Below, piece after piece: positions 1 to 64,000 of a DNA stretch of 64,000 nucleotides. The notes under the pieces were generated by a model that was not told the DNA's origin, did not search any database, and saw nothing but the letters and a program-made list of their open reading frames with translations. Origin of the DNA: Flavobacterium sp. SH_e (lineage in GTDB: Bacteria; Bacteroidota; Bacteroidia; Flavobacteriales; Flavobacteriaceae); assembly GCF_025717045.1 (NCBI RefSeq), contig NZ_JAOVZN010000001.1, forward strand, positions 248,001 to 312,000, read 5' to 3'. Position 1 is the stretch's first letter, and every line of letters begins with the position of its first letter. The position numbers and the translations under genes were made by a program.

Positions 1-313
1 GAACTGCTTTTTCATCGTTAGAAATGTTTTTTCCAACCGTCAATTTATTGTTTTTAATATAATCTTCAAAAGTATGCAAAGGCGTTCCTCCTATTGTTAG
101 TACTCTTTCTGCGATCATATCTATTTTTAATTGTGCATCTGTATATAATTCTTCAAATTTTACATGTAAATCAAAGAAGCGCTTTCCGCGAATATTCCAG
201 TGAATTCCTCTCAAGTTTTGATAATACACTTGAAAATTTGACAATAAAACGTTCAGTTCTTTTACTAACAATTCTGATTCTTTTACAGGTAATCCTAAAA
301 TATTTGTCTTCAT
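1..313 (-). CDS. dps: Dps ferritin-like DNA-protection protein, partial (C-terminus beyond window)
   Basis: The minus strand reads an open frame from an ATG at 313 to the window edge, about 104 residues beginning MKTNILGLPV. Dps proteins form dodecamers that oxidise and store iron with hydrogen peroxide and protect DNA. The visible part holds the N-terminal half of the ferroxidase signature: the His of GIHWNIRG, a second His in FFDLHVKFEE, and the Asp and Glu of IDMIAERV. The four-helix bundle continues outside the window. It is divergent from oxyR, with 107 bases between the start codons, which fits peroxide control. The start is chosen because a perfect CAAATTTA (-7 box on the minus strand) lies 28 bases upstream. 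Identification is confident; the missing end cannot be judged. Confidence 0.9.
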   Translation of the reverse strand, partial: MKTNILGLPVKESELLVKELNVLLSNFQVYYQNLRGIHWNIRGKRFFDLHVKFEELYTDAQLKIDMIAERVLTIGGTPLHTFEDYIKNNKLTVGKNISNDEKAV

Positions 314-340
314 AATTTAATTTTTTACACTAATTTACTA

Positions 341-348
341 CAAATTTA
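341..348 (-). promoter_or_regulatory. Predicted -7 box of the dps promoter
   Basis: CAAATTTA on the plus strand is TAAATTTG on the minus strand, a perfect match to the Bacteroidetes TAnnTTTG box, placed 28 bases before the dps ATG. No clear -33 TTTG was found. Confidence 0.5.
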
Positions 349-392
349 GAGTAACTTTACTAAAATAAACATAAATAAAAATTATATTTTCT

Positions 393-400
393 TATTTTTG
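393..400 (+). promoter_or_regulatory. Predicted -7 box of the oxyR promoter
   Basis: TATTTTTG matches TAnnTTTG and lies 20 bases before the oxyR ATG. It sits back to back with the dps -7 box, so one OxyR site between them could act on both genes (inference). Confidence 0.5.
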
Positions 401-420
401 CATCACAAATTACTATCAAC

Positions 421-1365
421 ATGACTATAACTCAATTGCAATATGTGTTAGCGGTTGCTGAGCATAAAAACTTCACTCTTGCTGCTGAAAAATGCTTCGT
501 AACACAGCCAACTTTAAGTATGCAAATACAAAAAATTGAAGAAGAACTTAATATTTTAATTTTCGACAGAAGCAAAAAACCGATTCAGCTTACTGATATA
601 GGACAGAAAATTGTAAGTCAGGCAAAAAACATCGTAAACGAGGCTGATCGTATAAAAGATATTGTAGAACAGCAAAAAGGTTTTATTGGCGGAGAATTTC
701 GTTTAGGAATTATTCCAACGATTATGCCTACGCTTCTGCCAATGTTCTTGAATAATTTCATTAAAAAATATCCAAAAGTAAAACTCTTAATTGAAGAGCT
801 TAATACGGAGGAAATAATTTTGAAACTTAAAAACGGACATCTAGATGCTGCAATTGCCGCAACTCCGCTTGAAGACGAAAAAATCAAAGAAATCGTATTG
901 TATTTCGAGCCATTTGTAGCCTACATTCCTGAGCATCATGCTAGTTTCCAGAAAGAAGAAATTGAAGTAGCCGACTTAAACTTGAATGAAATTCTGCTTT
1001 TACAAGACGGCCACTGCTTTAGAGACGGTATTTTGAATTTGTGCAAAAATGTCTCAGACGCCGACCAGACTAATTTCCAGATTCAAAGCGGAAGTTTTGA
1101 AACTTTAATTAAATTGGCAGACGAAGGCCTTGGCACAACGTTACTTCCGTACTTGCACACCCTAGACTTAAAAGAATCCGACAAACTGAAACTTCGTAAT
1201 TTTAAGGAACCAAAACCAGCTCGAGAGGTAAGTTTGATTTACCCAAAGAGCGAATTAAAGATGCAAATCATTGATGCACTCAGATCTACAATTGCAGGCG
1301 TTGTAAAAGGCGCAATTGTTTTTCAGAATGTTCAAATCATAAGTCCATTACAAAAGAAAGCATAA
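421..1365 (+). CDS. oxyR: OxyR-type LysR family peroxide-sensing transcription regulator
   Basis: A 314-residue LysR regulator. Residues 1-60 form the winged helix-turn-helix (LAAEKCFVTQPTLSMQI is the recognition region) and about 90-300 the sensor domain. The motif DGHCFRDGILNLC places cysteines at residues 199 and 208, the same numbers as the peroxidatic disulfide pair of E. coli OxyR, so this is a redox-sensing OxyR and not a generic LysR protein. In Bacteroidetes OxyR activates dps, catalase and similar genes, and dps is divergent next door. A strong hairpin terminator follows, so it is probably monocistronic. No truncation is seen. Confidence 0.93.
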   Translation: MTITQLQYVLAVAEHKNFTLAAEKCFVTQPTLSMQIQKIEEELNILIFDRSKKPIQLTDIGQKIVSQAKNIVNEADRIKDIVEQQKGFIGGEFRLGIIPTIMPTLLPMFLNNFIKKYPKVKLLIEELNTEEIILKLKNGHLDAAIAATPLEDEKIKEIVLYFEPFVAYIPEHHASFQKEEIEVADLNLNEILLLQDGHCFRDGILNLCKNVSDADQTNFQIQSGSFETLIKLADEGLGTTLLPYLHTLDLKESDKLKLRNFKEPKPAREVSLIYPKSELKMQIIDALRSTIAGVVKGAIVFQNVQIISPLQKKA

Positions 1366-1370
1366 TAAAA

Positions 1371-1391
1371 AAGGAGCCAATTTGGCTCCTT
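1371..1391. terminator. Bidirectional hairpin terminator between oxyR and the 65-residue gene
   Basis: AAGGAGCCAA and TTGGCTCCTT form a 10-base inverted repeat around one or a few loop bases, with T-rich sequence after it on the plus strand and an A run before it, so it can serve both convergent genes. Confidence 0.85.
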
Positions 1392-1397
1392 TTCTTT

Positions 1398-1595
1398 TTA
1401 TACTTTAATTAGTTGTAGACTTTGTTTTAATTCTGGTTTTCCGACAACGAAATTCAGTAACCATTCCTGCAATTGTTCCATTTCGTAAGGTAACAGTGTT
1501 TTGATAGCTTTTTCTAACTCTTTGCAGAAAAGTACCGGATCGAAACTAACTCTTTCAAGTATTGATTTCGTGTAATCAAACATCATTTTTGACAT
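1398..1595 (-). CDS. Small conserved hypothetical protein (65 residues)
   Basis: A 65-residue soluble protein starting MSKMMFDYTK, with no signal peptide or membrane segment. It looks helical (FCKELEKAIKTLLPYEMEQLQEWLLNFV) and is amphipathic, so it could bind a partner. I do not recognise a domain, though its length and style resemble small proteins conserved in flavobacteria. Support for its being real: an ATG start, a perfect minus-strand -7 box at 1642-1649, and a terminator directly after the stop codon. The function is unknown. Confidence 0.7.
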   Translation of the reverse strand: MSKMMFDYTKSILERVSFDPVLFCKELEKAIKTLLPYEMEQLQEWLLNFVVGKPELKQSLQLIKV

Positions 1596-1641
1596 AATAA
1601 AATAAGATTTTCGGGGGTTATCTATTTTTTTAAACTCGAAC

Positions 1642-1649
1642 CAAATTTA
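1642..1649 (-). promoter_or_regulatory. Predicted -7 box for the 65-residue gene
   Basis: CAAATTTA (TAAATTTG on the minus strand) lies 47 bases upstream of the ATG at 1595. Confidence 0.45.
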
Positions 1650-1761
1650 AACAAATAACCAACATAAATATTACTTTTAACTTATTTTTTTAAAAACTTT
1701 AGCAACGAATACGTTTTCTTAAAACAAATAAATCAATGTAGAATTATTCTAAATTATTCAT

Positions 1762-2424
1762 TTAAACCCTTTTAAAAGCTCGAAACATTTCTCTTTTCCC
1801 TGGAGGTCCTGTTAATTTTTCTACTGTAAATCCGACTTCGATCATACTTCTTTTAACAACTCCTCGAGCTGCGTATGTAACCAAAACGCCGTTTGGTTTT
1901 AAACTATTGTACATTTTTTGAAAGATCTCAGTACTCCAAAGCTCCGGCTGCACTCTATATCCGAAGGCGTCAAAGTAAATCAAATCAAAAATTTCAAAAT
2001 CGTTTATTTCGTGAAAAAATTGTTTCCTTTTGGTTAACGAGAACAGATCGCAAATTTCTGCTTTTTCATTCCATTCGCTTTTATGCATTTTCTCAAAAAT
2101 GTTCTCAAATTCCAATGCCTCAAGTTCAGCGGCATAATTCATCTCCAAGATTTCATCTGCATCAACTGGATACGCTTCTACTCCAACATAATCTATTTTC
2201 TGATTTTTTCTAATAGCTTCCAAATACGTGATAAAAGCATTCAAACCAGTCCCAAAACCTATTTCTAATATACTTATAGGATTATCAAATAATGAAAGTC
2301 CGTTTTTAATAAAAACATGCTTCGCTTCCTGAATTGCACCATGTTTAGAATGATAGCATTCGTCCCATTCTGGCAAACGAATTGTAGTTGAGCCATCTAG
2401 CGTTTTAATTATTTCCCTTTTCAC
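1762..2424 (-). CDS. mnmD: MnmD, tRNA (5-methylaminomethyl-2-thiouridine)(34) methyltransferase
   Basis: A 220-residue stand-alone methyltransferase equivalent to the N-terminal domain of E. coli MnmC (DUF752 family). It would transfer a methyl group from SAM to the aminomethyl group of wobble uridine 34 in tRNA. The SAM-binding motif ILEIGFGTG is at residues 52-60, and LIYFDAFGYRVQPELWS and VLVTYAARGVVKRS are typical of the family. The oxidoreductase half of MnmC is absent, as is normal for MnmD. The start is GTG (2422-2424); no in-frame ATG precedes it. A -7 box lies at 2479-2486. The gene stands alone. Confidence 0.9.
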   Translation of the reverse strand: MKREIIKTLDGSTTIRLPEWDECYHSKHGAIQEAKHVFIKNGLSLFDNPISILEIGFGTGLNAFITYLEAIRKNQKIDYVGVEAYPVDADEILEMNYAAELEALEFENIFEKMHKSEWNEKAEICDLFSLTKRKQFFHEINDFEIFDLIYFDAFGYRVQPELWSTEIFQKMYNSLKPNGVLVTYAARGVVKRSMIEVGFTVEKLTGPPGKREMFRAFKRV

Positions 2425-2478
2425 CTTTTTAAGAATTTAGTAATGGCTTTTTATTGATTTTCAAGCCATTTTAATATT

Positions 2479-2486
2479 CAAAATTA
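2479..2486 (-). promoter_or_regulatory. Predicted -7 box for mnmD; rest of the 2425-2733 gap
   Basis: CAAAATTA (TAATTTTG on the minus strand) lies 54 bases before the mnmD start. The 309-base gap otherwise holds a short inverted repeat, ATGGCTT...AAGCCAT (about 2443-2470), AT-rich sequence and the ilvE promoter at 2642. I see no gene in it. Confidence 0.45.
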
Positions 2487-2641
2487 GTCAAAACAAATGC
2501 GTAAAGCCTTAAAAAACGATACTTTTTTCATAAAATCTTTATAAAAATCAATTAAATATTTGAGTTTATTATAGGATAAACAAATCTCAGTCAAAACGAG
2601 TAAATAATGAATTTTCGCCAAGCATTTTACAGATTTTTACG

Positions 2642-2649
2642 TAATTTTG
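2642..2649 (+). promoter_or_regulatory. Predicted -7 box for ilvE
   Basis: TAATTTTG matches TAnnTTTG. It overlaps the TTG at 2647 that would extend the ilvE frame, so transcription would start after that codon. This argues for the ATG at 2734 and leaves an untranslated leader of about 75 bases. Confidence 0.55.
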
Positions 2650-2733
2650 CATTCAATAAATTCCATTTTACACGATATCATCACTTTAGAATTTCTGATA
2701 GTGAAAAATATCTCACAAAAAACTTACATAACT

Positions 2734-3804
2734 ATGAGTACAACTCAAACGAGCAAAATTGAAATCATTAAAGCTACTTCTACAAAAATAAACGAAGTAG
2801 ATTTTGACAACTTAAGTTTTGGTGCTGTATTTACAGACCATTTATTCGAATGCGATTTTAAAAACGGGCAATGGCAAAATCCTGTCATTAAGCCTTATGC
2901 TCCTATTTTGATGGATCCATCTTCAAAAGTCTTCCACTACGGACAAGCTATTTTTGAAGGAATGAAAGCTTATAAAGACGAAAATAATGACATTTGGTTG
3001 TTTAGACCAGATGAAAATTACAAACGTTTCAATAATTCTGCTGTTCGTATGGCAATGCCAGAAATTCCAGAATCTATTTTTATGGATGGTTTAAATGAAT
3101 TATTGAAAATTGATCAAGAATGGATTCAGAGAGGAAACGGAGCTAGTATGTACATTCGTCCTTTTATGATTGCTACAGGTCCTGGAGTTATCGCAAATCC
3201 TTCTGATGAATATAAATTTATGATTTTACTTTCTCCTGCAAAAGCTTATTACGGAGGTGAAGTAAAAGTTATCATTGCTGAGCATTTCAGTAGAGCGGCA
3301 AACGGTGGAATCGGAGCTGCAAAAGCTGCTGGAAACTACGCTGCTCAATTTTACCCAACTAACTTGGCAAACAAAGATGGTTTCCAACAAGTTATCTGGA
3401 CTGATGATGCAACGCATACAAAACTAGAAGAAGCTGGAACAATGAACGTTTTCTTCAGAATCAACGATACTTTATTGACAGCTCCAACAAGCGAAAGAAT
3501 TTTAGATGGTGTTACTAGAAAAAGTTTGATCGCAATGGCTGAAAAAGAAGGATTAAAAGTAGAAGTTCGCCCAGTAATTGTTTCTGAATTGGTAGAAGCT
3601 GCTAAAAACGGATCTTTGAAAGAAATCTTCGGAGCTGGAACTGCTGCAGTAATTAGCGTTATCAAAGGATTCTCTTACAAAGATGAATATTTTGAAATGG
3701 CTCCAATCGAGAATTCTTATGCTTCTTTCTTAAAAGAAAAATTAACAAGTCTTCAAAACAAACTTTCTGAAGATACTTTTGGTTGGACAGTTAAAGTTCA
3801 ATAA
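2734..3804 (+). CDS. ilvE: Branched-chain amino acid aminotransferase
   Basis: A 356-residue fold-type IV PLP aminotransferase that interconverts leucine, isoleucine and valine with their 2-oxo acids, using 2-oxoglutarate/glutamate. Diagnostic parts are KVFHYGQAIFEGMKAY near the N-terminus, AAKAAGNYAAQ with the predicted PLP lysine at residue 197, LEEAGTMNVFF, and FGAGTAAVISVI near the end. The length fits the eukaryote-like BCAT branch. The frame stays open 29 codons upstream to a TTG, but a promoter box covers that codon, so I use the ATG at 2734 (MSTTQTSKIE). A terminator follows and the gene is probably monocistronic. Confidence 0.93.
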   Translation: MSTTQTSKIEIIKATSTKINEVDFDNLSFGAVFTDHLFECDFKNGQWQNPVIKPYAPILMDPSSKVFHYGQAIFEGMKAYKDENNDIWLFRPDENYKRFNNSAVRMAMPEIPESIFMDGLNELLKIDQEWIQRGNGASMYIRPFMIATGPGVIANPSDEYKFMILLSPAKAYYGGEVKVIIAEHFSRAANGGIGAAKAAGNYAAQFYPTNLANKDGFQQVIWTDDATHTKLEEAGTMNVFFRINDTLLTAPTSERILDGVTRKSLIAMAEKEGLKVEVRPVIVSELVEAAKNGSLKEIFGAGTAAVISVIKGFSYKDEYFEMAPIENSYASFLKEKLTSLQNKLSEDTFGWTVKVQ

Positions 3805-3825
3805 TCCAAAACCATATTAAAAAAG

Positions 3826-3857
3826 AAACCCGATAAATTTAGTTTTATCGGGTTTTT
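3826..3857 (+). terminator. ilvE terminator
   Basis: AAACCCGATAAA and TTTATCGGGTTT form a 12-base stem with a loop of about five bases, followed by a T run. Confidence 0.85.
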
Positions 3858-3887
3858 TATTTGTAATATAATTATCAGATTTGCAGT

Positions 3888-4238
3888 ATGAGAAATTTAA
3901 AATATAGCTTAGAATATTTCTGCTCTCCTATATGGATTGAAGAAGATAATGAAAATCCAATCTACGAAAATATTGAGATTGACATTCTTGAAATTGATTC
4001 TTATTTAAAAGACGAAATAAATACATTGAATAATATTTATCAATCAAAATATAACGACAATTATCCCCCAGAGCCTTCCTCATTTTCAATAGCCGAAGAG
4101 ATAATTTTCATTAGCAGGGTAATTACATCTTCAAAAATATTAATTGAACTTTTAAAAAATCAATATAACGTTATTTTTGACACTATTTATTGGCAACAAA
4201 AATTAACGCAATTGATAAAAGAATTAGAAAACTCTTAA
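3888..4238 (+). CDS. Hypothetical acidic protein (116 residues)
   Basis: A 116-residue acidic, probably all-helical soluble protein (MRNLKYSLEYFCSPIWIEED...). It has no signal peptide or membrane segment. The N-terminal pattern YSLEYFCSPIW.ED with an acidic middle resembles small immunity-like proteins of Bacteroidetes, but I recognise no family and no toxin gene is adjacent. It sits between the ilvE terminator and the convergent MazG-like gene. AT content is slightly higher than its neighbours by eye. Real gene likely; function unknown. Confidence 0.6.
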   Translation: MRNLKYSLEYFCSPIWIEEDNENPIYENIEIDILEIDSYLKDEINTLNNIYQSKYNDNYPPEPSSFSIAEEIIFISRVITSSKILIELLKNQYNVIFDTIYWQQKLTQLIKELENS

Positions 4239-4260
4239 ATTCAATTTCAAATTTTATCTT

Positions 4261-4641
4261 TTACAAGAGCTTCGAAAAATCTGGTTTAAAGTAATTTGGA
4301 CCTTTCATTACTTTTCCATCTTCACGGTAAATTGGCTGACCATCTTCTCCTAATTTACTCATATTACTGCGTTGGATTTCATCAAAAACGGCTTCAATCT
4401 TATCTTGAAGTCCATGCTCTATAATTGTTCCGCACAAAATATACATCATATCTCCAAGTGCATCTGCAATTTCAACTAAATCATTATTTTGAACCGCTTC
4501 GTAATATTCTTCATTTTCTTCCTTCATTAAATTGTAACGAAGTAATTTTTTCTCTGCTCCCACATCGGCAATTGGAGTTGCGCTGTGGCCAATTTTAAAA
4601 GCAGTGTGAAATTCGGTTACGGCGTCAAGTTGTTTTTTCAT
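4261..4641 (-). CDS. MazG-like all-alpha NTP pyrophosphohydrolase
   Basis: A 126-residue protein of the all-alpha NTP-PPase superfamily, which hydrolyses nucleoside triphosphates or phosphoribosyl-ATP-like substrates to the monophosphate and pyrophosphate. The metal-binding helices are visible as KEENEEYYEA (ExxE) followed by EIADALGDMMYI (ExxD). A short C-terminal tail (FKPDFSKLL) is typical of the phage- and Bacteroidetes-type proteins. The substrate cannot be told from sequence; house-cleaning of modified nucleotides is the usual idea. It is a single gene on the minus strand, convergent with the 116-residue ORF, with 22 bases between stop codons. Confidence 0.85.
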   Translation of the reverse strand: MKKQLDAVTEFHTAFKIGHSATPIADVGAEKKLLRYNLMKEENEEYYEAVQNNDLVEIADALGDMMYILCGTIIEHGLQDKIEAVFDEIQRSNMSKLGEDGQPIYREDGKVMKGPNYFKPDFSKLL

Positions 4642-4746
4642 ATAGTAGTTTTCTTTTTTTTGCTAATTTAAGTCACTTTCTTATAAATCTGAAATTTATT
4701 GAATGAAATGAAAAGGCAATTTAGCAGCAAATCGTTTACAAATCTT

Positions 4747-4754
4747 TAAATTTG
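4747..4754 (+). promoter_or_regulatory. Predicted -7 box for the 62-residue membrane protein
   Basis: TAAATTTG matches TAnnTTTG and covers an upstream in-frame TTG (4752), so translation must begin further down, at the ATG at 4773. Confidence 0.55.
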
Positions 4755-4772
4755 CCAAAATTTTTTATAACT

Positions 4773-4961
4773 ATGTTTAGTCAAGGTCAAATACAATTTG
4801 GAATATGTTTTTTTATCGTTTTTGTAATCATTATGATATTTGCTTATCGAAAAGATTTAAAATTACACAAAGTCTTTTATAAAGGAAATTACAAAGTACT
4901 CCTTGCCTTTCTGCTTTTCATTGTCCTTTTGTTCGTAATTAAAATCTTTCTAAAAAGATAA
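4773..4961 (+). CDS. Small membrane protein with two transmembrane helices (62 residues)
   Basis: A 62-residue protein starting MFSQGQIQFG. Two hydrophobic segments, about residues 8-25 (FGICFFIVFVIIMIFAY) and 41-60 (VLLAFLLFIVLLFVIKI), are separated by a short basic loop (RKDLKLHKVFYKGNYK), so it should be an inner-membrane hairpin. It resembles small proteins widely conserved in flavobacteria, but no function is known to me. The start is set by the promoter box just upstream. Its neighbours point the same way but are not tightly linked. Confidence 0.7.
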   Translation: MFSQGQIQFGICFFIVFVIIMIFAYRKDLKLHKVFYKGNYKVLLAFLLFIVLLFVIKIFLKR

Positions 4962-5058
4962 ATTATTCCGGTCACAATAAAATAAAACCTAATAATTCTG
5001 GGTTATTAGTAAGACTCATAATAAAATTTATAACTTTACCGAAACCAATTAATCTGCC

Positions 5059-6252
5059 ATGAAAATTCTAAAGTATTTATTTCTTTTTGCACTTTTAAGC
5101 TTTGTTGCTCTTACTGTTTTTGTTGCTACTCAGAAAGGAGATTTTTCTGTAGAAAGAAGTAAAGTTATCAATTCGCCTCGTGCAACTGTTTATAACTACC
5201 TGAACGACTTTAGAAATTACGAAGATTTTGAATCATGGTCGGTTGAAGATCCAACTATTAAAATGACCTACGCTAATAAAACTAGCGGAAATGGAGCTAC
5301 ATTTTATTGGGATGGTACAGACGGAAAAGGAAATTCTATCATCCTTAAAACAAAAGAAGGCGAAAGCATCGACCAGAAAATGCAGTTTGATGGTACAGAA
5401 GCTGATATAAATTGGACTCTAAAAGATACTTTGAACGGAAAAACAAAAGTTACTTGGAAAGGAAAAGGAACGATGAGTTTTCTATTTAAAATATACACCG
5501 CGCTTCATGGCGGTTCTGACCGAGTTATTGGAACTATCTATGAAAAAAGCTTAGCCAATATTGACAAAAACTTAGATTACGAAACCAAAACTTTTGCTTT
5601 TACTGTAGACGGAGTGGTAAAGAAAACAGAAACTCCTTATATCAAACAGACTTTTACTAGCGAAATTGCCAAGGTGAGCAAAAATGCCAGAATTGTAATT
5701 CCGAAGCTTATTCATTTTAGTGAAACAAATGGATTGTCTGCAGTAGGAAAACCTTTTATCATTTATCATACTTACGACACTAAAACTGGCTTAGCAAAAA
5801 TTTCGATCTGTCTTCCTATAAATAAAGAAATTTCAACAAGTTCAGGAAGTGATATTTTAGCAGGAAAATTAAATGGTTTTGATGCTGTAAAAACAACCCT
5901 TAATGGAGATTATTCTCACAGAAATGAAGCTATTGCAAAAACAACAGCTTATATCAACAATCAAAAGATTATTCCGGATTTAAGCTGGTCGCATCTTGAA
6001 ATTTTGACTCTAAGCAAATTGGATGTAAAAGCTTCATCTAAATTGGTGACTGAAATTTATTTCCCAATAAAACCAAAAGTAGTTCCTGCTGCTGCTGTTA
6101 CCGATCCTGTTTATGCTCCAGAAAATACTGGCGAAACAACAAGTGAACCACGTACTGAACAGCCGCGTACAGAACCTGTAAAACGCAAGCCAGCTGCACC
6201 AGCTCCTGCTCCAACGCAAACACCTGCACAAGAAGAAGACTCAGAGTTTTAA
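5059..6252 (+). CDS. SRPBCC-family protein with GyrI-like C-terminal domain and proline-rich tail
   Basis: A 397-residue protein. Residues 1-22 are a hydrophobic anchor or signal (ILKYLFLFALLSFVALTVFVA). Residues about 28-170 look like a START/SRPBCC ligand-binding domain (VERSKVINSPRATVYNYLNDFRNYEDFESWS is the classic start of polyketide-cyclase-like proteins). Residues about 200-335 look like a GyrI/effector-binding domain. The last 60 residues are rich in Pro, Ala, Glu and Thr with repeats such as EPRTEQPRTEPVKRKPAAPAPAP and are probably disordered. The ligand is unknown. It is not obviously in an operon; a short AAAGGTT/AACCTTT hairpin follows and merges into the ECF promoter element. Confidence 0.8.
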   Translation: MKILKYLFLFALLSFVALTVFVATQKGDFSVERSKVINSPRATVYNYLNDFRNYEDFESWSVEDPTIKMTYANKTSGNGATFYWDGTDGKGNSIILKTKEGESIDQKMQFDGTEADINWTLKDTLNGKTKVTWKGKGTMSFLFKIYTALHGGSDRVIGTIYEKSLANIDKNLDYETKTFAFTVDGVVKKTETPYIKQTFTSEIAKVSKNARIVIPKLIHFSETNGLSAVGKPFIIYHTYDTKTGLAKISICLPINKEISTSSGSDILAGKLNGFDAVKTTLNGDYSHRNEAIAKTTAYINNQKIIPDLSWSHLEILTLSKLDVKASSKLVTEIYFPIKPKVVPAAAVTDPVYAPENTGETTSEPRTEQPRTEPVKRKPAAPAPAPTQTPAQEEDSEF

Positions 6253-6270
6253 ATAATTTTCAAAGGTTCA

Positions 6271-6297
6271 TTAAACCTTTTGCATTAAATTCTGTCT
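6271..6297 (+). promoter_or_regulatory. Putative ECF-sigma promoter upstream of the sigma gene (copy A)
   Basis: TTAAACCTTTTG at 6271-6282 and CTGTCT at 6292-6297 form a -35/-10-like pair. The same two blocks occur at exactly the same spacing upstream of the second gene of this operon (6871-6897). This suggests that the sigma factor recognises its own promoter. Confidence 0.5.
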
Positions 6298-6331
6298 AAC
6301 TTCTATTAAAAAAGTTTACAAAACAAAAAGT

Positions 6332-6874
6332 TTGATAGACGAGAAAGAATTTATAAAACAACTATTAACCCCTGAAACGCAAAATGTTGCGTTTCAAAAA
6401 CTCTTGTCTGATTATCAGCGCCCATTGTATTCTCATATTCGAAACATTGTTTTGAATCATGATGATGCTGATGATGTATTACAGAACACTTTTGTAAAAG
6501 TCTTTCAAAATCTTAAAAACTTTAAAGGAGAAAGTAAACTTTTTTCCTGGATGTATCGTATTGCTACCAACGAAGCTTTGACTTTTTTATCGCAAAAAGC
6601 AAAATTGAGAGGTATTACGTCTGAAGATCTGCAAAATAAAACGATTGATAATTTAAAAGCCGATCTTTATTTTGACGGAGATGAAATTCAAATCAAACTT
6701 CAAAAAGCAATTGTAACGCTTCCAGAGAAACAGCAATTAGTTTTCAAAATGAAATATTTTGAAGAATTGAAATATGAAGAAATTGCAGATATTTTAGGAA
6801 CATCTGTTGGTGCTCTTAAAGCATCTTATCATCACGCAGTAAAAAAAATCGAATTATATGTTACATCAAATTAA
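6332..6874 (+). CDS. ECF RNA polymerase sigma factor
   Basis: A 180-residue sigma-70 family ECF factor. Region 2 is visible as DYQRPLYSHIRNIVLNHDDADDVLQNTFVKVFQNLKNF and LFSWMYRIATNEALTF; region 4 as LPEKQQLVFKMKYFEELKYEEIADILGTSVGALKASYHHAVKKIE. The start must be the TTG at 6332 (MIDEKEFIKQ), because no upstream ATG exists and the next in-frame ATG is inside region 2. It is followed after 33 bases by an anti-sigma-like membrane protein and then by a periplasmic protein, the usual flavobacterial three-gene signalling unit. Genes under its control beyond this operon are not evident here. Confidence 0.9.
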   Translation: MIDEKEFIKQLLTPETQNVAFQKLLSDYQRPLYSHIRNIVLNHDDADDVLQNTFVKVFQNLKNFKGESKLFSWMYRIATNEALTFLSQKAKLRGITSEDLQNKTIDNLKADLYFDGDEIQIKLQKAIVTLPEKQQLVFKMKYFEELKYEEIADILGTSVGALKASYHHAVKKIELYVTSN

Positions 6875-6897
6875 ACCTTTTGTAACTAAAACTGTCT
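6871..6897 (+). promoter_or_regulatory. Putative ECF-sigma promoter upstream of the anti-sigma-like gene (copy B)
   Basis: TTAAACCTTTTG at 6871-6882 overlaps the stop codon of the sigma gene, and CTGTCT at 6892-6897 lies 11 bases before the next ATG. Spacing is 21 bases block to block, identical to copy A. Confidence 0.45.
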
Positions 6898-6907
6898 TAT
6901 AAGTATT

Positions 6908-7327
6908 ATGAAAACATTTAAATTAGAAAACGAACCCAAAATAAAATCTGGATTTAAAACTCCAGAAAACTATTTTGATAATTTTTCAGATAAGGTTTTA
7001 CAGCAATTAAACGAAAAAGAGGTTAAGGTAATTCCTTTTTACAAACGTAAAAAAACACTTTGGACAACTGCCGCTGCCATAATTGGCTTTGCATTGTTAA
7101 TTCCTGTCATAAATAATTACAGAACAAATTCAACAGATCTTGACGAGGCTACTTTAGAAAATTATTTGTCCTATCATTCGAATATAAGCCAATACGATTT
7201 AATTCAAAAATTAGATGACAGCGATATCGAAAAATTAGGCAACGACGTTACTTTGGAAGATGAAACGTTAGAAGACATCTTGGCAACAAGTCCAAACCTA
7301 GAACACTTAATTTCAGAACAAAATTAA
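6908..7327 (+). CDS. Putative membrane anti-sigma factor of the ECF operon
   Basis: A 139-residue single-pass membrane protein. The cytoplasmic part, residues 1-48, contains the sequence KIKSGFKTPENYFDNFSDKVLQQLNE, often seen in flavobacterial proteins encoded next to ECF factors. One transmembrane helix lies at about 50-68 (TTAAAIIGFALLIPVI), followed by an acidic periplasmic tail (LEDETLEDILATS). No zinc-binding anti-sigma motif is visible. The role is inferred from position directly after the sigma gene and from topology, not from a recognised domain. Confidence 0.7.
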   Translation: MKTFKLENEPKIKSGFKTPENYFDNFSDKVLQQLNEKEVKVIPFYKRKKTLWTTAAAIIGFALLIPVINNYRTNSTDLDEATLENYLSYHSNISQYDLIQKLDDSDIEKLGNDVTLEDETLEDILATSPNLEHLISEQN

Positions 7328-7358
7328 ATCAAACTTAACTCAACAACTTAGCTTAACA

Positions 7359-7817
7359 ATGAAAATAAAAAACATTTTACCGCTATTGCTATTTCTGACA
7401 AGTTTTTCAATTTTTGCACAAAATGGAAAAATTGATGAAAAGCGAGAAAAAATTAAAGCTTTTAAAGTGTCATTTTTAACGACAGAGTTAGAATTGACTT
7501 CAACTGAAGCCGAAAAATTCTGGCCTATTTATAATGCTTACGATGATAAGCAATATGAATTGAAGTATTTAAAAATGAAAACCTATCTGAGACAGCTAAA
7601 AGATGACAGTCTTAAAAATCTTTCGGATAAAGAAGCTGCTACATTATTATCTCAAATCGAAAGTACTGATAAAGAAATATACCAGCTTCGCGAAAAATAC
7701 ATGAACAGTCTTAAGAAAGTACTTCCTGCAAAGAAAATATTATTGCTTAAAAAATCTGAAGACGACTTTAATCGAAAATTACTGCAGCAATACCGCGACA
7801 AAGCTAATAAAGATTAA
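7359..7817 (+). CDS. Periplasmic sensor-type protein of the ECF operon (Spy/CpxP-like)
   Basis: A 152-residue exported protein. Residues 1-20 are a signal peptide (MKIKNILPLLLFLTSFSIFAQ). The mature part is helical and charged with ELTSTEAEKFWPIYNAYDDKQYELK, typical of proteins called 'sensor of ECF-type sigma factor' in Bacteroidetes and similar in build to Spy/CpxP chaperones that sense envelope stress. It is the last gene of the operon; spacing to the anti-sigma-like gene is 31 bases and a terminator follows. It probably reports envelope state to the membrane protein upstream (inference). Confidence 0.8.
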   Translation: MKIKNILPLLLFLTSFSIFAQNGKIDEKREKIKAFKVSFLTTELELTSTEAEKFWPIYNAYDDKQYELKYLKMKTYLRQLKDDSLKNLSDKEAATLLSQIESTDKEIYQLREKYMNSLKKVLPAKKILLLKKSEDDFNRKLLQQYRDKANKD

Positions 7818-7836
7818 GATTAACGAAACAACAGCG

Positions 7837-7884
7837 ATAAGAACCCTATATAATAATACTTACTTTATTATTTAGGGTTCTTAT
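7837..7884. terminator. Bidirectional terminator between the ECF operon and the BNR-repeat gene
   Basis: ATAAGAACCCTA (7837-7848) pairs with TAGGGTTCTTAT (7873-7884), with additional AT pairing in the loop and T runs outward on the plus strand. Confidence 0.85.
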
Positions 7885-7887
7885 TTT

Positions 7888-8949
7888 TTATTTAAAATTC
7901 AGCCGAACTACTTTATTATGTCCTGCTGCAATTGCAGTATTTCTATTTACAAAACGAATCGTAAAAAATTTGGTGTCTGTAGAAAGCTGCATCCAGTTTT
8001 CACCTCCATTTTGAGAATATTGTATTCCTTCTGAACCTACGCAAACAATTTCTCTTCCATTCCCACCAGGAACATATTGTATGCAAGAGGCATAACCAAA
8101 TCCCATATTCTGACCAATTAATTCCCAAGTTTTACCGCCATCTTTTGTAAAAGCTTTATTATTAGCTTTATTATTGGGAAGATCGTAATCTCCTCCTGCA
8201 ATAAAACCTTGTTTAGAATCGTAAAAATCGGCAGTAAAAATTCCTGTCATTTGTTTTCCCTGTACGATAGGAGTTTCTACAACTTTCCATGTTTTTGCCT
8301 TATCTGAAGAATAAAAAACACGTGCTTTTTTACCGCCTGATACTAGCCATGTATCATTTCCTTTTATAACTATATTAGTGTTACTGGCCGCAAAAGCAGC
8401 TTCACCAGTACTATTTGTTGGCAATTTATCAGACAATAATTTTGTCCAAGTTTCTCCTCCGTCTCGTGTAACAATAATCGAAAAAGTATCCTCTGTTGGA
8501 TCTCCAATAGCAATTCCTTCCTTATCGTTCCAAAACTGCATGCTATCGTAAAAAACTTTCGGATTAATTTCTTTGTAAACCAATTTAACTTTACGGTCTT
8601 TTTTAGAAACAGAATAAAGAAGCGCTGGATTTGCCACACTTAGCAAAAAAATATCTTTCGAAGTTTGTGCTATACTTCTAAATTCTAATTTAAGCGTATC
8701 ACGGTAAATATGTTCTTCAAATTTTTCTTTTTTGTCCAAATCATAATAACCAAAACGAGAATTATCTGCCCCGTACCAAACTTTATTTTTATCAATTAAA
8801 ATTGCTCTAATACTAATTCTGTCTTTGAATAAGGTGTCTACGGTCATTGATGTAAATCCATTATTGTAAACAGCATCAGTTTTATAATTAAATGTTCTAA
8901 AAGACATCAATAAAATAAAAATAACACAAAATAAAGCGAGTTTTTTCAT
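7888..8949 (-). CDS. Secreted BNR/Ycf48-like beta-propeller protein
   Basis: A 353-residue exported protein. It begins with a hydrophobic signal (KKLALFCVIFILLMSFRTF). The rest has Asp-box (BNR) repeats, for example TRDGGETWTKL, SSDKAKTWKVV, TKDGGKTWELI and SQNGGENWMQL, spaced through the chain, so it should fold as a beta-propeller. Such proteins are often annotated as oxidoreductase or photosystem stability factor-like in Bacteroidetes, but no catalytic residues are visible and neither name should be trusted. No C-terminal type IX sorting domain is seen. It is a single gene, convergent with the ECF operon. Confidence 0.75.
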   Translation of the reverse strand: MKKLALFCVIFILLMSFRTFNYKTDAVYNNGFTSMTVDTLFKDRISIRAILIDKNKVWYGADNSRFGYYDLDKKEKFEEHIYRDTLKLEFRSIAQTSKDIFLLSVANPALLYSVSKKDRKVKLVYKEINPKVFYDSMQFWNDKEGIAIGDPTEDTFSIIVTRDGGETWTKLLSDKLPTNSTGEAAFAASNTNIVIKGNDTWLVSGGKKARVFYSSDKAKTWKVVETPIVQGKQMTGIFTADFYDSKQGFIAGGDYDLPNNKANNKAFTKDGGKTWELIGQNMGFGYASCIQYVPGGNGREIVCVGSEGIQYSQNGGENWMQLSTDTKFFTIRFVNRNTAIAAGHNKVVRLNFK

Positions 8950-9023
8950 AGGAAACTTAAAATTTGGTTAACGCTAAAATACGATTATTTATAAAATATC
9001 AAAATCATTATCTAGTCTTTTTC

Positions 9024-9038
9024 TGGCACAGTAATTGT
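9024..9038 (+). promoter_or_regulatory. Sigma-54-like promoter (-24/-12), copy 1
   Basis: TGGCAC-AGTAA-TTGT matches the sigma-54 consensus TGGCAC-N5-TTGC except for the last base, with GG and GT ten bases apart. It ends 32 bases before the ATG at 9071. No TAnnTTTG box is seen here. Confidence 0.6.
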
Positions 9039-9070
9039 TTTCTTACTAAATAAAAATTAACAAGTAAAAT

Positions 9071-9514
9071 ATGATAAATATATTGTTTACAGGAATATTT
9101 ATACTATTAGTAAATGCTCTCAATGCTCAAAGAGTAAACGTATATCCAAAGAACTCTTATGTAAAAGAAAACTTAGATTTAAATGCTGTGGCTTTAATAT
9201 TTCAAGAATCTGTAGATCTTGCAGACTTTGAACAGAAATTAAATTATCCTTCGGATCGGATTTCTAACCTAGATTTAAACAACGATGGTAAGGTCGATTA
9301 TTTGCGTGTAACTGAAAAAATTGAAAATAATATTAAACTCATAATAATTCAGTCAGAAATACAATCAAATATATATGAAGATGTAGCAACCATTAATATT
9401 GTAATTAAACCCAAAAGCGCTAATTACAGCACAGATTCAGGAATTCGGCCAAAAGATATCATTATTCCATTTGTGTTTACCTTTTTGGATATTCTTTTAT
9501 CAAGGCATCGTTAA
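9071..9514 (+). CDS. Secreted protein with EF-hand/dockerin-like loop, paralog 1 (147 residues)
   Basis: A 147-residue exported protein; the signal is about residues 1-19 (ILFTGIFILLVNALNAQ). The mature domain has NLDLNAVALIFQESVDLADFEQKLN followed by the loop DLNNDGKVDYLRVTE, which carries Asp/Asn at calcium-ligand positions 1, 3, 5 and 9 of a dockerin-type loop. It ends with a short hydrophobic stretch (DIIIPFVFTFLDILL) that may anchor it. It is clearly paralogous to the N-terminal 120 residues of the next gene and shares its unusual promoter. The domain recurs in flavobacteria without an assigned function. Confidence 0.7.
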   Translation: MINILFTGIFILLVNALNAQRVNVYPKNSYVKENLDLNAVALIFQESVDLADFEQKLNYPSDRISNLDLNNDGKVDYLRVTEKIENNIKLIIIQSEIQSNIYEDVATINIVIKPKSANYSTDSGIRPKDIIIPFVFTFLDILLSRHR

Positions 9515-9570
9515 AATCAATTACTTATAAATCAACAAATTAATCACAAATAAAAGAAGCATAAATTTTG

Positions 9571-9585
9571 TGGCACAGTAATTGA
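9571..9585 (+). promoter_or_regulatory. Sigma-54-like promoter (-24/-12), copy 2
   Basis: TGGCAC-AGTAA-TTGA is identical to copy 1 over 14 bases and ends 36 bases before the ATG at 9622. It makes independent transcription of each paralog likely. Confidence 0.6.
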
Positions 9586-9621
9586 ATATCTCAGAATATT
9601 AATCTTCAATATGATTTTATC

Positions 9622-10911
9622 ATGAAAGCGAAAATACTTTTACTAGCCCTATTTGCATTAGGAATTAGTTCTTGCCAAGCCCAAGCTGGAGCTACAGTTT
9701 ATGCAAAAAACTCAGATATAAGCGATAACTTAGATTTAAGAGCTGTTGCTTCAATTTTTGGAGAATCAGCTAACCTTCAAGATTTTGAAAGACGTTTAAA
9801 TGATCCAAAATATCAAATATCAAACCTTGATCTAAATGGTGATGATGAAGTTGATTACTTACGTGTAATTGAAAGTGTTGAAAACAGAACACACGTTGTT
9901 ATTATCCAAGCGGTTTTGGACCGTGATGTATATCAAGACATTGCAACCATTGATGTAGAAAGAGACAATTACAATAAAGTAAGCGTCCAGGTCGTAGGAA
10001 ATACTTATTTGTACGGAGCAAATTATATTTATGAGCCAGTTTATAGTGTAGCCCCTGTTATTTATACTTCATTCTGGGTTACAAATTATGTGCCTTATTG
10101 CTCAACTTGGTACTGGGGCTATTACCCAACATATTATAGAGCTTGGGCGCCATATCCAGTGTATAGATATAGAAATAATATCAATGTTTGTATTAACGTT
10201 AATAATCATTACAACTATGTTAATGTGAGAAGAAGCTACAGAGCTCCTGCTATCTATGAAACAAGACGTACTTATGGTTATGAAAGAATGCGTCCTAACT
10301 ATAGTTTCGCTGAAAGACATACTAATACATCAAATAGATATGAATTAGACCAAAAACGTGTAGCTAGCAGAGAAACAAATAGAAACACTTATAACACAAA
10401 CAGAAATTACACAGGTAGAACTACATCTAACAACGGAATTTCTAATAGAACTTATGCAGACAACAGAAACACAACAAATAGACCTTCTGTAGAAAGAACT
10501 AGCAATGGCAACAGTAACAGAGGTTACAGTTCTACTGGTAGAAGCACTGAAAATGTAAACACTGAGAGAAATGCAAATCGTGGTTATTCTAGTAATACCA
10601 ATAATACTCCAAGAGTTGAAAGCACTCCTAGAGTACAAAACACACAAAGAGTAGATTACGGAAATAATAATTCTTCTAATACGTCAAGAGGTTACTCTAA
10701 TCGTGAAGCATCAGCTCCAAGAGCAGAAAGAAGTTCAAGAAGTTATTCTGAAAATCAATCTAGCAACAGTAACTCAAACAGAGAGTATTCTGCTAGACCA
10801 CAACAAGCTCAGCAACGTAGTGAATCTCCAAGAGTAAGCCAAGAATCTAGAGGCGGACAAAGCCAAAGAGAAAATAGTTCAAGTTCTCGAGGAAATGGCA
10901 GAAGAGGTTAA
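9622..10911 (+). CDS. Secreted EF-hand-like protein with long Asn/Arg/Ser-rich tail, paralog 2 (429 residues)
   Basis: A 429-residue exported protein. The signal ends near FALGISSCQAQ; the Cys could be lipidated, though the lipobox is weak. Residues about 25-120 repeat the domain of the previous gene (NLDLRAVASIFGESANLQDFERRLN, then the calcium-like loop DLNGDDEVDYLRVIE). Residues about 125-200 are rich in Tyr, Trp and Pro (YCSTWYWGYYPTYYRAWAPY). The remaining 220 residues are low-complexity Asn, Ser, Arg, Thr and Gly, strongly basic and probably disordered, with repeats such as ESTPRVQNTQRVD. A surface or matrix role is possible but unproven. A terminator follows. Confidence 0.75.
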   Translation: MKAKILLLALFALGISSCQAQAGATVYAKNSDISDNLDLRAVASIFGESANLQDFERRLNDPKYQISNLDLNGDDEVDYLRVIESVENRTHVVIIQAVLDRDVYQDIATIDVERDNYNKVSVQVVGNTYLYGANYIYEPVYSVAPVIYTSFWVTNYVPYCSTWYWGYYPTYYRAWAPYPVYRYRNNINVCINVNNHYNYVNVRRSYRAPAIYETRRTYGYERMRPNYSFAERHTNTSNRYELDQKRVASRETNRNTYNTNRNYTGRTTSNNGISNRTYADNRNTTNRPSVERTSNGNSNRGYSSTGRSTENVNTERNANRGYSSNTNNTPRVESTPRVQNTQRVDYGNNNSSNTSRGYSNREASAPRAERSSRSYSENQSSNSNSNREYSARPQQAQQRSESPRVSQESRGGQSQRENSSSSRGNGRRG

Positions 10912-10939
10912 TTTTAGAAATAAATAACATTAAAAAAGG

Positions 10940-10968
10940 AAAGCACAATTTTACGATTGTGCTTTTTT
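10940..10968 (+). terminator. Terminator after the EF-hand-like paralogs
   Basis: AAAGCACAAT and ATTGTGCTTT form a ten-base stem with a short loop, followed by a run of eight T. Confidence 0.88.
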
Positions 10969-11011
10969 TTATCTTTTTAATTATAATTGCTGCTAATTTG
11001 TTTTAAAACAG

Positions 11012-11019
11012 TAAATTTG
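11012..11019 (+). promoter_or_regulatory. Predicted -7 box for kup
   Basis: TAAATTTG matches TAnnTTTG and lies 25 bases before the ATG at 11045. Confidence 0.55.
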
Positions 11020-11044
11020 CAACCGTCTTTTTATAAAATTATAC

Positions 11045-13024
11045 ATGAGCGCATCGCATAAAAACTTACATAGTAAGTTGTCTATTGGGGGTTTATTGAT
11101 TACTTTAGGGATTATTTATGGAGATATTGGTACTTCTCCATTGTATGTAATGAAAGCTATTTTAGGCGAACATACTATTAATGCTGATATTGTTTTAGGC
11201 GGTATTTCTTGTGTGTTCTGGACGTTAACATTACAAACTACAATTAAATATGTACTTATCACTTTAAGTGCAGACAACCACGGTGAAGGAGGTATTTTTG
11301 CATTATACGCATTAGTCAAGAAAACAAAAATTCAATGGCTTATAGTACCCGCTATTATTGGAGGTAGCGCCTTGCTCGCTGACGGAATCATCACGCCTCC
11401 CATTTCGATTTCATCTGCTGTAGAAGGAATTAGAGCATTCTATCCAACAATGCAGACACAAACCATTGTTTACATAGTAATTACAATTCTATTCATTCTA
11501 TTCACGATTCAGCAATTCGGAACAAAATTGGTTGGTAAATTCTTTGCTCCAATGATGTTAATTTGGTTTGCTATGCTAGGAACTTTAGGAGCAATTCAGG
11601 TAATTAATTATCCTGAGGTAATTAAAGCAATTAATCCTTATTATGCTTATCATTTACTATCGATACATCCTGATGGTTTCTTTGTTCTTGGTTTTGTATT
11701 CTTATGTACAACTGGAGCAGAAGCTTTATATTCTGACATGGGTCACTGTGGTCGAAAAAACATCAGAATCAGCTGGATGTTTGTAAAAGCAACATTGGTT
11801 TTAAATTACTTCGGACAAGCGGCTTATTTAATTCACCATGAAGGAAGCACTTTACAGCAATTAGGCGGAGAAAATGGAAACCCATTTTACTTAATTATGC
11901 CACATTGGTTTTTACCATTCGGGATTGTAGTTGCGACTTTAGCAGCCGTAATTGCTTCTCAAGCCCTTATTTCCGGTTCATTTACTTTGATCAACGAAGC
12001 AATGCGTCTGAATTTCTGGCCAAAAGTAAAAATCAAATATCCAACAGAAGTAAAAGGTCAATTATACATTCCGTCAATCAACTGGCTATTGTTTTTTGGC
12101 TGTGTTGGAATTGTTTTGCACTTTGAAAAATCAGGAAATATGGAGCACGCATATGGTCTTGCCATCATCTTATGTATGATTATGACAACCATTTTGCTAA
12201 ACTATTACTTAATCATGAAACGTGTAAAACTATATTTCATGGTTCCGTTAATTACCATTTATTTATTGATTGAGTTCAGTTTCCTTTTTGCTAATATTAC
12301 GAAATTTGCTGAAGGTGGTTACGTAACCTTAATCATTGCCAGTATGCTAATTTCTGTAATGACAATCTGGTATTTAGCTAAGAAAATCAACAAAAACTAC
12401 ACTAAAGTGGTTAAAGTTGACGATTACAAACAAGTTCTTGTAGAGTTAAGCCAAGATTTATCTATTCCGAAATATGCTACGCATTTGGTTTATATGACAA
12501 ATGCGAATCGCGTTGACGAACTGGAGGAAAAAATCATTTATTCTATCCTTCAAAAACGTCCAAAAAGAGCTGATATTTATTGGTTTGTTCACGTTAATAT
12601 TTTGACTGAACCTTACAAAACACAATATAAAGTAACAGAAATTGCAAAAGACGATATTTATAGAATTGATTTCAACTTAGGATTTAGAGAACCTACCAAA
12701 ATCAATCTGATGTTTAGAGAAGTTATCAAAGACATGGTAAAACGTGGCGAAGTAGATATTACGAGCCGTTATGAATCTTTAAACAAAAACAATATTATTG
12801 GAGATTTCAAATTTGTATTATCTGAGAAATTCTTATCAAACGACAACGATTTAAGATGGCATGAAAACATTATCATGAATTCTTATTTCTTTATCAAGAA
12901 ACTGAGTTTATCTGAAGAAAGAGCTTTTGGTTTAGACAGCAGCTCTGTTAAAATAGAAAAATTCCCAATGGTACTTCACGCGCCAGAAAATATTGGATTA
13001 ACACGTATTACTTCCAAAGAGTAA
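11045..13024 (+). CDS. kup: Kup potassium uptake protein
   Basis: A 659-residue KUP/HAK/KT family transporter that imports potassium, probably with protons, through the inner membrane. The N-terminus has the family hallmark GIIYGDIGTSPLYVMKAI, then NHGEGGIFALYALV, LLADGIITPPISISSAVEG and GAEALYSDMGHCGRKNIR. About 12 hydrophobic segments fill residues 10-440, and a cytoplasmic C-terminal domain follows. The length is usual for the family. It has its own promoter and terminator, so it is monocistronic. No nucleotide riboswitch is seen in the short leader. Confidence 0.95.
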   Translation: MSASHKNLHSKLSIGGLLITLGIIYGDIGTSPLYVMKAILGEHTINADIVLGGISCVFWTLTLQTTIKYVLITLSADNHGEGGIFALYALVKKTKIQWLIVPAIIGGSALLADGIITPPISISSAVEGIRAFYPTMQTQTIVYIVITILFILFTIQQFGTKLVGKFFAPMMLIWFAMLGTLGAIQVINYPEVIKAINPYYAYHLLSIHPDGFFVLGFVFLCTTGAEALYSDMGHCGRKNIRISWMFVKATLVLNYFGQAAYLIHHEGSTLQQLGGENGNPFYLIMPHWFLPFGIVVATLAAVIASQALISGSFTLINEAMRLNFWPKVKIKYPTEVKGQLYIPSINWLLFFGCVGIVLHFEKSGNMEHAYGLAIILCMIMTTILLNYYLIMKRVKLYFMVPLITIYLLIEFSFLFANITKFAEGGYVTLIIASMLISVMTIWYLAKKINKNYTKVVKVDDYKQVLVELSQDLSIPKYATHLVYMTNANRVDELEEKIIYSILQKRPKRADIYWFVHVNILTEPYKTQYKVTEIAKDDIYRIDFNLGFREPTKINLMFREVIKDMVKRGEVDITSRYESLNKNNIIGDFKFVLSEKFLSNDNDLRWHENIIMNSYFFIKKLSLSEERAFGLDSSSVKIEKFPMVLHAPENIGLTRITSKE

Positions 13025-13044
13025 AACATAAAAATAATTCAAAA

Positions 13045-13072
13045 AAAACACTCTAAACAAGAGTGTTTTTTT
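13045..13072 (+). terminator. kup terminator
   Basis: AAAAACACTC (13045-13054) pairs with GAGTGTTTTT (13061-13070), followed by further T residues. Confidence 0.88.
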
Positions 13073-13133
13073 CTTTTAATGAGAGTCAGAATAAGATTCG
13101 GTATTAAAAATTTAACTTTCAATCAATTAATAG

Positions 13134-13141
13134 TACCTTTG
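13134..13141 (+). promoter_or_regulatory. Predicted -7 box for the RNA methyltransferase gene
   Basis: TACCTTTG matches TAnnTTTG and lies 17 bases before the ATG at 13159. Confidence 0.55.
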
Positions 13142-13158
13142 CACTTCAAATAAATAAA

Positions 13159-14373
13159 ATGAGATTACACAGAAATTTAGTTTATACGACAATCGATTCT
13201 TTGAATGCTATTTTCAATGAAGGAGAATATGCAGACAAAGTTGTAGCTAGAGCATTAAAAAAAGACAAACGTTGGGGAAGTTCTGACCGTAAATTTGTTG
13301 CTGAAACCATATACGAGATTGTTCGATGGAAACGATTATACGCTGAAATTGCAGAAGTTAAAGAACCTTATGACAGAGATAATTTATGGAGAATGTTTGC
13401 TGTTTGGGCTGTTCTTCGTGGTTATCCAATTCCAGATTGGAGACAATTGGAAGGAACTCCAGAAAGAAAAATCAAAGGACGTTTTGACGAATTATCTAAA
13501 ACTAGAGCAATTAAAGAATCTATTCCAGATTGGATGGATGAATTAGGCGTAAAAGAACTTGGAGAAAAAGTTTGGGCAAAAGAAATTGCAGCACAAAATC
13601 AGCCCGCAAAAGTTATTCTTAGAACTAATACTTTAAAAGGAACTAAAGAAAGCCTTAGAAATACTTTAATGGATTTAAATATTGAAACTGAATATTTAAA
13701 AGACCAACCAGAAGCTCTTGTTTTAAAAGAAAGAGCCAATGTATTTTTAACTGATGCTTTTAAACAAGGTTTATTTGAAGTTCAGGATGCAAATTCACAA
13801 TTAGTTGCAGGATTTTTGGATGTAAAACCAGGAATGCGTGTGGTAGATACTTGTGCAGGAGCAGGCGGAAAAACATTGCACATGGCTTCTTTAATGGAAA
13901 ATAAAGGGCAATTGATTGCAATGGACTTATACGAAAGCAAATTGAAACAATTGAAATTAAGAGCAAAAAGAAATGGCGCTTTTAATATTGAATACCGAAT
14001 CATCGATAGCACAAAAGTGATCAAAAAATTACATGAAAAAGCAGACCGTGTTTTAATTGATGCACCTTGTAGCGGATTAGGAGTTTTAAAAAGAAACCCA
14101 GATTCTAAATGGAAATTACAGCCTGAATTTATTGACAACATTCGTAAAGTTCAGAGTGAAGTTTTAGAAAGCTATTCTAAAATTGTAAAGCCAGGTGGGA
14201 AATTAGTTTATGCAACTTGTTCTGTTTTACCTTCGGAAAATCAGGAGCAAGTTGAGAAGTTCTTAAAAACAGAAATCGGAAAACAATTTACTTTTATTGA
14301 AGACCGTAAAATGTTAGCTTCAGAATCTGGTTTTGATGGATTCTATATGGCACTTTTAGAAAGAAAAGCCTAA
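13159..14373 (+). CDS. RsmB/NSUN-family RNA (cytosine-5) methyltransferase
   Basis: A 404-residue SAM-dependent m5C RNA methyltransferase, probably acting on 16S rRNA like RsmB. An N-terminal NusB-like helical region spans about residues 1-150 and the Rossmann catalytic domain about 180-400. Visible motifs are the SAM loop VVDTCAGAGGKTLHMASLM, the release cysteine in DAPCSGLGVLKRNPDSKW, and the catalytic cysteine in YATCSVLPSENQEQVEKF. Both cysteines are needed in this family and both are present. The exact base methylated cannot be read from sequence. It is a single gene with promoter and terminator. Confidence 0.88.
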   Translation: MRLHRNLVYTTIDSLNAIFNEGEYADKVVARALKKDKRWGSSDRKFVAETIYEIVRWKRLYAEIAEVKEPYDRDNLWRMFAVWAVLRGYPIPDWRQLEGTPERKIKGRFDELSKTRAIKESIPDWMDELGVKELGEKVWAKEIAAQNQPAKVILRTNTLKGTKESLRNTLMDLNIETEYLKDQPEALVLKERANVFLTDAFKQGLFEVQDANSQLVAGFLDVKPGMRVVDTCAGAGGKTLHMASLMENKGQLIAMDLYESKLKQLKLRAKRNGAFNIEYRIIDSTKVIKKLHEKADRVLIDAPCSGLGVLKRNPDSKWKLQPEFIDNIRKVQSEVLESYSKIVKPGGKLVYATCSVLPSENQEQVEKFLKTEIGKQFTFIEDRKMLASESGFDGFYMALLERKA

Positions 14374-14410
14374 ATAATTCCAAATTCCAATTTTGGATTC
14401 AAATAAAAAA

Positions 14411-14449
14411 AATCCCAAATTTCAATCTTAGTTATTGAAATTTGGGATT
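14411..14449 (+). terminator. Terminator after the methyltransferase gene
   Basis: AATCCCAAATTTCAAT (14411-14426) pairs perfectly with ATTGAAATTTGGGATT (14434-14449), followed by a T-rich stretch. Confidence 0.85.
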
Positions 14450-14480
14450 TTTATTTTTTCAAAGATTTACTATTCTAGCG

Positions 14481-14505
14481 CACAACTTTGCCAAAGTTCT
14501 AAACC
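14481..14505. repeat. Palindromic intergenic repeat, copy 1
   Basis: AACTTTGCCAAAGTT (14485-14499) is palindromic and lies within a 25-base block that recurs with one base changed in its core at 19652-19677. Both copies lie downstream of a plus-strand gene terminator. Confidence 0.6.
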
Positions 14506-14533
14506 AAGAGTTTTGGAATTTTAACATTGGAGT

Positions 14534-15577
14534 TTAATCCTGCAAAGTTGGTTTGCGAAGCAATTTTCCGTTTTCGTTTTCCTTGAATTTTGAGACAAAA
14601 ACGATCTCTTTTGGTTTTTCATATTTCCCTAAAACATCAAAGAAATCAGGTTCAAATTCTTGTTTTTCTCCTTCGATAACCAAAACTAATTTTTCTCCGA
14701 GAGTAGTATCTGGAAGTCCAGTTACAAAAAATCTGCTATTAATTTTACCTACCAATTTCGCTTCAATCTGTTCTGGAATTAGCTTCACTCCTCCGCTATT
14801 GATTACATTGTCAATTCGTCCTAAAAATTTAAATTGATGTTCGTTCAATAATTCTACTAAATCATTAGTGACAATTGGTTCATCAGAAATTGCAGCAACA
14901 TTAATTACCAAACACTGACGATCATCTTGAGATATTTTAACGTTTGGAAGAACTGAAAAAACAGAATCTCCAAGGCGTTTTGCTGCAATATGTGTAATTG
15001 TTTCAGTCATTCCGTACGTTTCGTAGATTTCTGTTTTTAGATTCAGAAGTTTTTCTTCTAACGAAGAATCTAATTTAGCGCCTCCAATAATCAGTTTACG
15101 CACTTTTGAAAGTTGCTCAATAGAGTTTTGAACCTGCAACGGAACCATTGCAACAAAATCGTATGTAGTTTTGTTTAAAGCTAATGGATGCAGACTTGGC
15201 GACACCACATCTAATTCTAGTCCTAGAATTAAACTTCTTACCAGCATCATTTTCCCTGCAATAAATTGAGTTGGAAGACATAACAAAGCTTTATCTCCTG
15301 GCTGCAAATCAAAAAAGTCGCCTGTAGCCAAAGCAGATTGAATCATAGCTTGTTTTTCTAAACGAACTAATTTTGGAAGACCAGTTGTTCCAGAAGTTGT
15401 CATTTCGATATAATTCTTTTTGTCAAACCAATCCAAAAAGAATTCTCCTATTGATTGTTCGTAGGCATCACCTTCTTTAATGTAACTATAGGCCACACGG
15501 CACAAATCTTTTGCATTTAAATGATATCCATTTAACTTAAAGTAATTATGAACGTTATTATGAGTTAAGTTTTGCAT
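14534..15577 (-). CDS. menE: MenE-type o-succinylbenzoate-CoA ligase
   Basis: A 347-residue member of the ANL acyl-CoA ligase superfamily, shorter than typical MenE because the N-terminal region is reduced, as is usual in flavobacteria. It would activate o-succinylbenzoate with ATP and CoA for menaquinone synthesis. Motifs: the P-loop TTSGTTGLPKLV, then YETYGMTETITH and the hinge FLGRIDNVINSGGVKL; the catalytic lysine is near the C-terminal GKLLRKP. It lies 5 bases after the CPBP protease gene and is probably co-transcribed. No other men genes are adjacent, so the substrate is by family resemblance. Confidence 0.8.
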   Translation of the reverse strand: MQNLTHNNVHNYFKLNGYHLNAKDLCRVAYSYIKEGDAYEQSIGEFFLDWFDKKNYIEMTTSGTTGLPKLVRLEKQAMIQSALATGDFFDLQPGDKALLCLPTQFIAGKMMLVRSLILGLELDVVSPSLHPLALNKTTYDFVAMVPLQVQNSIEQLSKVRKLIIGGAKLDSSLEEKLLNLKTEIYETYGMTETITHIAAKRLGDSVFSVLPNVKISQDDRQCLVINVAAISDEPIVTNDLVELLNEHQFKFLGRIDNVINSGGVKLIPEQIEAKLVGKINSRFFVTGLPDTTLGEKLVLVIEGEKQEFEPDFFDVLGKYEKPKEIVFVSKFKENENGKLLRKPTLQD

Positions 15578-15582
15578 ATTTT

Positions 15583-16515
15583 TTAAGCTTTTACTTGAAC
15601 ATTAATAATATTTCCTGTTAGTTTTTGTTTCCAATTTGTCCAACTGTATTTTTTACTAAAAATAAAAAGTAAAATTGGATAAATCACTACAACAGGCAGA
15701 ATTACATCAATTCCTGCTGAAGGTTCTGAAAGATCTTTAAATATAGAATGTGTCTGAAAAACTGACCAATCTGAGGTTACTAATAATGCGCCAACAAGAT
15801 TGTTTGCTGCGTGAAAACCAAGAGCCAGTTCCATCCCTTCATCCATAAGAGTAATAACTCCTAAAAATAAACCCGTTCCTATATAGTAAATCATTATGAT
15901 ATTTCCCATTTTAACTACTTCTGGATTTGCCCAGTGCATTGACCCGAAAATAACAGAAGTCATCAAAAGCGGAAACCATTTATTATGAGCCAAATTAGCA
16001 AATCCCTGCATCAAATAACCCCTAAAAACATATTCTTCGGTACTGGTTTGAATCGGAATCAAAAGTGTCCCTAATACAACTAAAATTAGAAAAGGAACCA
16101 ATTTGAAGTTCAGAACAAACTGATCTGGCGATTTTAAATACACAAATAAAAAGCTTAACAACGAAAAGAAAGCCCATAAAATAAAAGAAAACCAAATGCG
16201 TTTCCAGTCGACTTTTGATCTTGAAGTCGTTACAGATAATAACGTTTGATGATGAATAAATTTGACTACAAAATAAACACCCGCAAAAGCAAAAACAAAT
16301 GAAGTCATTACCAAAAAAAGTGTTGTATTGGACTCAAACATTTTCATAACACCTTCGTTAGTAGTTGGAAAAGCTTTATTTTCTGTAAATGTTTTGTAAA
16401 ATACAGCAGCAGTAAGCGGAATTTGCCCAACAAAAGAAGCTGCTATAATAAAAACAGAACCTAACAGATATTTCCAAAACTTATTTTGAGGTTTAATTCC
16501 TTGCTCTAAAAACAT
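15583..16515 (-). CDS. CPBP-family intramembrane metalloprotease
   Basis: A 310-residue membrane protein with about eight hydrophobic segments. The CPBP/Abi signature is present: EEYVFRGYLMQGF (EExxxR) near residue 165, FGSMHWANPE (FxxxH) and HAANNLVGALL. Relatives include the Rce1 prenyl protease and bacteriocin-immunity proteins, but the substrate here is unknown. It is the first gene of a two-gene minus-strand unit with menE, 5 bases apart; no functional link to menaquinone synthesis is evident. The start ATG at 16515 gives MFLEQGIKPQNKFWKY. Confidence 0.88.
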   Translation of the reverse strand: MFLEQGIKPQNKFWKYLLGSVFIIAASFVGQIPLTAAVFYKTFTENKAFPTTNEGVMKMFESNTTLFLVMTSFVFAFAGVYFVVKFIHHQTLLSVTTSRSKVDWKRIWFSFILWAFFSLLSFLFVYLKSPDQFVLNFKLVPFLILVVLGTLLIPIQTSTEEYVFRGYLMQGFANLAHNKWFPLLMTSVIFGSMHWANPEVVKMGNIIMIYYIGTGLFLGVITLMDEGMELALGFHAANNLVGALLVTSDWSVFQTHSIFKDLSEPSAGIDVILPVVVIYPILLFIFSKKYSWTNWKQKLTGNIINVQVKA

Positions 16516-16631
16516 AAATCTAAAATTTTAAAAAAATGAGAATTCAAATTTGATAACTTAATCTTACTTTTGGACTGCGAAAATACCTCTTTTTTACGTT
16601 ACGAATATTTGAAACCATTAAATATAACAAA

Positions 16632-16976
16632 ATGATACAAATTTACCATAATCCGAGATGCGGAAAATCAAGAAACTGCCTTGCTTTTATCGAACAATCA
16701 AACCAAGAATTTGAAATCATTCCATATTTAACAGAAACTCCATCTTTTGAAGAATTAAAAAAAATGCTAAAACAGCTTAATTTGGAGCCAATTCAATTAG
16801 TAAGAACAAAAGAAAAAATATGGATTGAAAATTTTAAAGGAAAAACTTTAAATGACGATCAGATAATTTCTGCAATGGTAGAAAATCCAATTTTAATAGA
16901 GCGTCCGATTGTGGTAAAAGACGGAAAAGCTATTATTGGCCGTGATCCAGAAGTGGTTGCTTCTTTTTTAGATTGA
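16632..16976 (+). CDS. arsC: ArsC-family arsenate reductase (glutaredoxin type)
   Basis: A 114-residue thioredoxin-fold protein of the ArsC/Spx/YffB superfamily. The active-site cysteine is in YHNPRCGKSRNCLAF; ArsC enzymes reduce arsenate with a glutaredoxin. Family features LVRTKEKIW, ENPILIERPIVV and AIIGRDPEVV are intact and the length is standard. No ars operon (ArsB, ArsR) is nearby, so it may be one of the many stand-alone ArsC-like proteins whose arsenate activity is untested. It stands alone between divergent and downstream genes. Confidence 0.85.
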   Translation: MIQIYHNPRCGKSRNCLAFIEQSNQEFEIIPYLTETPSFEELKKMLKQLNLEPIQLVRTKEKIWIENFKGKTLNDDQIISAMVENPILIERPIVVKDGKAIIGRDPEVVASFLD

Positions 16977-17030
16977 TTCTAAAATATTCTATTAACATTT
17001 TTTTGTGATTTCTCTCTTTAAACCAAAAAC

Positions 17031-17038
17031 TACATTTG
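17031..17038 (+). promoter_or_regulatory. Predicted -7 box for the TonB-dependent receptor gene
   Basis: TACATTTG matches TAnnTTTG; a TTTG at 17002-17005 might be the -33 element, though the 25-base gap is long. Confidence 0.55.
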
Positions 17039-17067
17039 CCGTCTAAAGAGAAAAAGAAACCAGAAAA

Positions 17068-19563
17068 ATGAAAAAAATCAAATTTGCTGTATTACTTGTA
17101 TTCTTGTTTACAAGTTTTTACAATTACTCACAACAAGGAGCACCCGGTGGTAAGAAAGTAAAGGTCAGCGGAAAAGTTTTCGAAAAAGTAAGCAAACAAC
17201 CTTTAGAATATGCTACAATTTCTATTACTGCTCCAAATGATACAAAAGTTATTGCCGGAGGTATTACCAATCCAAAAGGAGAATTTGAAGTTGCTGTTGC
17301 ACCAGGAACTTATGACATAAAAGTTGAATTTATTTCTTTTAAACCAACTGAAATTAAACAAAAAAGTATTCAGGATGATACCAACTTAGGTGTTGTAAAT
17401 CTATCAGAAGATGCAGCACAATTGAACGAAGTTGTAGTTCGCGCAGAAAAATCAACTGTTGAGATTAAACTGGACAAAAAAGTTTACAACGTTGGTCAAG
17501 ATATGATTGTAAAAGGCGGAAGTGTGAGCGATGTTTTAGACAACGTTCCTTCTGTTTCAGTTGATACAGAAGGAAATGTTAGCTTAAGAGGTAGCGACAA
17601 TATTCGTATTTTAATTGACGGAAGACCTTCACAAGCGATAAACATTGCAGAAGCTTTAAGACAACTTCCTGCGGATGCTATTGACAAAGTAGAAGTAATT
17701 ACTAATCCATCAGCTCGTTATGATGCTGAAGGAGGATCTGGAATCATTAATATTGTTCTTAAAAAAGGTAAAAATCAAGGCTTTAACGGAACTTTCATTG
17801 CTTCGACAGGTTTACCAGAAACGTATGGTTTAAGTGCCAATTTGAATTATAAAACTGAAAAGTTAAACTACTTCACAACTGCTGGATATAATTACAGAAC
17901 TACAGAAGGAGCAGGAAAAACAAATTCAGAATATTTTAATGAAAACGGTACAACAAAAAATTACCTAGACGAAGATCGTGATACAGAACGTCTTAGAAAA
18001 GGTTTTAATGGAAGAGCTGGTGTTGAATGGACTATAACTCCAACTACATTTTGGACGAATGCTATCAATTACCAAAAAAACTCTGGTGACGATAGAGATT
18101 TAATCAACTATTACAATTACGATGCCGATCGTAATTACACAGGAACATCTTATCGTTTAAACAACGCTGATACTGGAAGTGAAAACTTTGAGTATACTTC
18201 TAATCTGATTAAAAATTTCAACGATAAAGGACACAAACTTACCGCAGATTTTTCGATTTCAAGAAATACAGACGACAGCTTCAGTGAAATTACAGCTTCG
18301 CCAAATTTCAATAATACCTTAAATGATCAAATACAAAAACAAGTTCTTTTCCAAGCAGATTATGTGTTGCCTTTAGGAAAAGGAGGTCAATTTGAAGCAG
18401 GTTACAAAGGAAGTTTTGGTGATCTAAATAACGAATATTACGTAACTGAGAATGATGGAGAAAAAAATCCTAATTTATCAAATACGTTAGAGTACAAAGA
18501 AAACATCAATGCACTTTATACCCAATATGGTTTCAAAGTAAATAAATTTTCTTATCTATTTGGTTTAAGATGGGAAGACACAGATATTCATGTAAACTTA
18601 TTAGACAACAGCGTTTTCAATACTAAAAAATACAACAACTTATTCCCAAGTGCTTTTATTAGTTACGAAATCTCAAATCAGAGTAACTTCACTGCGAGTT
18701 ATAGCAAACGTTTATCGAGACCAAGAGGGCGTTTCATGAATCCTGCCGTAAACTATTCAAGCAATATTAATATCTTTCAAGGAAACCCAGACTTAGACCC
18801 TTCTTTAACAGATAAGTACGATATTGGTTACATCAAAAAATGGGATAAAGTAACTTTCAATACTTCAGCATATTTTGAAGACACAAAAGATGTTTTCAGC
18901 TTTGTAAGATCTCCTACCGGTGATGTTGTAACTCCTGACGGTGAAGTAGTAACTCCTGCACCTGGCGAGGTAGTTGATGGTACTCCAGTTATTAAAAGTA
19001 TGCCTATTAACCTAGGAAAAGAACAAAAATTTGGTTTCGAATTTACATTCAATTACACTCCATACAAATGGTGGAAATTAAATAGTAACTTCAACTTTTT
19101 CAACGTAAAAACAACCGGAGAACACAGCTATAAAGACACACAAGGAAATGATATTGTCCAAAATTTAGACAATCAAGCTACTTCTTGGTTTGCAAGAGTA
19201 AACTCTAAAGTCACCTTACCATATAAAATTGATTGGCAGTTAACTGCAATGTACAACGGAGAGCAGAAAACAGCTCAAGGTAAAAACCTAGGTCAATTCG
19301 GAATGAATACTGCTTTCAGTAAAGACGTTATGAAAGACAAAGCAACTATTGCTTTCAACATTAGCGACGTTTTCAATTCAAGAAAAATGAGATCTTATAC
19401 TTATTTAGATGATGTAACTTCATATAGCGAATTCCAATTCCGCAAACGTCAATTTAACTTATCTTTCACTTACCGTTTCAACAAACCAAAAGGTGAAAGA
19501 GATAAAAACGCACAGCCTAAAAATGATGGTGGCGGAGAAGGTGGTGGAGATTTTCCAGGATAA
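17068..19563 (+). CDS. TonB-dependent outer-membrane receptor with N-terminal carboxypeptidase-like domain
   Basis: An 831-residue outer-membrane protein. The signal is residues 1-21. Residues about 31-118 form a carboxypeptidase D regulatory-like beta domain (VSGKVFEKVSKQPLEYATISI), 130-235 the plug (VSDVLDNVPSVSVDTEGNVSLRGSDNIRILIDGRPS), and the rest a beta-barrel of the OMP_b-brl_3 type ending in Phe-rich strands and a Gly/Pro tail. It lacks the SusC signature and has no SusD partner, so it is not a Sus transporter. The substrate is unknown; similar flavobacterial proteins are general TonB receptors. It is single, with promoter and terminator. Confidence 0.88.
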   Translation: MKKIKFAVLLVFLFTSFYNYSQQGAPGGKKVKVSGKVFEKVSKQPLEYATISITAPNDTKVIAGGITNPKGEFEVAVAPGTYDIKVEFISFKPTEIKQKSIQDDTNLGVVNLSEDAAQLNEVVVRAEKSTVEIKLDKKVYNVGQDMIVKGGSVSDVLDNVPSVSVDTEGNVSLRGSDNIRILIDGRPSQAINIAEALRQLPADAIDKVEVITNPSARYDAEGGSGIINIVLKKGKNQGFNGTFIASTGLPETYGLSANLNYKTEKLNYFTTAGYNYRTTEGAGKTNSEYFNENGTTKNYLDEDRDTERLRKGFNGRAGVEWTITPTTFWTNAINYQKNSGDDRDLINYYNYDADRNYTGTSYRLNNADTGSENFEYTSNLIKNFNDKGHKLTADFSISRNTDDSFSEITASPNFNNTLNDQIQKQVLFQADYVLPLGKGGQFEAGYKGSFGDLNNEYYVTENDGEKNPNLSNTLEYKENINALYTQYGFKVNKFSYLFGLRWEDTDIHVNLLDNSVFNTKKYNNLFPSAFISYEISNQSNFTASYSKRLSRPRGRFMNPAVNYSSNINIFQGNPDLDPSLTDKYDIGYIKKWDKVTFNTSAYFEDTKDVFSFVRSPTGDVVTPDGEVVTPAPGEVVDGTPVIKSMPINLGKEQKFGFEFTFNYTPYKWWKLNSNFNFFNVKTTGEHSYKDTQGNDIVQNLDNQATSWFARVNSKVTLPYKIDWQLTAMYNGEQKTAQGKNLGQFGMNTAFSKDVMKDKATIAFNISDVFNSRKMRSYTYLDDVTSYSEFQFRKRQFNLSFTYRFNKPKGERDKNAQPKNDGGGEGGGDFPG

Positions 19564-19583
19564 AATCTTCTAATTCTAATATT

Positions 19584-19628
19584 AAAAATTCCAAATTCCA
19601 ATTTTATCATTGGAGTTTGGAATTTTTT
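19584..19628 (+). terminator. Terminator after the TonB receptor gene
   Basis: AAAAATTCCAAATTCCAAT (19584-19602) pairs with ATTGGAGTTTGGAATTTTT (about 19609-19627) with one G-U pair; a T run follows. Confidence 0.75.
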
Positions 19629-19651
19629 ATTTTCAAGTCTTTTTGCTTTGC

Positions 19652-19677
19652 TGTGCAACTTTGACAAAGTTCTAAAC
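19652..19677. repeat. Palindromic intergenic repeat, copy 2
   Basis: AACTTTGACAAAGTT (19657-19671) followed by CTAAAC; it matches the block at 14481-14505 apart from one core base and the first few flanking bases. Confidence 0.6.
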
Positions 19678-19741
19678 TCAACAAATTGAATTGGGAATTT
19701 GGAATTTTTGATATTGTAAATTCTTCTTTTTTGGCACAAAA

Positions 19742-19765
19742 AAAAGAACCTAAAAAGGTTCTTTT
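19742..19765. terminator. Hairpin terminator for the 57-residue membrane protein gene
   Basis: AAAAGAACCT (19742-19751) pairs with AGGTTCTTTT (19756-19765). On the minus strand a long U run follows, so it mainly terminates the small gene that ends at 19786. Confidence 0.8.
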
Positions 19766-19785
19766 CTTATGACATCAATCTATAA

Positions 19786-19959
19786 TTAAATAGATTGTTC
19801 TTCTTGTCTTTTTCTGGCTCTTTTTTCTTTAATCATTTCCCAGCTTGCTCCCGTAACCCAGTAAGATACGAAACCAACTAAGAAAAACATTAACCAAAAC
19901 CCTATAGTTAGAATGGTTAAGAAAAGTAAAAAGCCTAAGTACTGTGAAAATTCAAACAT
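19786..19959 (-). CDS. Small membrane protein (57 residues)
   Basis: A 57-residue frame from the ATG at 19959 to a TAA at 19786, translating as MFEFSQYLGFLLFLTILTIG and onward. One long or two short hydrophobic helices cover residues about 5-38 (GFLLFLTILTIGFWLMFFLVGFVSYWV), followed by a strongly basic tail (MIKEKRARKRQEEQSI), which predicts an inner-membrane protein with a cytoplasmic C-terminus. A perfect minus-strand -7 box at 19987-19994 and a terminator right after the stop make it a complete transcription unit. I recall no function. Confidence 0.7.
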   Translation of the reverse strand: MFEFSQYLGFLLFLTILTIGFWLMFFLVGFVSYWVTGASWEMIKEKRARKRQEEQSI

Positions 19960-19986
19960 GTTTTCCGGAATTTTTGAATGTTACGA

Positions 19987-19994
19987 CAAATGTA
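19987..19994 (-). promoter_or_regulatory. Predicted -7 box for the 57-residue membrane protein gene
   Basis: CAAATGTA on the plus strand is TACATTTG on the minus strand, a perfect TAnnTTTG, 28 bases upstream of the ATG. Confidence 0.55.
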
Positions 19995-20127
19995 GGGTAT
20001 ATATTTTTTCTCAGCAATAAAATCTAAATCAATTTTCGTTAAATAACATTTATACGTATATTTATACTCATTTTAAATAAGCTTTTTTTGAACTTAAAAC
20101 CCTTTGAAATAAAGAGCTCACACAATT

Positions 20128-20215
20128 GCAATAATTTTCAGGAGCTATTCCTGCTGTCCGCTATATCTTTTGTGGCGAACCCCGCCACAAAAGGATGCCG
20201 CTCCCATCAGGGCTA
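20128..20215. repeat. Structured interspersed repeat, copy 1, upstream of fumC
   Basis: CTTTTGTGGCG (20167-20177) and CGCCACAAAAG (20183-20193) form a perfect 11-base stem with a five-base loop. Flanking blocks CAGGAGCTATTCCTG and GATGCCGCTCCCATCAGGGCT can pair (AGC/CCTG with CAGG/GCT) as an outer stem. GC content is well above the surroundings. From memory, similar 'ggagctatt...tccgct...ggatgccgct...gggcta' blocks recur between genes in flavobacterial genomes; a diverged reverse copy is at 25791-25850. The rest of the 19960-20297 gap is AT-rich with no gene. Confidence 0.65.
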
Positions 20216-20297
20216 AAAGACTCATTTTCAAAAGAAACTTTTCATTTCACATTTAGACATTTCACATTTTACAAATAACATTTTTACAAACAACATA

Positions 20298-21683
20298 ATG
20301 AAATATAGAATAGAAAAAGACACCATGGGCGAAGTTCAAGTCCCAGCCGATAAGTATTGGGGTGCACAAACAGAACGTTCGAGAAACAATTTTAAAATCG
20401 GGCCTTCAGGTTCAATGCCAAAAGAAATCATAGAAGGTTTTGCTTATCTAAAAAAAGCTGCAGCATATGCCAATTATGATTTAGGTGTTTTACCAATCGA
20501 AAAAAGAGATGCCATCTCAGCAGTTTGCGACGAAATTCTGCAAGGAAAATTAGACGATCAGTTTCCATTAGTAATTTGGCAAACAGGCTCTGGAACGCAA
20601 AGCAATATGAATGTAAACGAAGTAATTGCTAATCGCGCACAAGTTCTTAAAGGTTTTGAAATTGGCGAAGGCGAACAATTCATTAAAGCCAATGATGATG
20701 TAAATAAATCACAATCATCAAACGATACTTTCCCAACAGGAATGCACATTGCAGCTTATAAAATGGTGGTTGAAACAACAATTCCCGGTGTAGAAAAACT
20801 TCACGCTACTTTAGCAAAAAAAGCAGCCGAATATGCAGCTGTTGTAAAAATTGGGCGTACGCACTTAATGGATGCAACGCCACTAACTTTAGGTCAAGAA
20901 ATTTCTGGTTATGCAGCTCAATTAGCATTCGGATTAAAAGCATTAAAAAATACTTTAGCACATTTATCTGAAATAGCTCTTGGAGGAACAGCCGTAGGAA
21001 CTGGTCTTAATACTCCAAAAGGCTACGACGTAAAAGTGGCTGAATATATTGCTCAATTTACCAATCATCCTTTTGTTACCGCAGAAAACAAATTTGAAGC
21101 ACTTGCAGCCCACGATGCCATCGTAGAAACTCATGGAGCTTTAAAACAATTAGCTGTTTCGCTAAATAAAATTGCTAATGATGTTAGAATGTTAGCTTCA
21201 GGACCACGTTCTGGAATTGGCGAAATTCATATTCCTGAAAACGAACCCGGTTCTTCTATCATGCCAGGAAAAGTAAACCCGACACAATGTGAAGCTTTAA
21301 CAATGGTTTGCGCTCAAGTAATCGGAAATGATATGGCAATTGCAGTTGGAGGAATGCAGGGACATTACGAATTGAATGTTTTTAAACCCGTAATGGCAGC
21401 CAACTTTTTACAATCGGCACAATTATTAGGTGATGCTTGTGTTTCTTTTGACGAACATTGTGCGCAAGGAATCGAACCAAACCATAAAAGAATCAAAGAG
21501 TTAGTTGATAATTCTCTAATGCTTGTAACAGCATTAAATACCAAAATTGGATATTACAAAGCCGCTGAAATCGCTCAAACTGCGCACAAAAACGGAACTA
21601 CGCTTAAAGAAGAAGCTGTTCGTTTAGGTTATGTAACTCCAGAAGATTTTGATGCTTGGGTGAAACCTGAGGATATGGTTTAA
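20298..21683 (+). CDS. fumC: Class II fumarate hydratase
   Basis: A 461-residue class II fumarase that interconverts fumarate and malate in the TCA cycle, a cytoplasmic homotetramer with no metal. The aspartase/fumarase signature [15 protein letters not shown] is intact near residue 318, and [19 protein letters not shown] and [16 protein letters not shown] are also present. The length is standard. No clear -7 box was seen before the ATG at 20298; the upstream region contains the structured repeat and a short AAC/ACATTT-rich stretch. A terminator follows after a heptamer repeat. Confidence 0.95.
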
Positions 21684-21684
21684 T

Positions 21685-21719
21685 TTAATGGTTAATGGTT
21701 AATGGTTAATGGTTAATGG
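21685..21719. repeat. Tandem heptamer repeat TTAATGG x5
   Basis: Five perfect TTAATGG units, then TTGATGG and a partial unit. Reverse-complement ATTAACCATT occurs at about 21788-21797, beyond the terminator. A slippage-prone simple repeat outside coding sequence. Confidence 0.85.
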
Positions 21720-21745
21720 TTGATGGTTGATTAACTAATCATTAT

Positions 21746-21779
21746 AAAAAAGAGCTTTCTAAATTAGAAAGCTCTTTTT
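21746..21779. terminator. Bidirectional terminator between fumC and the Lys1-like gene
   Basis: AAAAAGAGCTTTCT and AGAAAGCTCTTTTT form a 14-base stem with a five-base loop, with T runs on both strands. Confidence 0.9.
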
Positions 21780-21810
21780 CAATTAATAATTAACCATTCA
21801 CAATTAATAA

Positions 21811-23013
21811 TTATTTCCCGTCTACATAATCTTGCAGATAGCTAAATCTTTCCGTCAATTTTCCGTTTTCTGTGATTTTGGCGCGTTTTAGAATTCCATC
21901 TTTATCTCCGTTGAAGAAAGCTGGAATTACATGTTGCATGAACTGTTCTCCGAAACCTTCGCTAGCATCTTTCGGAATTTCGCAAGGAAGATTATCTACC
22001 GCCATAACTGCAACTGCCGCAGGATGAAAGAAATCTACTTCCTTATCTTCTAAAGGAAAATATCCATACAAAGGATCTTCAATTGTAGAAGAACGAACTG
22101 TACAAGCAATAGGCCCATTGACATCGCAAGAAATATCTGCAACGACTTTCAACTTGCAGTCGCTTGCGTTCAGCATTTCTTTCGTTAAGATCATTGGAGC
22201 ACTGCTAGCATGAAAATGCCCCGCAAAATAAATATCGGATACTTTTGTAAATCTTTCAAAATCAGATTCGTATTCTTCCGGATGATTTACAAAATCTCTA
22301 AAATCTAAAACCTGACCATCTTTCCTTTTATTGTATTCCAACACATCAAGCTGAACATAAACCGCTTGAGCATATTTTTTAGTCAAATAATTATCAATCG
22401 TAATTTCTTTCACTTTAATAGCATCAAGAATTTCCTTTGCTCCACTCCCAACCTTTCCAGTCCCCGTTACTACAAACTTTAAAGCTGGCATTGTGATACG
22501 CCTCAAATGCTTTATCAAATCCTCTTTTCCTGAAAGTGTTTCTGCTTTAGGAAGTTTGAATAATTCGAATTTAATTCCGAAAGCTCTAATTCCGTTATAA
22601 ACGCCAACCATTCCAGCATATCTTCCAAAACCAATTAGACGATGGTCGTGTTCGTCAACAATTGTTTCGTGATCATATAAATCAATATTTTTTTCTAAAA
22701 CTGCCTGAAGTAATTTTCTATTATGAGGCTGTTTTTTAATCGTATGAGAAAAAAAGAAATAGGCTTTATTTGGAATCAATTCTTCTACAGGAACTTCTTT
22801 TACGCCGAATAAAACATCACAATCAGAAACATCATCTGTAACCGTGATTCCCATATTTTTATAATCGTCATCCGAAAATATTCGAATATCTGAACTTTCT
22901 ACTTTTACAGAAGCATCATGATAAAGCTGCTTTAATTTTGTCAATTCATTTGGAGAAAATACTACTCTTCTATCTGGCGGATTTTTTCTTTCTTTTATGA
23001 TTCCAAATTTCAT
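21811..23013 (-). CDS. Lys1-like/alanine dehydrogenase-family NAD(P)-dependent oxidoreductase
   Basis: A 400-residue protein of the alanine dehydrogenase/PNT and saccharopine dehydrogenase (lysine-forming) group. The N-terminus (GIIKERKNPPDRRVVFSP) and FFSHTIKKQPHNRKLLQAV followed by RLIGFGRYAGMVG resemble Lys1 saccharopine dehydrogenase more than alanine dehydrogenase. The nucleotide loop is VVTGTGKVGSGAKEIL near residue 190. Its reaction is uncertain, because flavobacteria make lysine by the diaminopimelate route; a role in lysine breakdown or an unrelated amino acid is possible. A -7 box at 23065-23072 fits the ATG at 23013. Confidence 0.8.
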   Translation of the reverse strand: MKFGIIKERKNPPDRRVVFSPNELTKLKQLYHDASVKVESSDIRIFSDDDYKNMGITVTDDVSDCDVLFGVKEVPVEELIPNKAYFFFSHTIKKQPHNRKLLQAVLEKNIDLYDHETIVDEHDHRLIGFGRYAGMVGVYNGIRAFGIKFELFKLPKAETLSGKEDLIKHLRRITMPALKFVVTGTGKVGSGAKEILDAIKVKEITIDNYLTKKYAQAVYVQLDVLEYNKRKDGQVLDFRDFVNHPEEYESDFERFTKVSDIYFAGHFHASSAPMILTKEMLNASDCKLKVVADISCDVNGPIACTVRSSTIEDPLYGYFPLEDKEVDFFHPAAVAVMAVDNLPCEIPKDASEGFGEQFMQHVIPAFFNGDKDGILKRAKITENGKLTERFSYLQDYVDGK

Positions 23014-23064
23014 TTAAACTGAATTTAATATTAAATAATATAACTTTTTAAAACGCATTTGTTT

Positions 23065-23072
23065 CAAATATA
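23065..23072 (-). promoter_or_regulatory. Predicted -7 box for the Lys1-like gene
   Basis: CAAATATA (TATATTTG on the minus strand) lies 51 bases upstream of the ATG. Confidence 0.5.
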
Positions 23073-23231
23073 ACAAATTTAGTTAAAATTTTGTTTTAAA
23101 ATTTCTATTTAGAATGTTTCAAAACCGTTAAAAGCTGAAAAACAAACGAATATATTTTTAAGGTCTTAAAAAAAAGTTAAAAAACACAAATTAACGCCTC
23201 AGAAATGAGAATACAACAAAATTGAATTCGA

Positions 23232-23239
23232 TATATTTG
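23232..23239 (+). promoter_or_regulatory. Predicted -7 box for the serine hydrolase gene
   Basis: TATATTTG matches TAnnTTTG. It ends only 13 bases before the ATG at 23253, so the transcript would be nearly leaderless or translation may begin at the second in-frame ATG at 23259. Confidence 0.5.
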
Positions 23240-23252
23240 TTTTTAAAGAACG

Positions 23253-24455
23253 ATGCAAATGATTTTCCTTAAAAAAACAAAGATACCACAAATACTTTTT
23301 TCTATACTAGTTTTAAGTTCATGTGGTAAAGACAAAAAGACTGACACAGCTACTACCCCTATAATTGAAGATACATTACCTAAAATGAAGCCGTTAGGCG
23401 CAGAAAAGAAAGTTTCTCAAGCCTATAAAAATTCTGTTGTTGGCAGAATAAATCACTTTTACAACAAAAACTGGCCAAATAATAACATGAACGGAAGCTT
23501 TTTAGTTGCAAAAAATGGACAGATTTTATTTGAAAGATATAATGGTTTTGCGAATAAAAATGAAGGGACAAAAATAACGCCTGAAACTCCTGTACAAATT
23601 GCTTCGGTAAGTAAAGTTTTGACTGCTACAGCAGTTTTAAAATTGGTAAACGCAGGTAAAATTGATTTGGATCAAAAAGTAAATACGATTTTAAAAACTT
23701 TTCCTTACGAAGAATGTACGATTAGAATGCTTTTAAGTCATCGTACAGGAATGCGTAACTATGCTTATTTCACAGATCACGACAAATCGGTTTGGGATAG
23801 ACATAACCAATTAACGAATAAAGATATTTTGGATATTTTAGCGACAAAAGATGTTGGTTTAGAATCTAGAACTGGAACACGTTTTAGCTACTGTAATACC
23901 AACTATGCAATGTTGGCGCTTATTATTGAAAAAATCACAGGTTTGAGTTATAAAGAAGCGATGTCTGAAATGATTTTTAAACCTCTTGGAATGACACATA
24001 CTTATGTCTTTGACGATGACAAAGACAGAAAAAAGATTGTTCCTTCTTATAAGGGCAATGGTGTAGAAATTGGTTTTGATTATCTTGATAATGTTTACGG
24101 AGATAAAAATGTTTTTTCTACGGCTAGAGATCTTTTAAAATTTGACAGAGCAAGACAATCACCTGATTTCCTGAAACCTGAACTATTAAAACAAGTTTAT
24201 ACGGGTTACAGCAACGAACGCAAAGGAACAAAAAATTATGGTCTTGGAATTAGAATGATTAACTGGGAAACGGGTCAGAACTTCTATTTCCATAATGGAT
24301 GGTGGCACGGAAATACCTCATCTTATATTACTTTGATGAAAGAAGGTGTAACAATTATTGCGCTATCTAATAAAATGACCCGAAATACTTATGCGGTTCG
24401 TAAATTAGCTCCGATCTTTGGAGATTACCCTTTTAATTTTAAAGACGAAGAATAA
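23253..24455 (+). CDS. Class C beta-lactamase-like serine hydrolase, lipoprotein
   Basis: A 400-residue exported protein of the serine beta-lactamase/penicillin-binding superfamily. The N-terminal signal ends LVLSSCGKDK, a lipobox, so it is a membrane-anchored lipoprotein. Catalytic motifs are present: SVSK with Ser118 and Lys121 (ASVSKVLTATAVLKL), YCNTNYAML as the YxN motif, and HNGWWHGNTSS as the HxG motif. The family includes D-aminopeptidases, esterases and peptidoglycan enzymes; a true beta-lactamase is not implied. Starts at 23253 and 23259 are both possible. It lies alone before an inverted-repeat element and tmRNA. Confidence 0.85.
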   Translation: MQMIFLKKTKIPQILFSILVLSSCGKDKKTDTATTPIIEDTLPKMKPLGAEKKVSQAYKNSVVGRINHFYNKNWPNNNMNGSFLVAKNGQILFERYNGFANKNEGTKITPETPVQIASVSKVLTATAVLKLVNAGKIDLDQKVNTILKTFPYEECTIRMLLSHRTGMRNYAYFTDHDKSVWDRHNQLTNKDILDILATKDVGLESRTGTRFSYCNTNYAMLALIIEKITGLSYKEAMSEMIFKPLGMTHTYVFDDDKDRKKIVPSYKGNGVEIGFDYLDNVYGDKNVFSTARDLLKFDRARQSPDFLKPELLKQVYTGYSNERKGTKNYGLGIRMINWETGQNFYFHNGWWHGNTSSYITLMKEGVTIIALSNKMTRNTYAVRKLAPIFGDYPFNFKDEE

Positions 24456-24458
24456 TAC

Positions 24459-24604
24459 AATAGTCAAAAGTCGTAAAGTTTTAAAGTCATAAAGCTTTTG
24501 TTATATTTGCTTTTAGATTACACGAACTGGATCAAAATAAAAATAAGCAAAAACAAGTTAAGTATTGGACTTTAAAACTTTACGACTTTTGACTTTCGAC
24601 TATT
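24459..24604. repeat. Inverted-repeat element with long terminal inverted repeats
   Basis: AGTCAAAAGTCGTAAAGTTT and seven further bases (24462-24488) are perfectly inverted at 24568-24594, 27 of 27 bases. Both ends begin AATAGTC/GACTATT; the right arm has one extra GAAAGTC heptamer. The 79-base centre contains a promoter-like TATATTTG at 24502-24509 and no reading frame. It may be a non-autonomous mobile element or a large hairpin terminator region; no target duplication is evident. Confidence 0.7.
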
Positions 24605-24658
24605 AAAGAATAACAAAATTTTTCTAAAAATTTTAGTAGAAAGTAATTTCAAATATTC

Positions 24659-24666
24659 TACATTTG
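24659..24666 (+). promoter_or_regulatory. Predicted -7 box for tmRNA
   Basis: TACATTTG matches TAnnTTTG and ends 14 bases before the predicted tmRNA 5' end. Confidence 0.6.
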
Positions 24667-24680
24667 CAGACTTATTTTTT

Positions 24681-25075
24681 GGGGTCGACTGGTTTTGACA
24701 GCAAGTCGAATTGAACAGTAAGCACGTCGAGCATTGAGACCTTGCTCGTAAATATAAGATCTCAAACTTTTACACGGCGAAAATAATTACGCTTTAGCTG
24801 CTTAATCCGAATCATAGTAAGATTGCGCCACGTCTCTACAAGGTAGGGAAGCTGGATTCTCCTGGAAAGCCTTGGTTTGTGGCGTTCCGTTCAGGGGAAC
24901 CGTAAAAATAAACCTAGATTTCCATGAGCTTCGGGTGGATTTCGAAATTTAAGAAGATAAGTGTTGGGTGGTTGTTTCTGGCCTAGCTCAACATCGAAAA
25001 TTCAATCAGGAAATAAGCGTGTAGAAAGCTCTTTAGTTGCTTGTTTGGACCCGGGTTCGATTCCCGGCGACTCCA
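24681..25075 (+). ncRNA. ssrA: Transfer-messenger RNA (SsrA)
   Basis: The 5' end GGGGTCGACTGGTTTTGACAG and the 3' end TTCGATTCCCGGCGACTCCA fold into the tRNA-like domain; GGGGTCG pairs with CGACTCC including one G-U pair. A tag frame at 24776-24805 reads GGC GAA AAT AAT TAC GCT TTA GCT GCT TAA, giving GENNYALAA. The tag is preceded by an Ala resume position as usual. tmRNA with SmpB rescues stalled ribosomes and marks the product for proteolysis. CCA is not encoded. The gene is one-piece, not permuted. A strong terminator follows. Confidence 0.97.
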
Positions 25076-25081
25076 CTTAAG

Positions 25082-25112
25082 GAGACAACTAGTTAATAGT
25101 TGTCTCTTTTTT
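25082..25112 (+). terminator. tmRNA terminator
   Basis: GAGACAACTA (25082-25091) pairs with TAGTTGTCTC (25097-25106), followed by a run of seven T. Confidence 0.9.
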
Positions 25113-25136
25113 TATACACTAATATGCAGGTAATAC

Positions 25137-25165
25137 ATTTTCTGTCACAAAAGCTAAGGCAATTT
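25137..25165. repeat. Short intergenic repeat related to 29973-30005
   Basis: TTTTCTGTCACAAAAGCTAAGGC and following bases match TTTTCTGCCACAAAAAGCTC-type sequence at 29973-30005 with a few differences and one inserted A. It lies between tmRNA and the convergent Lrp gene. Confidence 0.4.
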
Positions 25166-25188
25166 CAAATAAATTAGTCGTCACGGAA

Positions 25189-25641
25189 CTATCCATACAT
25201 ATTTTTTATCTCCGACATAACAAAGGTACTTTGGGTACTCCCTATACTTTCAACTGATCCTAATTTATTAAACACAAAATCCTGATAATGCTTCATATCT
25301 TTGGCAGAAACTTTCATTAAAAAATCGTAATCTCCTGAGATATTATAACATTCTACAACTTCTTCTATTTTCATAATGTCACTAACAAACTGATTTCCAA
25401 TATTACGATCGTGCTGTTTAAGTTTGATATTACAGAAAACTATAAATCCTCGATTTAATTTTTCTGCATCAAGAAGTGCTATATACTTCTTAATGTAACC
25501 ATTATTCTCCAATCTTTTAATGCGCTCAAAAACTGGAGATGCTGAAAGATTTACCATCTTTGCTAGTTCTTTTACAGTGTATTTAGAATTATCGTGTAGT
25601 ATATTTAATAACTGAAGATCAATATCGTCTATTTGTTCCAT
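25189..25641 (-). CDS. Lrp/AsnC-family transcription regulator
   Basis: A 150-residue leucine-responsive regulator. Residues 1-60 form the helix-turn-helix (DNSKYTVKELAKMVNLSASPVFERIKRLENNGYI) and about 65-145 the RAM ligand-binding domain (GDYDFLMKVSAKDMKHYQDFVFNKL). Such proteins sense amino acids and act as dimers or octamers. It is encoded beside the mesX-mesD-transporter operon, on the same strand but with 217 bases and a repeat between, so it probably has its own promoter (25687-25694). Control of methionine genes is a reasonable guess only. Confidence 0.9.
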   Translation of the reverse strand: MEQIDDIDLQLLNILHDNSKYTVKELAKMVNLSASPVFERIKRLENNGYIKKYIALLDAEKLNRGFIVFCNIKLKQHDRNIGNQFVSDIMKIEEVVECYNISGDYDFLMKVSAKDMKHYQDFVFNKLGSVESIGSTQSTFVMSEIKNMYG

Positions 25642-25686
25642 AAAATATTTTGGTTTAATTTATTTCTAAAACAGAATAAAATTCTT

Positions 25687-25694
25687 CAAATATA
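25687..25694 (-). promoter_or_regulatory. Predicted -7 box for the Lrp gene
   Basis: CAAATATA (TATATTTG on the minus strand) lies 45 bases upstream of the Lrp ATG at 25641. Confidence 0.5.
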
Positions 25695-25790
25695 ACCAAA
25701 AACAATACAAAAATCTCATTTTACACAAGTTAAAAACATAACATACTACAGCGTTTATTTTCACAGCATAAAAATCTAAAAACATTATTT

Positions 25791-25850
25791 TATAGCAGGG
25801 AGCGTTATCCTTTATGTCCTTTATTGAAAAAAGATAAAGGGCTACGCATA
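25791..25850 (-). repeat. Diverged copy 2 of the structured interspersed repeat
   Basis: Read on the minus strand this region keeps the order of copy 1: ATCTTTT, an imperfect hairpin (CCTTTAT/ATAAAGG), AAAGGAT, then CGCTCCC and TGCTA. The hairpin itself has changed sequence but the flanking blocks match. It lies just after the transporter stop codon and may act as its terminator. Confidence 0.5.
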
Positions 25851-25858
25851 AATAAAAA

Positions 25859-26851
25859 TTATAATTCTTTTCGTCGAGCCATACCCTGAGCGATGATACT
25901 AGCGGCAATTAATTGTAACGCATGGTAAAGCATGAGTGGCAGCAATATGATGCCGGTAATAGTACTGTGCTGAAAAAGCACTTTTGACATAACGGTGCCG
26001 TGTACCAATGACTTTTTAGACCCGCAGAATAAGACTGTAATACGGTCTTCATCTGAAAAACCAAGCAGGCGGCTGAGTAGTCCAACGCAAAAGAATACGG
26101 CAAAAAACAATGCCATCATCCCTGCAGCTAGTCCACCAAGTTCAAGGGCGGTGAAGCCTTCAAAAAGATGTTCGGAAAATGACTTGCAAAATGACGTGTA
26201 AATAATTGTTAGAATAACTCCCTGATCGAAATATTTGAGCTGTTTCTTGTATTTTTCGGCAAGTGCGCCGAAACGGGAATTAAGGCTTATTCCAATCATG
26301 ACAGGCAACAAGACTTGAAGAATCAACTTTATGACGATTTGAGTGACATCAAAATCGCCTGTCGCAGAAGCTATAAACAGCCCAACCCAGAGCGGCGTAA
26401 CCACTACTCCGATCAAACTGGAAATGCTTGCATTGAAAATGGCAGCGGGAATGTTTCCTTTGGCAATAGAAACCATCACCACGGAAGAGGATACTGTGGA
26501 CGGTAAAGCCGCCAGAAAAAATACACCCAACCAAAGCAGCCCGAAGCCGTTATTGACAAACAACGGGCGAAACGCCAAAACAAGGAGCGGAAAAAACAAA
26601 AAGGTTGTCAACTGAACGATAATGTGCATTTTCCAGTTGGAAAGACCAGCTTTTAGTTTCTCAACACTCAGTCGCATGCCATAAAACAAGAAAATCAAAG
26701 AAACGCCAGCATTGGCAATCTCCTCCAGCGAAACAGGTTCTTTGACCATGCCTGGCTTTGGTAAAAAATAAGCCATCAGAATCATGGTGGCTATCATTAA
26801 CAGGAAACCGTCGAAACCTGCTTTTTTTAATACTTGTAATAATTTTTTCAA
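25859..26851 (-). CDS. Bile acid:sodium symporter-like (SBF-like) transporter
   Basis: A 330-residue membrane protein with nine or ten hydrophobic segments, of the BART superfamily SBF-like (YfeH) type rather than a true bile-acid carrier. Conserved stretches are SLIFLFYGMRLSVEKLKAG and LPSTVSSSVVMVSIAKGN, with VLFCGSKKSLVHGTVM near the end. Substrate unknown. The start is TTG (26849-26851), because the frame upstream is closed by a stop and no ATG fits. It is the third gene after mesX and mesD, 60 bases downstream of mesD. GC is visibly higher than the region (59 of 120 bases at 26461-26580), suggesting recent transfer. Co-location suggests transport of a methionine-pathway compound (inference). 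Confidence 0.8.
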   Translation of the reverse strand: MKKLLQVLKKAGFDGFLLMIATMILMAYFLPKPGMVKEPVSLEEIANAGVSLIFLFYGMRLSVEKLKAGLSNWKMHIIVQLTTFLFFPLLVLAFRPLFVNNGFGLLWLGVFFLAALPSTVSSSVVMVSIAKGNIPAAIFNASISSLIGVVVTPLWVGLFIASATGDFDVTQIVIKLILQVLLPVMIGISLNSRFGALAEKYKKQLKYFDQGVILTIIYTSFCKSFSEHLFEGFTALELGGLAAGMMALFFAVFFCVGLLSRLLGFSDEDRITVLFCGSKKSLVHGTVMSKVLFQHSTITGIILLPLMLYHALQLIAASIIAQGMARRKEL

Positions 26852-26911
26852 TGTGTTTTAAATATTATTCCTCCGTAGAGACACGGACTCTCTTATCAAT
26901 ATATACTGAGA

Positions 26912-27943
26912 CTAAATCCCAAGTTCTTTTCGTATAATTTCTGCTCCTGCGCTTAAAGCACTTAACTTGCCTCTAGCTACGTTTCGAGATAGCGGAGCCA
27001 TACCGCAGTTTGTAGAGGGGTAAAGATTTTCGGCATCTACAAACTCAAGAGCTTTACGCAGTGTATCAGCTACTTCTTCTGGTGTTTCGATGGTATTAGT
27101 TGCCACATCAATGGCACCAACCATTACCTTTTTACCGCGAACAAGTTCCATTAAATTTAAAGGCACATTGGAGTTGTGACATTCTAAAGACACCACATCA
27201 ATTTTAGATTTTTGAATTTTCGGGAAAATTTCTTCGTATTGTCGCCACTCAGAACCTAATGTCTTTTTCCAATCGGTATTTGCCTGTATTCCATAACCAT
27301 AGCAAATATGAACCGCAGTTTGACAGTGTAAACCTTCAATGGCTCTTTCTAATGCTGCCATTCCCCAATCGTTTACTTCATCAAAGAACACATTAAATGC
27401 AGGTTCATCAAACTGGATAATATCTACCCCCGCATCTTGAAGTTCTCTTGCTTCTTGATTGAGTGCTTTCGCAAATTCCCACGCCAATTTTTCTCGGCTT
27501 TTATAATGGTCGTCGTACAAGGTGTCTACCATTGTCAGCGGACCTGGCAATGCCCATTTTATAGGCTTATTAGTCTGCTTACGTAAAAATTTAGCATCTT
27601 CAACAAAAACTGCTTTTTGACGTGCAACCTCACCTACAACCACTGGAACACTCGCATCATAACGATTACGAATTTTTACTGTTTTACGATTTTCAAAATC
27701 CACTCCGCTTAAATGCTCGATAAAAGTCGTTACAAAATGCTGGCGTGTCTGCTCGCCGTCACAAATAATATCCAAACCTGCCAATTGTTGTTCCTGCAGA
27801 GAAATGCGCAGAGCATCCTGTTTCCCTTCAAGCAGCTGATCCCCTTCTAATTTCCATGGTGACCAAAGTTTTTCAGGTGGTGCGAGCCACGCAGGTTTGG
27901 GTAAACTTCCAACAATTGAAGTTGGTAATAGTAATTTCTTCAT
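26912..27943 (-). CDS. mesD: MesD-type folate-independent methionine synthase (MetE core domain)
   Basis: A 343-residue protein equal to the catalytic C-terminal half of cobalamin-independent methionine synthase, without the N-terminal folate-binding domain. Zinc ligands are visible as AVHICYGYG (His and Cys) and STNCGMAPL (Cys), with IQFDEPAFNVFFDE and VVSLECHNSN in the barrel. Core-MetE proteins encoded next to DUF1852 were shown in Acinetobacter to be methionine synthases (MesD) that need MesX and oxygen and do not use methyl-folate. Here mesX (DUF1852) lies 30 bases upstream, so the MesD assignment is strong. The methyl donor is not settled to my knowledge. Confidence 0.88.
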   Translation of the reverse strand: MKKLLLPTSIVGSLPKPAWLAPPEKLWSPWKLEGDQLLEGKQDALRISLQEQQLAGLDIICDGEQTRQHFVTTFIEHLSGVDFENRKTVKIRNRYDASVPVVVGEVARQKAVFVEDAKFLRKQTNKPIKWALPGPLTMVDTLYDDHYKSREKLAWEFAKALNQEARELQDAGVDIIQFDEPAFNVFFDEVNDWGMAALERAIEGLHCQTAVHICYGYGIQANTDWKKTLGSEWRQYEEIFPKIQKSKIDVVSLECHNSNVPLNLMELVRGKKVMVGAIDVATNTIETPEEVADTLRKALEFVDAENLYPSTNCGMAPLSRNVARGKLSALSAGAEIIRKELGI

Positions 27944-27973
27944 GATAGTATAATTTTAATGCGTTGTAATCAA

Positions 27974-29023
27974 TTAAAGGGTAAAATTAGCAGACCACTG
28001 CTCCAGAACATTTTTATAAGGTTTAATGAAATGTTCCTCTGCATATTTGCCTTGTTCAACAGCCAGTCGGCTGCGCTCTTCGCGGTCATATTCTACACGA
28101 GTAAGCGAATAATCTTCGTGTTTAAGACTCGGCTGATAGATTTTCCCAGCCACTGAATTTGCATTGTAAATTTCAGGGCGATAGATCTTCTGGAAAGTCT
28201 CCATCGTACTGATTGAGCTGATTAGTCCAAGATCAGTATAATCAGCAAGCAGATCTCCTGAATGGTAAAAAGCCATAGGTGCCACGCTGTTCGGAGGCAT
28301 GAAAAAACGAACTTTTAAGCCCATTTTAGAGAAATATTCATCAGTAAGAGAATACTCATTCTGCAAATACTCAAAACCCAGAACTGGATGCTGATACTCA
28401 GTGCGGGTATAAGTTTTGTTGCTCGATACACTTAGACAAATGATTGGTGACATCTTAAAGTGCTCTTTATAAGTATCTGAATTCACAAAGCACTTATAAA
28501 GTTTTCCGTGCAAATCACCAAAATTTTCAGGAATAGAAAAAACAGCTTTATTTTTATTGTGCTCGATCAATAAAATACTGAAATCGTAATCCCGAACATA
28601 AGAAGAATAATTATTTCCGGCAACCCCTTCGATTTGCTGGCCAGTCTTACGGTCAATAATATTCGTTTTTAAAACTTCAATCATCGGTAGATCGTTACTC
28701 CCATTCTTATCATCAATACTCATCGTTACTGTGAGAATTTCAAGTTCAACATGGTAGCGATCCCCTTTTGGATTATCCAAATGAGCCAATGCATTGAATC
28801 GATTGTTAATCATATTTAAGGCATTGCGTAAGTTTTGCTGGCGATTAGCTCCTCTGGCTAAGTTGGCAAAATTGGTTGTCAAACGCGTTTTACTTGAGGG
28901 GTGATAATTTTCATCTAAACAAGTACTTTTTAGCGTGAACGCAAAATCATTATTGATTGTATTCTGGGTGTTTTCAATATCCTGATTTTTGTTTCTTAAA
29001 TCTTCATGTATGTTCGCTTTCAT
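27974..29023 (-). CDS. mesX: MesX (DUF1852), partner of the MesD methionine synthase
   Basis: A 349-residue DUF1852 protein. The conserved core starts at DFAFTLKSTCLDENYHPS, followed by RLTTNFANLARGANRQQNLRNALNMINNRFNALAH and DNPKGDRYHVELEI, which are characteristic of the family. MesX is required for MesD to make methionine and may generate or hand over the methyl group; its chemistry is unresolved to my knowledge. I choose the ATG at 29023 (MKANIHEDLR); the frame remains open to a TTG at 29056. It is the first gene of mesX-mesD-transporter, divergent from a nitroreductase gene. Confidence 0.87.
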   Translation of the reverse strand: MKANIHEDLRNKNQDIENTQNTINNDFAFTLKSTCLDENYHPSSKTRLTTNFANLARGANRQQNLRNALNMINNRFNALAHLDNPKGDRYHVELEILTVTMSIDDKNGSNDLPMIEVLKTNIIDRKTGQQIEGVAGNNYSSYVRDYDFSILLIEHNKNKAVFSIPENFGDLHGKLYKCFVNSDTYKEHFKMSPIICLSVSSNKTYTRTEYQHPVLGFEYLQNEYSLTDEYFSKMGLKVRFFMPPNSVAPMAFYHSGDLLADYTDLGLISSISTMETFQKIYRPEIYNANSVAGKIYQPSLKHEDYSLTRVEYDREERSRLAVEQGKYAEEHFIKPYKNVLEQWSANFTL

Positions 29024-29149
29024 CTGATGACAAGGTTTAGTTTTTTTACCCTGCAAATTTGAAAATAAAAGATTTAATATTTTTTAAAAACAAAAAATTC
29101 AGTTAATCATTCTTTTTTAAACTTCATTTAAAGATTATTAATCTTTTTA

Positions 29150-29157
29150 CAAATATA
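29150..29157 (-). promoter_or_regulatory. Possible -7 box for the mesX operon
   Basis: CAAATATA (TATATTTG on the minus strand) would give a leader of about 120 bases. A second candidate with one mismatch lies nearer the gene at about 29049-29057. I saw no SAM riboswitch signature in the leader. Confidence 0.4.
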
Positions 29158-29259
29158 ATAATAAGGAAAAACAGATAATTATTCTTTAGAGAGCCAGGAT
29201 ATGGCTGATTTGAAGTTTCCCATAGCCATTCAAGACTCGAAAAAGAAAACAATATAAAT

Positions 29260-29267
29260 TATATTTG
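29260..29267 (+). promoter_or_regulatory. Predicted -7 box for the nitroreductase gene
   Basis: TATATTTG covers the TTG at 29265 that would extend the frame, so the ATG at 29292 is the better start. Confidence 0.55.
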
Positions 29268-29291
29268 CTGAAATTTAAGATCGAAATAGTA

Positions 29292-29921
29292 ATGAATTTG
29301 ATAGAAAATCTAAAATGGCGCTACGCCGCCAAAGCTTATTCCAACATTAAAGTAGCAGAAGAAAAGGTTGATCAAATCTTAGAGGCTATAAATCTTTCAG
29401 CATCTTCTTGTGGTCTGCAATCTTATCGTGTTTTTGTTGTAAGCAATCCAGAAATTCAAAAGAAGTTAGGTACTGATTCGTATAATAGACAAATTGAATC
29501 TTGTTCTCATTTGCTGGTATTTGCAGCCTTCAATGACATGACTACGACTTATATTGACGATTACATGGCAATGACAGAAAAACAAAGAGGTCTTGATGCT
29601 GGTGCCTTATCAGGATTTAGAAATGGCTTGCATTCCTATTTTGGCGCTATTGATACGGAACAAAAAGCTATTTGGGCCTCTAAACAGGCTTATATTGCAC
29701 TAGGAACTGCACTTATTGCTGCAGCAGAATTGAAAGTGGATGCCACTCCTATTGAAGGATTTAATGCCTCCATAATCGATGAAGTTTTGGGTTTGAAAGA
29801 GAAAGGTCTGCATTCAACAGTTATCCTCGCTTTAGGTTATCGCGATTCGGAAAAAGACTATATTGCAGCTACAAAAAAAGTTCGTTTGCCTTTAGATGAA
29901 ATGATAACTAAAGTTTATTAA
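29292..29921 (+). CDS. Nitroreductase-family NAD(P)H-dependent flavin oxidoreductase
   Basis: A 209-residue nitroreductase-fold flavoprotein related to NfsB. It begins MNLIENLKWRYAAKAYSN, the usual start of the family, and contains NLSASSCGLQSYRVFVV (FMN phosphate region), WASKQAYIALGTALIAAAEL and a C-terminal KKVRLPLDEM. It would use NAD(P)H to reduce flavin or quinone/nitro compounds. It is divergent from mesX across 268 bases. MesD/MesX activity is oxygen-dependent, so a reductase partner is thinkable, but nothing in the sequence proves a link. The start is set by the promoter box. Confidence 0.85.
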   Translation: MNLIENLKWRYAAKAYSNIKVAEEKVDQILEAINLSASSCGLQSYRVFVVSNPEIQKKLGTDSYNRQIESCSHLLVFAAFNDMTTTYIDDYMAMTEKQRGLDAGALSGFRNGLHSYFGAIDTEQKAIWASKQAYIALGTALIAAAELKVDATPIEGFNASIIDEVLGLKEKGLHSTVILALGYRDSEKDYIAATKKVRLPLDEMITKVY

Positions 29922-29975
29922 TATTATTAAATATTACGGTAAAAGTATACGTTCAACCTTGTAGATTTGATATTT

Positions 29976-30040
29976 TTTCTGCCACAAAAAGCTCAGGCGA
30001 ATTATACAGTTTTTATCCCGCATAAGTTTTGTGGCAGAAA
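29976..30040. repeat. 14-base inverted repeat in the 29922-30326 gap
   Basis: TTTCTGCCACAAAA (29976-29989) is inverted as TTTTGTGGCAGAAA (30027-30040) around 37 bases. The left arm belongs to the block shared with 25137-25165. The rest of this 405-base gap holds AT-rich sequence and a short CTTC-ATAA-GAAG hairpin near 30280-30292; no convincing gene. Confidence 0.5.
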
Positions 30041-30326
30041 TCATAAACATTGTACCATGAAAAATTTAAACCCAGCAACATAAAAATCTATTGGATTTAG
30101 CTTCGAAACTATATCACTAAATCTATAATACAAAAATTTTCTGATTCTACTAAAGTAGTTTAAAAATCTCATAATACTCTCCAAATTTTGATATGAATAA
30201 TTCCTCGATTTTATAATTTTACTAAAAACTACCCGTTTTCTTCAGGCAATACTTAGCTTCTCATAAACGACAAATACGGCTTCATAAGAAGACCGCACTT
30301 ATCAAACTAATTCAAATTAAAAAAAA

Positions 30327-30848
30327 TTATAGACTTGCTTTCACTTCACCGCAAGTCAGCATATTTTTTGGATAGTATGGATTTTTAATTTCTTTACTAT
30401 CACTTGTCCAAACTGCACCTGTCATTGGGCAAACTTGTAAATATAATGTTTCATCTGCAGGTTTGAATTTTGCAGCCTGATCCCAATATTTCATTGAAAG
30501 AGATTCAAAAATCTTACGTTGTTTGTTAATGTTTTTTGTTGCTGTTAATGCTGTTGCCAAATCAATGATTTCTCTTCGCGAAGTGGTAGCCTTATTCATA
30601 TTTTCCAAGTTTAATTTTTTAAACTTGAAATTCTTTAACGAACTTTTCAAAGCTTCTGCATTTTTAACCACTGCAAGACTGTCTGAAGTTAAAAAGCTAT
30701 TTTTTAAAGCTAAATAATTCTTTGTGATTTCTTTTTTCTCTGCTTCACGTTTTGCAACTAATTCAGGAACTACTTCTTCTTTTGAAGTTAATTGAGCTTG
30801 AACCAAACTGCTAAGAAAAAGGAATGCTATAACTAATAAATTTTTCAT
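30327..30848 (-). CDS. Secreted DUF3347-like protein
   Basis: A 173-residue exported protein; the signal is residues 1-18 (NLLVIAFLFLSSLVQAQ). The middle is helical and lysine-rich. The C-terminus YLQVCPMTGAVWTSDSKEIKNPYYPKNMLTCGEV matches the DUF3347 domain found near CusB-type efflux proteins and alone in Bacteroidetes, with Cys, Met and His-poor metal-like motifs (CPM, MLTCG). Copper or zinc binding is possible but not shown. Its start overlaps the metalloprotease stop by 4 bases (30845-30848), so the two are translationally coupled and it ends the Sus-type operon. Confidence 0.78.
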   Translation of the reverse strand: MKNLLVIAFLFLSSLVQAQLTSKEEVVPELVAKREAEKKEITKNYLALKNSFLTSDSLAVVKNAEALKSSLKNFKFKKLNLENMNKATTSRREIIDLATALTATKNINKQRKIFESLSMKYWDQAAKFKPADETLYLQVCPMTGAVWTSDSKEIKNPYYPKNMLTCGEVKASL

Positions 30849-33280
30849 GATGTAGGTTTATCTAATTTTGTAATGATTTTATCTATTTCTATTAAAATGC
30901 TTTCGTAATGATCTTTATTTATTCCCGTTGAAGCATTCATCAGTTTTGCAACATCTGTTTTTAATTTTAAGAGATGCTGTTTTCCGTACAATCTTACATC
31001 ACTTCTTTGTGCCGTGTTTGATGCTTTTCCAGGTTCTACTTCTTTTGGCAATAAAAGCATTCCTAGTTTTTCAATATAGCCACGCTGAAAGCTTCTTCTA
31101 TAATAATCTTGCTTTTCGTCTCCGCTAAATTTCACCCAAACTATTTGCTGCATATCATTTAAGAATTCAGGAACCGTATATGCTTCTTTAGATTGCATTG
31201 ACTTCATACTAATATTATAAAGCATACCAGAACTCAACAACATAGTCAACACCTGATTCTGTTGATCCGAAATTTGATCTTCTCTTTTTAAGGCAATAAG
31301 ATCATCTATTTCCTGCGGATACATCCAAAGTGGCGAAACAAACAATTGTCTTCCTAAATAATCTATCGCCGCTTTTACTTTTGCTTTAGGAACTGGTTTA
31401 TAAACTGCTCCTTTTTCATCAACAGTTCGTTTTGTAACATAATTATTTCCAATATATTTTAACACGTGATACAAATACAAGCCATATTGTCTCACTACTG
31501 CTTTGTGCATGTCTGCCAAATTATCGTACGGATCATTTGGCTGATAAGTCCATTCGATAAGATGAGGAACTACACGTTTTAGATTTTTGATTCCGTAATC
31601 ACTGGCAAGCACCGCATCGTCTCCAAGATCTTCTGCTTGACTACGCGGATCTTCATCTTTACCTTCTCCGCCAAACCATAATTTCGGATTAGCAGTTAAA
31701 CTGTCTGTAGTTAGTTTTGCTAATAAACTCTCTTCTTCAAACTCATCTTTAGTATTTGGATAATATTTGTATCCCCATTGAACAGCCCATTTATCATAGC
31801 TTCCAATACGTGGATAAAGACCTACTGGACTAATATTATCTTCTGGCTGAGCTACATAATTAAAACGGGCATAATCCATAATAGAAACGGTATGTCCGTT
31901 TGCTTCTACCCATTTTTTATCACGAAGTTTTTCTACTGGAGTAGCACTGCTCGCTCCCATATTATGACGAAGACCAATTGTATGTCCGATTTCGTGCGAA
32001 GAAACAAAACGAATTAATTGTCCCATTAATTCATCGTCTAAGTGCATTTTTCTTGCTCTAGCGTCTAAAGGTCCTGCCTGAATCATGTACCATCTCTGTA
32101 CCAATTTCATTACATTATGATACCAGCCAACATGGCTTTCCATAATTTCACCGCTTCTTGGATCACTAATTCTTGGACCGTAAGCATTTGGTGTTTCAGA
32201 AGCTAAATATCTTACTACAGAATATCGCGCATCTTCCAAACTCATTGTTTTATCATCTTCTGGCCATTCTTTACCGATAATTGCATTTTTAAATCCCGCA
32301 GCTTCAAAAGCTTTTTGCCAGTCGTTTATACCTGCAATCAAATAAGGTCTCCATTTTTTTGGTGTTGCAGGATCGATGTAATAAACAATTTGTTTTTTTG
32401 GTTCGACCAATTCGCCTCGCAAATATTTTTTAATGTCTTTGTCTTTTGGTTCTAAACGGTAACGCTGTACAATGAATTTCTTTTGAGCGCGCTGTTCATC
32501 ATCGTCAAACAAAACATATTTATTAGCAAAATATCCTACTCTTTCATCAAAGAAACGTTTGCGCATTGGCGTTTTCGGGAGCAATACTATCGAGGTATTT
32601 AATCTCAATGTAATGCTCCCGCTACTTGCAGTTGAACTTGTATAGGTTTTTGTGGTTTTAACTTCAATATTAATCGGATAAGTATCTATAGTATCAACAA
32701 AAGATTTATCATCTGCGAGAGAAGTTAATTTTTTTTCTGTTTTTTCAGAACTTCCAATAGAAAACATCGCGTTATCTTTTTTGAAAGCATCGGTTACATC
32801 AATAACAATATTTCCGTTATCAGGATTTGTTGTTTTTATTGGAAAAGCCGCTACAATCGGATTTTCGTTACTTCCTGCCAATGCTTTTGCTAGCATAGAA
32901 TCCGCAGAACGAACATCTTGTCTGTATTGTAATGATCTTAAAAAAACAGTGTTATTTGTTCCTTTTTCAAAATAAACAGTCTGCTCGTTAGCTTTTTCAC
33001 CGCCAAAAATCCCCATTCCTTCTGGAGTAGACAAATATCGCGTTACAACCAGCATATATCTGTTAAACAAACTATCTGGAATTTGGAAGTAATATTTAGC
33101 ATCGACTTGGCTAACAGTAAAAAGTCCTGATTTGTTTTTAGCTTTATCCGTAATAATTTTACTATACGCCTGCATACCTTTCGGCTGAGTACTTGTACTG
33201 TCGGCTTTTTTTTCTGGAGTTTGGGCAAAACCATGCTGCCAAGAAGACAGCATGATTAGGAATATAATTAATTTTTTCAT
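30845..33280 (-). CDS. Secreted zinc-dependent metalloprotease (DUF5117/DUF4953 type)
   Basis: An 811-residue exported protein; the signal is residues 1-19 (MKKLIIFLIMLSSWQHGFAQ). The N-terminal third is the DUF5118/DUF5117 region (FQIPDSLFNRYMLVVTRYLSTPEGMGIFGGE). The zinc site SHEIGHTIGLRHN, an extended HExxHxxGxxH metzincin-like motif, is near residues 423-435, with a later Met in SIMDYARFNYV that may form the Met-turn. These large proteases are found with SusCD pairs and probably cut peptides in the periplasm or on the surface. Here it follows SusD by 5 bases, so protein degradation is the probable purpose of the locus. Confidence 0.88.
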   Translation of the reverse strand: MKKLIIFLIMLSSWQHGFAQTPEKKADSTSTQPKGMQAYSKIITDKAKNKSGLFTVSQVDAKYYFQIPDSLFNRYMLVVTRYLSTPEGMGIFGGEKANEQTVYFEKGTNNTVFLRSLQYRQDVRSADSMLAKALAGSNENPIVAAFPIKTTNPDNGNIVIDVTDAFKKDNAMFSIGSSEKTEKKLTSLADDKSFVDTIDTYPINIEVKTTKTYTSSTASSGSITLRLNTSIVLLPKTPMRKRFFDERVGYFANKYVLFDDDEQRAQKKFIVQRYRLEPKDKDIKKYLRGELVEPKKQIVYYIDPATPKKWRPYLIAGINDWQKAFEAAGFKNAIIGKEWPEDDKTMSLEDARYSVVRYLASETPNAYGPRISDPRSGEIMESHVGWYHNVMKLVQRWYMIQAGPLDARARKMHLDDELMGQLIRFVSSHEIGHTIGLRHNMGASSATPVEKLRDKKWVEANGHTVSIMDYARFNYVAQPEDNISPVGLYPRIGSYDKWAVQWGYKYYPNTKDEFEEESLLAKLTTDSLTANPKLWFGGEGKDEDPRSQAEDLGDDAVLASDYGIKNLKRVVPHLIEWTYQPNDPYDNLADMHKAVVRQYGLYLYHVLKYIGNNYVTKRTVDEKGAVYKPVPKAKVKAAIDYLGRQLFVSPLWMYPQEIDDLIALKREDQISDQQNQVLTMLLSSGMLYNISMKSMQSKEAYTVPEFLNDMQQIVWVKFSGDEKQDYYRRSFQRGYIEKLGMLLLPKEVEPGKASNTAQRSDVRLYGKQHLLKLKTDVAKLMNASTGINKDHYESILIEIDKIITKLDKPTS

Positions 33281-33285
33281 TGGAA

Positions 33286-34710
33286 TTAAAACGGAACTTG
33301 TTCGTCTGTATTTAATGTAAGTTTTGGATTTTTTGTCAAGGCAGACAACGGAAACGGTATAATGTATAATCTTGAATTAGGCTGTAAAGTATACGTTTTC
33401 TGCTCAACTGTTTTATTAACAATTGGAAATACTCTCGTAATTGTTTTTGCATATTCTGACTCCGTATTTAATCGTTTTAGATCAAAAAATCGGTTAAAAC
33501 CAAAAAGCAATTCTTTTCTTCTTTCATTCACAACCAATTCCATTGTCTCTTTTCTGGTAGCTGGAACATCTAAATTCACAGTTCCAGATAAAATACGTTT
33601 TGCTCTTAATGTGTTTAAAACATCTACTGCTTCACTAAGCTTATTATCTCTTGCGTAACATTCTGCAAGCATTAAATATACTTCTGTCGTTTTCATACCC
33701 ACTGTTGGATAAAAAAACTTCGTATACTGAGTTCCCCAGTATGCAGTGTTTGAACCTTGATCTAAATTGGTTGTACTTGTAGTATTAAAAAACAAGTTAA
33801 AACGAGCATCATTAATACCAAAAAGAGTTCTCAATTCTGGACTAATAATGTAAAGCTGTCCAAAGTTCATTTCGTTATAACCATTCATATACATATAACT
33901 TAGAACTTCTACATTATCTGCAGCAGGCACAAAAACAGTACTTGGTCCGCCTTGCGCATTATAAGCAACCATGTCAAATATTTGGTTGTTATAGCTTAAA
34001 GACTTTTCAGCCGCTGCTTGAGCGCTTGCAATTTCACGTTTAAACAAATGAACTTTAGCTTTGAATGCATAAGCAAATGCTAACGACGGATGGTAAACAT
34101 CTGTTGGTTTTTCCTGAAGATATGGTAATGCTTCTTCAATATCTTTTTGAATAAATTCATAAACCTGTGCTACAGTCGATTTTGCCGGCTGTGCTTCTAA
34201 ATCGAATTTATCCATGATGCAAATTCCTCCATCAGTAGCTGCAGTAGCTGGATCGTAAGCTTTCGCATAATGATTGACTAATAAAAAGTGATCGTATGCT
34301 CTATAAATTTGAGCTTCAGCTTTTGCTAATCGTTTTGTGCTTTCGTCTCCTTTACTATCATCAACTAACGAAATAATAGTATTCCATCTGTTGATATAAG
34401 TATAGGCTTGGTTGTAAAAACTTGAACCTGTCATTAAAGAAACTCGGTCTACGCTTTCGTCAAAAGTAAAATTAATGATATCGATGTTTGGCGTTTTTCC
34501 AATTACATTTGACTCTTTCATCCATTGATCGTCTGATAAATATTGAAAGTTGCTGATTGGATAACCTCTTCCTGGCAGTGAAACTAATTCTAGGAATTGT
34601 TCTGGCGTTTCAATAACTAAAGCTCCTTTTGGCGTAACATCTGTATAATCTTCACAAGATGTTACAGCGAGAATCATAACTGATAGTAGTGTAATATATA
34701 AATGTTTCAT
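33286..34710 (-). CDS. SusD/RagB-family outer-membrane nutrient-binding lipoprotein
   Basis: A 474-residue lipoprotein starting MKHLYITLLS with a lipobox at AVTSCEDYT. SusD features are TPR-like helices such as KAEAQIYRAYDHFLLVNHYAKAY and the C-terminal VNERRKELLFGFNRFFDLKRL. SusD caps the SusC barrel and binds the substrate. The frame stays open to a TTG at 34737, but the ATG at 34710 gives a proper signal and avoids overlap with susC, leaving 4 bases. Next to a protease and not to glycoside hydrolases, its ligand is more likely a peptide, as in RagAB, than a glycan (inference). Confidence 0.9.
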   Translation of the reverse strand: MKHLYITLLSVMILAVTSCEDYTDVTPKGALVIETPEQFLELVSLPGRGYPISNFQYLSDDQWMKESNVIGKTPNIDIINFTFDESVDRVSLMTGSSFYNQAYTYINRWNTIISLVDDSKGDESTKRLAKAEAQIYRAYDHFLLVNHYAKAYDPATAATDGGICIMDKFDLEAQPAKSTVAQVYEFIQKDIEEALPYLQEKPTDVYHPSLAFAYAFKAKVHLFKREIASAQAAAEKSLSYNNQIFDMVAYNAQGGPSTVFVPAADNVEVLSYMYMNGYNEMNFGQLYIISPELRTLFGINDARFNLFFNTTSTTNLDQGSNTAYWGTQYTKFFYPTVGMKTTEVYLMLAECYARDNKLSEAVDVLNTLRAKRILSGTVNLDVPATRKETMELVVNERRKELLFGFNRFFDLKRLNTESEYAKTITRVFPIVNKTVEQKTYTLQPNSRLYIIPFPLSALTKNPKLTLNTDEQVPF

Positions 34711-34714
34711 TTTT

Positions 34715-37700
34715 TTAAAGAGTAAGATTAAAGCCAAATAAATATGTTTTCGGCAATGGTAGATTACGTGTACCAGAATTTGCGCTATAAACTTCTGGAT
34801 CTATACGATTGCCAGCGGCACTCCAATACCAAATATTATTCATCTGGAAAGTGAATTTAGCCGAACTCATTTTTATTTTATTTGCAAAGTCTTTAGGTAA
34901 ATTATAGCTCAATGAAATGTTTCTCAATTTGATGTAATCTCCATCAACAACATTTGCGCTTGAATTTCTCCATTGGCTGCTGATTGTTGATGCATAATTT
35001 CGAACACTTTCATCTAAATCTACATATAAACGGGTATTTCCATTTGGATTAGCATCTGTGTAACGATCTGCAATACCAGAAAGGTTCACAGCATCTGAAT
35101 CCATTGCTAAAACTTCTTTACGCATTACATTTCCTCCAGAGAAAACAAACAAGAAATTTAAATCGAATTGTTTATACGAAAATCGCTGAGACAACGAACC
35201 TGTATAAGTTGGTGTCAAACTTCCCATATTTACTAAAGCATCTGGACTTGTAACCGATTTTATACTGGTTGAAATTGGATTTCCATTTTCGTCAAAAGTG
35301 ATTGACGGATTTCCATCTTCATCCAAAATATAGGGATATCCATTAACAGTTCCGCCGTATTTGTAAGCGTATAAACTATTGTATGCTTCGTTTTCTAAAA
35401 AGTAATCAATTGGCGAGCTAACATAAACAGAAGCTGTTGATTGTGCTCTTGTTACTTTTTTTACGGTTGTTTTGTTAAAGGCTAAAACTGCATTTGAAGC
35501 TATTTTAAAACTACCATTATTAAACCATTCTGAACCTAAAGTAAATTCAACACCTTTGTTCATTAAAGCTCCTGCATTAATTCTTCTTGATAATGCACCA
35601 ACTGTAGGATCTAAATCTGTTGTTGCCAATAAATCAGTGCTGTATTTGCGGTAGATGTCAATAGTACCATTTAGCTTAGTTCTGAACAAACTATAATCAA
35701 TACCAAAATTGGCACTTTGAGTCTTTTCCCATCTTAACATTGGGTTTGGCTGCGATGTAATATTGGTATATTGCAGAGATTGATATAAGTTATCATTTTT
35801 GATAGTCGCTGTAATATAAGGAGTTGTGCTCTGATCTATATTTCCGTTAATACCATAAGTAGATCTTAATTTCAGCATACTCACCCATTTTACTTCTCTC
35901 ATAAAATCTTCATTGCTTACATTCCATCCCAAACCAGCTGACCATAAAGGACGATTTTTGTATTTTGGATCTACTCCAAATAAATCTGCTCGGTCTACAC
36001 GGTAACTTCCTGTAATGTTATATTTAGATAAATAAGTATAACTCGCCGTACTAAACATTGAAAAATAACGGTGTAATACTTCTGTTTGCGTTCTTGATAA
36101 AGCGGCCAAAGTTCTATTGCTTCCATAAATATAACTTGAAACTCCAGTTTGACTAAGCAAAAGGTTATTTAATACTGAAGAACTTAATGTTACAGGATCG
36201 TAACCATATCGTAATTGTTCGATAGTTCTTGGAACAAAAGTTTCACGCATTTCAAAACCTGCTAATGCATTAACAGAATGTTTTCCGTCGCCGAATTCCT
36301 GATTAAAATCTAATTGATTTCTAAAAGAATAATTACTTGCCTGACTGCTAGATTGTTTGTATCGTCCTCCTGCTGAAAAACCATCCACATAGGTGTAAGT
36401 ATTTGTAGTTGGATTATAACCAGTTAAAGAATTAATAGCCATACGCATTCTGTACGAGTCAACAGCGTAATATTGTTCGTTATCGTTTCTTCTTAATTCA
36501 TATTGAAATTGAGAATTAGCACTTAAGCCTTTCCAAATTTTAGCTTTTATATTGGCAAAAGTTCTTAAGCTTAATGAATTTTGTTTTTCAATACCTTCTT
36601 GAAGCGCATCTAAAACATTAAATTCTGTTGATTTAAAACCACTTAATCCAGCTAATTTTTCAGCAACGGCAGGATTAATAACACTACCAGAAGTAAAACC
36701 ATCACTAATACCTACAAATGGCGACATCACAAGGTTTCCGTTATCGTCAGTTATACGCTCGTATCTTTTTTGGATATCATAATTTCCAAAATCACCATCT
36801 GTAACATCTTCATTGCTATAAGTTCCGTTTACTCCAAATGTAGCGTTTAGCCAATTATTTATTTGAAAACTGCTTTTAGCATAAAGGTTAAATGCTCGGC
36901 TGTTATTGAATTTTATACGATCTTTTGATTCGTCATAATTAAGAGAAACGTAAGTGTTTTGTTTACTTGTACTACCCGAAAATGCAATATTGTAGCGTTG
37001 TCTTAACTCGTTTTGCCAAACATTGTCACGATAATCCTTTATGTAATCGTTTTTTCTCCATTGTGCAATAGTGCTGTCGTAAGTCGCATTATCAATTTTT
37101 CCTTCTTCTAAATTTCTGTTCAATTGATAAAGCGGACTGTAATATTTCATACTGCTGCTTCCAATATCTCCATAACTGCTAAACATTGTAGATGTGTCTG
37201 CAAATCTGGCTCTTTCTCTATCGTAAACTGTCTGCTCAAAATCGATTAATTCGCTTGTAGATGCATAATTCATATCTCTCAAATTTGGCTTTGTAGAAAT
37301 AAAAAAATCCGAATTGATGCTAACTTTTAATTTACCATTTCCTTTTTTGGTAGTTAAAACAATAATACCGTTCGCCGCTCTCGAACCATAAATAGAAGCC
37401 GCCGCCGCATCTTTTAAAACGTCAACACTTTCAATATCATACGGATTAATATCATCCAAACTTAATTCTGTTGGCAAACCATCAATTACCAAAAGCGGAG
37501 TGTAACCAACTTGAGAAGAAAAAGTTCCCATACCTCTTAATATAGGCTTATCTGAATCAGATCCAGTTACATTTTTTTGAAACATCAAACCCGCAACGCG
37601 CCCTTCAAGTGCACTTGATAAATTTGAATTGATATTTTCGTTTAATGTTTTTTCGTCAACTTTAGAAATTGCTCCAGTAAAATTACTTCTTGCAATAGTT

Positions 37701-38341
37701 TGGAAACCAGTAACTACAACTTCTTTCATTGTCGAAACTTTGTCATCAACAACAAGCGTCATTTCGCTTCGTCCATTAATTGTAAAAGTTTTTTTCTCAA
37801 TAGTTAATCCCGAACAATCTAGTACTGCAGTTGGAGAAACTTTATCAAAAGCAAAACTTCCGTCAAAATCTGTTACACTGGTTCTATTTGTTCCCCAAAT
37901 AGTTACCGTTACACCTGGAAAAGGTTCATTTCTATTATTTACTACTTTTCCTCGTATATCGATTAATCCGTTTCCCCGCTCCTCCTCTTTTGAAGCAGTT
38001 ACCACAATGGTTTGATTGGCAAGATTATATTTTACACTTTGATTTCTAAAAATTTGATTTAAAGTTTCATTCAGACTAGTATTCTTAACATTAATAGTTA
38101 CAGGTCTTGAATCCTTAAGCAATTTCTGAGTATAAAAAACTTCATAATTGGCTTGTTTTGCCACTTCTTTTAGAACTTTTTCAAGAGGCGCCTCTTTAAA
38201 ATTGATGGTAATATTCTGAGCTTGGCCTGTATAACTGCAAAACAACATAAACAAGGCACTTAATAGAGTCAGAAAATTAAATTTAGGAATCTTTTTTTTA
38301 GTTTTTTTGTAAGGTTTTTTTGGTTGTAAATTAAATTTCAT
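34715..38341 (-). CDS. SusC/RagA-family TonB-linked outer-membrane transporter with STN domain
   Basis: A 1208-residue TonB-dependent transporter. After the signal, residues about 45-115 form a secretin/TonB N-terminal (STN) domain (ITINFKEAPLEKVLKEVAKQANYEVFYTQ), which relays substrate binding to a FecR anti-sigma. A carboxypeptidase-like domain follows (GKVVNNRNEPFPGVTVTIWGTNRTSVTDFDG), then the plug (MGTFSSQVGYTPLLVIDGLPTELSLDDINPYDIESVDVLKDAAAASIYGSRAANGIIVL, the SusC hallmark) and a large barrel. It couples ligand import with signalling to FecR encoded upstream. Length and domains are complete. Confidence 0.93.
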   Translation of the reverse strand: MKFNLQPKKPYKKTKKKIPKFNFLTLLSALFMLFCSYTGQAQNITINFKEAPLEKVLKEVAKQANYEVFYTQKLLKDSRPVTINVKNTSLNETLNQIFRNQSVKYNLANQTIVVTASKEEERGNGLIDIRGKVVNNRNEPFPGVTVTIWGTNRTSVTDFDGSFAFDKVSPTAVLDCSGLTIEKKTFTINGRSEMTLVVDDKVSTMKEVVVTGFQTIARSNFTGAISKVDEKTLNENINSNLSSALEGRVAGLMFQKNVTGSDSDKPILRGMGTFSSQVGYTPLLVIDGLPTELSLDDINPYDIESVDVLKDAAAASIYGSRAANGIIVLTTKKGNGKLKVSINSDFFISTKPNLRDMNYASTSELIDFEQTVYDRERARFADTSTMFSSYGDIGSSSMKYYSPLYQLNRNLEEGKIDNATYDSTIAQWRKNDYIKDYRDNVWQNELRQRYNIAFSGSTSKQNTYVSLNYDESKDRIKFNNSRAFNLYAKSSFQINNWLNATFGVNGTYSNEDVTDGDFGNYDIQKRYERITDDNGNLVMSPFVGISDGFTSGSVINPAVAEKLAGLSGFKSTEFNVLDALQEGIEKQNSLSLRTFANIKAKIWKGLSANSQFQYELRRNDNEQYYAVDSYRMRMAINSLTGYNPTTNTYTYVDGFSAGGRYKQSSSQASNYSFRNQLDFNQEFGDGKHSVNALAGFEMRETFVPRTIEQLRYGYDPVTLSSSVLNNLLLSQTGVSSYIYGSNRTLAALSRTQTEVLHRYFSMFSTASYTYLSKYNITGSYRVDRADLFGVDPKYKNRPLWSAGLGWNVSNEDFMREVKWVSMLKLRSTYGINGNIDQSTTPYITATIKNDNLYQSLQYTNITSQPNPMLRWEKTQSANFGIDYSLFRTKLNGTIDIYRKYSTDLLATTDLDPTVGALSRRINAGALMNKGVEFTLGSEWFNNGSFKIASNAVLAFNKTTVKKVTRAQSTASVYVSSPIDYFLENEAYNSLYAYKYGGTVNGYPYILDEDGNPSITFDENGNPISTSIKSVTSPDALVNMGSLTPTYTGSLSQRFSYKQFDLNFLFVFSGGNVMRKEVLAMDSDAVNLSGIADRYTDANPNGNTRLYVDLDESVRNYASTISSQWRNSSANVVDGDYIKLRNISLSYNLPKDFANKIKMSSAKFTFQMNNIWYWSAAGNRIDPEVYSANSGTRNLPLPKTYLFGFNLTL

Positions 38342-38408
38342 ACATTTACATTTGGTTATAGTTAAACAATAGTGGACAACTTATATTGGCTATAAACTTT
38401 TATAACAA

Positions 38409-38433
38409 CCAGAAGCATCGCAACTGCCTCTGG
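38409..38433 (-). terminator. Hairpin between fecR and susC, possible attenuator
   Basis: CCAGAAGCA and TGCCTCTGG form a nine-base imperfect stem with a seven-base loop. Read in the minus direction it lies after FecR and 68 bases before the SusC ATG. Only a weak U-rich stretch follows, so it may reduce rather than stop transcription. Confidence 0.4.
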
Positions 38434-38477
38434 TTTTTTAGTTTATAGACTCAATATAATCGGTTAAACAAAAGATC

Positions 38478-39626
38478 TTACGGATAAACAATAATCGTTT
38501 TTCCTTCAACCTTAAATTTTATATTACTTAGCTCAAGTACTTTTAATACTTCAGACAAATTTTTATTTCTAAATGTTCCTCCGTTAAATCTCACATCTGA
38601 AACATCCCCGCGGTATTCGACTTTAATTCCGTACCAGCGTTCTAATTGTTTCATTACTGATTTCAAGTCGGCATTATCAAATTTAAATCGGCCATTTGTC
38701 CAAGCAATCGCTGCTTCGGTATCGACTTCTTTAACTGTAATTTTAGTGGAGTTCTCTGTTATATTAGATTGCTGACCTGGTTTTAAAATTGCAGTCTGAT
38801 TTCTAAAAGCAACCGCAACACTTCCTTCCAACAAAGTTGTTTTTATAACCGCTTCATTGTTATAAGCATGAACATTAAAATGCGTTCCTAAAACTTGTAT
38901 CTTCTGATTATCTGATTTTACGATGAAAGGTTTGCTTTTATCTTTAGCAACTTCAAAATAAGCTTCTCCTTCTAATTCTACGGTTCTTTCATCTCCATTA
39001 AATTGTGTAGGATACTTGATAGAAGAAACTGCATTTAAGAATACTTTAGTTCCATCTGCCAAAACAATATTATATTGTCCGCCTGTTGGAGTAGAAAGTG
39101 TGTTAAATGAATTTGCATTTTCTTTTGAAGAATCGGCGTTTGGATTTATCACATAAGTAATTACTCCATTGGCATCCATTTTTATGGTAACTTCATCATC
39201 TTCGCCTTCTTTTGCAATAATATCTTTTGCAGATACATCAGATAAAATAATTTGTTTTCCATTAGAAAGCGTTAAAATTCCTCTATTTCCTCCAGGAGCA
39301 ATTTCTTTTGGTTTTTCAACAACTTGCATGTTTTTTTCTTCTTTTACTTCCGATTTTGTAAAATAGAATATTCCGCTGCCTAATAATAAAGCAACTGATG
39401 CTGCGACAGCAACGCGCGGCCAAAGGCTAACTACTTTTGTTTTTTGTGCCAATGGCAACCTCGATCTCAAATGCTCGTAACTATCTTCCAGTTCATACTC
39501 GCTAAGCTGTCTGTTACTATTTGAAGCTTTATGTAAATACCATGCCTCAAGTTTGTCCTTATCTTCATTAGATAAAGTTCCTTCTTGGTATTTTTGCAGC
39601 AATGCTAAGATTTCTGATTCATTCAT
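38478..39626 (-). CDS. FecR-family anti-sigma factor / transmembrane signal protein
   Basis: A 382-residue protein. Residues 1-70 face the cytoplasm and hold the sigma-binding region (LLQKYQEGTLSNEDKDKLEAWYLHK). A transmembrane helix is at about 70-88 (VAVAASVALLLGSGIFYF). The periplasmic FecR domain (about 175-285) contains LADGTKVFLNAVSSIKYPTQFNGDERTVELEGEAYFEVAKDKSKPF, and the last 70 residues are DUF4974, which resembles STN. It would hold the ECF factor until SusC binds its ligand. It lies between sigma and SusC in the same direction. Confidence 0.92.
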   Translation of the reverse strand: MNESEILALLQKYQEGTLSNEDKDKLEAWYLHKASNSNRQLSEYELEDSYEHLRSRLPLAQKTKVVSLWPRVAVAASVALLLGSGIFYFTKSEVKEEKNMQVVEKPKEIAPGGNRGILTLSNGKQIILSDVSAKDIIAKEGEDDEVTIKMDANGVITYVINPNADSSKENANSFNTLSTPTGGQYNIVLADGTKVFLNAVSSIKYPTQFNGDERTVELEGEAYFEVAKDKSKPFIVKSDNQKIQVLGTHFNVHAYNNEAVIKTTLLEGSVAVAFRNQTAILKPGQQSNITENSTKITVKEVDTEAAIAWTNGRFKFDNADLKSVMKQLERWYGIKVEYRGDVSDVRFNGGTFRNKNLSEVLKVLELSNIKFKVEGKTIIVYP

Positions 39627-39655
39627 AATTACAACACGAAATTTTGTCCCGTTTT

Positions 39656-39666
39656 AAATAAGACAG
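39656..39666 (-). promoter_or_regulatory. CTGTCTTAT element before fecR
   Basis: CTGTCTTATTT on the minus strand lies 30 bases before the FecR ATG and equals the -10-like block upstream of the anti-sigma-like gene at 6908. The AAACC block is present but at a shorter spacing, so this is only a candidate. Confidence 0.3.
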
Positions 39667-39823
39667 TTAGAAATGGGTTTTGTCATAGGCAATGACAAAA
39701 AAAAATTAAAAAAATATTATTTTTTAGTTAACAGATTAAAAGACACAAAACCTTTCTCTCTATTAATGAATAAGTTACAATCAGATTGAATCAAAAAAAA
39801 TTATTAAAAAATTTGCAATAATT

Positions 39824-40393
39824 TTACCAGATAAAAACATTCAGCGCTGTTTTTAGTTTTTCGCGCAGAATTTTTACCGAATTATAAACCTGCTGTTTCG
39901 CCGTTTTATCTGTTATATTCAATTGATTTGAAATTTCGTCATACGAAAGTTCTTCTACTTTTCTTAGCAGAAATACTTCTCGCATTTTTTCAGGAAGTAA
40001 AGCAATTTCTTTTGCAATAATGGCTTCTAATTCTTTTTCTCGAAGTTTAGAATCTGCGAAGACATATTCGTTTTCAATAAAATTTGAAATAGAATCTGCA
40101 TAACGCGAAACCACTTTTTCGTGGGCGATATGATTAAGAATTCTGTTTTTTACAGCTTTGTATAAATAAGAAGAAAGAGATCCTGTTACCGTCAATTCGT
40201 AGCGCTTGTTCCAGATGTATAAAAAAACTTCTTGAACAACGTCGTTTGCTTCATCATGACTTCCAAGCATTTTATAAGCATGATTAACGAGAATTCGGGA
40301 ATACCTTTCGAAGATTTCTGTATAGGCCAATTGATCATCTTCTCGAAGAAGATTTAATAGAATATGATCAGCATATTTACTATAAACAGACAT
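39824..40393 (-). CDS. ECF RNA polymerase sigma-70 factor of the Sus-type locus
   Basis: A 189-residue ECF sigma factor of the FecI-like Bacteroidetes group. Region 2 is seen as DQLAYTEIFERYSRILVNHAYKMLGSHDEANDVVQEVFLYIWNKR, and region 4 as LLPEKMREVFLLRKVEELSYDEISNQLNITDKTAKQQVYNSVKILREKL. It is followed after 197 bases by its FecR partner, then SusC with STN, which together form a trans-envelope signalling cascade that would switch on the uptake operon when substrate is present. No TAnnTTTG box is clear in its upstream region. Confidence 0.92.
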   Translation of the reverse strand: MSVYSKYADHILLNLLREDDQLAYTEIFERYSRILVNHAYKMLGSHDEANDVVQEVFLYIWNKRYELTVTGSLSSYLYKAVKNRILNHIAHEKVVSRYADSISNFIENEYVFADSKLREKELEAIIAKEIALLPEKMREVFLLRKVEELSYDEISNQLNITDKTAKQQVYNSVKILREKLKTALNVFIW

Positions 40394-40692
40394 TAATTAT
40401 TAAAAAGTGAGGATCAAAAACGCAATATTAAACATTTTTTATGTTAAAAGCCAAAACATTATTAAGTTTTAAAAAGCGCAAAGGATTTCGTAAACTTTTT
40501 TGCATAAATTTCAATATGATTAATCTTAATAATATTGAATTGCAGCATTATAGTTTTAAAAAAGAAGTTCCATGTTTCGTTTTTTTACCTTTTGCTTTTT
40601 TATGATTAAATTTAAGCTTAAATGAAAATTTGACAATACTACAAGAAAATTATATAAGACAGCTAGCGCCCCAAGGCTGTAATTTTAGAATA

Positions 40693-40712
40693 ATCTAATT
40701 AGAAAATTAGAT
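40693..40712. promoter_or_regulatory. Inverted repeat ATCTAATT-AGAA-AATTAGAT; contents of the 40394-40743 gap
   Basis: An 8-base perfect palindrome with outer AATAAT/ATTATT, 32 bases before the ATG at 40744; it looks like an operator or a hairpin. The rest of the 350-base gap shows an ACAGC...GCTGT hairpin (40659-40680), AT-rich sequence and no credible gene. Confidence 0.35.
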
Positions 40713-40743
40713 ATGATTATTCATCCATTAAAAAGTTATTTAT

Positions 40744-41031
40744 ATGAGATCAGAAAATTACATGTCAGAAGAGTTTGGATTTGAAATGAATTCTTATGAG
40801 GAACAGCTATTATTAAATTATGATGATTATCTAGACGGCGATTATACCAATAGGCTAACGGCTTCTAACCATTACAATTTAGAACTTGGAGAATTAGAAG
40901 ATAATCTTGAATATGATTTTCATTCAGAGTATGATGAAAATGACTGGGAAGAAGAAGATCTAAATGAAAAACCTGCAGGCGAATACGGTGAGAATGAAGA
41001 AGAGCCTGGAAGTTTTGAAATGTTAAGCTAA
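40744..41031 (+). CDS. Hypothetical highly acidic protein (95 residues)
   Basis: A 95-residue soluble protein with very high Glu and Asp content (for example EYDENDWEEEDLNEKPAGEYGENEEEPGSFEM), no Cys, no signal and few hydrophobics, so it is probably disordered or a charge mimic. I recognise no domain. It is 12 bases upstream of a lipoprotein gene in the same direction and probably forms an operon with it. It could bind cations or a basic protein (speculation). The start ATG at 40744 (MRSENYMSEE) is the first of two ATGs; the second is at 40762. Confidence 0.65.
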   Translation: MRSENYMSEEFGFEMNSYEEQLLLNYDDYLDGDYTNRLTASNHYNLELGELEDNLEYDFHSEYDENDWEEEDLNEKPAGEYGENEEEPGSFEMLS

Positions 41032-41043
41032 AAAAATAGTGTT

Positions 41044-41505
41044 ATGAAAAATTTGTCTTTACTTCTAATTTCAATTTTCTTTTTTTCATGTCAGCAGAAG
41101 GAAAACAAAGAAGCTTCTGCTGAATCTCCAGTGCCTGTTGTTCAAAAAGAAAAAAAGCAGGAGAATAAGCAAATTGGCGACACTATCATTATGAATTTTA
41201 AGGAAGAAAATGCGTTTTTAGCAGAAGGCCATTTAGATTCTCTCAATTCAAAAGTATATGTTCAATTTAAAAATGAAGATTTGGGCGAATTAAAAGCTCA
41301 GATTATTCCAGATGCAGGAAAAGGAAATATTCGTTTTAATCAAATTATTTTTCCTGATAAAACCTCAGATGGCCCTTTTGGAATGGACATTCAAATTCCA
41401 CTCAAACAAAAAGGAAATCATATTTTGGTAATTGGACATTCTTTAATGGCCGACAATCCGTATTACGGCAATTTTAAAGTGCAGTTAAACATTCAAAAAG
41501 AATAA
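41044..41505 (+). CDS. Lipoprotein of unknown function (153 residues)
   Basis: A 153-residue lipoprotein; the lipobox is FFFSCQQ, with Cys at about residue 16, followed by a Lys/Glu/Pro-rich linker. The mature domain from about residue 48 is beta-rich (IIMNFKEENAFLAEGHLDSLNSKVYVQFK ... NHILVIGHSLMADNPYYGNFKVQL), suggesting a small sandwich fold. I do not recognise a family. The second gene of a two-gene unit with the acidic protein upstream; an AGAATTA/TAATTCT hairpin follows. Probably outer-membrane or periplasm facing. Confidence 0.75.
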   Translation: MKNLSLLLISIFFFSCQQKENKEASAESPVPVVQKEKKQENKQIGDTIIMNFKEENAFLAEGHLDSLNSKVYVQFKNEDLGELKAQIIPDAGKGNIRFNQIIFPDKTSDGPFGMDIQIPLKQKGNHILVIGHSLMADNPYYGNFKVQLNIQKE

Positions 41506-41510
41506 ACATT

Positions 41511-41537
41511 AGAATTATGCTTTAATTCTCTTTTTAT
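41511..41537 (+). terminator. Hairpin after the lipoprotein gene
   Basis: AGAATTA (41511-41517) and TAATTCT (41523-41529) form a seven-base stem followed by CTTTTTATTTTTT. It overlaps the stop codon of the convergent MFS gene. Confidence 0.5.
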
Positions 41538-42693
41538 TTTTTGCCCAATATGTAAGATATACAATCCCAAGAATTAGCACCAAGATATCAAATCTAATGA
41601 TTTGCGGTATGCGATTGATTTGATCATTATAATAAGTTCCTCCTAAAAGAGCTCCAGAACCGATTCCGAGTTCCATCGAAATATACATCGTGGCAACTGC
41701 TTTTCCTCTATGTTCAGGATTACTCATATCAATAGTCCATGCGCTAATTGCTGGCGACAAAATACCGGTACCGACTCCGTAAATTCCAGCTCCAATCAAT
41801 AACATCTCAATGTCTCTTCCTGCGCTTATTACAAAAAGAGCAATCGAAGTTATAATTAATCCAGCAAAGATCACTTTTGGTCGTCCCTGTCTGTCGGAAA
41901 CTTTTCCTGCTCCAAAACGAACCATAACCGAAGCTACCGTAAAGGCCGTAAAAAATATACCTTTATTTGTCGCTCCCAGATGCTCGCTCCAATCTGGAAT
42001 TAAAGTTAAGATTAATCCGAAAGCGGTATAAGATAAAAAAGTTATAATTCCGGCTGGAAATACATTTTTATCCACAATATCTTTTCTCCCAATAATGAAC
42101 ATTGATTTATTTAATTTCTCTTTTACTTTCAAAGTCTCTTTCATATTCATTACTATAATAATAGATAAAAAAGCCAGAAACGACGAACTGTAAAACATAA
42201 CATTCATTCCGTAAGCATTTACAATCATACTTCCTACTGCTGGACCAAGTGCTCCTCCAATACTGAAACATAATCCGTGCATTCCGAGTGCTTCTCCCCA
42301 TCTTTTCTGCGGAATAATATCTGCTACATAAGCCGATGTTGATGTTGGTTTAAATCCAGTTGAAAAACCATGAACCAAACGCAGAAATAAAAATCCAGAA
42401 ACTGAACTTAAAATTGGGTAAAGAAATCCGCATACCACACATACCGAAGATCCAATTGCCATAACAGGAACACGTCCCCATTTATCTGTTAGCTTACCGC
42501 TAAAAGGGCGAGAAATTGCTGCTGTTAATGTGAATAAGGAAATAATAAGTCCTTTGTATTCTGCACCTCCTAAACTGCTTAAATAATTAGGAAGTTCTGG
42601 TATCATCATATTAAAGCTTGATGAAAATAATAGGGAACTCAAACAAAGTAAAATGAATTGTAAGGTATAAATTGATTTTTCGTTTTGTGACAT
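41515..42693 (-). CDS. MFS-family transporter
   Basis: A 392-residue major facilitator with about 12 hydrophobic segments. The loop 2-3 motif is GKLTDKWGRVPVM, and a similar GKVSDRQGRPKVI is in the second half, so both halves are complete. It resembles proton-coupled drug or metabolite exporters (YdhP/Bcr-like), but the substrate cannot be told. The frame opens at a TTG (42702); I use the ATG at 42693 (MSQNEKSIYTL). It is a single gene convergent with the lipoprotein unit and 37 bases downstream of the DUF763 gene, with which it may be co-transcribed. Confidence 0.88.
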   Translation of the reverse strand: MSQNEKSIYTLQFILLCLSSLLFSSSFNMMIPELPNYLSSLGGAEYKGLIISLFTLTAAISRPFSGKLTDKWGRVPVMAIGSSVCVVCGFLYPILSSVSGFLFLRLVHGFSTGFKPTSTSAYVADIIPQKRWGEALGMHGLCFSIGGALGPAVGSMIVNAYGMNVMFYSSSFLAFLSIIIVMNMKETLKVKEKLNKSMFIIGRKDIVDKNVFPAGIITFLSYTAFGLILTLIPDWSEHLGATNKGIFFTAFTVASVMVRFGAGKVSDRQGRPKVIFAGLIITSIALFVISAGRDIEMLLIGAGIYGVGTGILSPAISAWTIDMSNPEHRGKAVATMYISMELGIGSGALLGGTYYNDQINRIPQIIRFDILVLILGIVYLTYWAKNKKRIKA

Positions 42694-42730
42694 TATGGGC
42701 AAAAAAATAGAGAATTATAATTTGTAATTT

Positions 42731-43951
42731 TTAGAATAATTCCAATTGATTATTTGGGTTGTTTGGTTTCTTTTTTGGTGGCTTTGCATCTCCAAAAACG
42801 GTCTTTCCTCCATATTTGTATGATTCTGCTCTTTCTCTTTGAATTAAAGCATCAAAATTGGAATTGGGTGTAAAACTTTCTTCTGCTTTCCGCGAAATTT
42901 CAGATAATTTATGGATTGCATTTATTTTATCGCTGTTGCCAATTTTGGCACGATTAATTGCTCTTTGCAAAGTATCGATTGTTTCATCATAAATTTTAAC
43001 GGGAACAGGAAACGGATGTCCGTCTTTTCCTCCATGGGCAAATGAAAAACGTGCAGGATCTTCAAATCTGGTTGGAGTTCCATAAATTATTTCGCTAACC
43101 AAAGCTAATGATTGCAAAGCTCTTGGTCCCATTCCTTTTAAAAGTAAAAGTTCTTCAAAATCTTCCGGTTTATTTTCATGAGTTGTCCAAAGCATTGCTC
43201 CAAGCCTTTTCATGTTCACATCTTCCATTCTCACATCATGATGCGCTGGCATAGAAAGATGCTGCATTTCTTTTATAATTTTCCTTGGAGATTCTTTTAC
43301 CAACTCTAAAATTCCTTCTCTAGATTTTGTTGCGGCGTCGGCGGTAAGATTCAAGATATTCCCTTGATTTTCTCCATAAATAAAAGTATGTGGCTCATTT
43401 ATAAAAGACTTCAAATCTTGTGAATGCCAGTGATATCTTCTTGCTGTTTGAGAATTCGGATTCATTCCCTGCTGAATTACTGCCCATTGTCCTTTATTAT
43501 CAACAATAAAATTATGCTGATACAACTGGAATCCGTCCTGAATGGCTGTATTATCGACTTTTGCTGTTAGTCGGCTGCAGCTGGCAAGATTAATTCCGTC
43601 AAGACCCGTTTTTTCTCCCACAAATAAAAGTTCTTGTGGTGTTAGCATAGAGTGTTTTCCTTTTCCTCCGCAAATATAAATTCCGAGTTCTTTTGAATGC
43701 GGATTTACAGCTTTTTTTAATGCGCCTAGCACAGAAGTTGTGATTCCAGATGAATGCCAGTCCATTCCCATAACTGCACCAAAACTCTGAAACCAAAAAG
43801 GATTGCTTAATTTACTGATAACTTCAGCAGTAGAAAATTCCATTGCAATGGTTTCTACAATTGCAAAGCCAAGTTTAGACATTCGTTCGGCAAGCCATAA
43901 TGGAACATGTCCATAATGTAGTGGGAGATCTGCTGTGCCTGAACGTTTCAT
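42731..43951 (-). CDS. DUF763 domain protein with helix-hairpin-helix motif
   Basis: A 406-residue DUF763 protein. The conserved start KRSGTADLPLHYGHVPLWLAERM is the family signature, followed by SLNPFWFQSFGAVMGMDWHSSGITTSV-type sequence and LLLLKGMGPRALQSLALVSEIIYG, a helix-hairpin-helix DNA-binding motif near residue 265. The C-terminal end is basic (AKPPKKKPNNPNNQLELF). DUF763 proteins occur in archaea and scattered bacteria, with no demonstrated function I know of; DNA repair or nuclease activity is a guess from the motif. The promoter region has a GTATTTTGC palindrome. Confidence 0.85.
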   Translation of the reverse strand: MKRSGTADLPLHYGHVPLWLAERMSKLGFAIVETIAMEFSTAEVISKLSNPFWFQSFGAVMGMDWHSSGITTSVLGALKKAVNPHSKELGIYICGGKGKHSMLTPQELLFVGEKTGLDGINLASCSRLTAKVDNTAIQDGFQLYQHNFIVDNKGQWAVIQQGMNPNSQTARRYHWHSQDLKSFINEPHTFIYGENQGNILNLTADAATKSREGILELVKESPRKIIKEMQHLSMPAHHDVRMEDVNMKRLGAMLWTTHENKPEDFEELLLLKGMGPRALQSLALVSEIIYGTPTRFEDPARFSFAHGGKDGHPFPVPVKIYDETIDTLQRAINRAKIGNSDKINAIHKLSEISRKAEESFTPNSNFDALIQRERAESYKYGGKTVFGDAKPPKKKPNNPNNQLELF

Positions 43952-43971
43952 TTTCTAAGATTTGTATTTTG

Positions 43972-43979
43972 CAAAAATA
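43972..43979 (-). promoter_or_regulatory. Predicted -7 box and palindrome for the DUF763 gene
   Basis: CAAAAATA (TATTTTTG on the minus strand) lies 20 bases before the ATG and is inside a near-palindrome GTATTTTGCAAAAATAC (43964-43980) that could be an operator. Confidence 0.45.
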
Positions 43980-44021
43980 CGCAAAATACTATAAAGCATT
44001 TGTTTCTGCTTAGCAAATAAA

Positions 44022-44054
44022 AAAAGCCTCAAACAACAGGTGCTTAAGGCTTTT
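44022..44054 (-). terminator. Terminator after the 150-residue unknown gene
   Basis: AAAAGCCT (44022-44029) pairs with AGGCTTTT (44047-44054); on the minus strand a run of U follows. Confidence 0.75.
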
Positions 44055-44078
44055 CGCAAAAATGAACTACTTATATTA

Positions 44079-44531
44079 TTACATCATAAAAAACAGAGCT
44101 CTCTGAAGCACTTCGAGTTCTTTTTCATGCATTTTATTTTTACCGAATTTCTTTTTAGATAGTTTTGGAAGTAAAGTCGCAGGTTTTCTTAAATACATTT
44201 TCAAGTCTTCAAAAATTTCTGTTTTATTTTTTGAAGCATCAATTAATAGTAAGTCCTTGATTTCTTCTATCATAGATAAACCATTATACAGATGTTTACT
44301 GAATAAACAAACTATAAAATTTGAATGTAACCCTCCTAGTTCGAAAAAGTCCAACAACTCTGAATATTCATATACTACAAATACAGAATGATCAAAGTTC
44401 GTTGCTTTATTTTCATTTTTCAACAAAAAGGAATCTTCAGAAAATTCAAATTCATCTTTAAATTTTCTTTTAAACATCTTTAGAAAAACCCCTTTATTAT
44501 CGCGAACTAAAACTCTTTCTTTTTTAACCAT
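44079..44531 (-). CDS. Unknown protein, possibly a degenerate receiver domain (150 residues)
   Basis: A 150-residue soluble protein starting MVKKERVLVR. The order of predicted strands and helices (RVLVRDN, SVFVVYE, FIVCLFSKHLYNGLS, LLLIDAS then an amphipathic helix IFEDLKMYL) recalls a response-regulator receiver domain. The phosphoacceptor Asp and the Lys are not at obvious positions, so it would be a phosphorylation-independent relic. I cannot confirm the fold. It sits after the exopolysaccharide locus on the same strand and has its own terminator. The ATG at 44531 is used; a GTG precedes it directly. Confidence 0.6.
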   Translation of the reverse strand: MVKKERVLVRDNKGVFLKMFKRKFKDEFEFSEDSFLLKNENKATNFDHSVFVVYEYSELLDFFELGGLHSNFIVCLFSKHLYNGLSMIEEIKDLLLIDASKNKTEIFEDLKMYLRKPATLLPKLSKKKFGKNKMHEKELEVLQRALFFMM

Positions 44532-44596
44532 CACTTAAAAATTAGCATTTATTTTTTCCTACAATCGATTATAACACACATTGTTTGAGCTTCAGC

Positions 44597-44791
44597 ATGA
44601 TCTCACACCGAAACTCCATAGAAATAAATAATCCCTCTATTCCTTCGAATAAGGAACCAAAAGATATATTTATAACTGAACTTGAACTTTACTCCGTTTT
44701 GGAGCAAAATGACCAGATCAGTAAACAAACGCCTATATGTAAACGAACTTTTCAAAAAATTAAATTGATGATTAATCACAAACCGCCGTGA
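44597..44791 (+). CDS. Doubtful small ORF (64 residues)
   Basis: A 64-codon frame from the ATG at 44597 (MISHRNSIEI) with ordinary codon use and no recognisable domain; it ends KLMINHKPP. There is no -7 box or clear ribosome site. It is divergent from the 150-residue gene. It could be chance. Confidence 0.3.
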   Translation: MISHRNSIEINNPSIPSNKEPKDIFITELELYSVLEQNDQISKQTPICKRTFQKIKLMINHKPP

Positions 44792-44830
44792 TTGAAAATT
44801 TTGTAACTAAAGTTTAAAACGAATTAAATA

Positions 44831-44925
44831 ATACAAATCAATAATAAAGGATGATAGAAAAGATTGTCTGCAATAGTTTTAAGACTGCCAAATTGCAGTC
44901 AAAAAATGCAAATCAATAATTTAGG
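44831..44925. repeat. Direct repeat pair with hairpin in the 44535-45187 gap
   Basis: ATACAAATCAATAATAAAGG (44831-44850) is repeated with three changes as ATGCAAATCAATAATTTAGG (44906-44925), 75 bases apart. Between them GACTGC-CAAATT-GCAGTC (44883-44900) is a perfect hairpin. The gap also holds a bulged GCTTAT.GGAT/ATCC.ATAAGC hairpin at 45130-45153 and the doubtful ORF at 44597; otherwise AT-rich sequence without a convincing gene. Confidence 0.45.
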
Positions 44926-45187
44926 AGTATAAAAGAATGTTTTACTACAATCTATAATTTAAAATAAATCCAAAAGTATTGAGCTCGATAACTTAGTCGT
45001 GCCCAATACTTCCGAATTTAAATTATAATCGCGTAAACTTTTTAACTACTGTTTATTTTACTTGTTGTAGGTGTTTAAGTAAAAAATGAAAGTAACAAAT
45101 AGGGTTGGTTTATTTCGTGTAAACAGCAGGCTTATTGGATATAATCCATAAGCAATCAAGAAAAAATCTAACTAAAAATAATAAATT

Positions 45188-45391
45188 CTAAACGCCAACA
45201 TTAACATTTGGAGTTTCATTAGAACTCAAAGTTTTTAGCTTTTTAATTTTATCATTCAATTTTAGAACTCTGTCCAATTGTTTTTGTTGAATAGTATATT
45301 TAGTATAGTACTTATACCACTCTTTTCCGATAAAAAAGGTTGTCACAGAAACTCCTGTAAGCAAGCCTATTAGGTAATTATTAATGTCCAT
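45188..45391 (-). CDS. Small membrane-anchored protein at the end of the exopolysaccharide locus (67 residues)
   Basis: A 67-residue protein starting MDINNYLIGLLTGVSVTTFF. Residues 6-21 are a hydrophobic anchor, followed by a basic helix (KYTIQQKQLDRVLKLNDKIKKLKTL) that may form a short coiled coil. I do not recognise it. It is 57 bases downstream of the initiating glycosyltransferase on the same strand, across an AT-rich TTTAGTTTA-type stretch. A regulatory or assembly role for the locus is possible but unproven. Confidence 0.6.
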   Translation of the reverse strand: MDINNYLIGLLTGVSVTTFFIGKEWYKYYTKYTIQQKQLDRVLKLNDKIKKLKTLSSNETPNVNVGV

Positions 45392-45448
45392 GATTCTATT
45401 AGTTTATTAGTTTAATTTTAAGTTTAATATTTAGTTTATTTTATTAGT

Positions 45449-46849
45449 TTAAAAAGCATTTTTATCTCCTTTTAGAGTTACAATAACAGTCAAAAAACAA
45501 ATTTTAATGTCTTTGATTAGGCTCCAGCGCTGCACATATTCGATGTCTGTTGTAACGCGTCGTTTCATATCGGATACTCTTTTGGTTTCTCCTCTAAGAC
45601 CCGAAACTTGAGCTAAACCTGTAATTCCTGGTTTTACAAAATGGCGTACCATAAAATTATTAATGTGGTCATTGTAATCTGATGTGTGCTTAATCATGTG
45701 TGGACGTGGCCCAACAACACTCATATTTCCAATTAAAACATTAAAAAATTGCGGCATTTCATCTAAACTTGTTCTGCGGATAAATTTTCCGATGGGTGTA
45801 ATTCTGCTGTCTCCTTTTTGAGCTTGCTTACTTTCATCGCCAGAATTCATATACATACTTCTAAATTTATAACACCAGAAATGCTGATTCTTTTTACCTG
45901 TTCGCATTTGTCTAAACAGAACCGGTCCTTTGCTTTGTTTTTTAATAATAATGGCCAATAATGGATACAGCCATGACAAGATGAAAACAATCACCAAAAT
46001 GCTGAAAATAAGATCGAATATTCTTTTTGCCAATCGATTATATGCATTTTGTAAAGGTTCGAAACGGGGCTTTATAACATGAAAATTATTTAAATGTGTC
46101 GAGTTGAAATGTTTTTTTGAAATGGAAGAGAAATCTGGAACAAATTTCAAACGCATACAATGTTTGTCTCCAAGCTCAAAAAAATCATTCAAATCTGAAA
46201 TAAAATCAGGTTTCGAAACGATATATAATTCATTAATGTCATCATTAGATGCTTTGTGGATTGCTGTGCATAAAGCTTCTGTAAAATCTTTGTTGTTTGT
46301 GTACTCAACCGAAGAATTTTCGTTAAGAATACCAACAAAATTGATAAAGAAAGAATTGCTTTCTAAATGAGAAGCCAACTCAATACTGGTTTTATTAAAT
46401 CCCCAGATTGCAACAGTATATTGTTTAAAAACCCACCCTTTTATTTTTCCAATTACCAGCGTAAACAAAATTCTTGACAGCAAAAAATAAGACAACAGAA
46501 AACTCAATTGAATTAAATTTGCCTTTGTGCCAAAGAAATACAAAACATCATCCTGAAAAATGAAAATATAACTATGCCATAAAACTCTTTGCGTAAAGAA
46601 AGCACGCCAGCTGTTTCGGAAAAATTCATCTAAACTAAAAAGAACGTCTACTCTATACAATTGAAAATAAGTAACTGAAAACAACCAACTTAAAATTGTA
46701 ATCGGAATCATTTTATTAAGAAACAAAGCATTCCAGCCCACTTTTTCTTCAATCGCAAAATTCAAAAATATCATTGTGCCGAGTACCATCGCAATCATGT
46801 CTGCAAAGGCACAACACATTATGAAAGTAAATTTATGTCTGTTTCGCAT
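45449..46849 (-). CDS. Undecaprenyl-phosphate sugar phosphotransferase (WcaJ-like), pathway initiator
   Basis: A 466-residue polyprenyl glycosylphosphotransferase. Four or five membrane helices in residues 1-120, then a Rossmann-like middle (CoA-binding-like), another helix near 285, and the bacterial sugar transferase domain in the last 190 residues: RQMRTGKKNQHFWCYKFRSM, RTSLDEMPQFFNVLIGNMSVVGPRP, FVKPGITGLAQVSG. It transfers a sugar 1-phosphate, commonly glucose, from UDP to undecaprenyl phosphate in the inner membrane. It overlaps the VanZ gene by 17 bases, so translation is coupled. Confidence 0.92.
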   Translation of the reverse strand: MRNRHKFTFIMCCAFADMIAMVLGTMIFLNFAIEEKVGWNALFLNKMIPITILSWLFSVTYFQLYRVDVLFSLDEFFRNSWRAFFTQRVLWHSYIFIFQDDVLYFFGTKANLIQLSFLLSYFLLSRILFTLVIGKIKGWVFKQYTVAIWGFNKTSIELASHLESNSFFINFVGILNENSSVEYTNNKDFTEALCTAIHKASNDDINELYIVSKPDFISDLNDFFELGDKHCMRLKFVPDFSSISKKHFNSTHLNNFHVIKPRFEPLQNAYNRLAKRIFDLIFSILVIVFILSWLYPLLAIIIKKQSKGPVLFRQMRTGKKNQHFWCYKFRSMYMNSGDESKQAQKGDSRITPIGKFIRRTSLDEMPQFFNVLIGNMSVVGPRPHMIKHTSDYNDHINNFMVRHFVKPGITGLAQVSGLRGETKRVSDMKRRVTTDIEYVQRWSLIKDIKICFLTVIVTLKGDKNAF

Positions 46850-47237
46850 TTTTTATTTTTTTCAATAAATTATAACCTAATGCTCCAATTAAACTTCCTG
46901 CAATTCCATAAAAAACATCCATAAAATCAGGGCTTCTTCTTTCTATTATAAACTGGCCTCCTTCTGCTATACATGCGATCACTCCTGCAATACCAATATT
47001 TTGTATAAAACTTAAATTTTTAAAATAATCCACATTGTTTTCTGTATATGCTTCTAACAAAAAACCTACAGCCAAAAAAGGAACAGCAGTACGCAAATTG
47101 TAATAATGATTGCTCCAATTTAAAAGCCATCTTGGCAAATAGTGCTCACTAGCAAAACCAGGATCAGGCAGCCACGAAAAATAAAAGACGGCACCAATAA
47201 CTAAAAGCAGTAAAACCAGAACTATTTTATGAATCAT
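46833..47237 (-). CDS. VanZ-like membrane protein
   Basis: A 134-residue protein with about four hydrophobic helices (IVLVLLLLVIGAVFYFSWLP near the start). It shows the VanZ-type pattern of DPGFASEHYLPRWLLNWSNHYYNLRTAVPFLAVGFLLEAY and AEGGQFIIERRSPDFMDVFYGIAGSLIGALGYNLL. VanZ-like proteins are often found in cell-wall or polysaccharide loci; the biochemical role is not established. It lies between the tyrosine-kinase copolymerase and the initiator, with a 26-base gap to the first and an overlap with the second. Confidence 0.85.
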   Translation of the reverse strand: MIHKIVLVLLLLVIGAVFYFSWLPDPGFASEHYLPRWLLNWSNHYYNLRTAVPFLAVGFLLEAYTENNVDYFKNLSFIQNIGIAGVIACIAEGGQFIIERRSPDFMDVFYGIAGSLIGALGYNLLKKIKNAKQT

Positions 47238-47263
47238 TTTATACTATTTGATTTAGTATATTT

Positions 47264-49609
47264 TTAGGCTTCTTTTATTTTAAGGCCTCTTTTATACCAA
47301 GGTTTCTTTATTCCAGATTCTCGATACTGATAACCATAACTTACGCCATAATTATAGCCATATCCGTAAGCGGTTTTCAGATTTACTCCGTTTATAACAA
47401 CCCCGACATTTTTTAGCTGACCTTTTTTAATGAAATTGTTTATATGAACTAAATTACTTTTGTCTGTATAATCATATTTTACCACAAATACGGTTACGTC
47501 TGCCAAATGGCTGAAATTTAACGTATCAGATACGATTTGAACTGGCGCAGTATCCAAAATGATAAAATCATAAAGTGTTTTTGCTTCTTCAATTAAGGAT
47601 TCAAAATTTGAATTGGTTATTAATTGAGATGGATTAGGCGGCGCTTCTCCCGCAAATAAAACATCTATATTTTTAGAAAAATTATTCTCTTTATGAAGAA
47701 ACTCTTTCCAGTCATCTGCTTTATTGGCTAAGAAATTTGAAAGTCCTGGCACGTTTCTGTCAACATTGAAATAATCGTGCAACTGAGGATTTCTTAAATC
47801 TACACCAATCAATAATGTTTTCTTGTTCAAATTACTGCTTGTTATCGCACTGTGAAAAGCACAAAAGGATTTTCCTTCGCCTTGAATAGCCGATGTAAAA
47901 AGTACTACTCTTCCTCGATTTTCTTCTTTCCTAGGCAGTAAATAGGATATATTAGATGCTAAAGCTCTCGAGGCTTCTGCAATCATAGAACGAGAAGTAG
48001 CGGTGTTGTCTAGCTTGTCGTTTGTGCTTATTTTAGGAATATGCCCCAAAATAGGGATATTGCTAATTATTTTTTGGATGTCTTCCTCGTTATGCACTTT
48101 GGTATCAAAGAATAAACGAACGTAGGTAATTCCGAAAGGAACCAGCAACCCAAACATAAATGCTCCAAGCATAAATACTTTTGGTTGCGGAAAAATTGCA
48201 GAATAATTGGTTTCTGGCGCATTTAGAGTTTTTAAATTTGATTCTAAAATGGCACCGTTTAAAACTGCTTCTTCTTTCTTTTGTAATAATGCTACATACG
48301 TTTCTGCTTTTAGACTAAGATTGCTATTGATTCTACCCAATACTTTATCGTTTGTTGGAATGCTTTTTACTTTTGCTTCAGCAATACTTTGCTCTTCTCT
48401 ATTTACTCTACTGTTTTGATTTAGAAAATTCAAATAACCTTCTAAAGTATTTAAAATTTCTTGTTTTTGAGTTTTCAGTTGCGTCATCAAACTGATGTAT
48501 GCCGGATTGTTTTTCTGCGCTCTTTCTAAGATTAATTGGCTTTCCATCAGTTTTGCGTTGTAATTAACAAGCATTTGATTAACAGTCGGCGAATCTAAAT
48601 TATAATCTGTTCCTAAAGTTTGCGTAGGCCCAGATTGTTTAATGTCATTAATTGCAAAAGAGGCTTGTGATATCTGTCTTTCATTAATAGAAGCGGTTTC
48701 TTTTTTCTGAGTTCTATCAGCTGTTTTTTCAACAATATAATTGTCCATTACGCCAATATCATTGTTTTGCAGATATCTTTCTTTTTCACTTTCAATAGAA
48801 TCTTTTTCTTTGGTAAAACTTTTAATTCTTTGATTCAAATAAGAAACTGTATTTCTAAATACTTTCTGTTTATTGAGCACAATATTTTTATCCAATAAAA
48901 CAATAATTTCATTCAATATTTTTCTAGAACGGTCTGGAGTTGATCCAATATGTTTTAACTCGATGACACCTTTTGCAGTTTGATCAGATGCAACAAGAAG
49001 CGATGATTTTAAGTTTTTTAAAGCAATAGCTGTCGGTTCAAGAGTTACTTTATATTCTTTGTCAAAATAAAGCGACGGATTCTTTTTTGCTTTCGCAGAT
49101 AATTGGATTTTAAATGGCAAACCTTTTACAGCTTCGTTTCCTTTATATCCTTTAACGGTATAGCTGTTTTCTGTATCTGTTTCTGTTACAACAAATCCTT
49201 TTTCATTTATTTTAATTTCATAAGAAACTAGCGGAAGCGAATCATTAGAAACAGTTGGTATTAAAGCAAAAGGCAATACATTTATATAATTGTTCTGAAC
49301 TGTGTAAACCTTTTCGTAATAGCTGTAATTTAAATTCAAATTCTTAACTACGTCCAACAAAAATTCATTAGAAGTCATTAATCTTATTTCGTCTTCTAAA
49401 TTATCTTCACTACTGGTTTTATCTGTACTGATGGTAATAATTTTTGTTTTGTCTTCTTGTTTTTTGTCAATCAAGATTGTAGCTGAAGTTTCGTATGTTG
49501 GCGGAACAATTTTTATAAAAATAAAAGCGGCTCCAACAAATAAAATTAAGCTAAGTAAAAACCAAGGCCAATAACGTAAATACTTTAAAAATTCTTTTTT
49601 AAAATCCAT
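47264..49609 (-). CDS. Wzc-type polysaccharide copolymerase and tyrosine kinase
   Basis: A 781-residue fusion. Two membrane helices, about 17-35 and 478-498, flank a periplasmic Wzz/GNVR region with coiled coils (KTQKQEILNTLEGYLNFLNQ). The cytoplasmic BY-kinase domain has Walker A SAIQGEGKSFC near residue 570, Walker A' LLIGVDLRNP and Walker B FIILDTAPVQ, then a tyrosine-rich tail (AYGYGYNYGVSYGYQYRE) that is normally autophosphorylated. It controls chain length and export of the polysaccharide together with the Wza-type protein 64 bases upstream. All kinase motifs are complete. Confidence 0.93.
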   Translation of the reverse strand: MDFKKEFLKYLRYWPWFLLSLILFVGAAFIFIKIVPPTYETSATILIDKKQEDKTKIITISTDKTSSEDNLEDEIRLMTSNEFLLDVVKNLNLNYSYYEKVYTVQNNYINVLPFALIPTVSNDSLPLVSYEIKINEKGFVVTETDTENSYTVKGYKGNEAVKGLPFKIQLSAKAKKNPSLYFDKEYKVTLEPTAIALKNLKSSLLVASDQTAKGVIELKHIGSTPDRSRKILNEIIVLLDKNIVLNKQKVFRNTVSYLNQRIKSFTKEKDSIESEKERYLQNNDIGVMDNYIVEKTADRTQKKETASINERQISQASFAINDIKQSGPTQTLGTDYNLDSPTVNQMLVNYNAKLMESQLILERAQKNNPAYISLMTQLKTQKQEILNTLEGYLNFLNQNSRVNREEQSIAEAKVKSIPTNDKVLGRINSNLSLKAETYVALLQKKEEAVLNGAILESNLKTLNAPETNYSAIFPQPKVFMLGAFMFGLLVPFGITYVRLFFDTKVHNEEDIQKIISNIPILGHIPKISTNDKLDNTATSRSMIAEASRALASNISYLLPRKEENRGRVVLFTSAIQGEGKSFCAFHSAITSSNLNKKTLLIGVDLRNPQLHDYFNVDRNVPGLSNFLANKADDWKEFLHKENNFSKNIDVLFAGEAPPNPSQLITNSNFESLIEEAKTLYDFIILDTAPVQIVSDTLNFSHLADVTVFVVKYDYTDKSNLVHINNFIKKGQLKNVGVVINGVNLKTAYGYGYNYGVSYGYQYRESGIKKPWYKRGLKIKEA

Positions 49610-49673
49610 AACTATTTATATTAATTCAGTCGCGTTAATAACAATAAGTGTATTTCTAAAATCCTTACTGTTT

Positions 49674-50441
49674 TTAATTATTTACAATTAATAAAATCAC
49701 TGCTGTAAGAGAAGCTGCAATACCCAATACTTGTATCGGATCTTTTATTAGACCTCCACTATTTACTTTCAGTTTATTTGCTTCTACGATTATAACATCA
49801 TTTTGTCTTATTCTATAATTCGGATTTGACATCCAAGAAGCAGTCGTTAAATCAACATGAAAAACCAAACGTTTTCCGTCTACTTCTCTAATCAGTTTAA
49901 CATCTTTACGAATTGCAGAATAGGTTAAATCTCCAGCCAATCCAATAGCATCAAGCAGACTGATTGATTCTTCACTAAAAGGTTTTACTCCAGGAGCATT
50001 TACTTCTCCCAAAATGGTAAACTTGTTGTTCAGCACTCTACATTGAACTGTTGGATTTACCAGATAATTTTCGTTTATAAGACGTTCTTTTATTTTGATT
50101 TCTACATTGGCTGGAGTTAAACCTCCAACTTTCACTTCATTCAAAATTGGCATCATAATATTTCCCTGCGGATTAACCAAATAACCTGATAACCTCATCA
50201 TTTCTACAGATGTTTGTCCATTAGTTGCTGAAGTCATATTAAATGGCGCAGCCACTACTGGATTAATATCACCAATATCTATTTTTAAGATATCGTTAGG
50301 CTGTATTTTAGGCGATGTATAATTTAAAGTTGAGTTTGCATAACTGTCCAAATCTTGTAAATACAGCATTTCTTTCTTGGTCGTACAAGATTCAAGCATT
50401 AATAAAATCAATAAAATTATAGGAAAGAAAAATTTCTTCAT
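49674..50441 (-). CDS. Wza-type polysaccharide export lipoprotein
   Basis: A 255-residue lipoprotein. Lipobox LMLESCTTK near residue 19; poly_export domain from about 45 (SPKIQPNDILKIDIGDINPVVAAPFN) and an SLBB domain (FTILGEVNAPGVKPFSEESISLLDAIGLAGDLT). The C-terminus ends with one hydrophobic helix (VLGIAASLTAVILLIVN), a feature of flavobacterial export proteins. It would form the outer-membrane pore or its periplasmic base. It precedes the copolymerase kinase in the same operon. Confidence 0.92.
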   Translation of the reverse strand: MKKFFFPIILLILLMLESCTTKKEMLYLQDLDSYANSTLNYTSPKIQPNDILKIDIGDINPVVAAPFNMTSATNGQTSVEMMRLSGYLVNPQGNIMMPILNEVKVGGLTPANVEIKIKERLINENYLVNPTVQCRVLNNKFTILGEVNAPGVKPFSEESISLLDAIGLAGDLTYSAIRKDVKLIREVDGKRLVFHVDLTTASWMSNPNYRIRQNDVIIVEANKLKVNSGGLIKDPIQVLGIAASLTAVILLIVNN

Positions 50442-50522
50442 TTTAATCGGTATATATAGTTCATTAATTACTCTAAATTCTATTGGGATAAATAACTAAA
50501 ATGAATAGTATTTATCTTTTTA

Positions 50523-51269
50523 TTAATGAGCAATGTACTGCCTCAAAGCCATACTCTTTTTAAGAAATACAGCCTGAACTGCAGTTAAACCATGATATTT
50601 ATAGATTTTATAATCTTCATTCAGTACTTCAAGAGCCGTTTTAAAACTGGTACTCATACCTCCCATTCTCATCTTTACAATATACTTGTCGATGTAACTC
50701 ATCTTGATTTTATATTTGTACAAGTAGCGAAGCAAAAATTCGGTATCAGACGCTATTTTAAAGTCAAGGTTGTATAAACCATGTTTATCGATTATATCTT
50801 TTTTCAAATAAACTGTTGGATGCAGAGGCAGCCATCCGCCTTTTACTTTTTTAAGACTAAAAACGCCACCAATTCTATCACGAACCAAACGTTCGTCTGT
50901 ATCGTTGGTCACGTAAACACCGTCACCATAAATACCATCTATCGAAGAATCGGCATTAAAACGAGCAGCAATTCTTGAAATAGCTTTTTTATCAAAAAAC
51001 TCATCGTCAGAATGCATAAGTCCAATTACATCTCCGGTTGCCAGTTTTAATCCTTTGTTTATTGCGTCGTACATACCTTTATCAGGTTCAGAAATAAATT
51101 GGCTTATTTTGTCACGATAAGACTCAATAATTTCTTTTGTTCCGTCTTTAGAATTGCCATCAACAATTATGTATTCGATATCAGGATAATTTTGAGACAA
51201 TACACTTTTGATCGCTTTTTCAATCGTAGCTTTTCTGTTATAACAGACTGTGATTATGGTAATTCTCAT
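50523..51269 (-). CDS. Family 2 glycosyltransferase (248 residues)
   Basis: A GT-A fold inverting transferase. N-terminal ITIITVCYNRKATIEKAIKSVLSQ, then YIIVDGNSKDGTKEII and the DxD-like LMHSDDEFFD for metal and nucleotide-sugar binding. Another conserved stretch is LHPTVYLKKDII and IASDTEFLLRYLYKYK. It is soluble and short, with no membrane segment, and probably adds one sugar at the inner face. It stands slightly apart: 81 bases before the Wza-type gene and 160 bases after UXS. Donor and acceptor are unknown. Confidence 0.88.
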   Translation of the reverse strand: MRITIITVCYNRKATIEKAIKSVLSQNYPDIEYIIVDGNSKDGTKEIIESYRDKISQFISEPDKGMYDAINKGLKLATGDVIGLMHSDDEFFDKKAISRIAARFNADSSIDGIYGDGVYVTNDTDERLVRDRIGGVFSLKKVKGGWLPLHPTVYLKKDIIDKHGLYNLDFKIASDTEFLLRYLYKYKIKMSYIDKYIVKMRMGGMSTSFKTALEVLNEDYKIYKYHGLTAVQAVFLKKSMALRQYIAH

Positions 51270-51429
51270 AATAATTACATTTTAAGGTGAAAATTTTTCA
51301 TAATTATAAGGTAAAGCTAAAACAAAAGAATGCCACTAAAAAAAGTTCTCGACGAAGCACCACAATCCTCGTTAAAACCCTAATTTTTGAATATTAATGT
51401 CCTTAATAAGGAAATTTTGAAAAAGAAAT

Positions 51430-52374
51430 TTATTGATTTAACAATAACTTTTCGAAATAACTAATTGTCGAAACCAAGCCCTCGCGCAATTGAATTTTAG
51501 GTTCCCAGCCGTTCAATTTATTTTTTGCCAAAGAAATATCTGGCTGTCTTTGTTTTGGATCATCTTGCGGAAGATCTAAATAAATAATTTTAGATTTTGA
51601 ATTGGTCAGGTCAATAATAGCTTGCGCCAATTCTAGCATGGTAAACTCATTTGGATTTCCTAAGTTAACTGGTCCTAAAAAATCTTTTTCAGAATTCATC
51701 ATTCTTACCATACCTTCAACTAAATCATCAACGTATTGAAAAGATCGTGTTTGCAATCCATCGCCAAAAATTGTAATGTCTTTTCCTTGCAAAGCCTGAA
51801 CAATAAAATTCGAAACCACTCTTCCGTCTGCTGGATTCATATTTGGCCCGTAGGTATTAAAGATTCTGATAATTTTGATTGCCACTTTATTTTGATTGTG
51901 ATAATCCATAAATAAAGTTTCTGCGCATCGTTTTCCTTCATCATAACAGGAACGAATACCAATTGGATTAACATGTCCCCAATAATTTTCGGTTTGAGGA
52001 TGCACCAAAGGATCTCCATAAACTTCACTCGTACTGGCTTGAAGCACTTTAGCATTTACACGTTTTGCCAATCCTAACACATTAATTGCTCCCATTACAG
52101 AAGTTTTTATCGTTTTTATCGGATTATATTGGTAATGTACAGGAGACGCAGGACAAGCTAGATTATAAATTTCGTCAACTTCGGCATAGTATGATTCTGT
52201 TATGTCATGACGAACCATTTCGAAATAAGGATTATCCAGCAATTCTATGATATTAGATTTTGCACCAGTAAAATAATTGTCTAAACAAATTACTTCATTG
52301 CCCTCACTTAATAACCTTTTGCACAAATGAGATCCTACAAAACCAGCTCCTCCTGTTATCAGTATTCTTTTCAT
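51430..52374 (-). CDS. UDP-glucuronate decarboxylase (UDP-xylose synthase, UXS)
   Basis: A 314-residue extended short-chain dehydrogenase. The NAD motif is [15 protein letters not shown] at residues 7-20, the catalytic SCYDEGKR (YxxxK) near residue 146, and family-specific sequences [13 protein letters not shown] and [26 protein letters not shown]. It converts UDP-glucuronate into UDP-xylose, so xylose is a likely sugar of the polymer. UDP-glucose dehydrogenase, which would supply UDP-glucuronate, is not in this window. Its neighbours are glycosyltransferases. Confidence 0.92.
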
Positions 52375-52383
52375 TTTTTAATT

Positions 52384-53202
52384 CTATTTGTTTTTGATTA
52401 AATCAATTTTAGTTTGAATTTGAAAAAAGTAATGTGACTTAAAGCGCGCCAGATAAAATCCTTCTTTGCCATCTAAAAAGCCTAATTTTAAAAAGTAAGC
52501 GCCCATAAAATACACAACCGGAAGTAATCCTGTATTAAGAAGTCCGTATTTTATTTTTTGATTTAAAGATAAAAGCGTGTTTTTAGATTGCTTAAGCTGT
52601 AAATATCTTTGCGCTTCCCAAGTAGAATAAGCGTTGTGCTTATCGATATAATGCTCTAAATTTTTAAAATCCTTATGAATCACTTTTGCCGAAATAAGTC
52701 CAACTTTACCTTCAATAATAGGATGTTCGTGCACTTCCATATCTAAATGGCTCCATAAATCTTCTTCGATTTTTTCGTAAGCTCCTTTAGATTTTTTAAA
52801 AAGAGCCGACTTTTTAAATCCATAACCATATTTCAGTTTTCGCCCCATAAAGTAGTTTTCAAACTGAATTGTATAGCCGTTATAATTAGGATCTTGGGTT
52901 TTTATTGCTATTTCGTTGACAAATTCGTCAGTAACAAATTCATCAGCGTCAAGAAATAAAATCCATTCGTTGAGAAGATTTGCATTTTGAAGCGCCCAAT
53001 TTCGTTTTTTTGGAAATTTTCCATTCCAATTAAATTGCAGCACTTCTGCTCCCATAGCAGTTGCTATAGTTATAGTATCATCAGTACTTCCAGAATCAAC
53101 TATAATTACTTGAGAAAATCGCTTTAATTTATCCAAACATGATGGTAAATTCTTAGCTTCGTTCTTAACAGAAACGATTACGGAAATAGGAATTTTATTC
53201 AA
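52384..53202 (-). CDS. Family 2 glycosyltransferase (272 residues)
   Basis: A GT2 enzyme of the WaaE/KdtX (beta-glucosyltransferase) type. Motifs PISVIVSVKNEAKNLPSCLDKL, IVDSGSTDDT, WALQNANLLNEWILFLDADEFV (DxD) and the C-terminal YWEAQRYLQL-like region are visible; the last 40 residues are hydrophobic near 235-255 and may dock to the membrane. The start is TTG (53200-53202): the gene overlaps the acetyltransferase stop by 8 bases and the nearest internal ATG would cut the catalytic domain. The acceptor is unknown. Confidence 0.87.
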   Translation of the reverse strand: MNKIPISVIVSVKNEAKNLPSCLDKLKRFSQVIIVDSGSTDDTITIATAMGAEVLQFNWNGKFPKKRNWALQNANLLNEWILFLDADEFVTDEFVNEIAIKTQDPNYNGYTIQFENYFMGRKLKYGYGFKKSALFKKSKGAYEKIEEDLWSHLDMEVHEHPIIEGKVGLISAKVIHKDFKNLEHYIDKHNAYSTWEAQRYLQLKQSKNTLLSLNQKIKYGLLNTGLLPVVYFMGAYFLKLGFLDGKEGFYLARFKSHYFFQIQTKIDLIKNK

Positions 53203-53746
53203 AGCTTCTAGATTTTATAAATTTTGCAGGATTACCCGCTACAATAGTATTTTTCTCGACATTTTTTGTCACTAAACTTCCCGCGCCTACAATGGCATTT
53301 TCGCCAATTGTCACTCCAGGCATGATTATAGCCCTTACACCAATAAAAACACCTTTTTGTATGGTAATTTTCTTTGTTATTAAATTCATTTCAGGCTTAT
53401 TAAAAGCATGAGTTCCAGTACATAAATATACTTCTTGACCAACAGTGGCGTGTTCAAAAATTTCTACAACTCCAAGTGTGTAAGCATTGGCACGGTCTCC
53501 AAGACAGGCAAAATCATGTAAAATTAGATTCCACGGAATTTGAATTCTTGCTCTTTGGTGCACAAATGGTTTTCCGTAAATTTTACATCCAAACAATTTG
53601 AGCCAAAATAATCTCCACCGATTAGCGGGTTTTGGTGTCCAACTGCAAAACAATAACCAGACATATTCCCAAAGTATCATTTTAATTCGCTGCGAAAATG
53701 TCCAAGGCGAATCGTAAGGGGAATTCTGTGAATATTCTTGTTCCAT
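53195..53746 (-). CDS. WcaF-like sugar O-acetyltransferase
   Basis: A 183-residue acyltransferase with a left-handed parallel beta-helix in the C-terminal half (hexapeptides such as IPWNLILHD, VGQEVYLCT, IGVRAIIMPGVTIGENAIVGAGSLV). The active histidine is in GTHAFNKPEM and the CoA-binding end is VVAGNPAKFIKSR. It matches the putative colanic-acid acetyltransferase WcaF, including the N-terminal helix WEYVWLLFCSWTPKPANRWR. It would acetylate a sugar of the repeat unit. It overlaps the next gene by 8 bases. Confidence 0.88.
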   Translation of the reverse strand: MEQEYSQNSPYDSPWTFSQRIKMILWEYVWLLFCSWTPKPANRWRLFWLKLFGCKIYGKPFVHQRARIQIPWNLILHDFACLGDRANAYTLGVVEIFEHATVGQEVYLCTGTHAFNKPEMNLITKKITIQKGVFIGVRAIIMPGVTIGENAIVGAGSLVTKNVEKNTIVAGNPAKFIKSRSFE

Positions 53747-53751
53747 TGTTT

Positions 53752-54867
53752 TTATTGTTTGATTTTGATTGACTCGAATTCGTTTAAAAATTCAGCCGCT
53801 AACTTTTCATTAGAATGTGTGTCGTTTACCATCAATCCAGCTCTAGCTAAATCATTGATTCGACCTGGATTTTCTATTAGATCTCTCAAATAGCCATTCA
53901 AAATTTCTACTCGATTTTCTACTCGATGATCGAAACACAAACCGTTTTGTTCATGAATTAAAAAATCTTTGAAACAATCTAAATTGGAAACAATAGTTGC
54001 ACAGCCCCAACTCATGGCTTCTAAAGGTGAAACTCCAAATGTTTCTCCTTGTTCTGCTACCGACGGATATACAAAAATTGAGGCTCTTGCATAGATTTCG
54101 TTTAATTTCTCGATATCAAAAACAGGCTCAAGAAATCTTACATTGCTGTTTATTGCCAAAACTTTTAATTCATGCAGATAAGATTCTCCGCCTCCTCCCG
54201 TTTCTGTAGAATAAGGCCCTACAATAAGTAACTGCCAGCCTTTAGCATCCATAGCAGCAAATGCTTCAATTAAAATATCTAAACCTTTTTCTGGATGAAT
54301 TCTTCCAGTGTAAAGTATAGTTTTTTCTTTTTTCGAAAAATCAATAGTTTTTGAATTTCTAAAAGGCAATGTATTCGGAATCATTACCACTTTATCAAAA
54401 TATTCTTGTTTGATTTCGTCTTTTATTGCTTTTGCAACTGGGCTCGAATTAGCTCTTAATCTGGCACTTTTTGTGTAAAATCTCATTTGCCCTTTTGGCA
54501 TTCTGGCCACATCAATCACGCACTTTTTCTTTTGATTAGAAGGCAGGAGAATTGGCAACCAAAAAGTATTAGAAACAATAATATCTGTGCTTTTTGATAT
54601 TTTTCGAACTGCTTTTAAAGTGTAAAAAAAATCCAGAACCTTAAGAACAATTCCTGATGATGGCACTTTATAACCTTTAACTCTTATGTGATTGATTCCG
54701 CCATCATTTTCAACATCTGAAAACCCTTTATATGATTTGGAAATATAATTTACTTCGTGCCCTTTATTAACAAATTCTTTTGCCAAACCATACCACATTT
54801 TTTCTACAGCTCCGCCCAGCAAAGGAGGTACAGGAAAAAAGGCACCTTGAACTATTGTTATTTTCAT
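53752..54867 (-). CDS. Family 4 glycosyltransferase (371 residues)
   Basis: A GT-B retaining enzyme. N-terminal VPPLLGGAVEKMWYGLAKEFVNKGHEV (acceptor domain), C-terminal ILYTGRIHPEKGLDILIEAF and EQGETFGVSPLEAMSWGCA, the E-x7-E motif that binds the donor nucleotide sugar. No membrane segments. It lies 5 bases before the acetyltransferase gene and 4 bases after another GT4 gene, so it is in the same transcript. The sugar is unknown. Confidence 0.9.
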   Translation of the reverse strand: MKITIVQGAFFPVPPLLGGAVEKMWYGLAKEFVNKGHEVNYISKSYKGFSDVENDGGINHIRVKGYKVPSSGIVLKVLDFFYTLKAVRKISKSTDIIVSNTFWLPILLPSNQKKKCVIDVARMPKGQMRFYTKSARLRANSSPVAKAIKDEIKQEYFDKVVMIPNTLPFRNSKTIDFSKKEKTILYTGRIHPEKGLDILIEAFAAMDAKGWQLLIVGPYSTETGGGGESYLHELKVLAINSNVRFLEPVFDIEKLNEIYARASIFVYPSVAEQGETFGVSPLEAMSWGCATIVSNLDCFKDFLIHEQNGLCFDHRVENRVEILNGYLRDLIENPGRINDLARAGLMVNDTHSNEKLAAEFLNEFESIKIKQ

Positions 54868-54871
54868 TCTT

Positions 54872-55945
54872 TTACATCGTATTATATAGTTCGACCATTT
54901 TTTTTCCGACTGTTTTTATATCGTATTTTTTGACAATTAAATCTCGTCCGTGTTTGCCCATCATTTCCAAAAGCATGGTTGGCGAATTGAAAACTTTAAA
55001 TAAAGCTTTTTCTAAATTTGTAACCGAAAGGTCGATCCACCAGCCACATTTGTGTATTTCTAAATCTTCCCAAGGCGTTCCGTGAGTTGTGATTACAGGT
55101 ACAGCTACCGCCAAAGCTTCAGCCACAACAATTCCGAAATTTTCACTGTGAGTAGGAAGTACCATTACATCGGCAGAGCGTAAAAAATCCCATTTTTCTT
55201 CGCCGTATTTTGGGCCTACAAAATGGACATTTTCTAAATCTACCGTACTCTGAATCAAACTAATTACATACTCTTCTTCTCCGCTTCCTGCAATTTCGAG
55301 TGTCCAGCCTTCTGTGTTACTGGTTCTCCAAGCATCTAGCAATAATTCGATTCCTTTTTTAGGATGAATTCGAGACATGAATATCATTTTCTTTGTCCCA
55401 TAATTTTCCTTTAGTTTTTTAACATCTCTCAAATGAATTCCGTTTGGAATAATATGAATTGGGTTTTTAAAACCAAGAGCCTGAATATTTTCGGCTTCCA
55501 TTTGAGCTGTTGCATGAAGGCAAAGCGATTTTTTCAAAGCACTTTTTTGGTATAAAAACAATGCAATTTTTTTCTTTATCGGATTATGAGCCAAAATCCA
55601 AGGTTCAAGCATTCCGTGTGGAGAAACAATTACTTTGATGCCAAGTTTTTGAGCTTCGTTTTGAAAAGCCCAGTTTTGCGGACTCCAAATCCCATTAATA
55701 TGAACAATATCTGGACATTCTTCTTCAAGATAAGCGCGATATTCATTGATTAAAGAAAACCAGCGCGTTATTTTGTTGTTGAAAAATTTTACCTGAACGC
55801 CTTCAAGAGAAATTGGTTCTTTAGAAAATCCTGTTGCAATACTAAATGATGTAACATCTTTTAATACTTTGCTCAAAAGCCGCATATATTCTGTTGTTCC
55901 TCCGCCGCTTTTATCAATACTGGCTATATAATGAATTACTTTCAT
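54872..55945 (-). CDS. Family 4 glycosyltransferase (357 residues)
   Basis: A GT-B retaining enzyme starting MKVIHYIASIDKSGGGTTEYM. The C-terminal half has KMIFMSRIHPKKGIELLLDAW and the E-x7-E region HSENFGIVVAEALAVAVPV. It is of the WcaI/Vi polysaccharide type by feel, but the specificity cannot be told. Four bases separate it from the preceding-in-order GT4 gene at 54867. All key residues are intact. Confidence 0.9.
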   Translation of the reverse strand: MKVIHYIASIDKSGGGTTEYMRLLSKVLKDVTSFSIATGFSKEPISLEGVQVKFFNNKITRWFSLINEYRAYLEEECPDIVHINGIWSPQNWAFQNEAQKLGIKVIVSPHGMLEPWILAHNPIKKKIALFLYQKSALKKSLCLHATAQMEAENIQALGFKNPIHIIPNGIHLRDVKKLKENYGTKKMIFMSRIHPKKGIELLLDAWRTSNTEGWTLEIAGSGEEEYVISLIQSTVDLENVHFVGPKYGEEKWDFLRSADVMVLPTHSENFGIVVAEALAVAVPVITTHGTPWEDLEIHKCGWWIDLSVTNLEKALFKVFNSPTMLLEMMGKHGRDLIVKKYDIKTVGKKMVELYNTM

Positions 55946-55980
55946 GGTTATGGTTGTTTTTTGGTTGTGAGAGATTCATT

Positions 55981-56646
55981 TTAATAAACAAAGCCTGTTT
56001 CTCTATTAAAATATTTATATTCTTTGGGTAACTCTTTGATTTCTTTTGCTGGGTTTCCTCCATATAATCGGTATGGAGTAGTAAAGTTTTTGTTTAATAA
56101 TGCATTTGCACCAAGAACAGAATATGCGGGTAAAACTGCTCCGCCTAGAATCGTTGATGCCGTTCCAACAAAACAATAATCGCCAATTGTGATCGGATTA
56201 CTGTCTTGAATATTTAACTCGATATTAATGGAATGTGTTAGCAATTGACTAGAATAACCGGCTACTGTAACAAAATTTCCAACTTGAATTATGTTCGTGC
56301 AATCTATATGATGATTTTTTGTAATTGCTGAATGTTCGCCAATAATCAAATTTGATTGTCGATCTTTTTGATGCGAAAAATGTTTTGAATCTGTATTGGT
56401 TGGAAATCCTGTAATCCAATTGCCGCGAGCAATACTGGAATGTTTTCCTATCTTCAATAAATCTAAATGTACTGCTACATTAAAATTACCGATGTAAGCA
56501 TTTGAACCCATAATTAGTTTTTTAGGAAAAATCCAAGAAAAACCAATTCTGGATGATCTATCAATTTCATATTTAAAAAATTGGATTAGCATAAATCGCT
56601 TTAATGGCCAAGGCAATAAAACGGTTAGTATTTTTAGCACTATCAT
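55981..56646 (-). CDS. Left-handed beta-helix acyltransferase (221 residues)
   Basis: A 221-residue acyltransferase-like protein. The hexapeptide repeats are seen in NAYIGNFNVAVHLDLLKIGKHSSIARG, IIGEHSAITKNHHIDCTNIIQVGNFVTVAG and PAYSVLGANALLNK; the end GGNPAKEIKELPK is the usual CoA-site turn. It begins with a short hydrophobic segment (VLKILTVLLPWPL). Likely modifies a sugar or peptide with acetyl or another acyl group. Two bases separate it from the GT gene at 56649. Confidence 0.82.
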   Translation of the reverse strand: MIVLKILTVLLPWPLKRFMLIQFFKYEIDRSSRIGFSWIFPKKLIMGSNAYIGNFNVAVHLDLLKIGKHSSIARGNWITGFPTNTDSKHFSHQKDRQSNLIIGEHSAITKNHHIDCTNIIQVGNFVTVAGYSSQLLTHSINIELNIQDSNPITIGDYCFVGTASTILGGAVLPAYSVLGANALLNKNFTTPYRLYGGNPAKEIKELPKEYKYFNRETGFVY

Positions 56647-56648
56647 CC

Positions 56649-57788
56649 TTAATTTTTTATTAATTCAACATATTGACGAATGGTATTATCAAAATCAAAT
56701 CGTTTTGCATTTTTATAACCTTTCTGTATGATTTCGTCTCTAAATTTTTTGTCTTCGAATTTTCGAAATTGCATTACAAAAGCAGTAGGATCATCAGGAT
56801 CGGCATAAAGTGCAGCATTTCCTCCTACCTCATCCATCATAGGCGCTTTGTTTGTTGTAATTACTGGAGATCCACAAGCTTGTGCTTCAATTATTGGCCA
56901 ACCAAATCCTTCTGAATAAGATGGAAAAATCATTGCTTTTGATATTGAATAAAGTGCTACAATTTCGTCGTCGCTAGGATTTTCTATGTGTAAAACCCGA
57001 TTTGAAATTTCTAGTTTTTGAATTAACTCTTGCAATTCAGGATTTAATTTTTCTCCAGCTAAAACTAAAATTCCATTCCAGTCATTTTGCAATTCATACA
57101 TCATGTTGACAAGAAGTTTTCTGTTTTTACGTTCCAAATCAGAACCTACGTGCAGAATAATCTCTTTGTCTTTTAAGTGCTCATATTTTTTAAGCACTTC
57201 TTGAATCTTATCTTCCGATAAAGGCAGAAATTTTTCAGATACAGCATTATGAATTGTTATCCATTTTTTGTTTCGATCTGGTTTATTATCGATTTCTAAT
57301 AATTGATTTAATGTAAATTCAGATACCGTTGCCAGTTTTTTTGCGGTGCATAAAGCATTCAAAATTATCCTTTGTAAAACCTGTCCTGATTTTGTTGCAT
57401 AACAATAAGTGTCTGCAAAACCAAGTCCAGCTCGTATTGCTAAAACATCATGACAAGTTATTATGGTTTTATTTTTTGGTAAAAAATAAAGATAAAAAGC
57501 ATTCGAATGATCGCAAATATGATAGTTTACGGGTCTGCGCAAAACAAAATTTAGACTTCTGAAAGATAAAAGCTCAATTGGAAAAACAAAGAATTTATCA
57601 ATATAAGCCAGCCATTTTTCTAAACTAGGTTTATTGAAACTCAGTTTTCTAAATATTTCACGCGGCCGAATAGCGCTAACATTAATTTTTGATTTACTAT
57701 ACCCTTCCGACATTAGTGATTCAAAAATCTGCATGCTAAACTGCTTGTCAGGTTTATAATTACCAATTAGAATTATTTGAGACATCAT
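56649..57788 (-). CDS. Family 1/4 glycosyltransferase (379 residues)
   Basis: A GT-B transferase of the mannosyltransferase-like type. Motifs: TIITCHDVLAIRAGLGF and KKLATVSEFTLNQL in the N-terminal half, ILHVGSDLERKNRKLLVNMM, and PSYSEGFGWPIIEAQACGSPV (E-x7-E) in the C-terminal half. Two ATGs start it, at 57788 and 57785. The start overlaps the stop codon of the Wzy-like gene by 4 bases (ATGA type), so translation is coupled. The donor is unknown. Confidence 0.9.
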   Translation of the reverse strand: MMSQIILIGNYKPDKQFSMQIFESLMSEGYSKSKINVSAIRPREIFRKLSFNKPSLEKWLAYIDKFFVFPIELLSFRSLNFVLRRPVNYHICDHSNAFYLYFLPKNKTIITCHDVLAIRAGLGFADTYCYATKSGQVLQRIILNALCTAKKLATVSEFTLNQLLEIDNKPDRNKKWITIHNAVSEKFLPLSEDKIQEVLKKYEHLKDKEIILHVGSDLERKNRKLLVNMMYELQNDWNGILVLAGEKLNPELQELIQKLEISNRVLHIENPSDDEIVALYSISKAMIFPSYSEGFGWPIIEAQACGSPVITTNKAPMMDEVGGNAALYADPDDPTAFVMQFRKFEDKKFRDEIIQKGYKNAKRFDFDNTIRQYVELIKN

Positions 57789-59116
57789 AAAACTTCTTTC
57801 TGAAATGTATTTTCCTCTTTTTTAAGACTGGCTATAACCAAGCCCGCCATAATAACTGCATACCCTAAAATACTTGGCTGCGCCCATTGTCCTTGAGATA
57901 TTGCGATACAAGCCGCTCCGCAAAGAATAAAAGGAAGAAGTTTTTTTTCGTGTGGCAATCTAAAAGCGGTAATTGCCATGCTTAGTGCTAAAACTATGCG
58001 TAAAACCATTAGTCCGCCTCCAAAAATAATTCCTTGTTCACCACCCAAACGCCCAAACTCAGTTTCTGAAACTAAAAAGGATGTTTTGCCCGTCATCATT
58101 TGAGCTCCTGCATTTGTTCCCATTCCTAAATTTCCTGCAAACATTGGCTGGTCAAATAAATCTGAAAGTGGGCCAAGAAATTCATTTAAGGCTCTTAAAA
58201 GAATGGAATCTTTTAAACCTCCGCCATTTACTTTATTTACAGTGTCAACACGATCCATAAATACTTCTGTACCTAAACTAAAAATGCTTGAATATTTTTG
58301 AAGAAAAACAAATACAAGCGATAAGACCGCAATAATGATTATTAATTTAAATAACATTTTTCCTGTTGTTACTGAAGCTATTACAGCAAATAAACCAACT
58401 ATGGCTACAGCTACAACGGCGCCTCTAGAGATTGTTAGCGGTAAAGCAATAATTAAAGAAACGGTACTTGCGTAAAGTAAAATTTTGGAACAACGATCTT
58501 TTGACAGCCAAAAGTAAAAGACAAAAACAGAGACTGCTGTATAAAAAATCGATAGTCCGGAGATAAACGAAAATGTTCCTGGAGGTCTGCTATATCCCAT
58601 TGCTCCAGAAAATCCTGCACTTCCTTCTCCTCCAATACCAACATTTATAAAAGCACTCTGTGGGCTTGTAAATTGAAAATAAACGATTATCGTCATTACG
58701 ATATTCATTACTAAAAGAAACTTGCCTATTTTAAGCACATCTTCTTTTGTAAAAACCTGACCAATTATAAAAATCACAGGAAAATGAAGCAGCATAATTC
58801 TGGCTCCATAAATGCCTACAAATATATTTTCGTGACCAAAAGTAAAGGTCAAAGCGAGTCCGAATAATGTAAATATTAGTCCAAAAATGACATAAGAATT
58901 TACAAATTTTATACCCTGATATAAAGCTCTGCCAATGATATAAATTGCAATAGGATCGCGTACGACTAATAAAGGCGTAGCCAAGCTAGGTAAAATCCAC
59001 TTACGCAGAGCACCTTCAAAAATCCAAAGTAAAAAATACATCCAAATAGCTATTTTAATGTATTTATAATCTGATTCTTGTGTTTGTACTTCTACTTGTT
59101 CAATAGCTAAATCCAT
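57785..59116 (-). CDS. Wzy-like O-antigen/exopolysaccharide polymerase
   Basis: A 443-residue integral membrane protein with about 11 hydrophobic segments and a large outer loop around residues 285-350 (VDTVNKVNGGGLKDSILLRALNEFLGPLSDLFDQ), the arrangement of Wzy polymerases. Sequence identity within this family is low, so the call rests on topology and location. The frame starts with a TTG at 59125; I use the ATG at 59116 (MDLAIEQVEVQ), which overlaps the preceding GT gene by 10 bases. It would join repeat units in the periplasm. No flippase is visible next to it. Confidence 0.8.
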   Translation of the reverse strand: MDLAIEQVEVQTQESDYKYIKIAIWMYFLLWIFEGALRKWILPSLATPLLVVRDPIAIYIIGRALYQGIKFVNSYVIFGLIFTLFGLALTFTFGHENIFVGIYGARIMLLHFPVIFIIGQVFTKEDVLKIGKFLLVMNIVMTIIVYFQFTSPQSAFINVGIGGEGSAGFSGAMGYSRPPGTFSFISGLSIFYTAVSVFVFYFWLSKDRCSKILLYASTVSLIIALPLTISRGAVVAVAIVGLFAVIASVTTGKMLFKLIIIIAVLSLVFVFLQKYSSIFSLGTEVFMDRVDTVNKVNGGGLKDSILLRALNEFLGPLSDLFDQPMFAGNLGMGTNAGAQMMTGKTSFLVSETEFGRLGGEQGIIFGGGLMVLRIVLALSMAITAFRLPHEKKLLPFILCGAACIAISQGQWAQPSILGYAVIMAGLVIASLKKEENTFQKEVL

Positions 59117-60372
59117 TTTTCCCAATTATTTGTAAAACTTAAAGAAGAAACTGCTTCTGCCATTTCTTGTCCGTAAACCTCCCAAGGTCTGGTTCTAGCT
59201 TTGTCCTGAGCTGCGGTTCCGGCTTGTTCTAATATTTCTGGTTTTTCAAGTATCTTGTTAATTACTTCTTTTAGTGCTTCTGAAGAACCTGCTGGAACAA
59301 TCCAACCATCTTCTCCATTTTTTATTAAATCTGGTCCTGCTGTACGATCTGTTGTAATTACTGGAATTCCTTGTGACATTGCTTCTGTAATTACCAATCC
59401 GAAGCCTTCAAAAAGAGAAGGAAAAACAAATACATCATGTTCGCGCATACAAGCTAAAACCTGATCATGAGAAAGCGACGGAATCCAATGGTGTTTTTCT
59501 AAAGCCGTATTCAATGCCTGACAATTCGGCACCGATTTTTGCCCAACAATTGTCAATTCTACTTTGTCTTGCATTCCTTCAATGGCATCAAATAGATAGG
59601 AAATTCCTTTTCGCTGTGATAATCCGCCGATAAACAAGACTTTTAGCTTTCTATCTTTCAGTGGCTGATATTCTTTTTTTTGTGTGACTTCTGGAAAACC
59701 GTACGGAATCACTTTTATTTCTGATAATTTCCCAGAATAATCTTCCAGCGTTTTTTTAGTAAAACTGCTTGCGACAAAAATTACATCTGCCAAAGCCAGT
59801 TCTTTATCTTTTTTACGCAATTTTTTTGATGAATCATTAAATCCTGTAAGCGTACTCGACCAATCTGGATTTATTTCAAATTCTTTCTGCATTAAGGAAC
59901 GTGCGCTTTTCCAATACCCAATTGGGAGATCATAAATACAATAAAGTCCTAATTGTTTCGCTTCTTCAAAAGTAGAAAGCGCGCCATCTTCAAAAGCGTA
60001 TACTCCAGATAATCCGTTTTTTTTTGCTTTCGCTAAAGTATTAGCCACCCATTTATCGTGTTTTTGATAAACTCTGTCAATGCAGAAAAGACCTTTTTCG
60101 TGTGAGATTAAAAAATCCAGTTTAGCCTTTGAAGTCAGCAAACGTCCAAATTCAAAAAAAGATTTTGATTTTGTATAAGGTTTCCAAGTTGTGTCTAAAC
60201 TTCTTCTTTTTAAATCTTTTAATTTTGGATTACTTCCTAATTTATACAATACTTCTCCCGGAAATATGGCAATAGACGTAAACAACTTAAAAAGCAACTG
60301 ATCTTTCAATAATCCTGTTACTAAGTTTTTTGAATTTGCATTTAAAGTTGGATGAGACACTATTACTTTCAT
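59107..60372 (-). CDS. Family 4 glycosyltransferase (421 residues)
   Basis: A GT-B transferase starting MKVIVSHPTLNANSKNLV. The C-terminal half has KVLFIGGLSQRKGISYLFDAI and PSLFEGFGLVITEAMSQGIPVITT, the donor-binding motif. It is longer than its GT4 neighbours because of the region 30-190, rich in Lys and Asp, with no recognisable extra domain. It overlaps the upstream GT gene by 4 bases and the polymerase gene by 10, so it is in the same transcript. Confidence 0.9.
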   Translation of the reverse strand: MKVIVSHPTLNANSKNLVTGLLKDQLLFKLFTSIAIFPGEVLYKLGSNPKLKDLKRRSLDTTWKPYTKSKSFFEFGRLLTSKAKLDFLISHEKGLFCIDRVYQKHDKWVANTLAKAKKNGLSGVYAFEDGALSTFEEAKQLGLYCIYDLPIGYWKSARSLMQKEFEINPDWSSTLTGFNDSSKKLRKKDKELALADVIFVASSFTKKTLEDYSGKLSEIKVIPYGFPEVTQKKEYQPLKDRKLKVLFIGGLSQRKGISYLFDAIEGMQDKVELTIVGQKSVPNCQALNTALEKHHWIPSLSHDQVLACMREHDVFVFPSLFEGFGLVITEAMSQGIPVITTDRTAGPDLIKNGEDGWIVPAGSSEALKEVINKILEKPEILEQAGTAAQDKARTRPWEVYGQEMAEAVSSLSFTNNWEKWI

Positions 60373-61448
60373 GTTAATGAAATTGAATTAATAAACTGTG
60401 TTGCAATGCTTGGCAAATCAGAAACTTCAACTTTATTTAGAATTATATTCAGATTATTTTTTTCATATTTAATTATTTGCGGTATCACATACTGTCCTTT
60501 TGTTGGAGTCCAATTGCGAGAAATTGAAATCGTATTGATTTTATGTTCTTTGTAAGCTGCATAAACACCGCTTTTTTCTGTCTGAAAATAAGGAGTTGTA
60601 GAAATTCCAAAATCACTATCTAAAAGCACTTGAGATATTACATCTTCAGACTGAATGCCTAGCACTTCATAAGGTATTTTATAACTTTCTAAAATTGTTT
60701 TGTAATTGCCTAATTCTGGACCATTATTGCCAATGAAAACAAATTTTATTGGTTTATTAAAAGTGGTATTTTTAATTAAATCATCAATAAAATCTCTGAA
60801 AGGAGCTCCATTGTGGATCGTTCCAAATAAAACAAATTGTGCAAATTCTGCAGCTTCTTTTTTAACTGCCGTTAAAGGTATGTTTCCGCATATTGGCAAA
60901 ATTTCTGCATTGATATTATGCGATTTAAGAAAGAACTGATAGAGCTTATTTTGAGTATTAACGGAATGAGTTCTTGTATTCTGAACAATTTTTTTAGCAA
61001 TTAACTGCTGTAATTTCCCAATACATTTGTGTTTCAATGAAGACTCTGCATCAATTCCAAGCCATAATTCGTGAAACATAATGTGCCATTTATGATTTCC
61101 TCTTATTTTTTTTAAATAAGAAGGCAGCCAGAAAGGCAAACCTTTTGGATTAAAGCTGTACGGAACATATTGCAATGAAATACAATCGGGTTCAAGATCT
61201 TTTAGAATTCGCTGCAAGTACACAAAACGCTGTTTATTATCGGCAGCAATTGGAATTCGGTGCACCATTACAGCTGTATCTTCTACCACTTGATTTTCAC
61301 TAATAAAAAGAGGAGCCTGATGATCGCATAAAGCTAAAATCTCAGCCTTATGACCTGATCTTATCAGCATACCACATAATCTGCGGGTATAATCACCCAC
61401 ACCATCATTGCCAAGTTCGGCAGATCCGCAAATGAAAAGAATGTCCAT
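60369..61448 (-). CDS. GT-B glycosyltransferase-like protein (359 residues)
   Basis: Start MDILFICGSAELGNDGVGDYTRRLCGML has the GT4 N-terminal acceptor-domain pattern, and HIMFHELWLGIDAES resembles the second part of that domain. In the C-terminal half KFVFIGNNGPE is present, but the usual E-x7-E donor motif is not obvious (SDFGISTTPYFQTEKSGVYAAYKEHKI), so the family is less certain than its neighbours and activity may differ. A TTG could extend it 15 codons; the ATG at 61448 is preferred. It overlaps the next GT gene by 4 bases. Confidence 0.7.
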   Translation of the reverse strand: MDILFICGSAELGNDGVGDYTRRLCGMLIRSGHKAEILALCDHQAPLFISENQVVEDTAVMVHRIPIAADNKQRFVYLQRILKDLEPDCISLQYVPYSFNPKGLPFWLPSYLKKIRGNHKWHIMFHELWLGIDAESSLKHKCIGKLQQLIAKKIVQNTRTHSVNTQNKLYQFFLKSHNINAEILPICGNIPLTAVKKEAAEFAQFVLFGTIHNGAPFRDFIDDLIKNTTFNKPIKFVFIGNNGPELGNYKTILESYKIPYEVLGIQSEDVISQVLLDSDFGISTTPYFQTEKSGVYAAYKEHKINTISISRNWTPTKGQYVIPQIIKYEKNNLNIILNKVEVSDLPSIATQFINSISLT

Positions 61449-61518
61449 TTTTGATTTAATTATTGGTTCTATAGAAAAGTTACTTTTACACAAAATTCAA
61501 CTATCAGAATTTCTTTTG

Positions 61519-62394
61519 TTACCAAGAAATTATTTTGATTAATGCTCTTATTTTATTGTGTGATACTTTTTTTATTTTTTTGGTTGTTCGATATGTTTTA
61601 TTGAAACCTTTATCAATAAAATTGACAAAAGGAAATATGCGAGGATATTGATTTCTAAATAAGTGCAGAAATTTTTCAATTCCCTTTTTATCTCTCCAGC
61701 TGCCGTTTATGAGATGAACAGCGTATGATTCTTTGTCTAAATAAATAGAATTTCCGACTAATATATTGGATGGCAGAATAAGCATATTTTCTTTCAAAAC
61801 TTGTTCTTTATCCTGATAAGTATATCCGTATTTTTCTGCTATTGGGGTAATCACAGAACCGATTATGACTTTTTTTAAATCAATTGTTCCATCCTCTTCA
61901 AATAACTTTAGATTCTGGTATGTTTCGAGACAATCTTTTATATAAGGATGATTTGGTATCGAGGCAAAAATGGCGCCTTGAACTGCAAAACCAATAATAG
62001 GTTCACCTTGTTTCTTAGGTAAAAAAGAAGCGTTTAAAAGCTCTTTTCCTCCTGCTTCTTCAAAATGTCCCGGATGAATTTCATGAGCACTAAAAAAATC
62101 ATATTCAAACCATGATTCTTTGAAAGGCCTCAATATTTTCACATCTGAATCTAAATACAATCCGCCTTCTGTATACACTGCATAAAGACGAACGTAATCT
62201 GCAGCAAATGCCCATTTCTTAGCCTGAAATGCTTCTTTTACAAAAGCAACAGAATCAAAATCAAAACTATTTTTATCCCAAACCCTAATTTTATAGTCGG
62301 GCATATGCACTTTCCAAGTAGCAATACATTCTTTTATAAATGGAGGATATTCTTCTCCACTAAACCAGCAAATGTGTATTGTTTTTGGAATCAT
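61519..62394 (-). CDS. Family 32-like glycosyltransferase (291 residues)
   Basis: A GT-A enzyme of the capsular polysaccharide/GT32 type: KTIHICWFSGEEYPPFI at the start and AADYVRLYAVYTEGGLYLDSDVKIL, with the DxD motif, near residues 83-108. The C-terminus is basic (YRTTKKIKKVSHNKIRALIK). It is soluble. Such enzymes transfer mannose, galactose or related sugars in surface polysaccharides; the sugar cannot be told. It lies 17 bases downstream of the next gene and 71 bases before the GT-B-like gene. Confidence 0.88.
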   Translation of the reverse strand: MIPKTIHICWFSGEEYPPFIKECIATWKVHMPDYKIRVWDKNSFDFDSVAFVKEAFQAKKWAFAADYVRLYAVYTEGGLYLDSDVKILRPFKESWFEYDFFSAHEIHPGHFEEAGGKELLNASFLPKKQGEPIIGFAVQGAIFASIPNHPYIKDCLETYQNLKLFEEDGTIDLKKVIIGSVITPIAEKYGYTYQDKEQVLKENMLILPSNILVGNSIYLDKESYAVHLINGSWRDKKGIEKFLHLFRNQYPRIFPFVNFIDKGFNKTYRTTKKIKKVSHNKIRALIKIISW

Positions 62395-62410
62395 GATTCT
62401 CTTTATTCCA

Positions 62411-63382
62411 TTAGACTTTATAAAATCTTCCTAAGAACTTGCTTATTTTAATTGCCATTTGTTTTTTTCTTATTTCCTGCTTAGAGTGCGCTAAAATTGG
62501 ACTTTTTGTATATTCCCAGTAAGCAACGTCTTCTTTTCTTGGAATTCTTCCTTTAAAAAGTCTGATAAAGTGATTTACTTGCCAAGGTTTTGAACTTCCT
62601 AATGCGTGAAACATTGTTGCTTCGCCAGGAATAAATCCCATTCCATCTTTTCCAAGATAACTGACATTACCATGATACGCTTCGATTGTTGCATTTAGAG
62701 CATCTTGATCTGATTTATCAAAAAACTGAAATCCTTCCATTTTTAAAATACTCGAATTGTGCATTTGATTTTGGAAAATAGATTTATCAAGTCCGCCAAT
62801 TGCATCTCCCATTCGTTCTTGCAGCTTTACCCACAATTTGAGAAAGAAAATATTTTTTCTAATCACGCCAACAAAGCCACCATTTACATAAATCTGATTT
62901 TTAAACTGCAAATCGATATTGTATTTTTTGAAATAATTTCTCCAGCCTTGTCTTCGCGGATGAAATTCCTGCAAAGGCGAATTAATATCTTCACAAACCG
63001 CTACACCGCAATTGACCCATTGTTCAAAGCAAGCCCAAGAATCAACCACAACAATATCTGGATCAAAATAAAACAATGCATCTGCTTCTTTTGCTGGACC
63101 ATCCCACAGCTCCAGCATTAAATCAGGTTTATAGTTCGTTAAGCTATATGTAGTTGTAAGCGGTAAAAAAACAAGCTCAATTCCTTCAACAGGATGAATC
63201 GTAATTGCTTCTTTCCAATTGCCAACAGGTTCTTTTTTACCATTTGATATCCAATTTGGTAATGATCCTCGATAACCAACATAAATAGTTCCGCGAAATC
63301 CCTGCGTATATAGCGAATTTGAAAGTGTAGCAACTCCATAATGGTAATGACCTTCAAATAAGGTGCAAACTGCTGATATCAT
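62411..63382 (-). CDS. GT-A glycosyltransferase-like protein (323 residues)
   Basis: A predicted nucleotide-diphospho-sugar transferase. It starts ISAVCTLFEGHYHYGVATLSNSLYTQGFRG, like GT8-type enzymes, and the DxD-like FYFDPDIVVVDSW lies near residue 107. QIYVNGGFVGVIRKNIF and SDQDALNATIEAYHGNV are further conserved-looking blocks. It has no membrane segment and ends in a basic helix. I cannot give a family number with confidence. The gap to the acyltransferase upstream is 3 bases. Confidence 0.75.
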   Translation of the reverse strand: MISAVCTLFEGHYHYGVATLSNSLYTQGFRGTIYVGYRGSLPNWISNGKKEPVGNWKEAITIHPVEGIELVFLPLTTTYSLTNYKPDLMLELWDGPAKEADALFYFDPDIVVVDSWACFEQWVNCGVAVCEDINSPLQEFHPRRQGWRNYFKKYNIDLQFKNQIYVNGGFVGVIRKNIFFLKLWVKLQERMGDAIGGLDKSIFQNQMHNSSILKMEGFQFFDKSDQDALNATIEAYHGNVSYLGKDGMGFIPGEATMFHALGSSKPWQVNHFIRLFKGRIPRKEDVAYWEYTKSPILAHSKQEIRKKQMAIKISKFLGRFYKV

Positions 63383-63385
63383 ATC

Positions 63386-63949
63386 TTATGTCCTTTTTTT
63401 TATAAAATGAGCTGGTACTCCTGCCCAAACTTCATTCGCGGGTATTGATTTATTTACTACTGAACCTGCTGCAACTATAGAACCTGTGCCTATCGTAACT
63501 CCTTGAAGTATAACGCAGGAGGTTCCGATCGAGACATCGTCTTCTAAAATTATTGCTTCACTTATGATAGGCTGAGTATTGATGTTTGCCGTGACTTTAT
63601 ACTCGTGCCTAGTATTGTTAATTGTCGTTTTACTTGCAATCAGGCAATTGTTACCAATGATGATTTTTTCGTTACAAACAAATTCGCAGGCATGACCAAT
63701 AAAAACCTTGTTACCTAATTTTATGTATGAACTTTCGTTGAGAGGATTCAAAATTCTAAAATCGACCCCATTTTCAATATTACATTGATGTCCAACTATT
63801 AATTTGTTTGGCCAATTGCAGGTAATTTTTTCTATTCTAGAATCGTCGCCTCCTTGTAAGCCTCTAATCTTTAAAAGATAAAATGATAGCGAATGATTAA
63901 TACCAATAACTTTACTATAAATCAGCGCTATCTGATTGGGCCGTTTCAT
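63386..63949 (-). CDS. Serine-acetyltransferase-like acyltransferase (187 residues)
   Basis: A left-handed beta-helix acyltransferase. Hexapeptides are visible in LIVGHQCNIENGVDFRI, LGNKVFIGHACEFVCNEKIIIGNNCLIAS and LEDDVSIGTSCVILQGVTIGTGSIVAAGSVV, ending with WAGVPAHFIKK. The histidine in NNTRHEYKVT is the likely catalytic base. It may acetylate a sugar of the polymer. This is the most upstream gene of the locus in the window; the 51 bases above its ATG show no terminator, so the operon probably extends past the window edge. Confidence 0.85.
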   Translation of the reverse strand: MKRPNQIALIYSKVIGINHSLSFYLLKIRGLQGGDDSRIEKITCNWPNKLIVGHQCNIENGVDFRILNPLNESSYIKLGNKVFIGHACEFVCNEKIIIGNNCLIASKTTINNTRHEYKVTANINTQPIISEAIILEDDVSIGTSCVILQGVTIGTGSIVAAGSVVNKSIPANEVWAGVPAHFIKKRT

Positions 63950-64000
63950 GTTGTTTATTTTTTATTACAAGAATATTATAAATACAAAACACAGAAGTCT

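Follow-up and report, generated by a model that had tools for sequence, protein, structure and literature searches.

The GC-rich structured repeat upstream of fumC in this Flavobacterium raises the question of whether it is a conserved RNA that acts on neighboring or distant genes, or a dispersed DNA element that happens to stand there. The sequence-only reading of the window (the whole stretch of 64,000 nucleotides that was analyzed) had allowed for both and named no described function for such repeats. The repeat belongs to a family that had escaped that reading, Flavo-1 (RF01705), described in 2010 (Weinberg 2010, PMC2864571) and listed since then as a probable structured RNA, indeed without a function. 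What is new here is four-way covariation in the stem, a strand bias of wobble pairs, placement that is blind to gene direction, turnover of the hairpin at fixed sites and a mismatch with Y1 transposases. The question thereby becomes which enzyme recognizes the folded strand and whether copies move or exchange.

The repeat upstream of fumC is a member of the Flavo-1 family

The Rfam covariance model of Flavo-1 matched the window at 20218-20143 on the minus strand over its full length (model positions 1-76 of 76) with a score of 78.8 bits, where the gathering threshold is 42 (window-wide E = 9.6e-16), bearing out the claim of a GC-rich structured repeat at this place. The segment at 20143-20218 (-) is thus a full-length member of Flavo-1, with which it shares strand, structure and taxonomic group, and nothing spoke against membership. 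The GC-rich apical hairpin (TTTTGTGGCG-AACCC-CGCCACAAAA, 20168-20192) is the part that diverges most, both among copies and among orthologues. It is enclosed by longer imperfect arms. On the Rfam strand, the 5' arm (TAGCCCTGATGGGAGCGGCATCC, 20193-20215, -) carries the conserved box TAGC as well as internal loops rich in purines and pairs with the 3' arm (20147-20167, -), which is followed by the 3' terminal box AGCTCCT (20140-20146, -). Read on the plus strand, the ends are therefore AGGAGCT (20140-20146) and GGGCTA (20210-20215). Outside the Rfam model, the flank ACTCATTTTCAAAAGAA (20220-20236, +) recurs near many Flavobacterium copies and is kept at the fumC site of relatives.

The element lies approximately 80 bp upstream of fumC (20298-21683, +), which encodes a class II fumarate hydratase of 461 aa, and is antisense to it. 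The best relatives of this protein are 95-98% identical, and the nearest named ones are from Flavobacterium species. When compared with dinucleotide shuffles, the plus strand folded as single-stranded DNA with z = -3.27, and RNA folding gave z = -2.12 for the Rfam (-) strand and -2.70 for the plus strand, indicating that both strands are able to fold. The fumC element is thus an authentic but unremarkable member of a family already described.

Flavo-1 is abundant in Flavobacterium and patchy elsewhere

Further copies in the genome had been named beforehand as a test of the repeat, and the model had 39 matches with E <= 0.01, of which 34 exceeded the gathering score, in the 5.27 Mb assembly of 22 contigs; a DNA similarity search of the same genome recovered 24 copies. 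Flavo-1 was present in 98 of the 149 Flavobacteriaceae genomes sampled, and the expectation that a conserved structured repeat is frequent between flavobacterial genes was thus correct. Six close relatives carried 27-116 copies per genome. In a sample of the phylum, all ten Flavobacterium genomes had at least 21 copies each, and Flavo-1 was patchy elsewhere, a flavobacterial and Bacteroidota distribution like that of the described family. Flavo-1 is a dispersed, intergenic, quasi-palindromic sequence of about 80-115 bp that occurs, like REP sequences, in many intergenic copies and in both orientations. Carriage on plasmids or phages was considered and rejected; no plasmid or phage record had similar DNA, and a single exact-pattern match was found in viral contigs. 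A second form of Flavo-1 (L015, L014, L028, L034, L039 and similar loci) has an additional stretch of ~30 nt with TTTTGAAAA between the hairpin and the TCTGCTTCT end box.

The fold is conserved on one strand

Structure and motifs were counted in 176 parsed and filtered Flavo-1 elements from many genomes. Covariation in the stem, the other test named in advance, was strong. All four Watson-Crick types occurred at two pairs of the lower helix (X-Y: CG 93, TA 67, GC 8, AT 8; N-M: AT 107, GC 37, TA 23, CG 6), two types occurred at most other pairs, and mispairs were very few. The elements thus form a covarying, interrupted hairpin, as expected of Flavo-1. Further, a GNA block, part of the purine-rich internal loops, stood at a constant place in 173 of the 176 elements and TAGC preceded the stem in 166, with the apical hairpin free to vary in sequence and length.

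Template switching during replication creates and mends hairpins and can mimic compensatory change (PMC8794818), and covariation alone is therefore no proof of a functional RNA or of selection on the fold. The internal loops, however, are kept, and on the Rfam strand nearly every pair that is not Watson-Crick is G.T, which argues for selection beyond template switching. There were 47 G.T pairs and 4 A.C pairs on that strand (p = 2e-10), counted in elements that are related rather than independent and that were found by a model tolerating G-U on the Rfam strand. Mutation alone would yield equal numbers of G.T and A.C, suggesting that it is the fold of the Rfam strand that matters. We rejected an intrinsic terminator on inspection, as the stem has its T's on the 5' side and its A's on the 3' side on both strands.

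Flavo-1 is placed without regard to gene direction in Flavobacterium

When the Rfam strand was compared with the flanking genes at Flavobacterium loci, 39 were sense tandem, 33 antisense tandem, 19 convergent and 13 divergent. An Rfam strand that acts in mRNA should face with the genes, and these counts therefore argue against a role in mRNA. They agree with the transcriptome of F. psychrophilum, in which Flavo-1 matches lie sense or antisense within transcribed regions and many lie outside them (PMC9723704). Several 5' transcribed regions of that species coincide with Flavo-1 matches, and the published data do not support expression of discrete small RNAs (PMC9723704). Thus, the proposal of a conserved RNA holds for the structure and is weak for gene control, given random orientation and many untranscribed copies (PMC9723704).

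In genera other than Flavobacterium, the best copy of each was antisense to its operon in 16 of the 20 scorable cases, many of which are the same orthologous sites. The plainest example is the intergenic gap of sufD and sufS, occupied by Flavo-1 in eight genera (L042, L045, L046, L050, L053, L059, L064 and L068, at ~1501-1600). In several genera, ~11 nt separate these copies from sufD, and the ATG of sufS is 8 nt away where measured; the copies are antisense to the operon, so that the suf mRNA carries the complement of the Rfam strand. Their retention in eight genera suggests that some Flavo-1 copies are useful where they stand. Elsewhere too, Flavo-1 is often very near stop codons.

The hairpin is replaced at fixed sites

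The sequence-only reading had noted flanking blocks that are kept around a differing hairpin, a pattern that holds among copies and at orthologous sites. At the fumC site, Flavo-1 was present in six of the 13 other Flavobacterium species examined and absent from the other seven. F. potami (L071) keeps the same arms around a different apical hairpin, F. reichenbachii (L074) has an extra hairpin inserted in one arm, and a metagenome-assembled relative (L080) has the variant form V2 close upstream of fumC. In F. pectinovorum (L073, about 2780-2855), the element is now a perfect palindrome, apparently a correction of the quasi-palindrome by template switching, which is what that mechanism predicts.

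Another site (L011) was searched for in relatives with its joined flanks. The V1 hairpin was found in genomes G000 and G149, V2 in G150, G111 and G152, and remnants elsewhere; the outer flanks were shared, with 91-97% identity between G000 and G150. At a third site (L018), two relatives (G150 and G151; L246 and L231) lack Flavo-1, and a long inverted repeat of unrelated sequence, CGCCACGAATTCACGAATT...AATTCGTGAATTCGTGGCG, fills that intergenic gap instead. The comparisons at these three sites indicate that the hairpin is replaced as a unit. At two of the orthologous sites, fumC among them, the ends have stayed in place and the hairpin has been swapped, lost or turned into a perfect palindrome. 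Ectopic gene conversion after breakage of the hairpin would explain such replacement, as would an exchange encoded by the element itself.

Signs of mobility and the relation to known repeats

Copy number and hairpin replacement are consistent with the mobile element proposed initially, whereas the other marks of mobility (a clean empty site, target duplication or a transposase) were not found. There was no clean empty site with exact junctions at the sites compared, and target duplications of at least 5 bp, as expected of a MITE, flanked only two of 137 elements. A 2-bp TA target duplication may occur. An autonomous long form with separated arms was rejected, since lone arms were at chance level in the fetched loci, known variants aside. 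Close pairs of Flavo-1 (L200, L202, L204 and L208) enclose ordinary host genes.

A Y1_Tnp domain was carried by 59 of the 149 Flavobacteriaceae genomes, and Flavo-1 copy number was weakly rank-correlated with Y1 count (rho 0.21, p 0.012). Despite this correlation, we rejected mobilization by a Y1 or RAYT transposase: a strong Y1 match was found in six of the 36 genomes with at least 10 Flavo-1 copies, compared with 26 of the 113 others (Fisher p = 0.49), and no cognate gene flanked by the repeat, as in RAYT-REP systems, was detected. The genome's single Y1 gene adjoins another palindrome, and no Flavo-1 lies within 1.5 kb of it. Further, a GTAG, GGAG or CGTC tag, as found in RAYT-REP systems, stood beside the stem in none of the 176 elements on the Rfam strand and in three at the other end. 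The Y1 gene itself (L040, 1230-1860; G000:C12; 143 aa) lies between genes resembling those of cobalamin biosynthesis, with the palindromes CCTCCAG...CTGGAGG and GCTAAAGCC downstream of it. Gene and palindromes make up a RAYT-REP pair that has nothing to do with Flavo-1. One copy of Flavo-1 (L037) has a palindrome similar to that of L040 nearby.

In several contigs, a few hundred bases separate a Flavo-1 copy from the contig end (L021, L022, L031 and L032 lie near contig ends). Two loci reach 16S with Flavo-1 about 700 bp upstream (L178, 1-853; L203, 163-1278), and several others share the leader motif. Copies upstream of rRNA operons belong to one Flavobacterium clade. None of the six 16S genes in the complete genome G316 has Flavo-1 upstream, and G208 has two copies ~5 kb past the 16S start. 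We therefore rejected a function linked to rRNA operons; the linkage is lineage-specific and is more likely a single insertion that was copied along with the operons.

The REP and BIME sequences of RAYT transposases resemble Flavo-1 in being short intergenic palindromes with many copies in both orientations, often beside stop codons. However, they span 20-40 nt as compared with about 80-115 nt, and Flavo-1 is interrupted by conserved internal loops, bears no GTAG/CGTC tag and has no cognate RAYT that we could find. ERIC and NEMIS/Correia sequences are small MITE-like repeats with terminal inverted repeats, and like Flavo-1 they are dispersed imperfect palindromes of ~100 bp. Flavo-1 differs in that no target duplication of at least 5 bp was detected, its paired arms are internal, and its ends (TAGC and AGCTCC) do not form an inverted repeat. 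Like Flavo-1, integron attC sites are imperfect hairpins that carry conserved boxes, vary in their terminal part and fold preferentially on one strand, but the attC boxes (RYYYAAC/GTTRRRY) were found in none of the 176 elements, and Flavo-1 does not lie in cassette arrays.

A REP-like element is the best explanation of Flavo-1

Many copies, no preference for gene orientation within Flavobacterium, a fold on one strand and replacement of the hairpin together point to a REP-like dispersed DNA element with a strand-specific fold and hairpin turnover, and not to an sRNA gene or a switch of fumC. From these sequence patterns, we give this reading a probability of roughly 0.6. The fold on one strand would be selected because a single strand, either single-stranded DNA or an RNA intermediate, is recognized during spread of the element by a putative enzyme of the cell or of a mobile element. 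Hairpin-prone replication, by template switching or by breakage and repair from another copy, would then swap or perfect the hairpin in place. The copy at fumC descends from a common ancestor of several Flavobacterium species and can probably be dispensed with at that site. A more specific proposal, which we regard as doubtful, is that Flavo-1 is a new type of element, mobile or self-exchanging, rather than a regulatory RNA, in which a putative non-Y1 enzyme would read the loop-interrupted hairpin of the folded strand (as single-stranded DNA or an RNA intermediate) and would also swap resident hairpins, leaving the ends.

It is unlikely that Flavo-1 is a cis-acting mRNA element (a leader, an intra-operon element or a 3' end structure) controlling the adjacent gene. 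Strong covariation in the stem, the location in several genera ~11 nt past sufD and 8 nt ahead of sufS, the frequent proximity to stop codons and the 5' transcribed regions of F. psychrophilum that coincide with matches (PMC9723704) are what such an element would show. The random orientation already weakens this explanation, however: the folding strand has its wobble signature on one strand only, yet no orientation is preferred within Flavobacterium. Further, the suf mRNA carries the complement, and seven of the 13 species lack Flavo-1 at fumC. A trans-acting small RNA family, in line with the Rfam type ('Gene; sRNA') and with the rating by Weinberg et al. of 'probably RNA, not cis-regulatory' (PMC2864571), is quite improbable in view of the 27-116 diverse copies in each Flavobacterium genome searched in full, the apical sequence that is not conserved, and the RNA-seq of F. 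psychrophilum, in which matches lie on either strand and often outside transcribed regions (PMC9723704). The strand-specific wobble, random gene orientation and replacement of the hairpin at fixed sites thus argue against both cis-regulation and sRNA function. The evidence suggests a dispersed DNA element in place of the Rfam type, and not every Flavo-1 match should be annotated as an sRNA gene.

Mobilization of Flavo-1 as a REP or MITE by a Y1 (RAYT/IS200-like) transposase would agree with the strand-specific hairpins, with the REP-like intergenic placement near stop codons and with the occurrence and weak rank correlation of Y1_Tnp. We consider this origin highly unlikely, given that copy-rich genomes are not enriched in strong Y1 matches, that the single Y1 gene adjoins another palindrome and that the Rfam strand bears no tag. 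Inert relics, neither functional nor actively mobile, whose hairpins are made and kept by template switching during replication and by ectopic gene conversion, would account for the perfect palindrome in F. pectinovorum and the hairpin swaps at fixed sites by a mechanism documented for hairpins (PMC8794818). Template switching would, however, erase the purine-rich internal loops, which are kept (GNA in 173 of 176), and the excess of G.T over A.C points to selection on one strand; this last explanation has very little probability.

The second site in the window is probably a decayed relative

The segment at 25791-25850 (+), directly past the stop codon of a transporter gene on the minus strand (25859-26851), had been called a diverged reverse copy of the repeat. 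The reverse orientation was right. The segment goes unmatched by Rfam even at E <= 10, but its nucleotide alignment is significant, and we therefore call it a probable decayed relative only, similar to V2. Its local alignment with Flavo-1 scored 22.0, higher than all 500 shuffles (maxima of 16.0 against the fumC copy of the window and 18.5 against V2) and all 1320 other segments of the window. Further, TATCCTTT and AAAAAGATAAAGG are common to this segment and to V2, the variant of Flavo-1 at other sites. No other near-identical copy was present anywhere in the genome. The orthologous flanks found in relatives were without this sequence, and the relatives differ there; descent from Flavo-1 is therefore probable, not proven. 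A tmRNA gene (RF00023, 147.5 bits) lies at 24681-25078 (+), between the two Flavo-1-like sites of the window.
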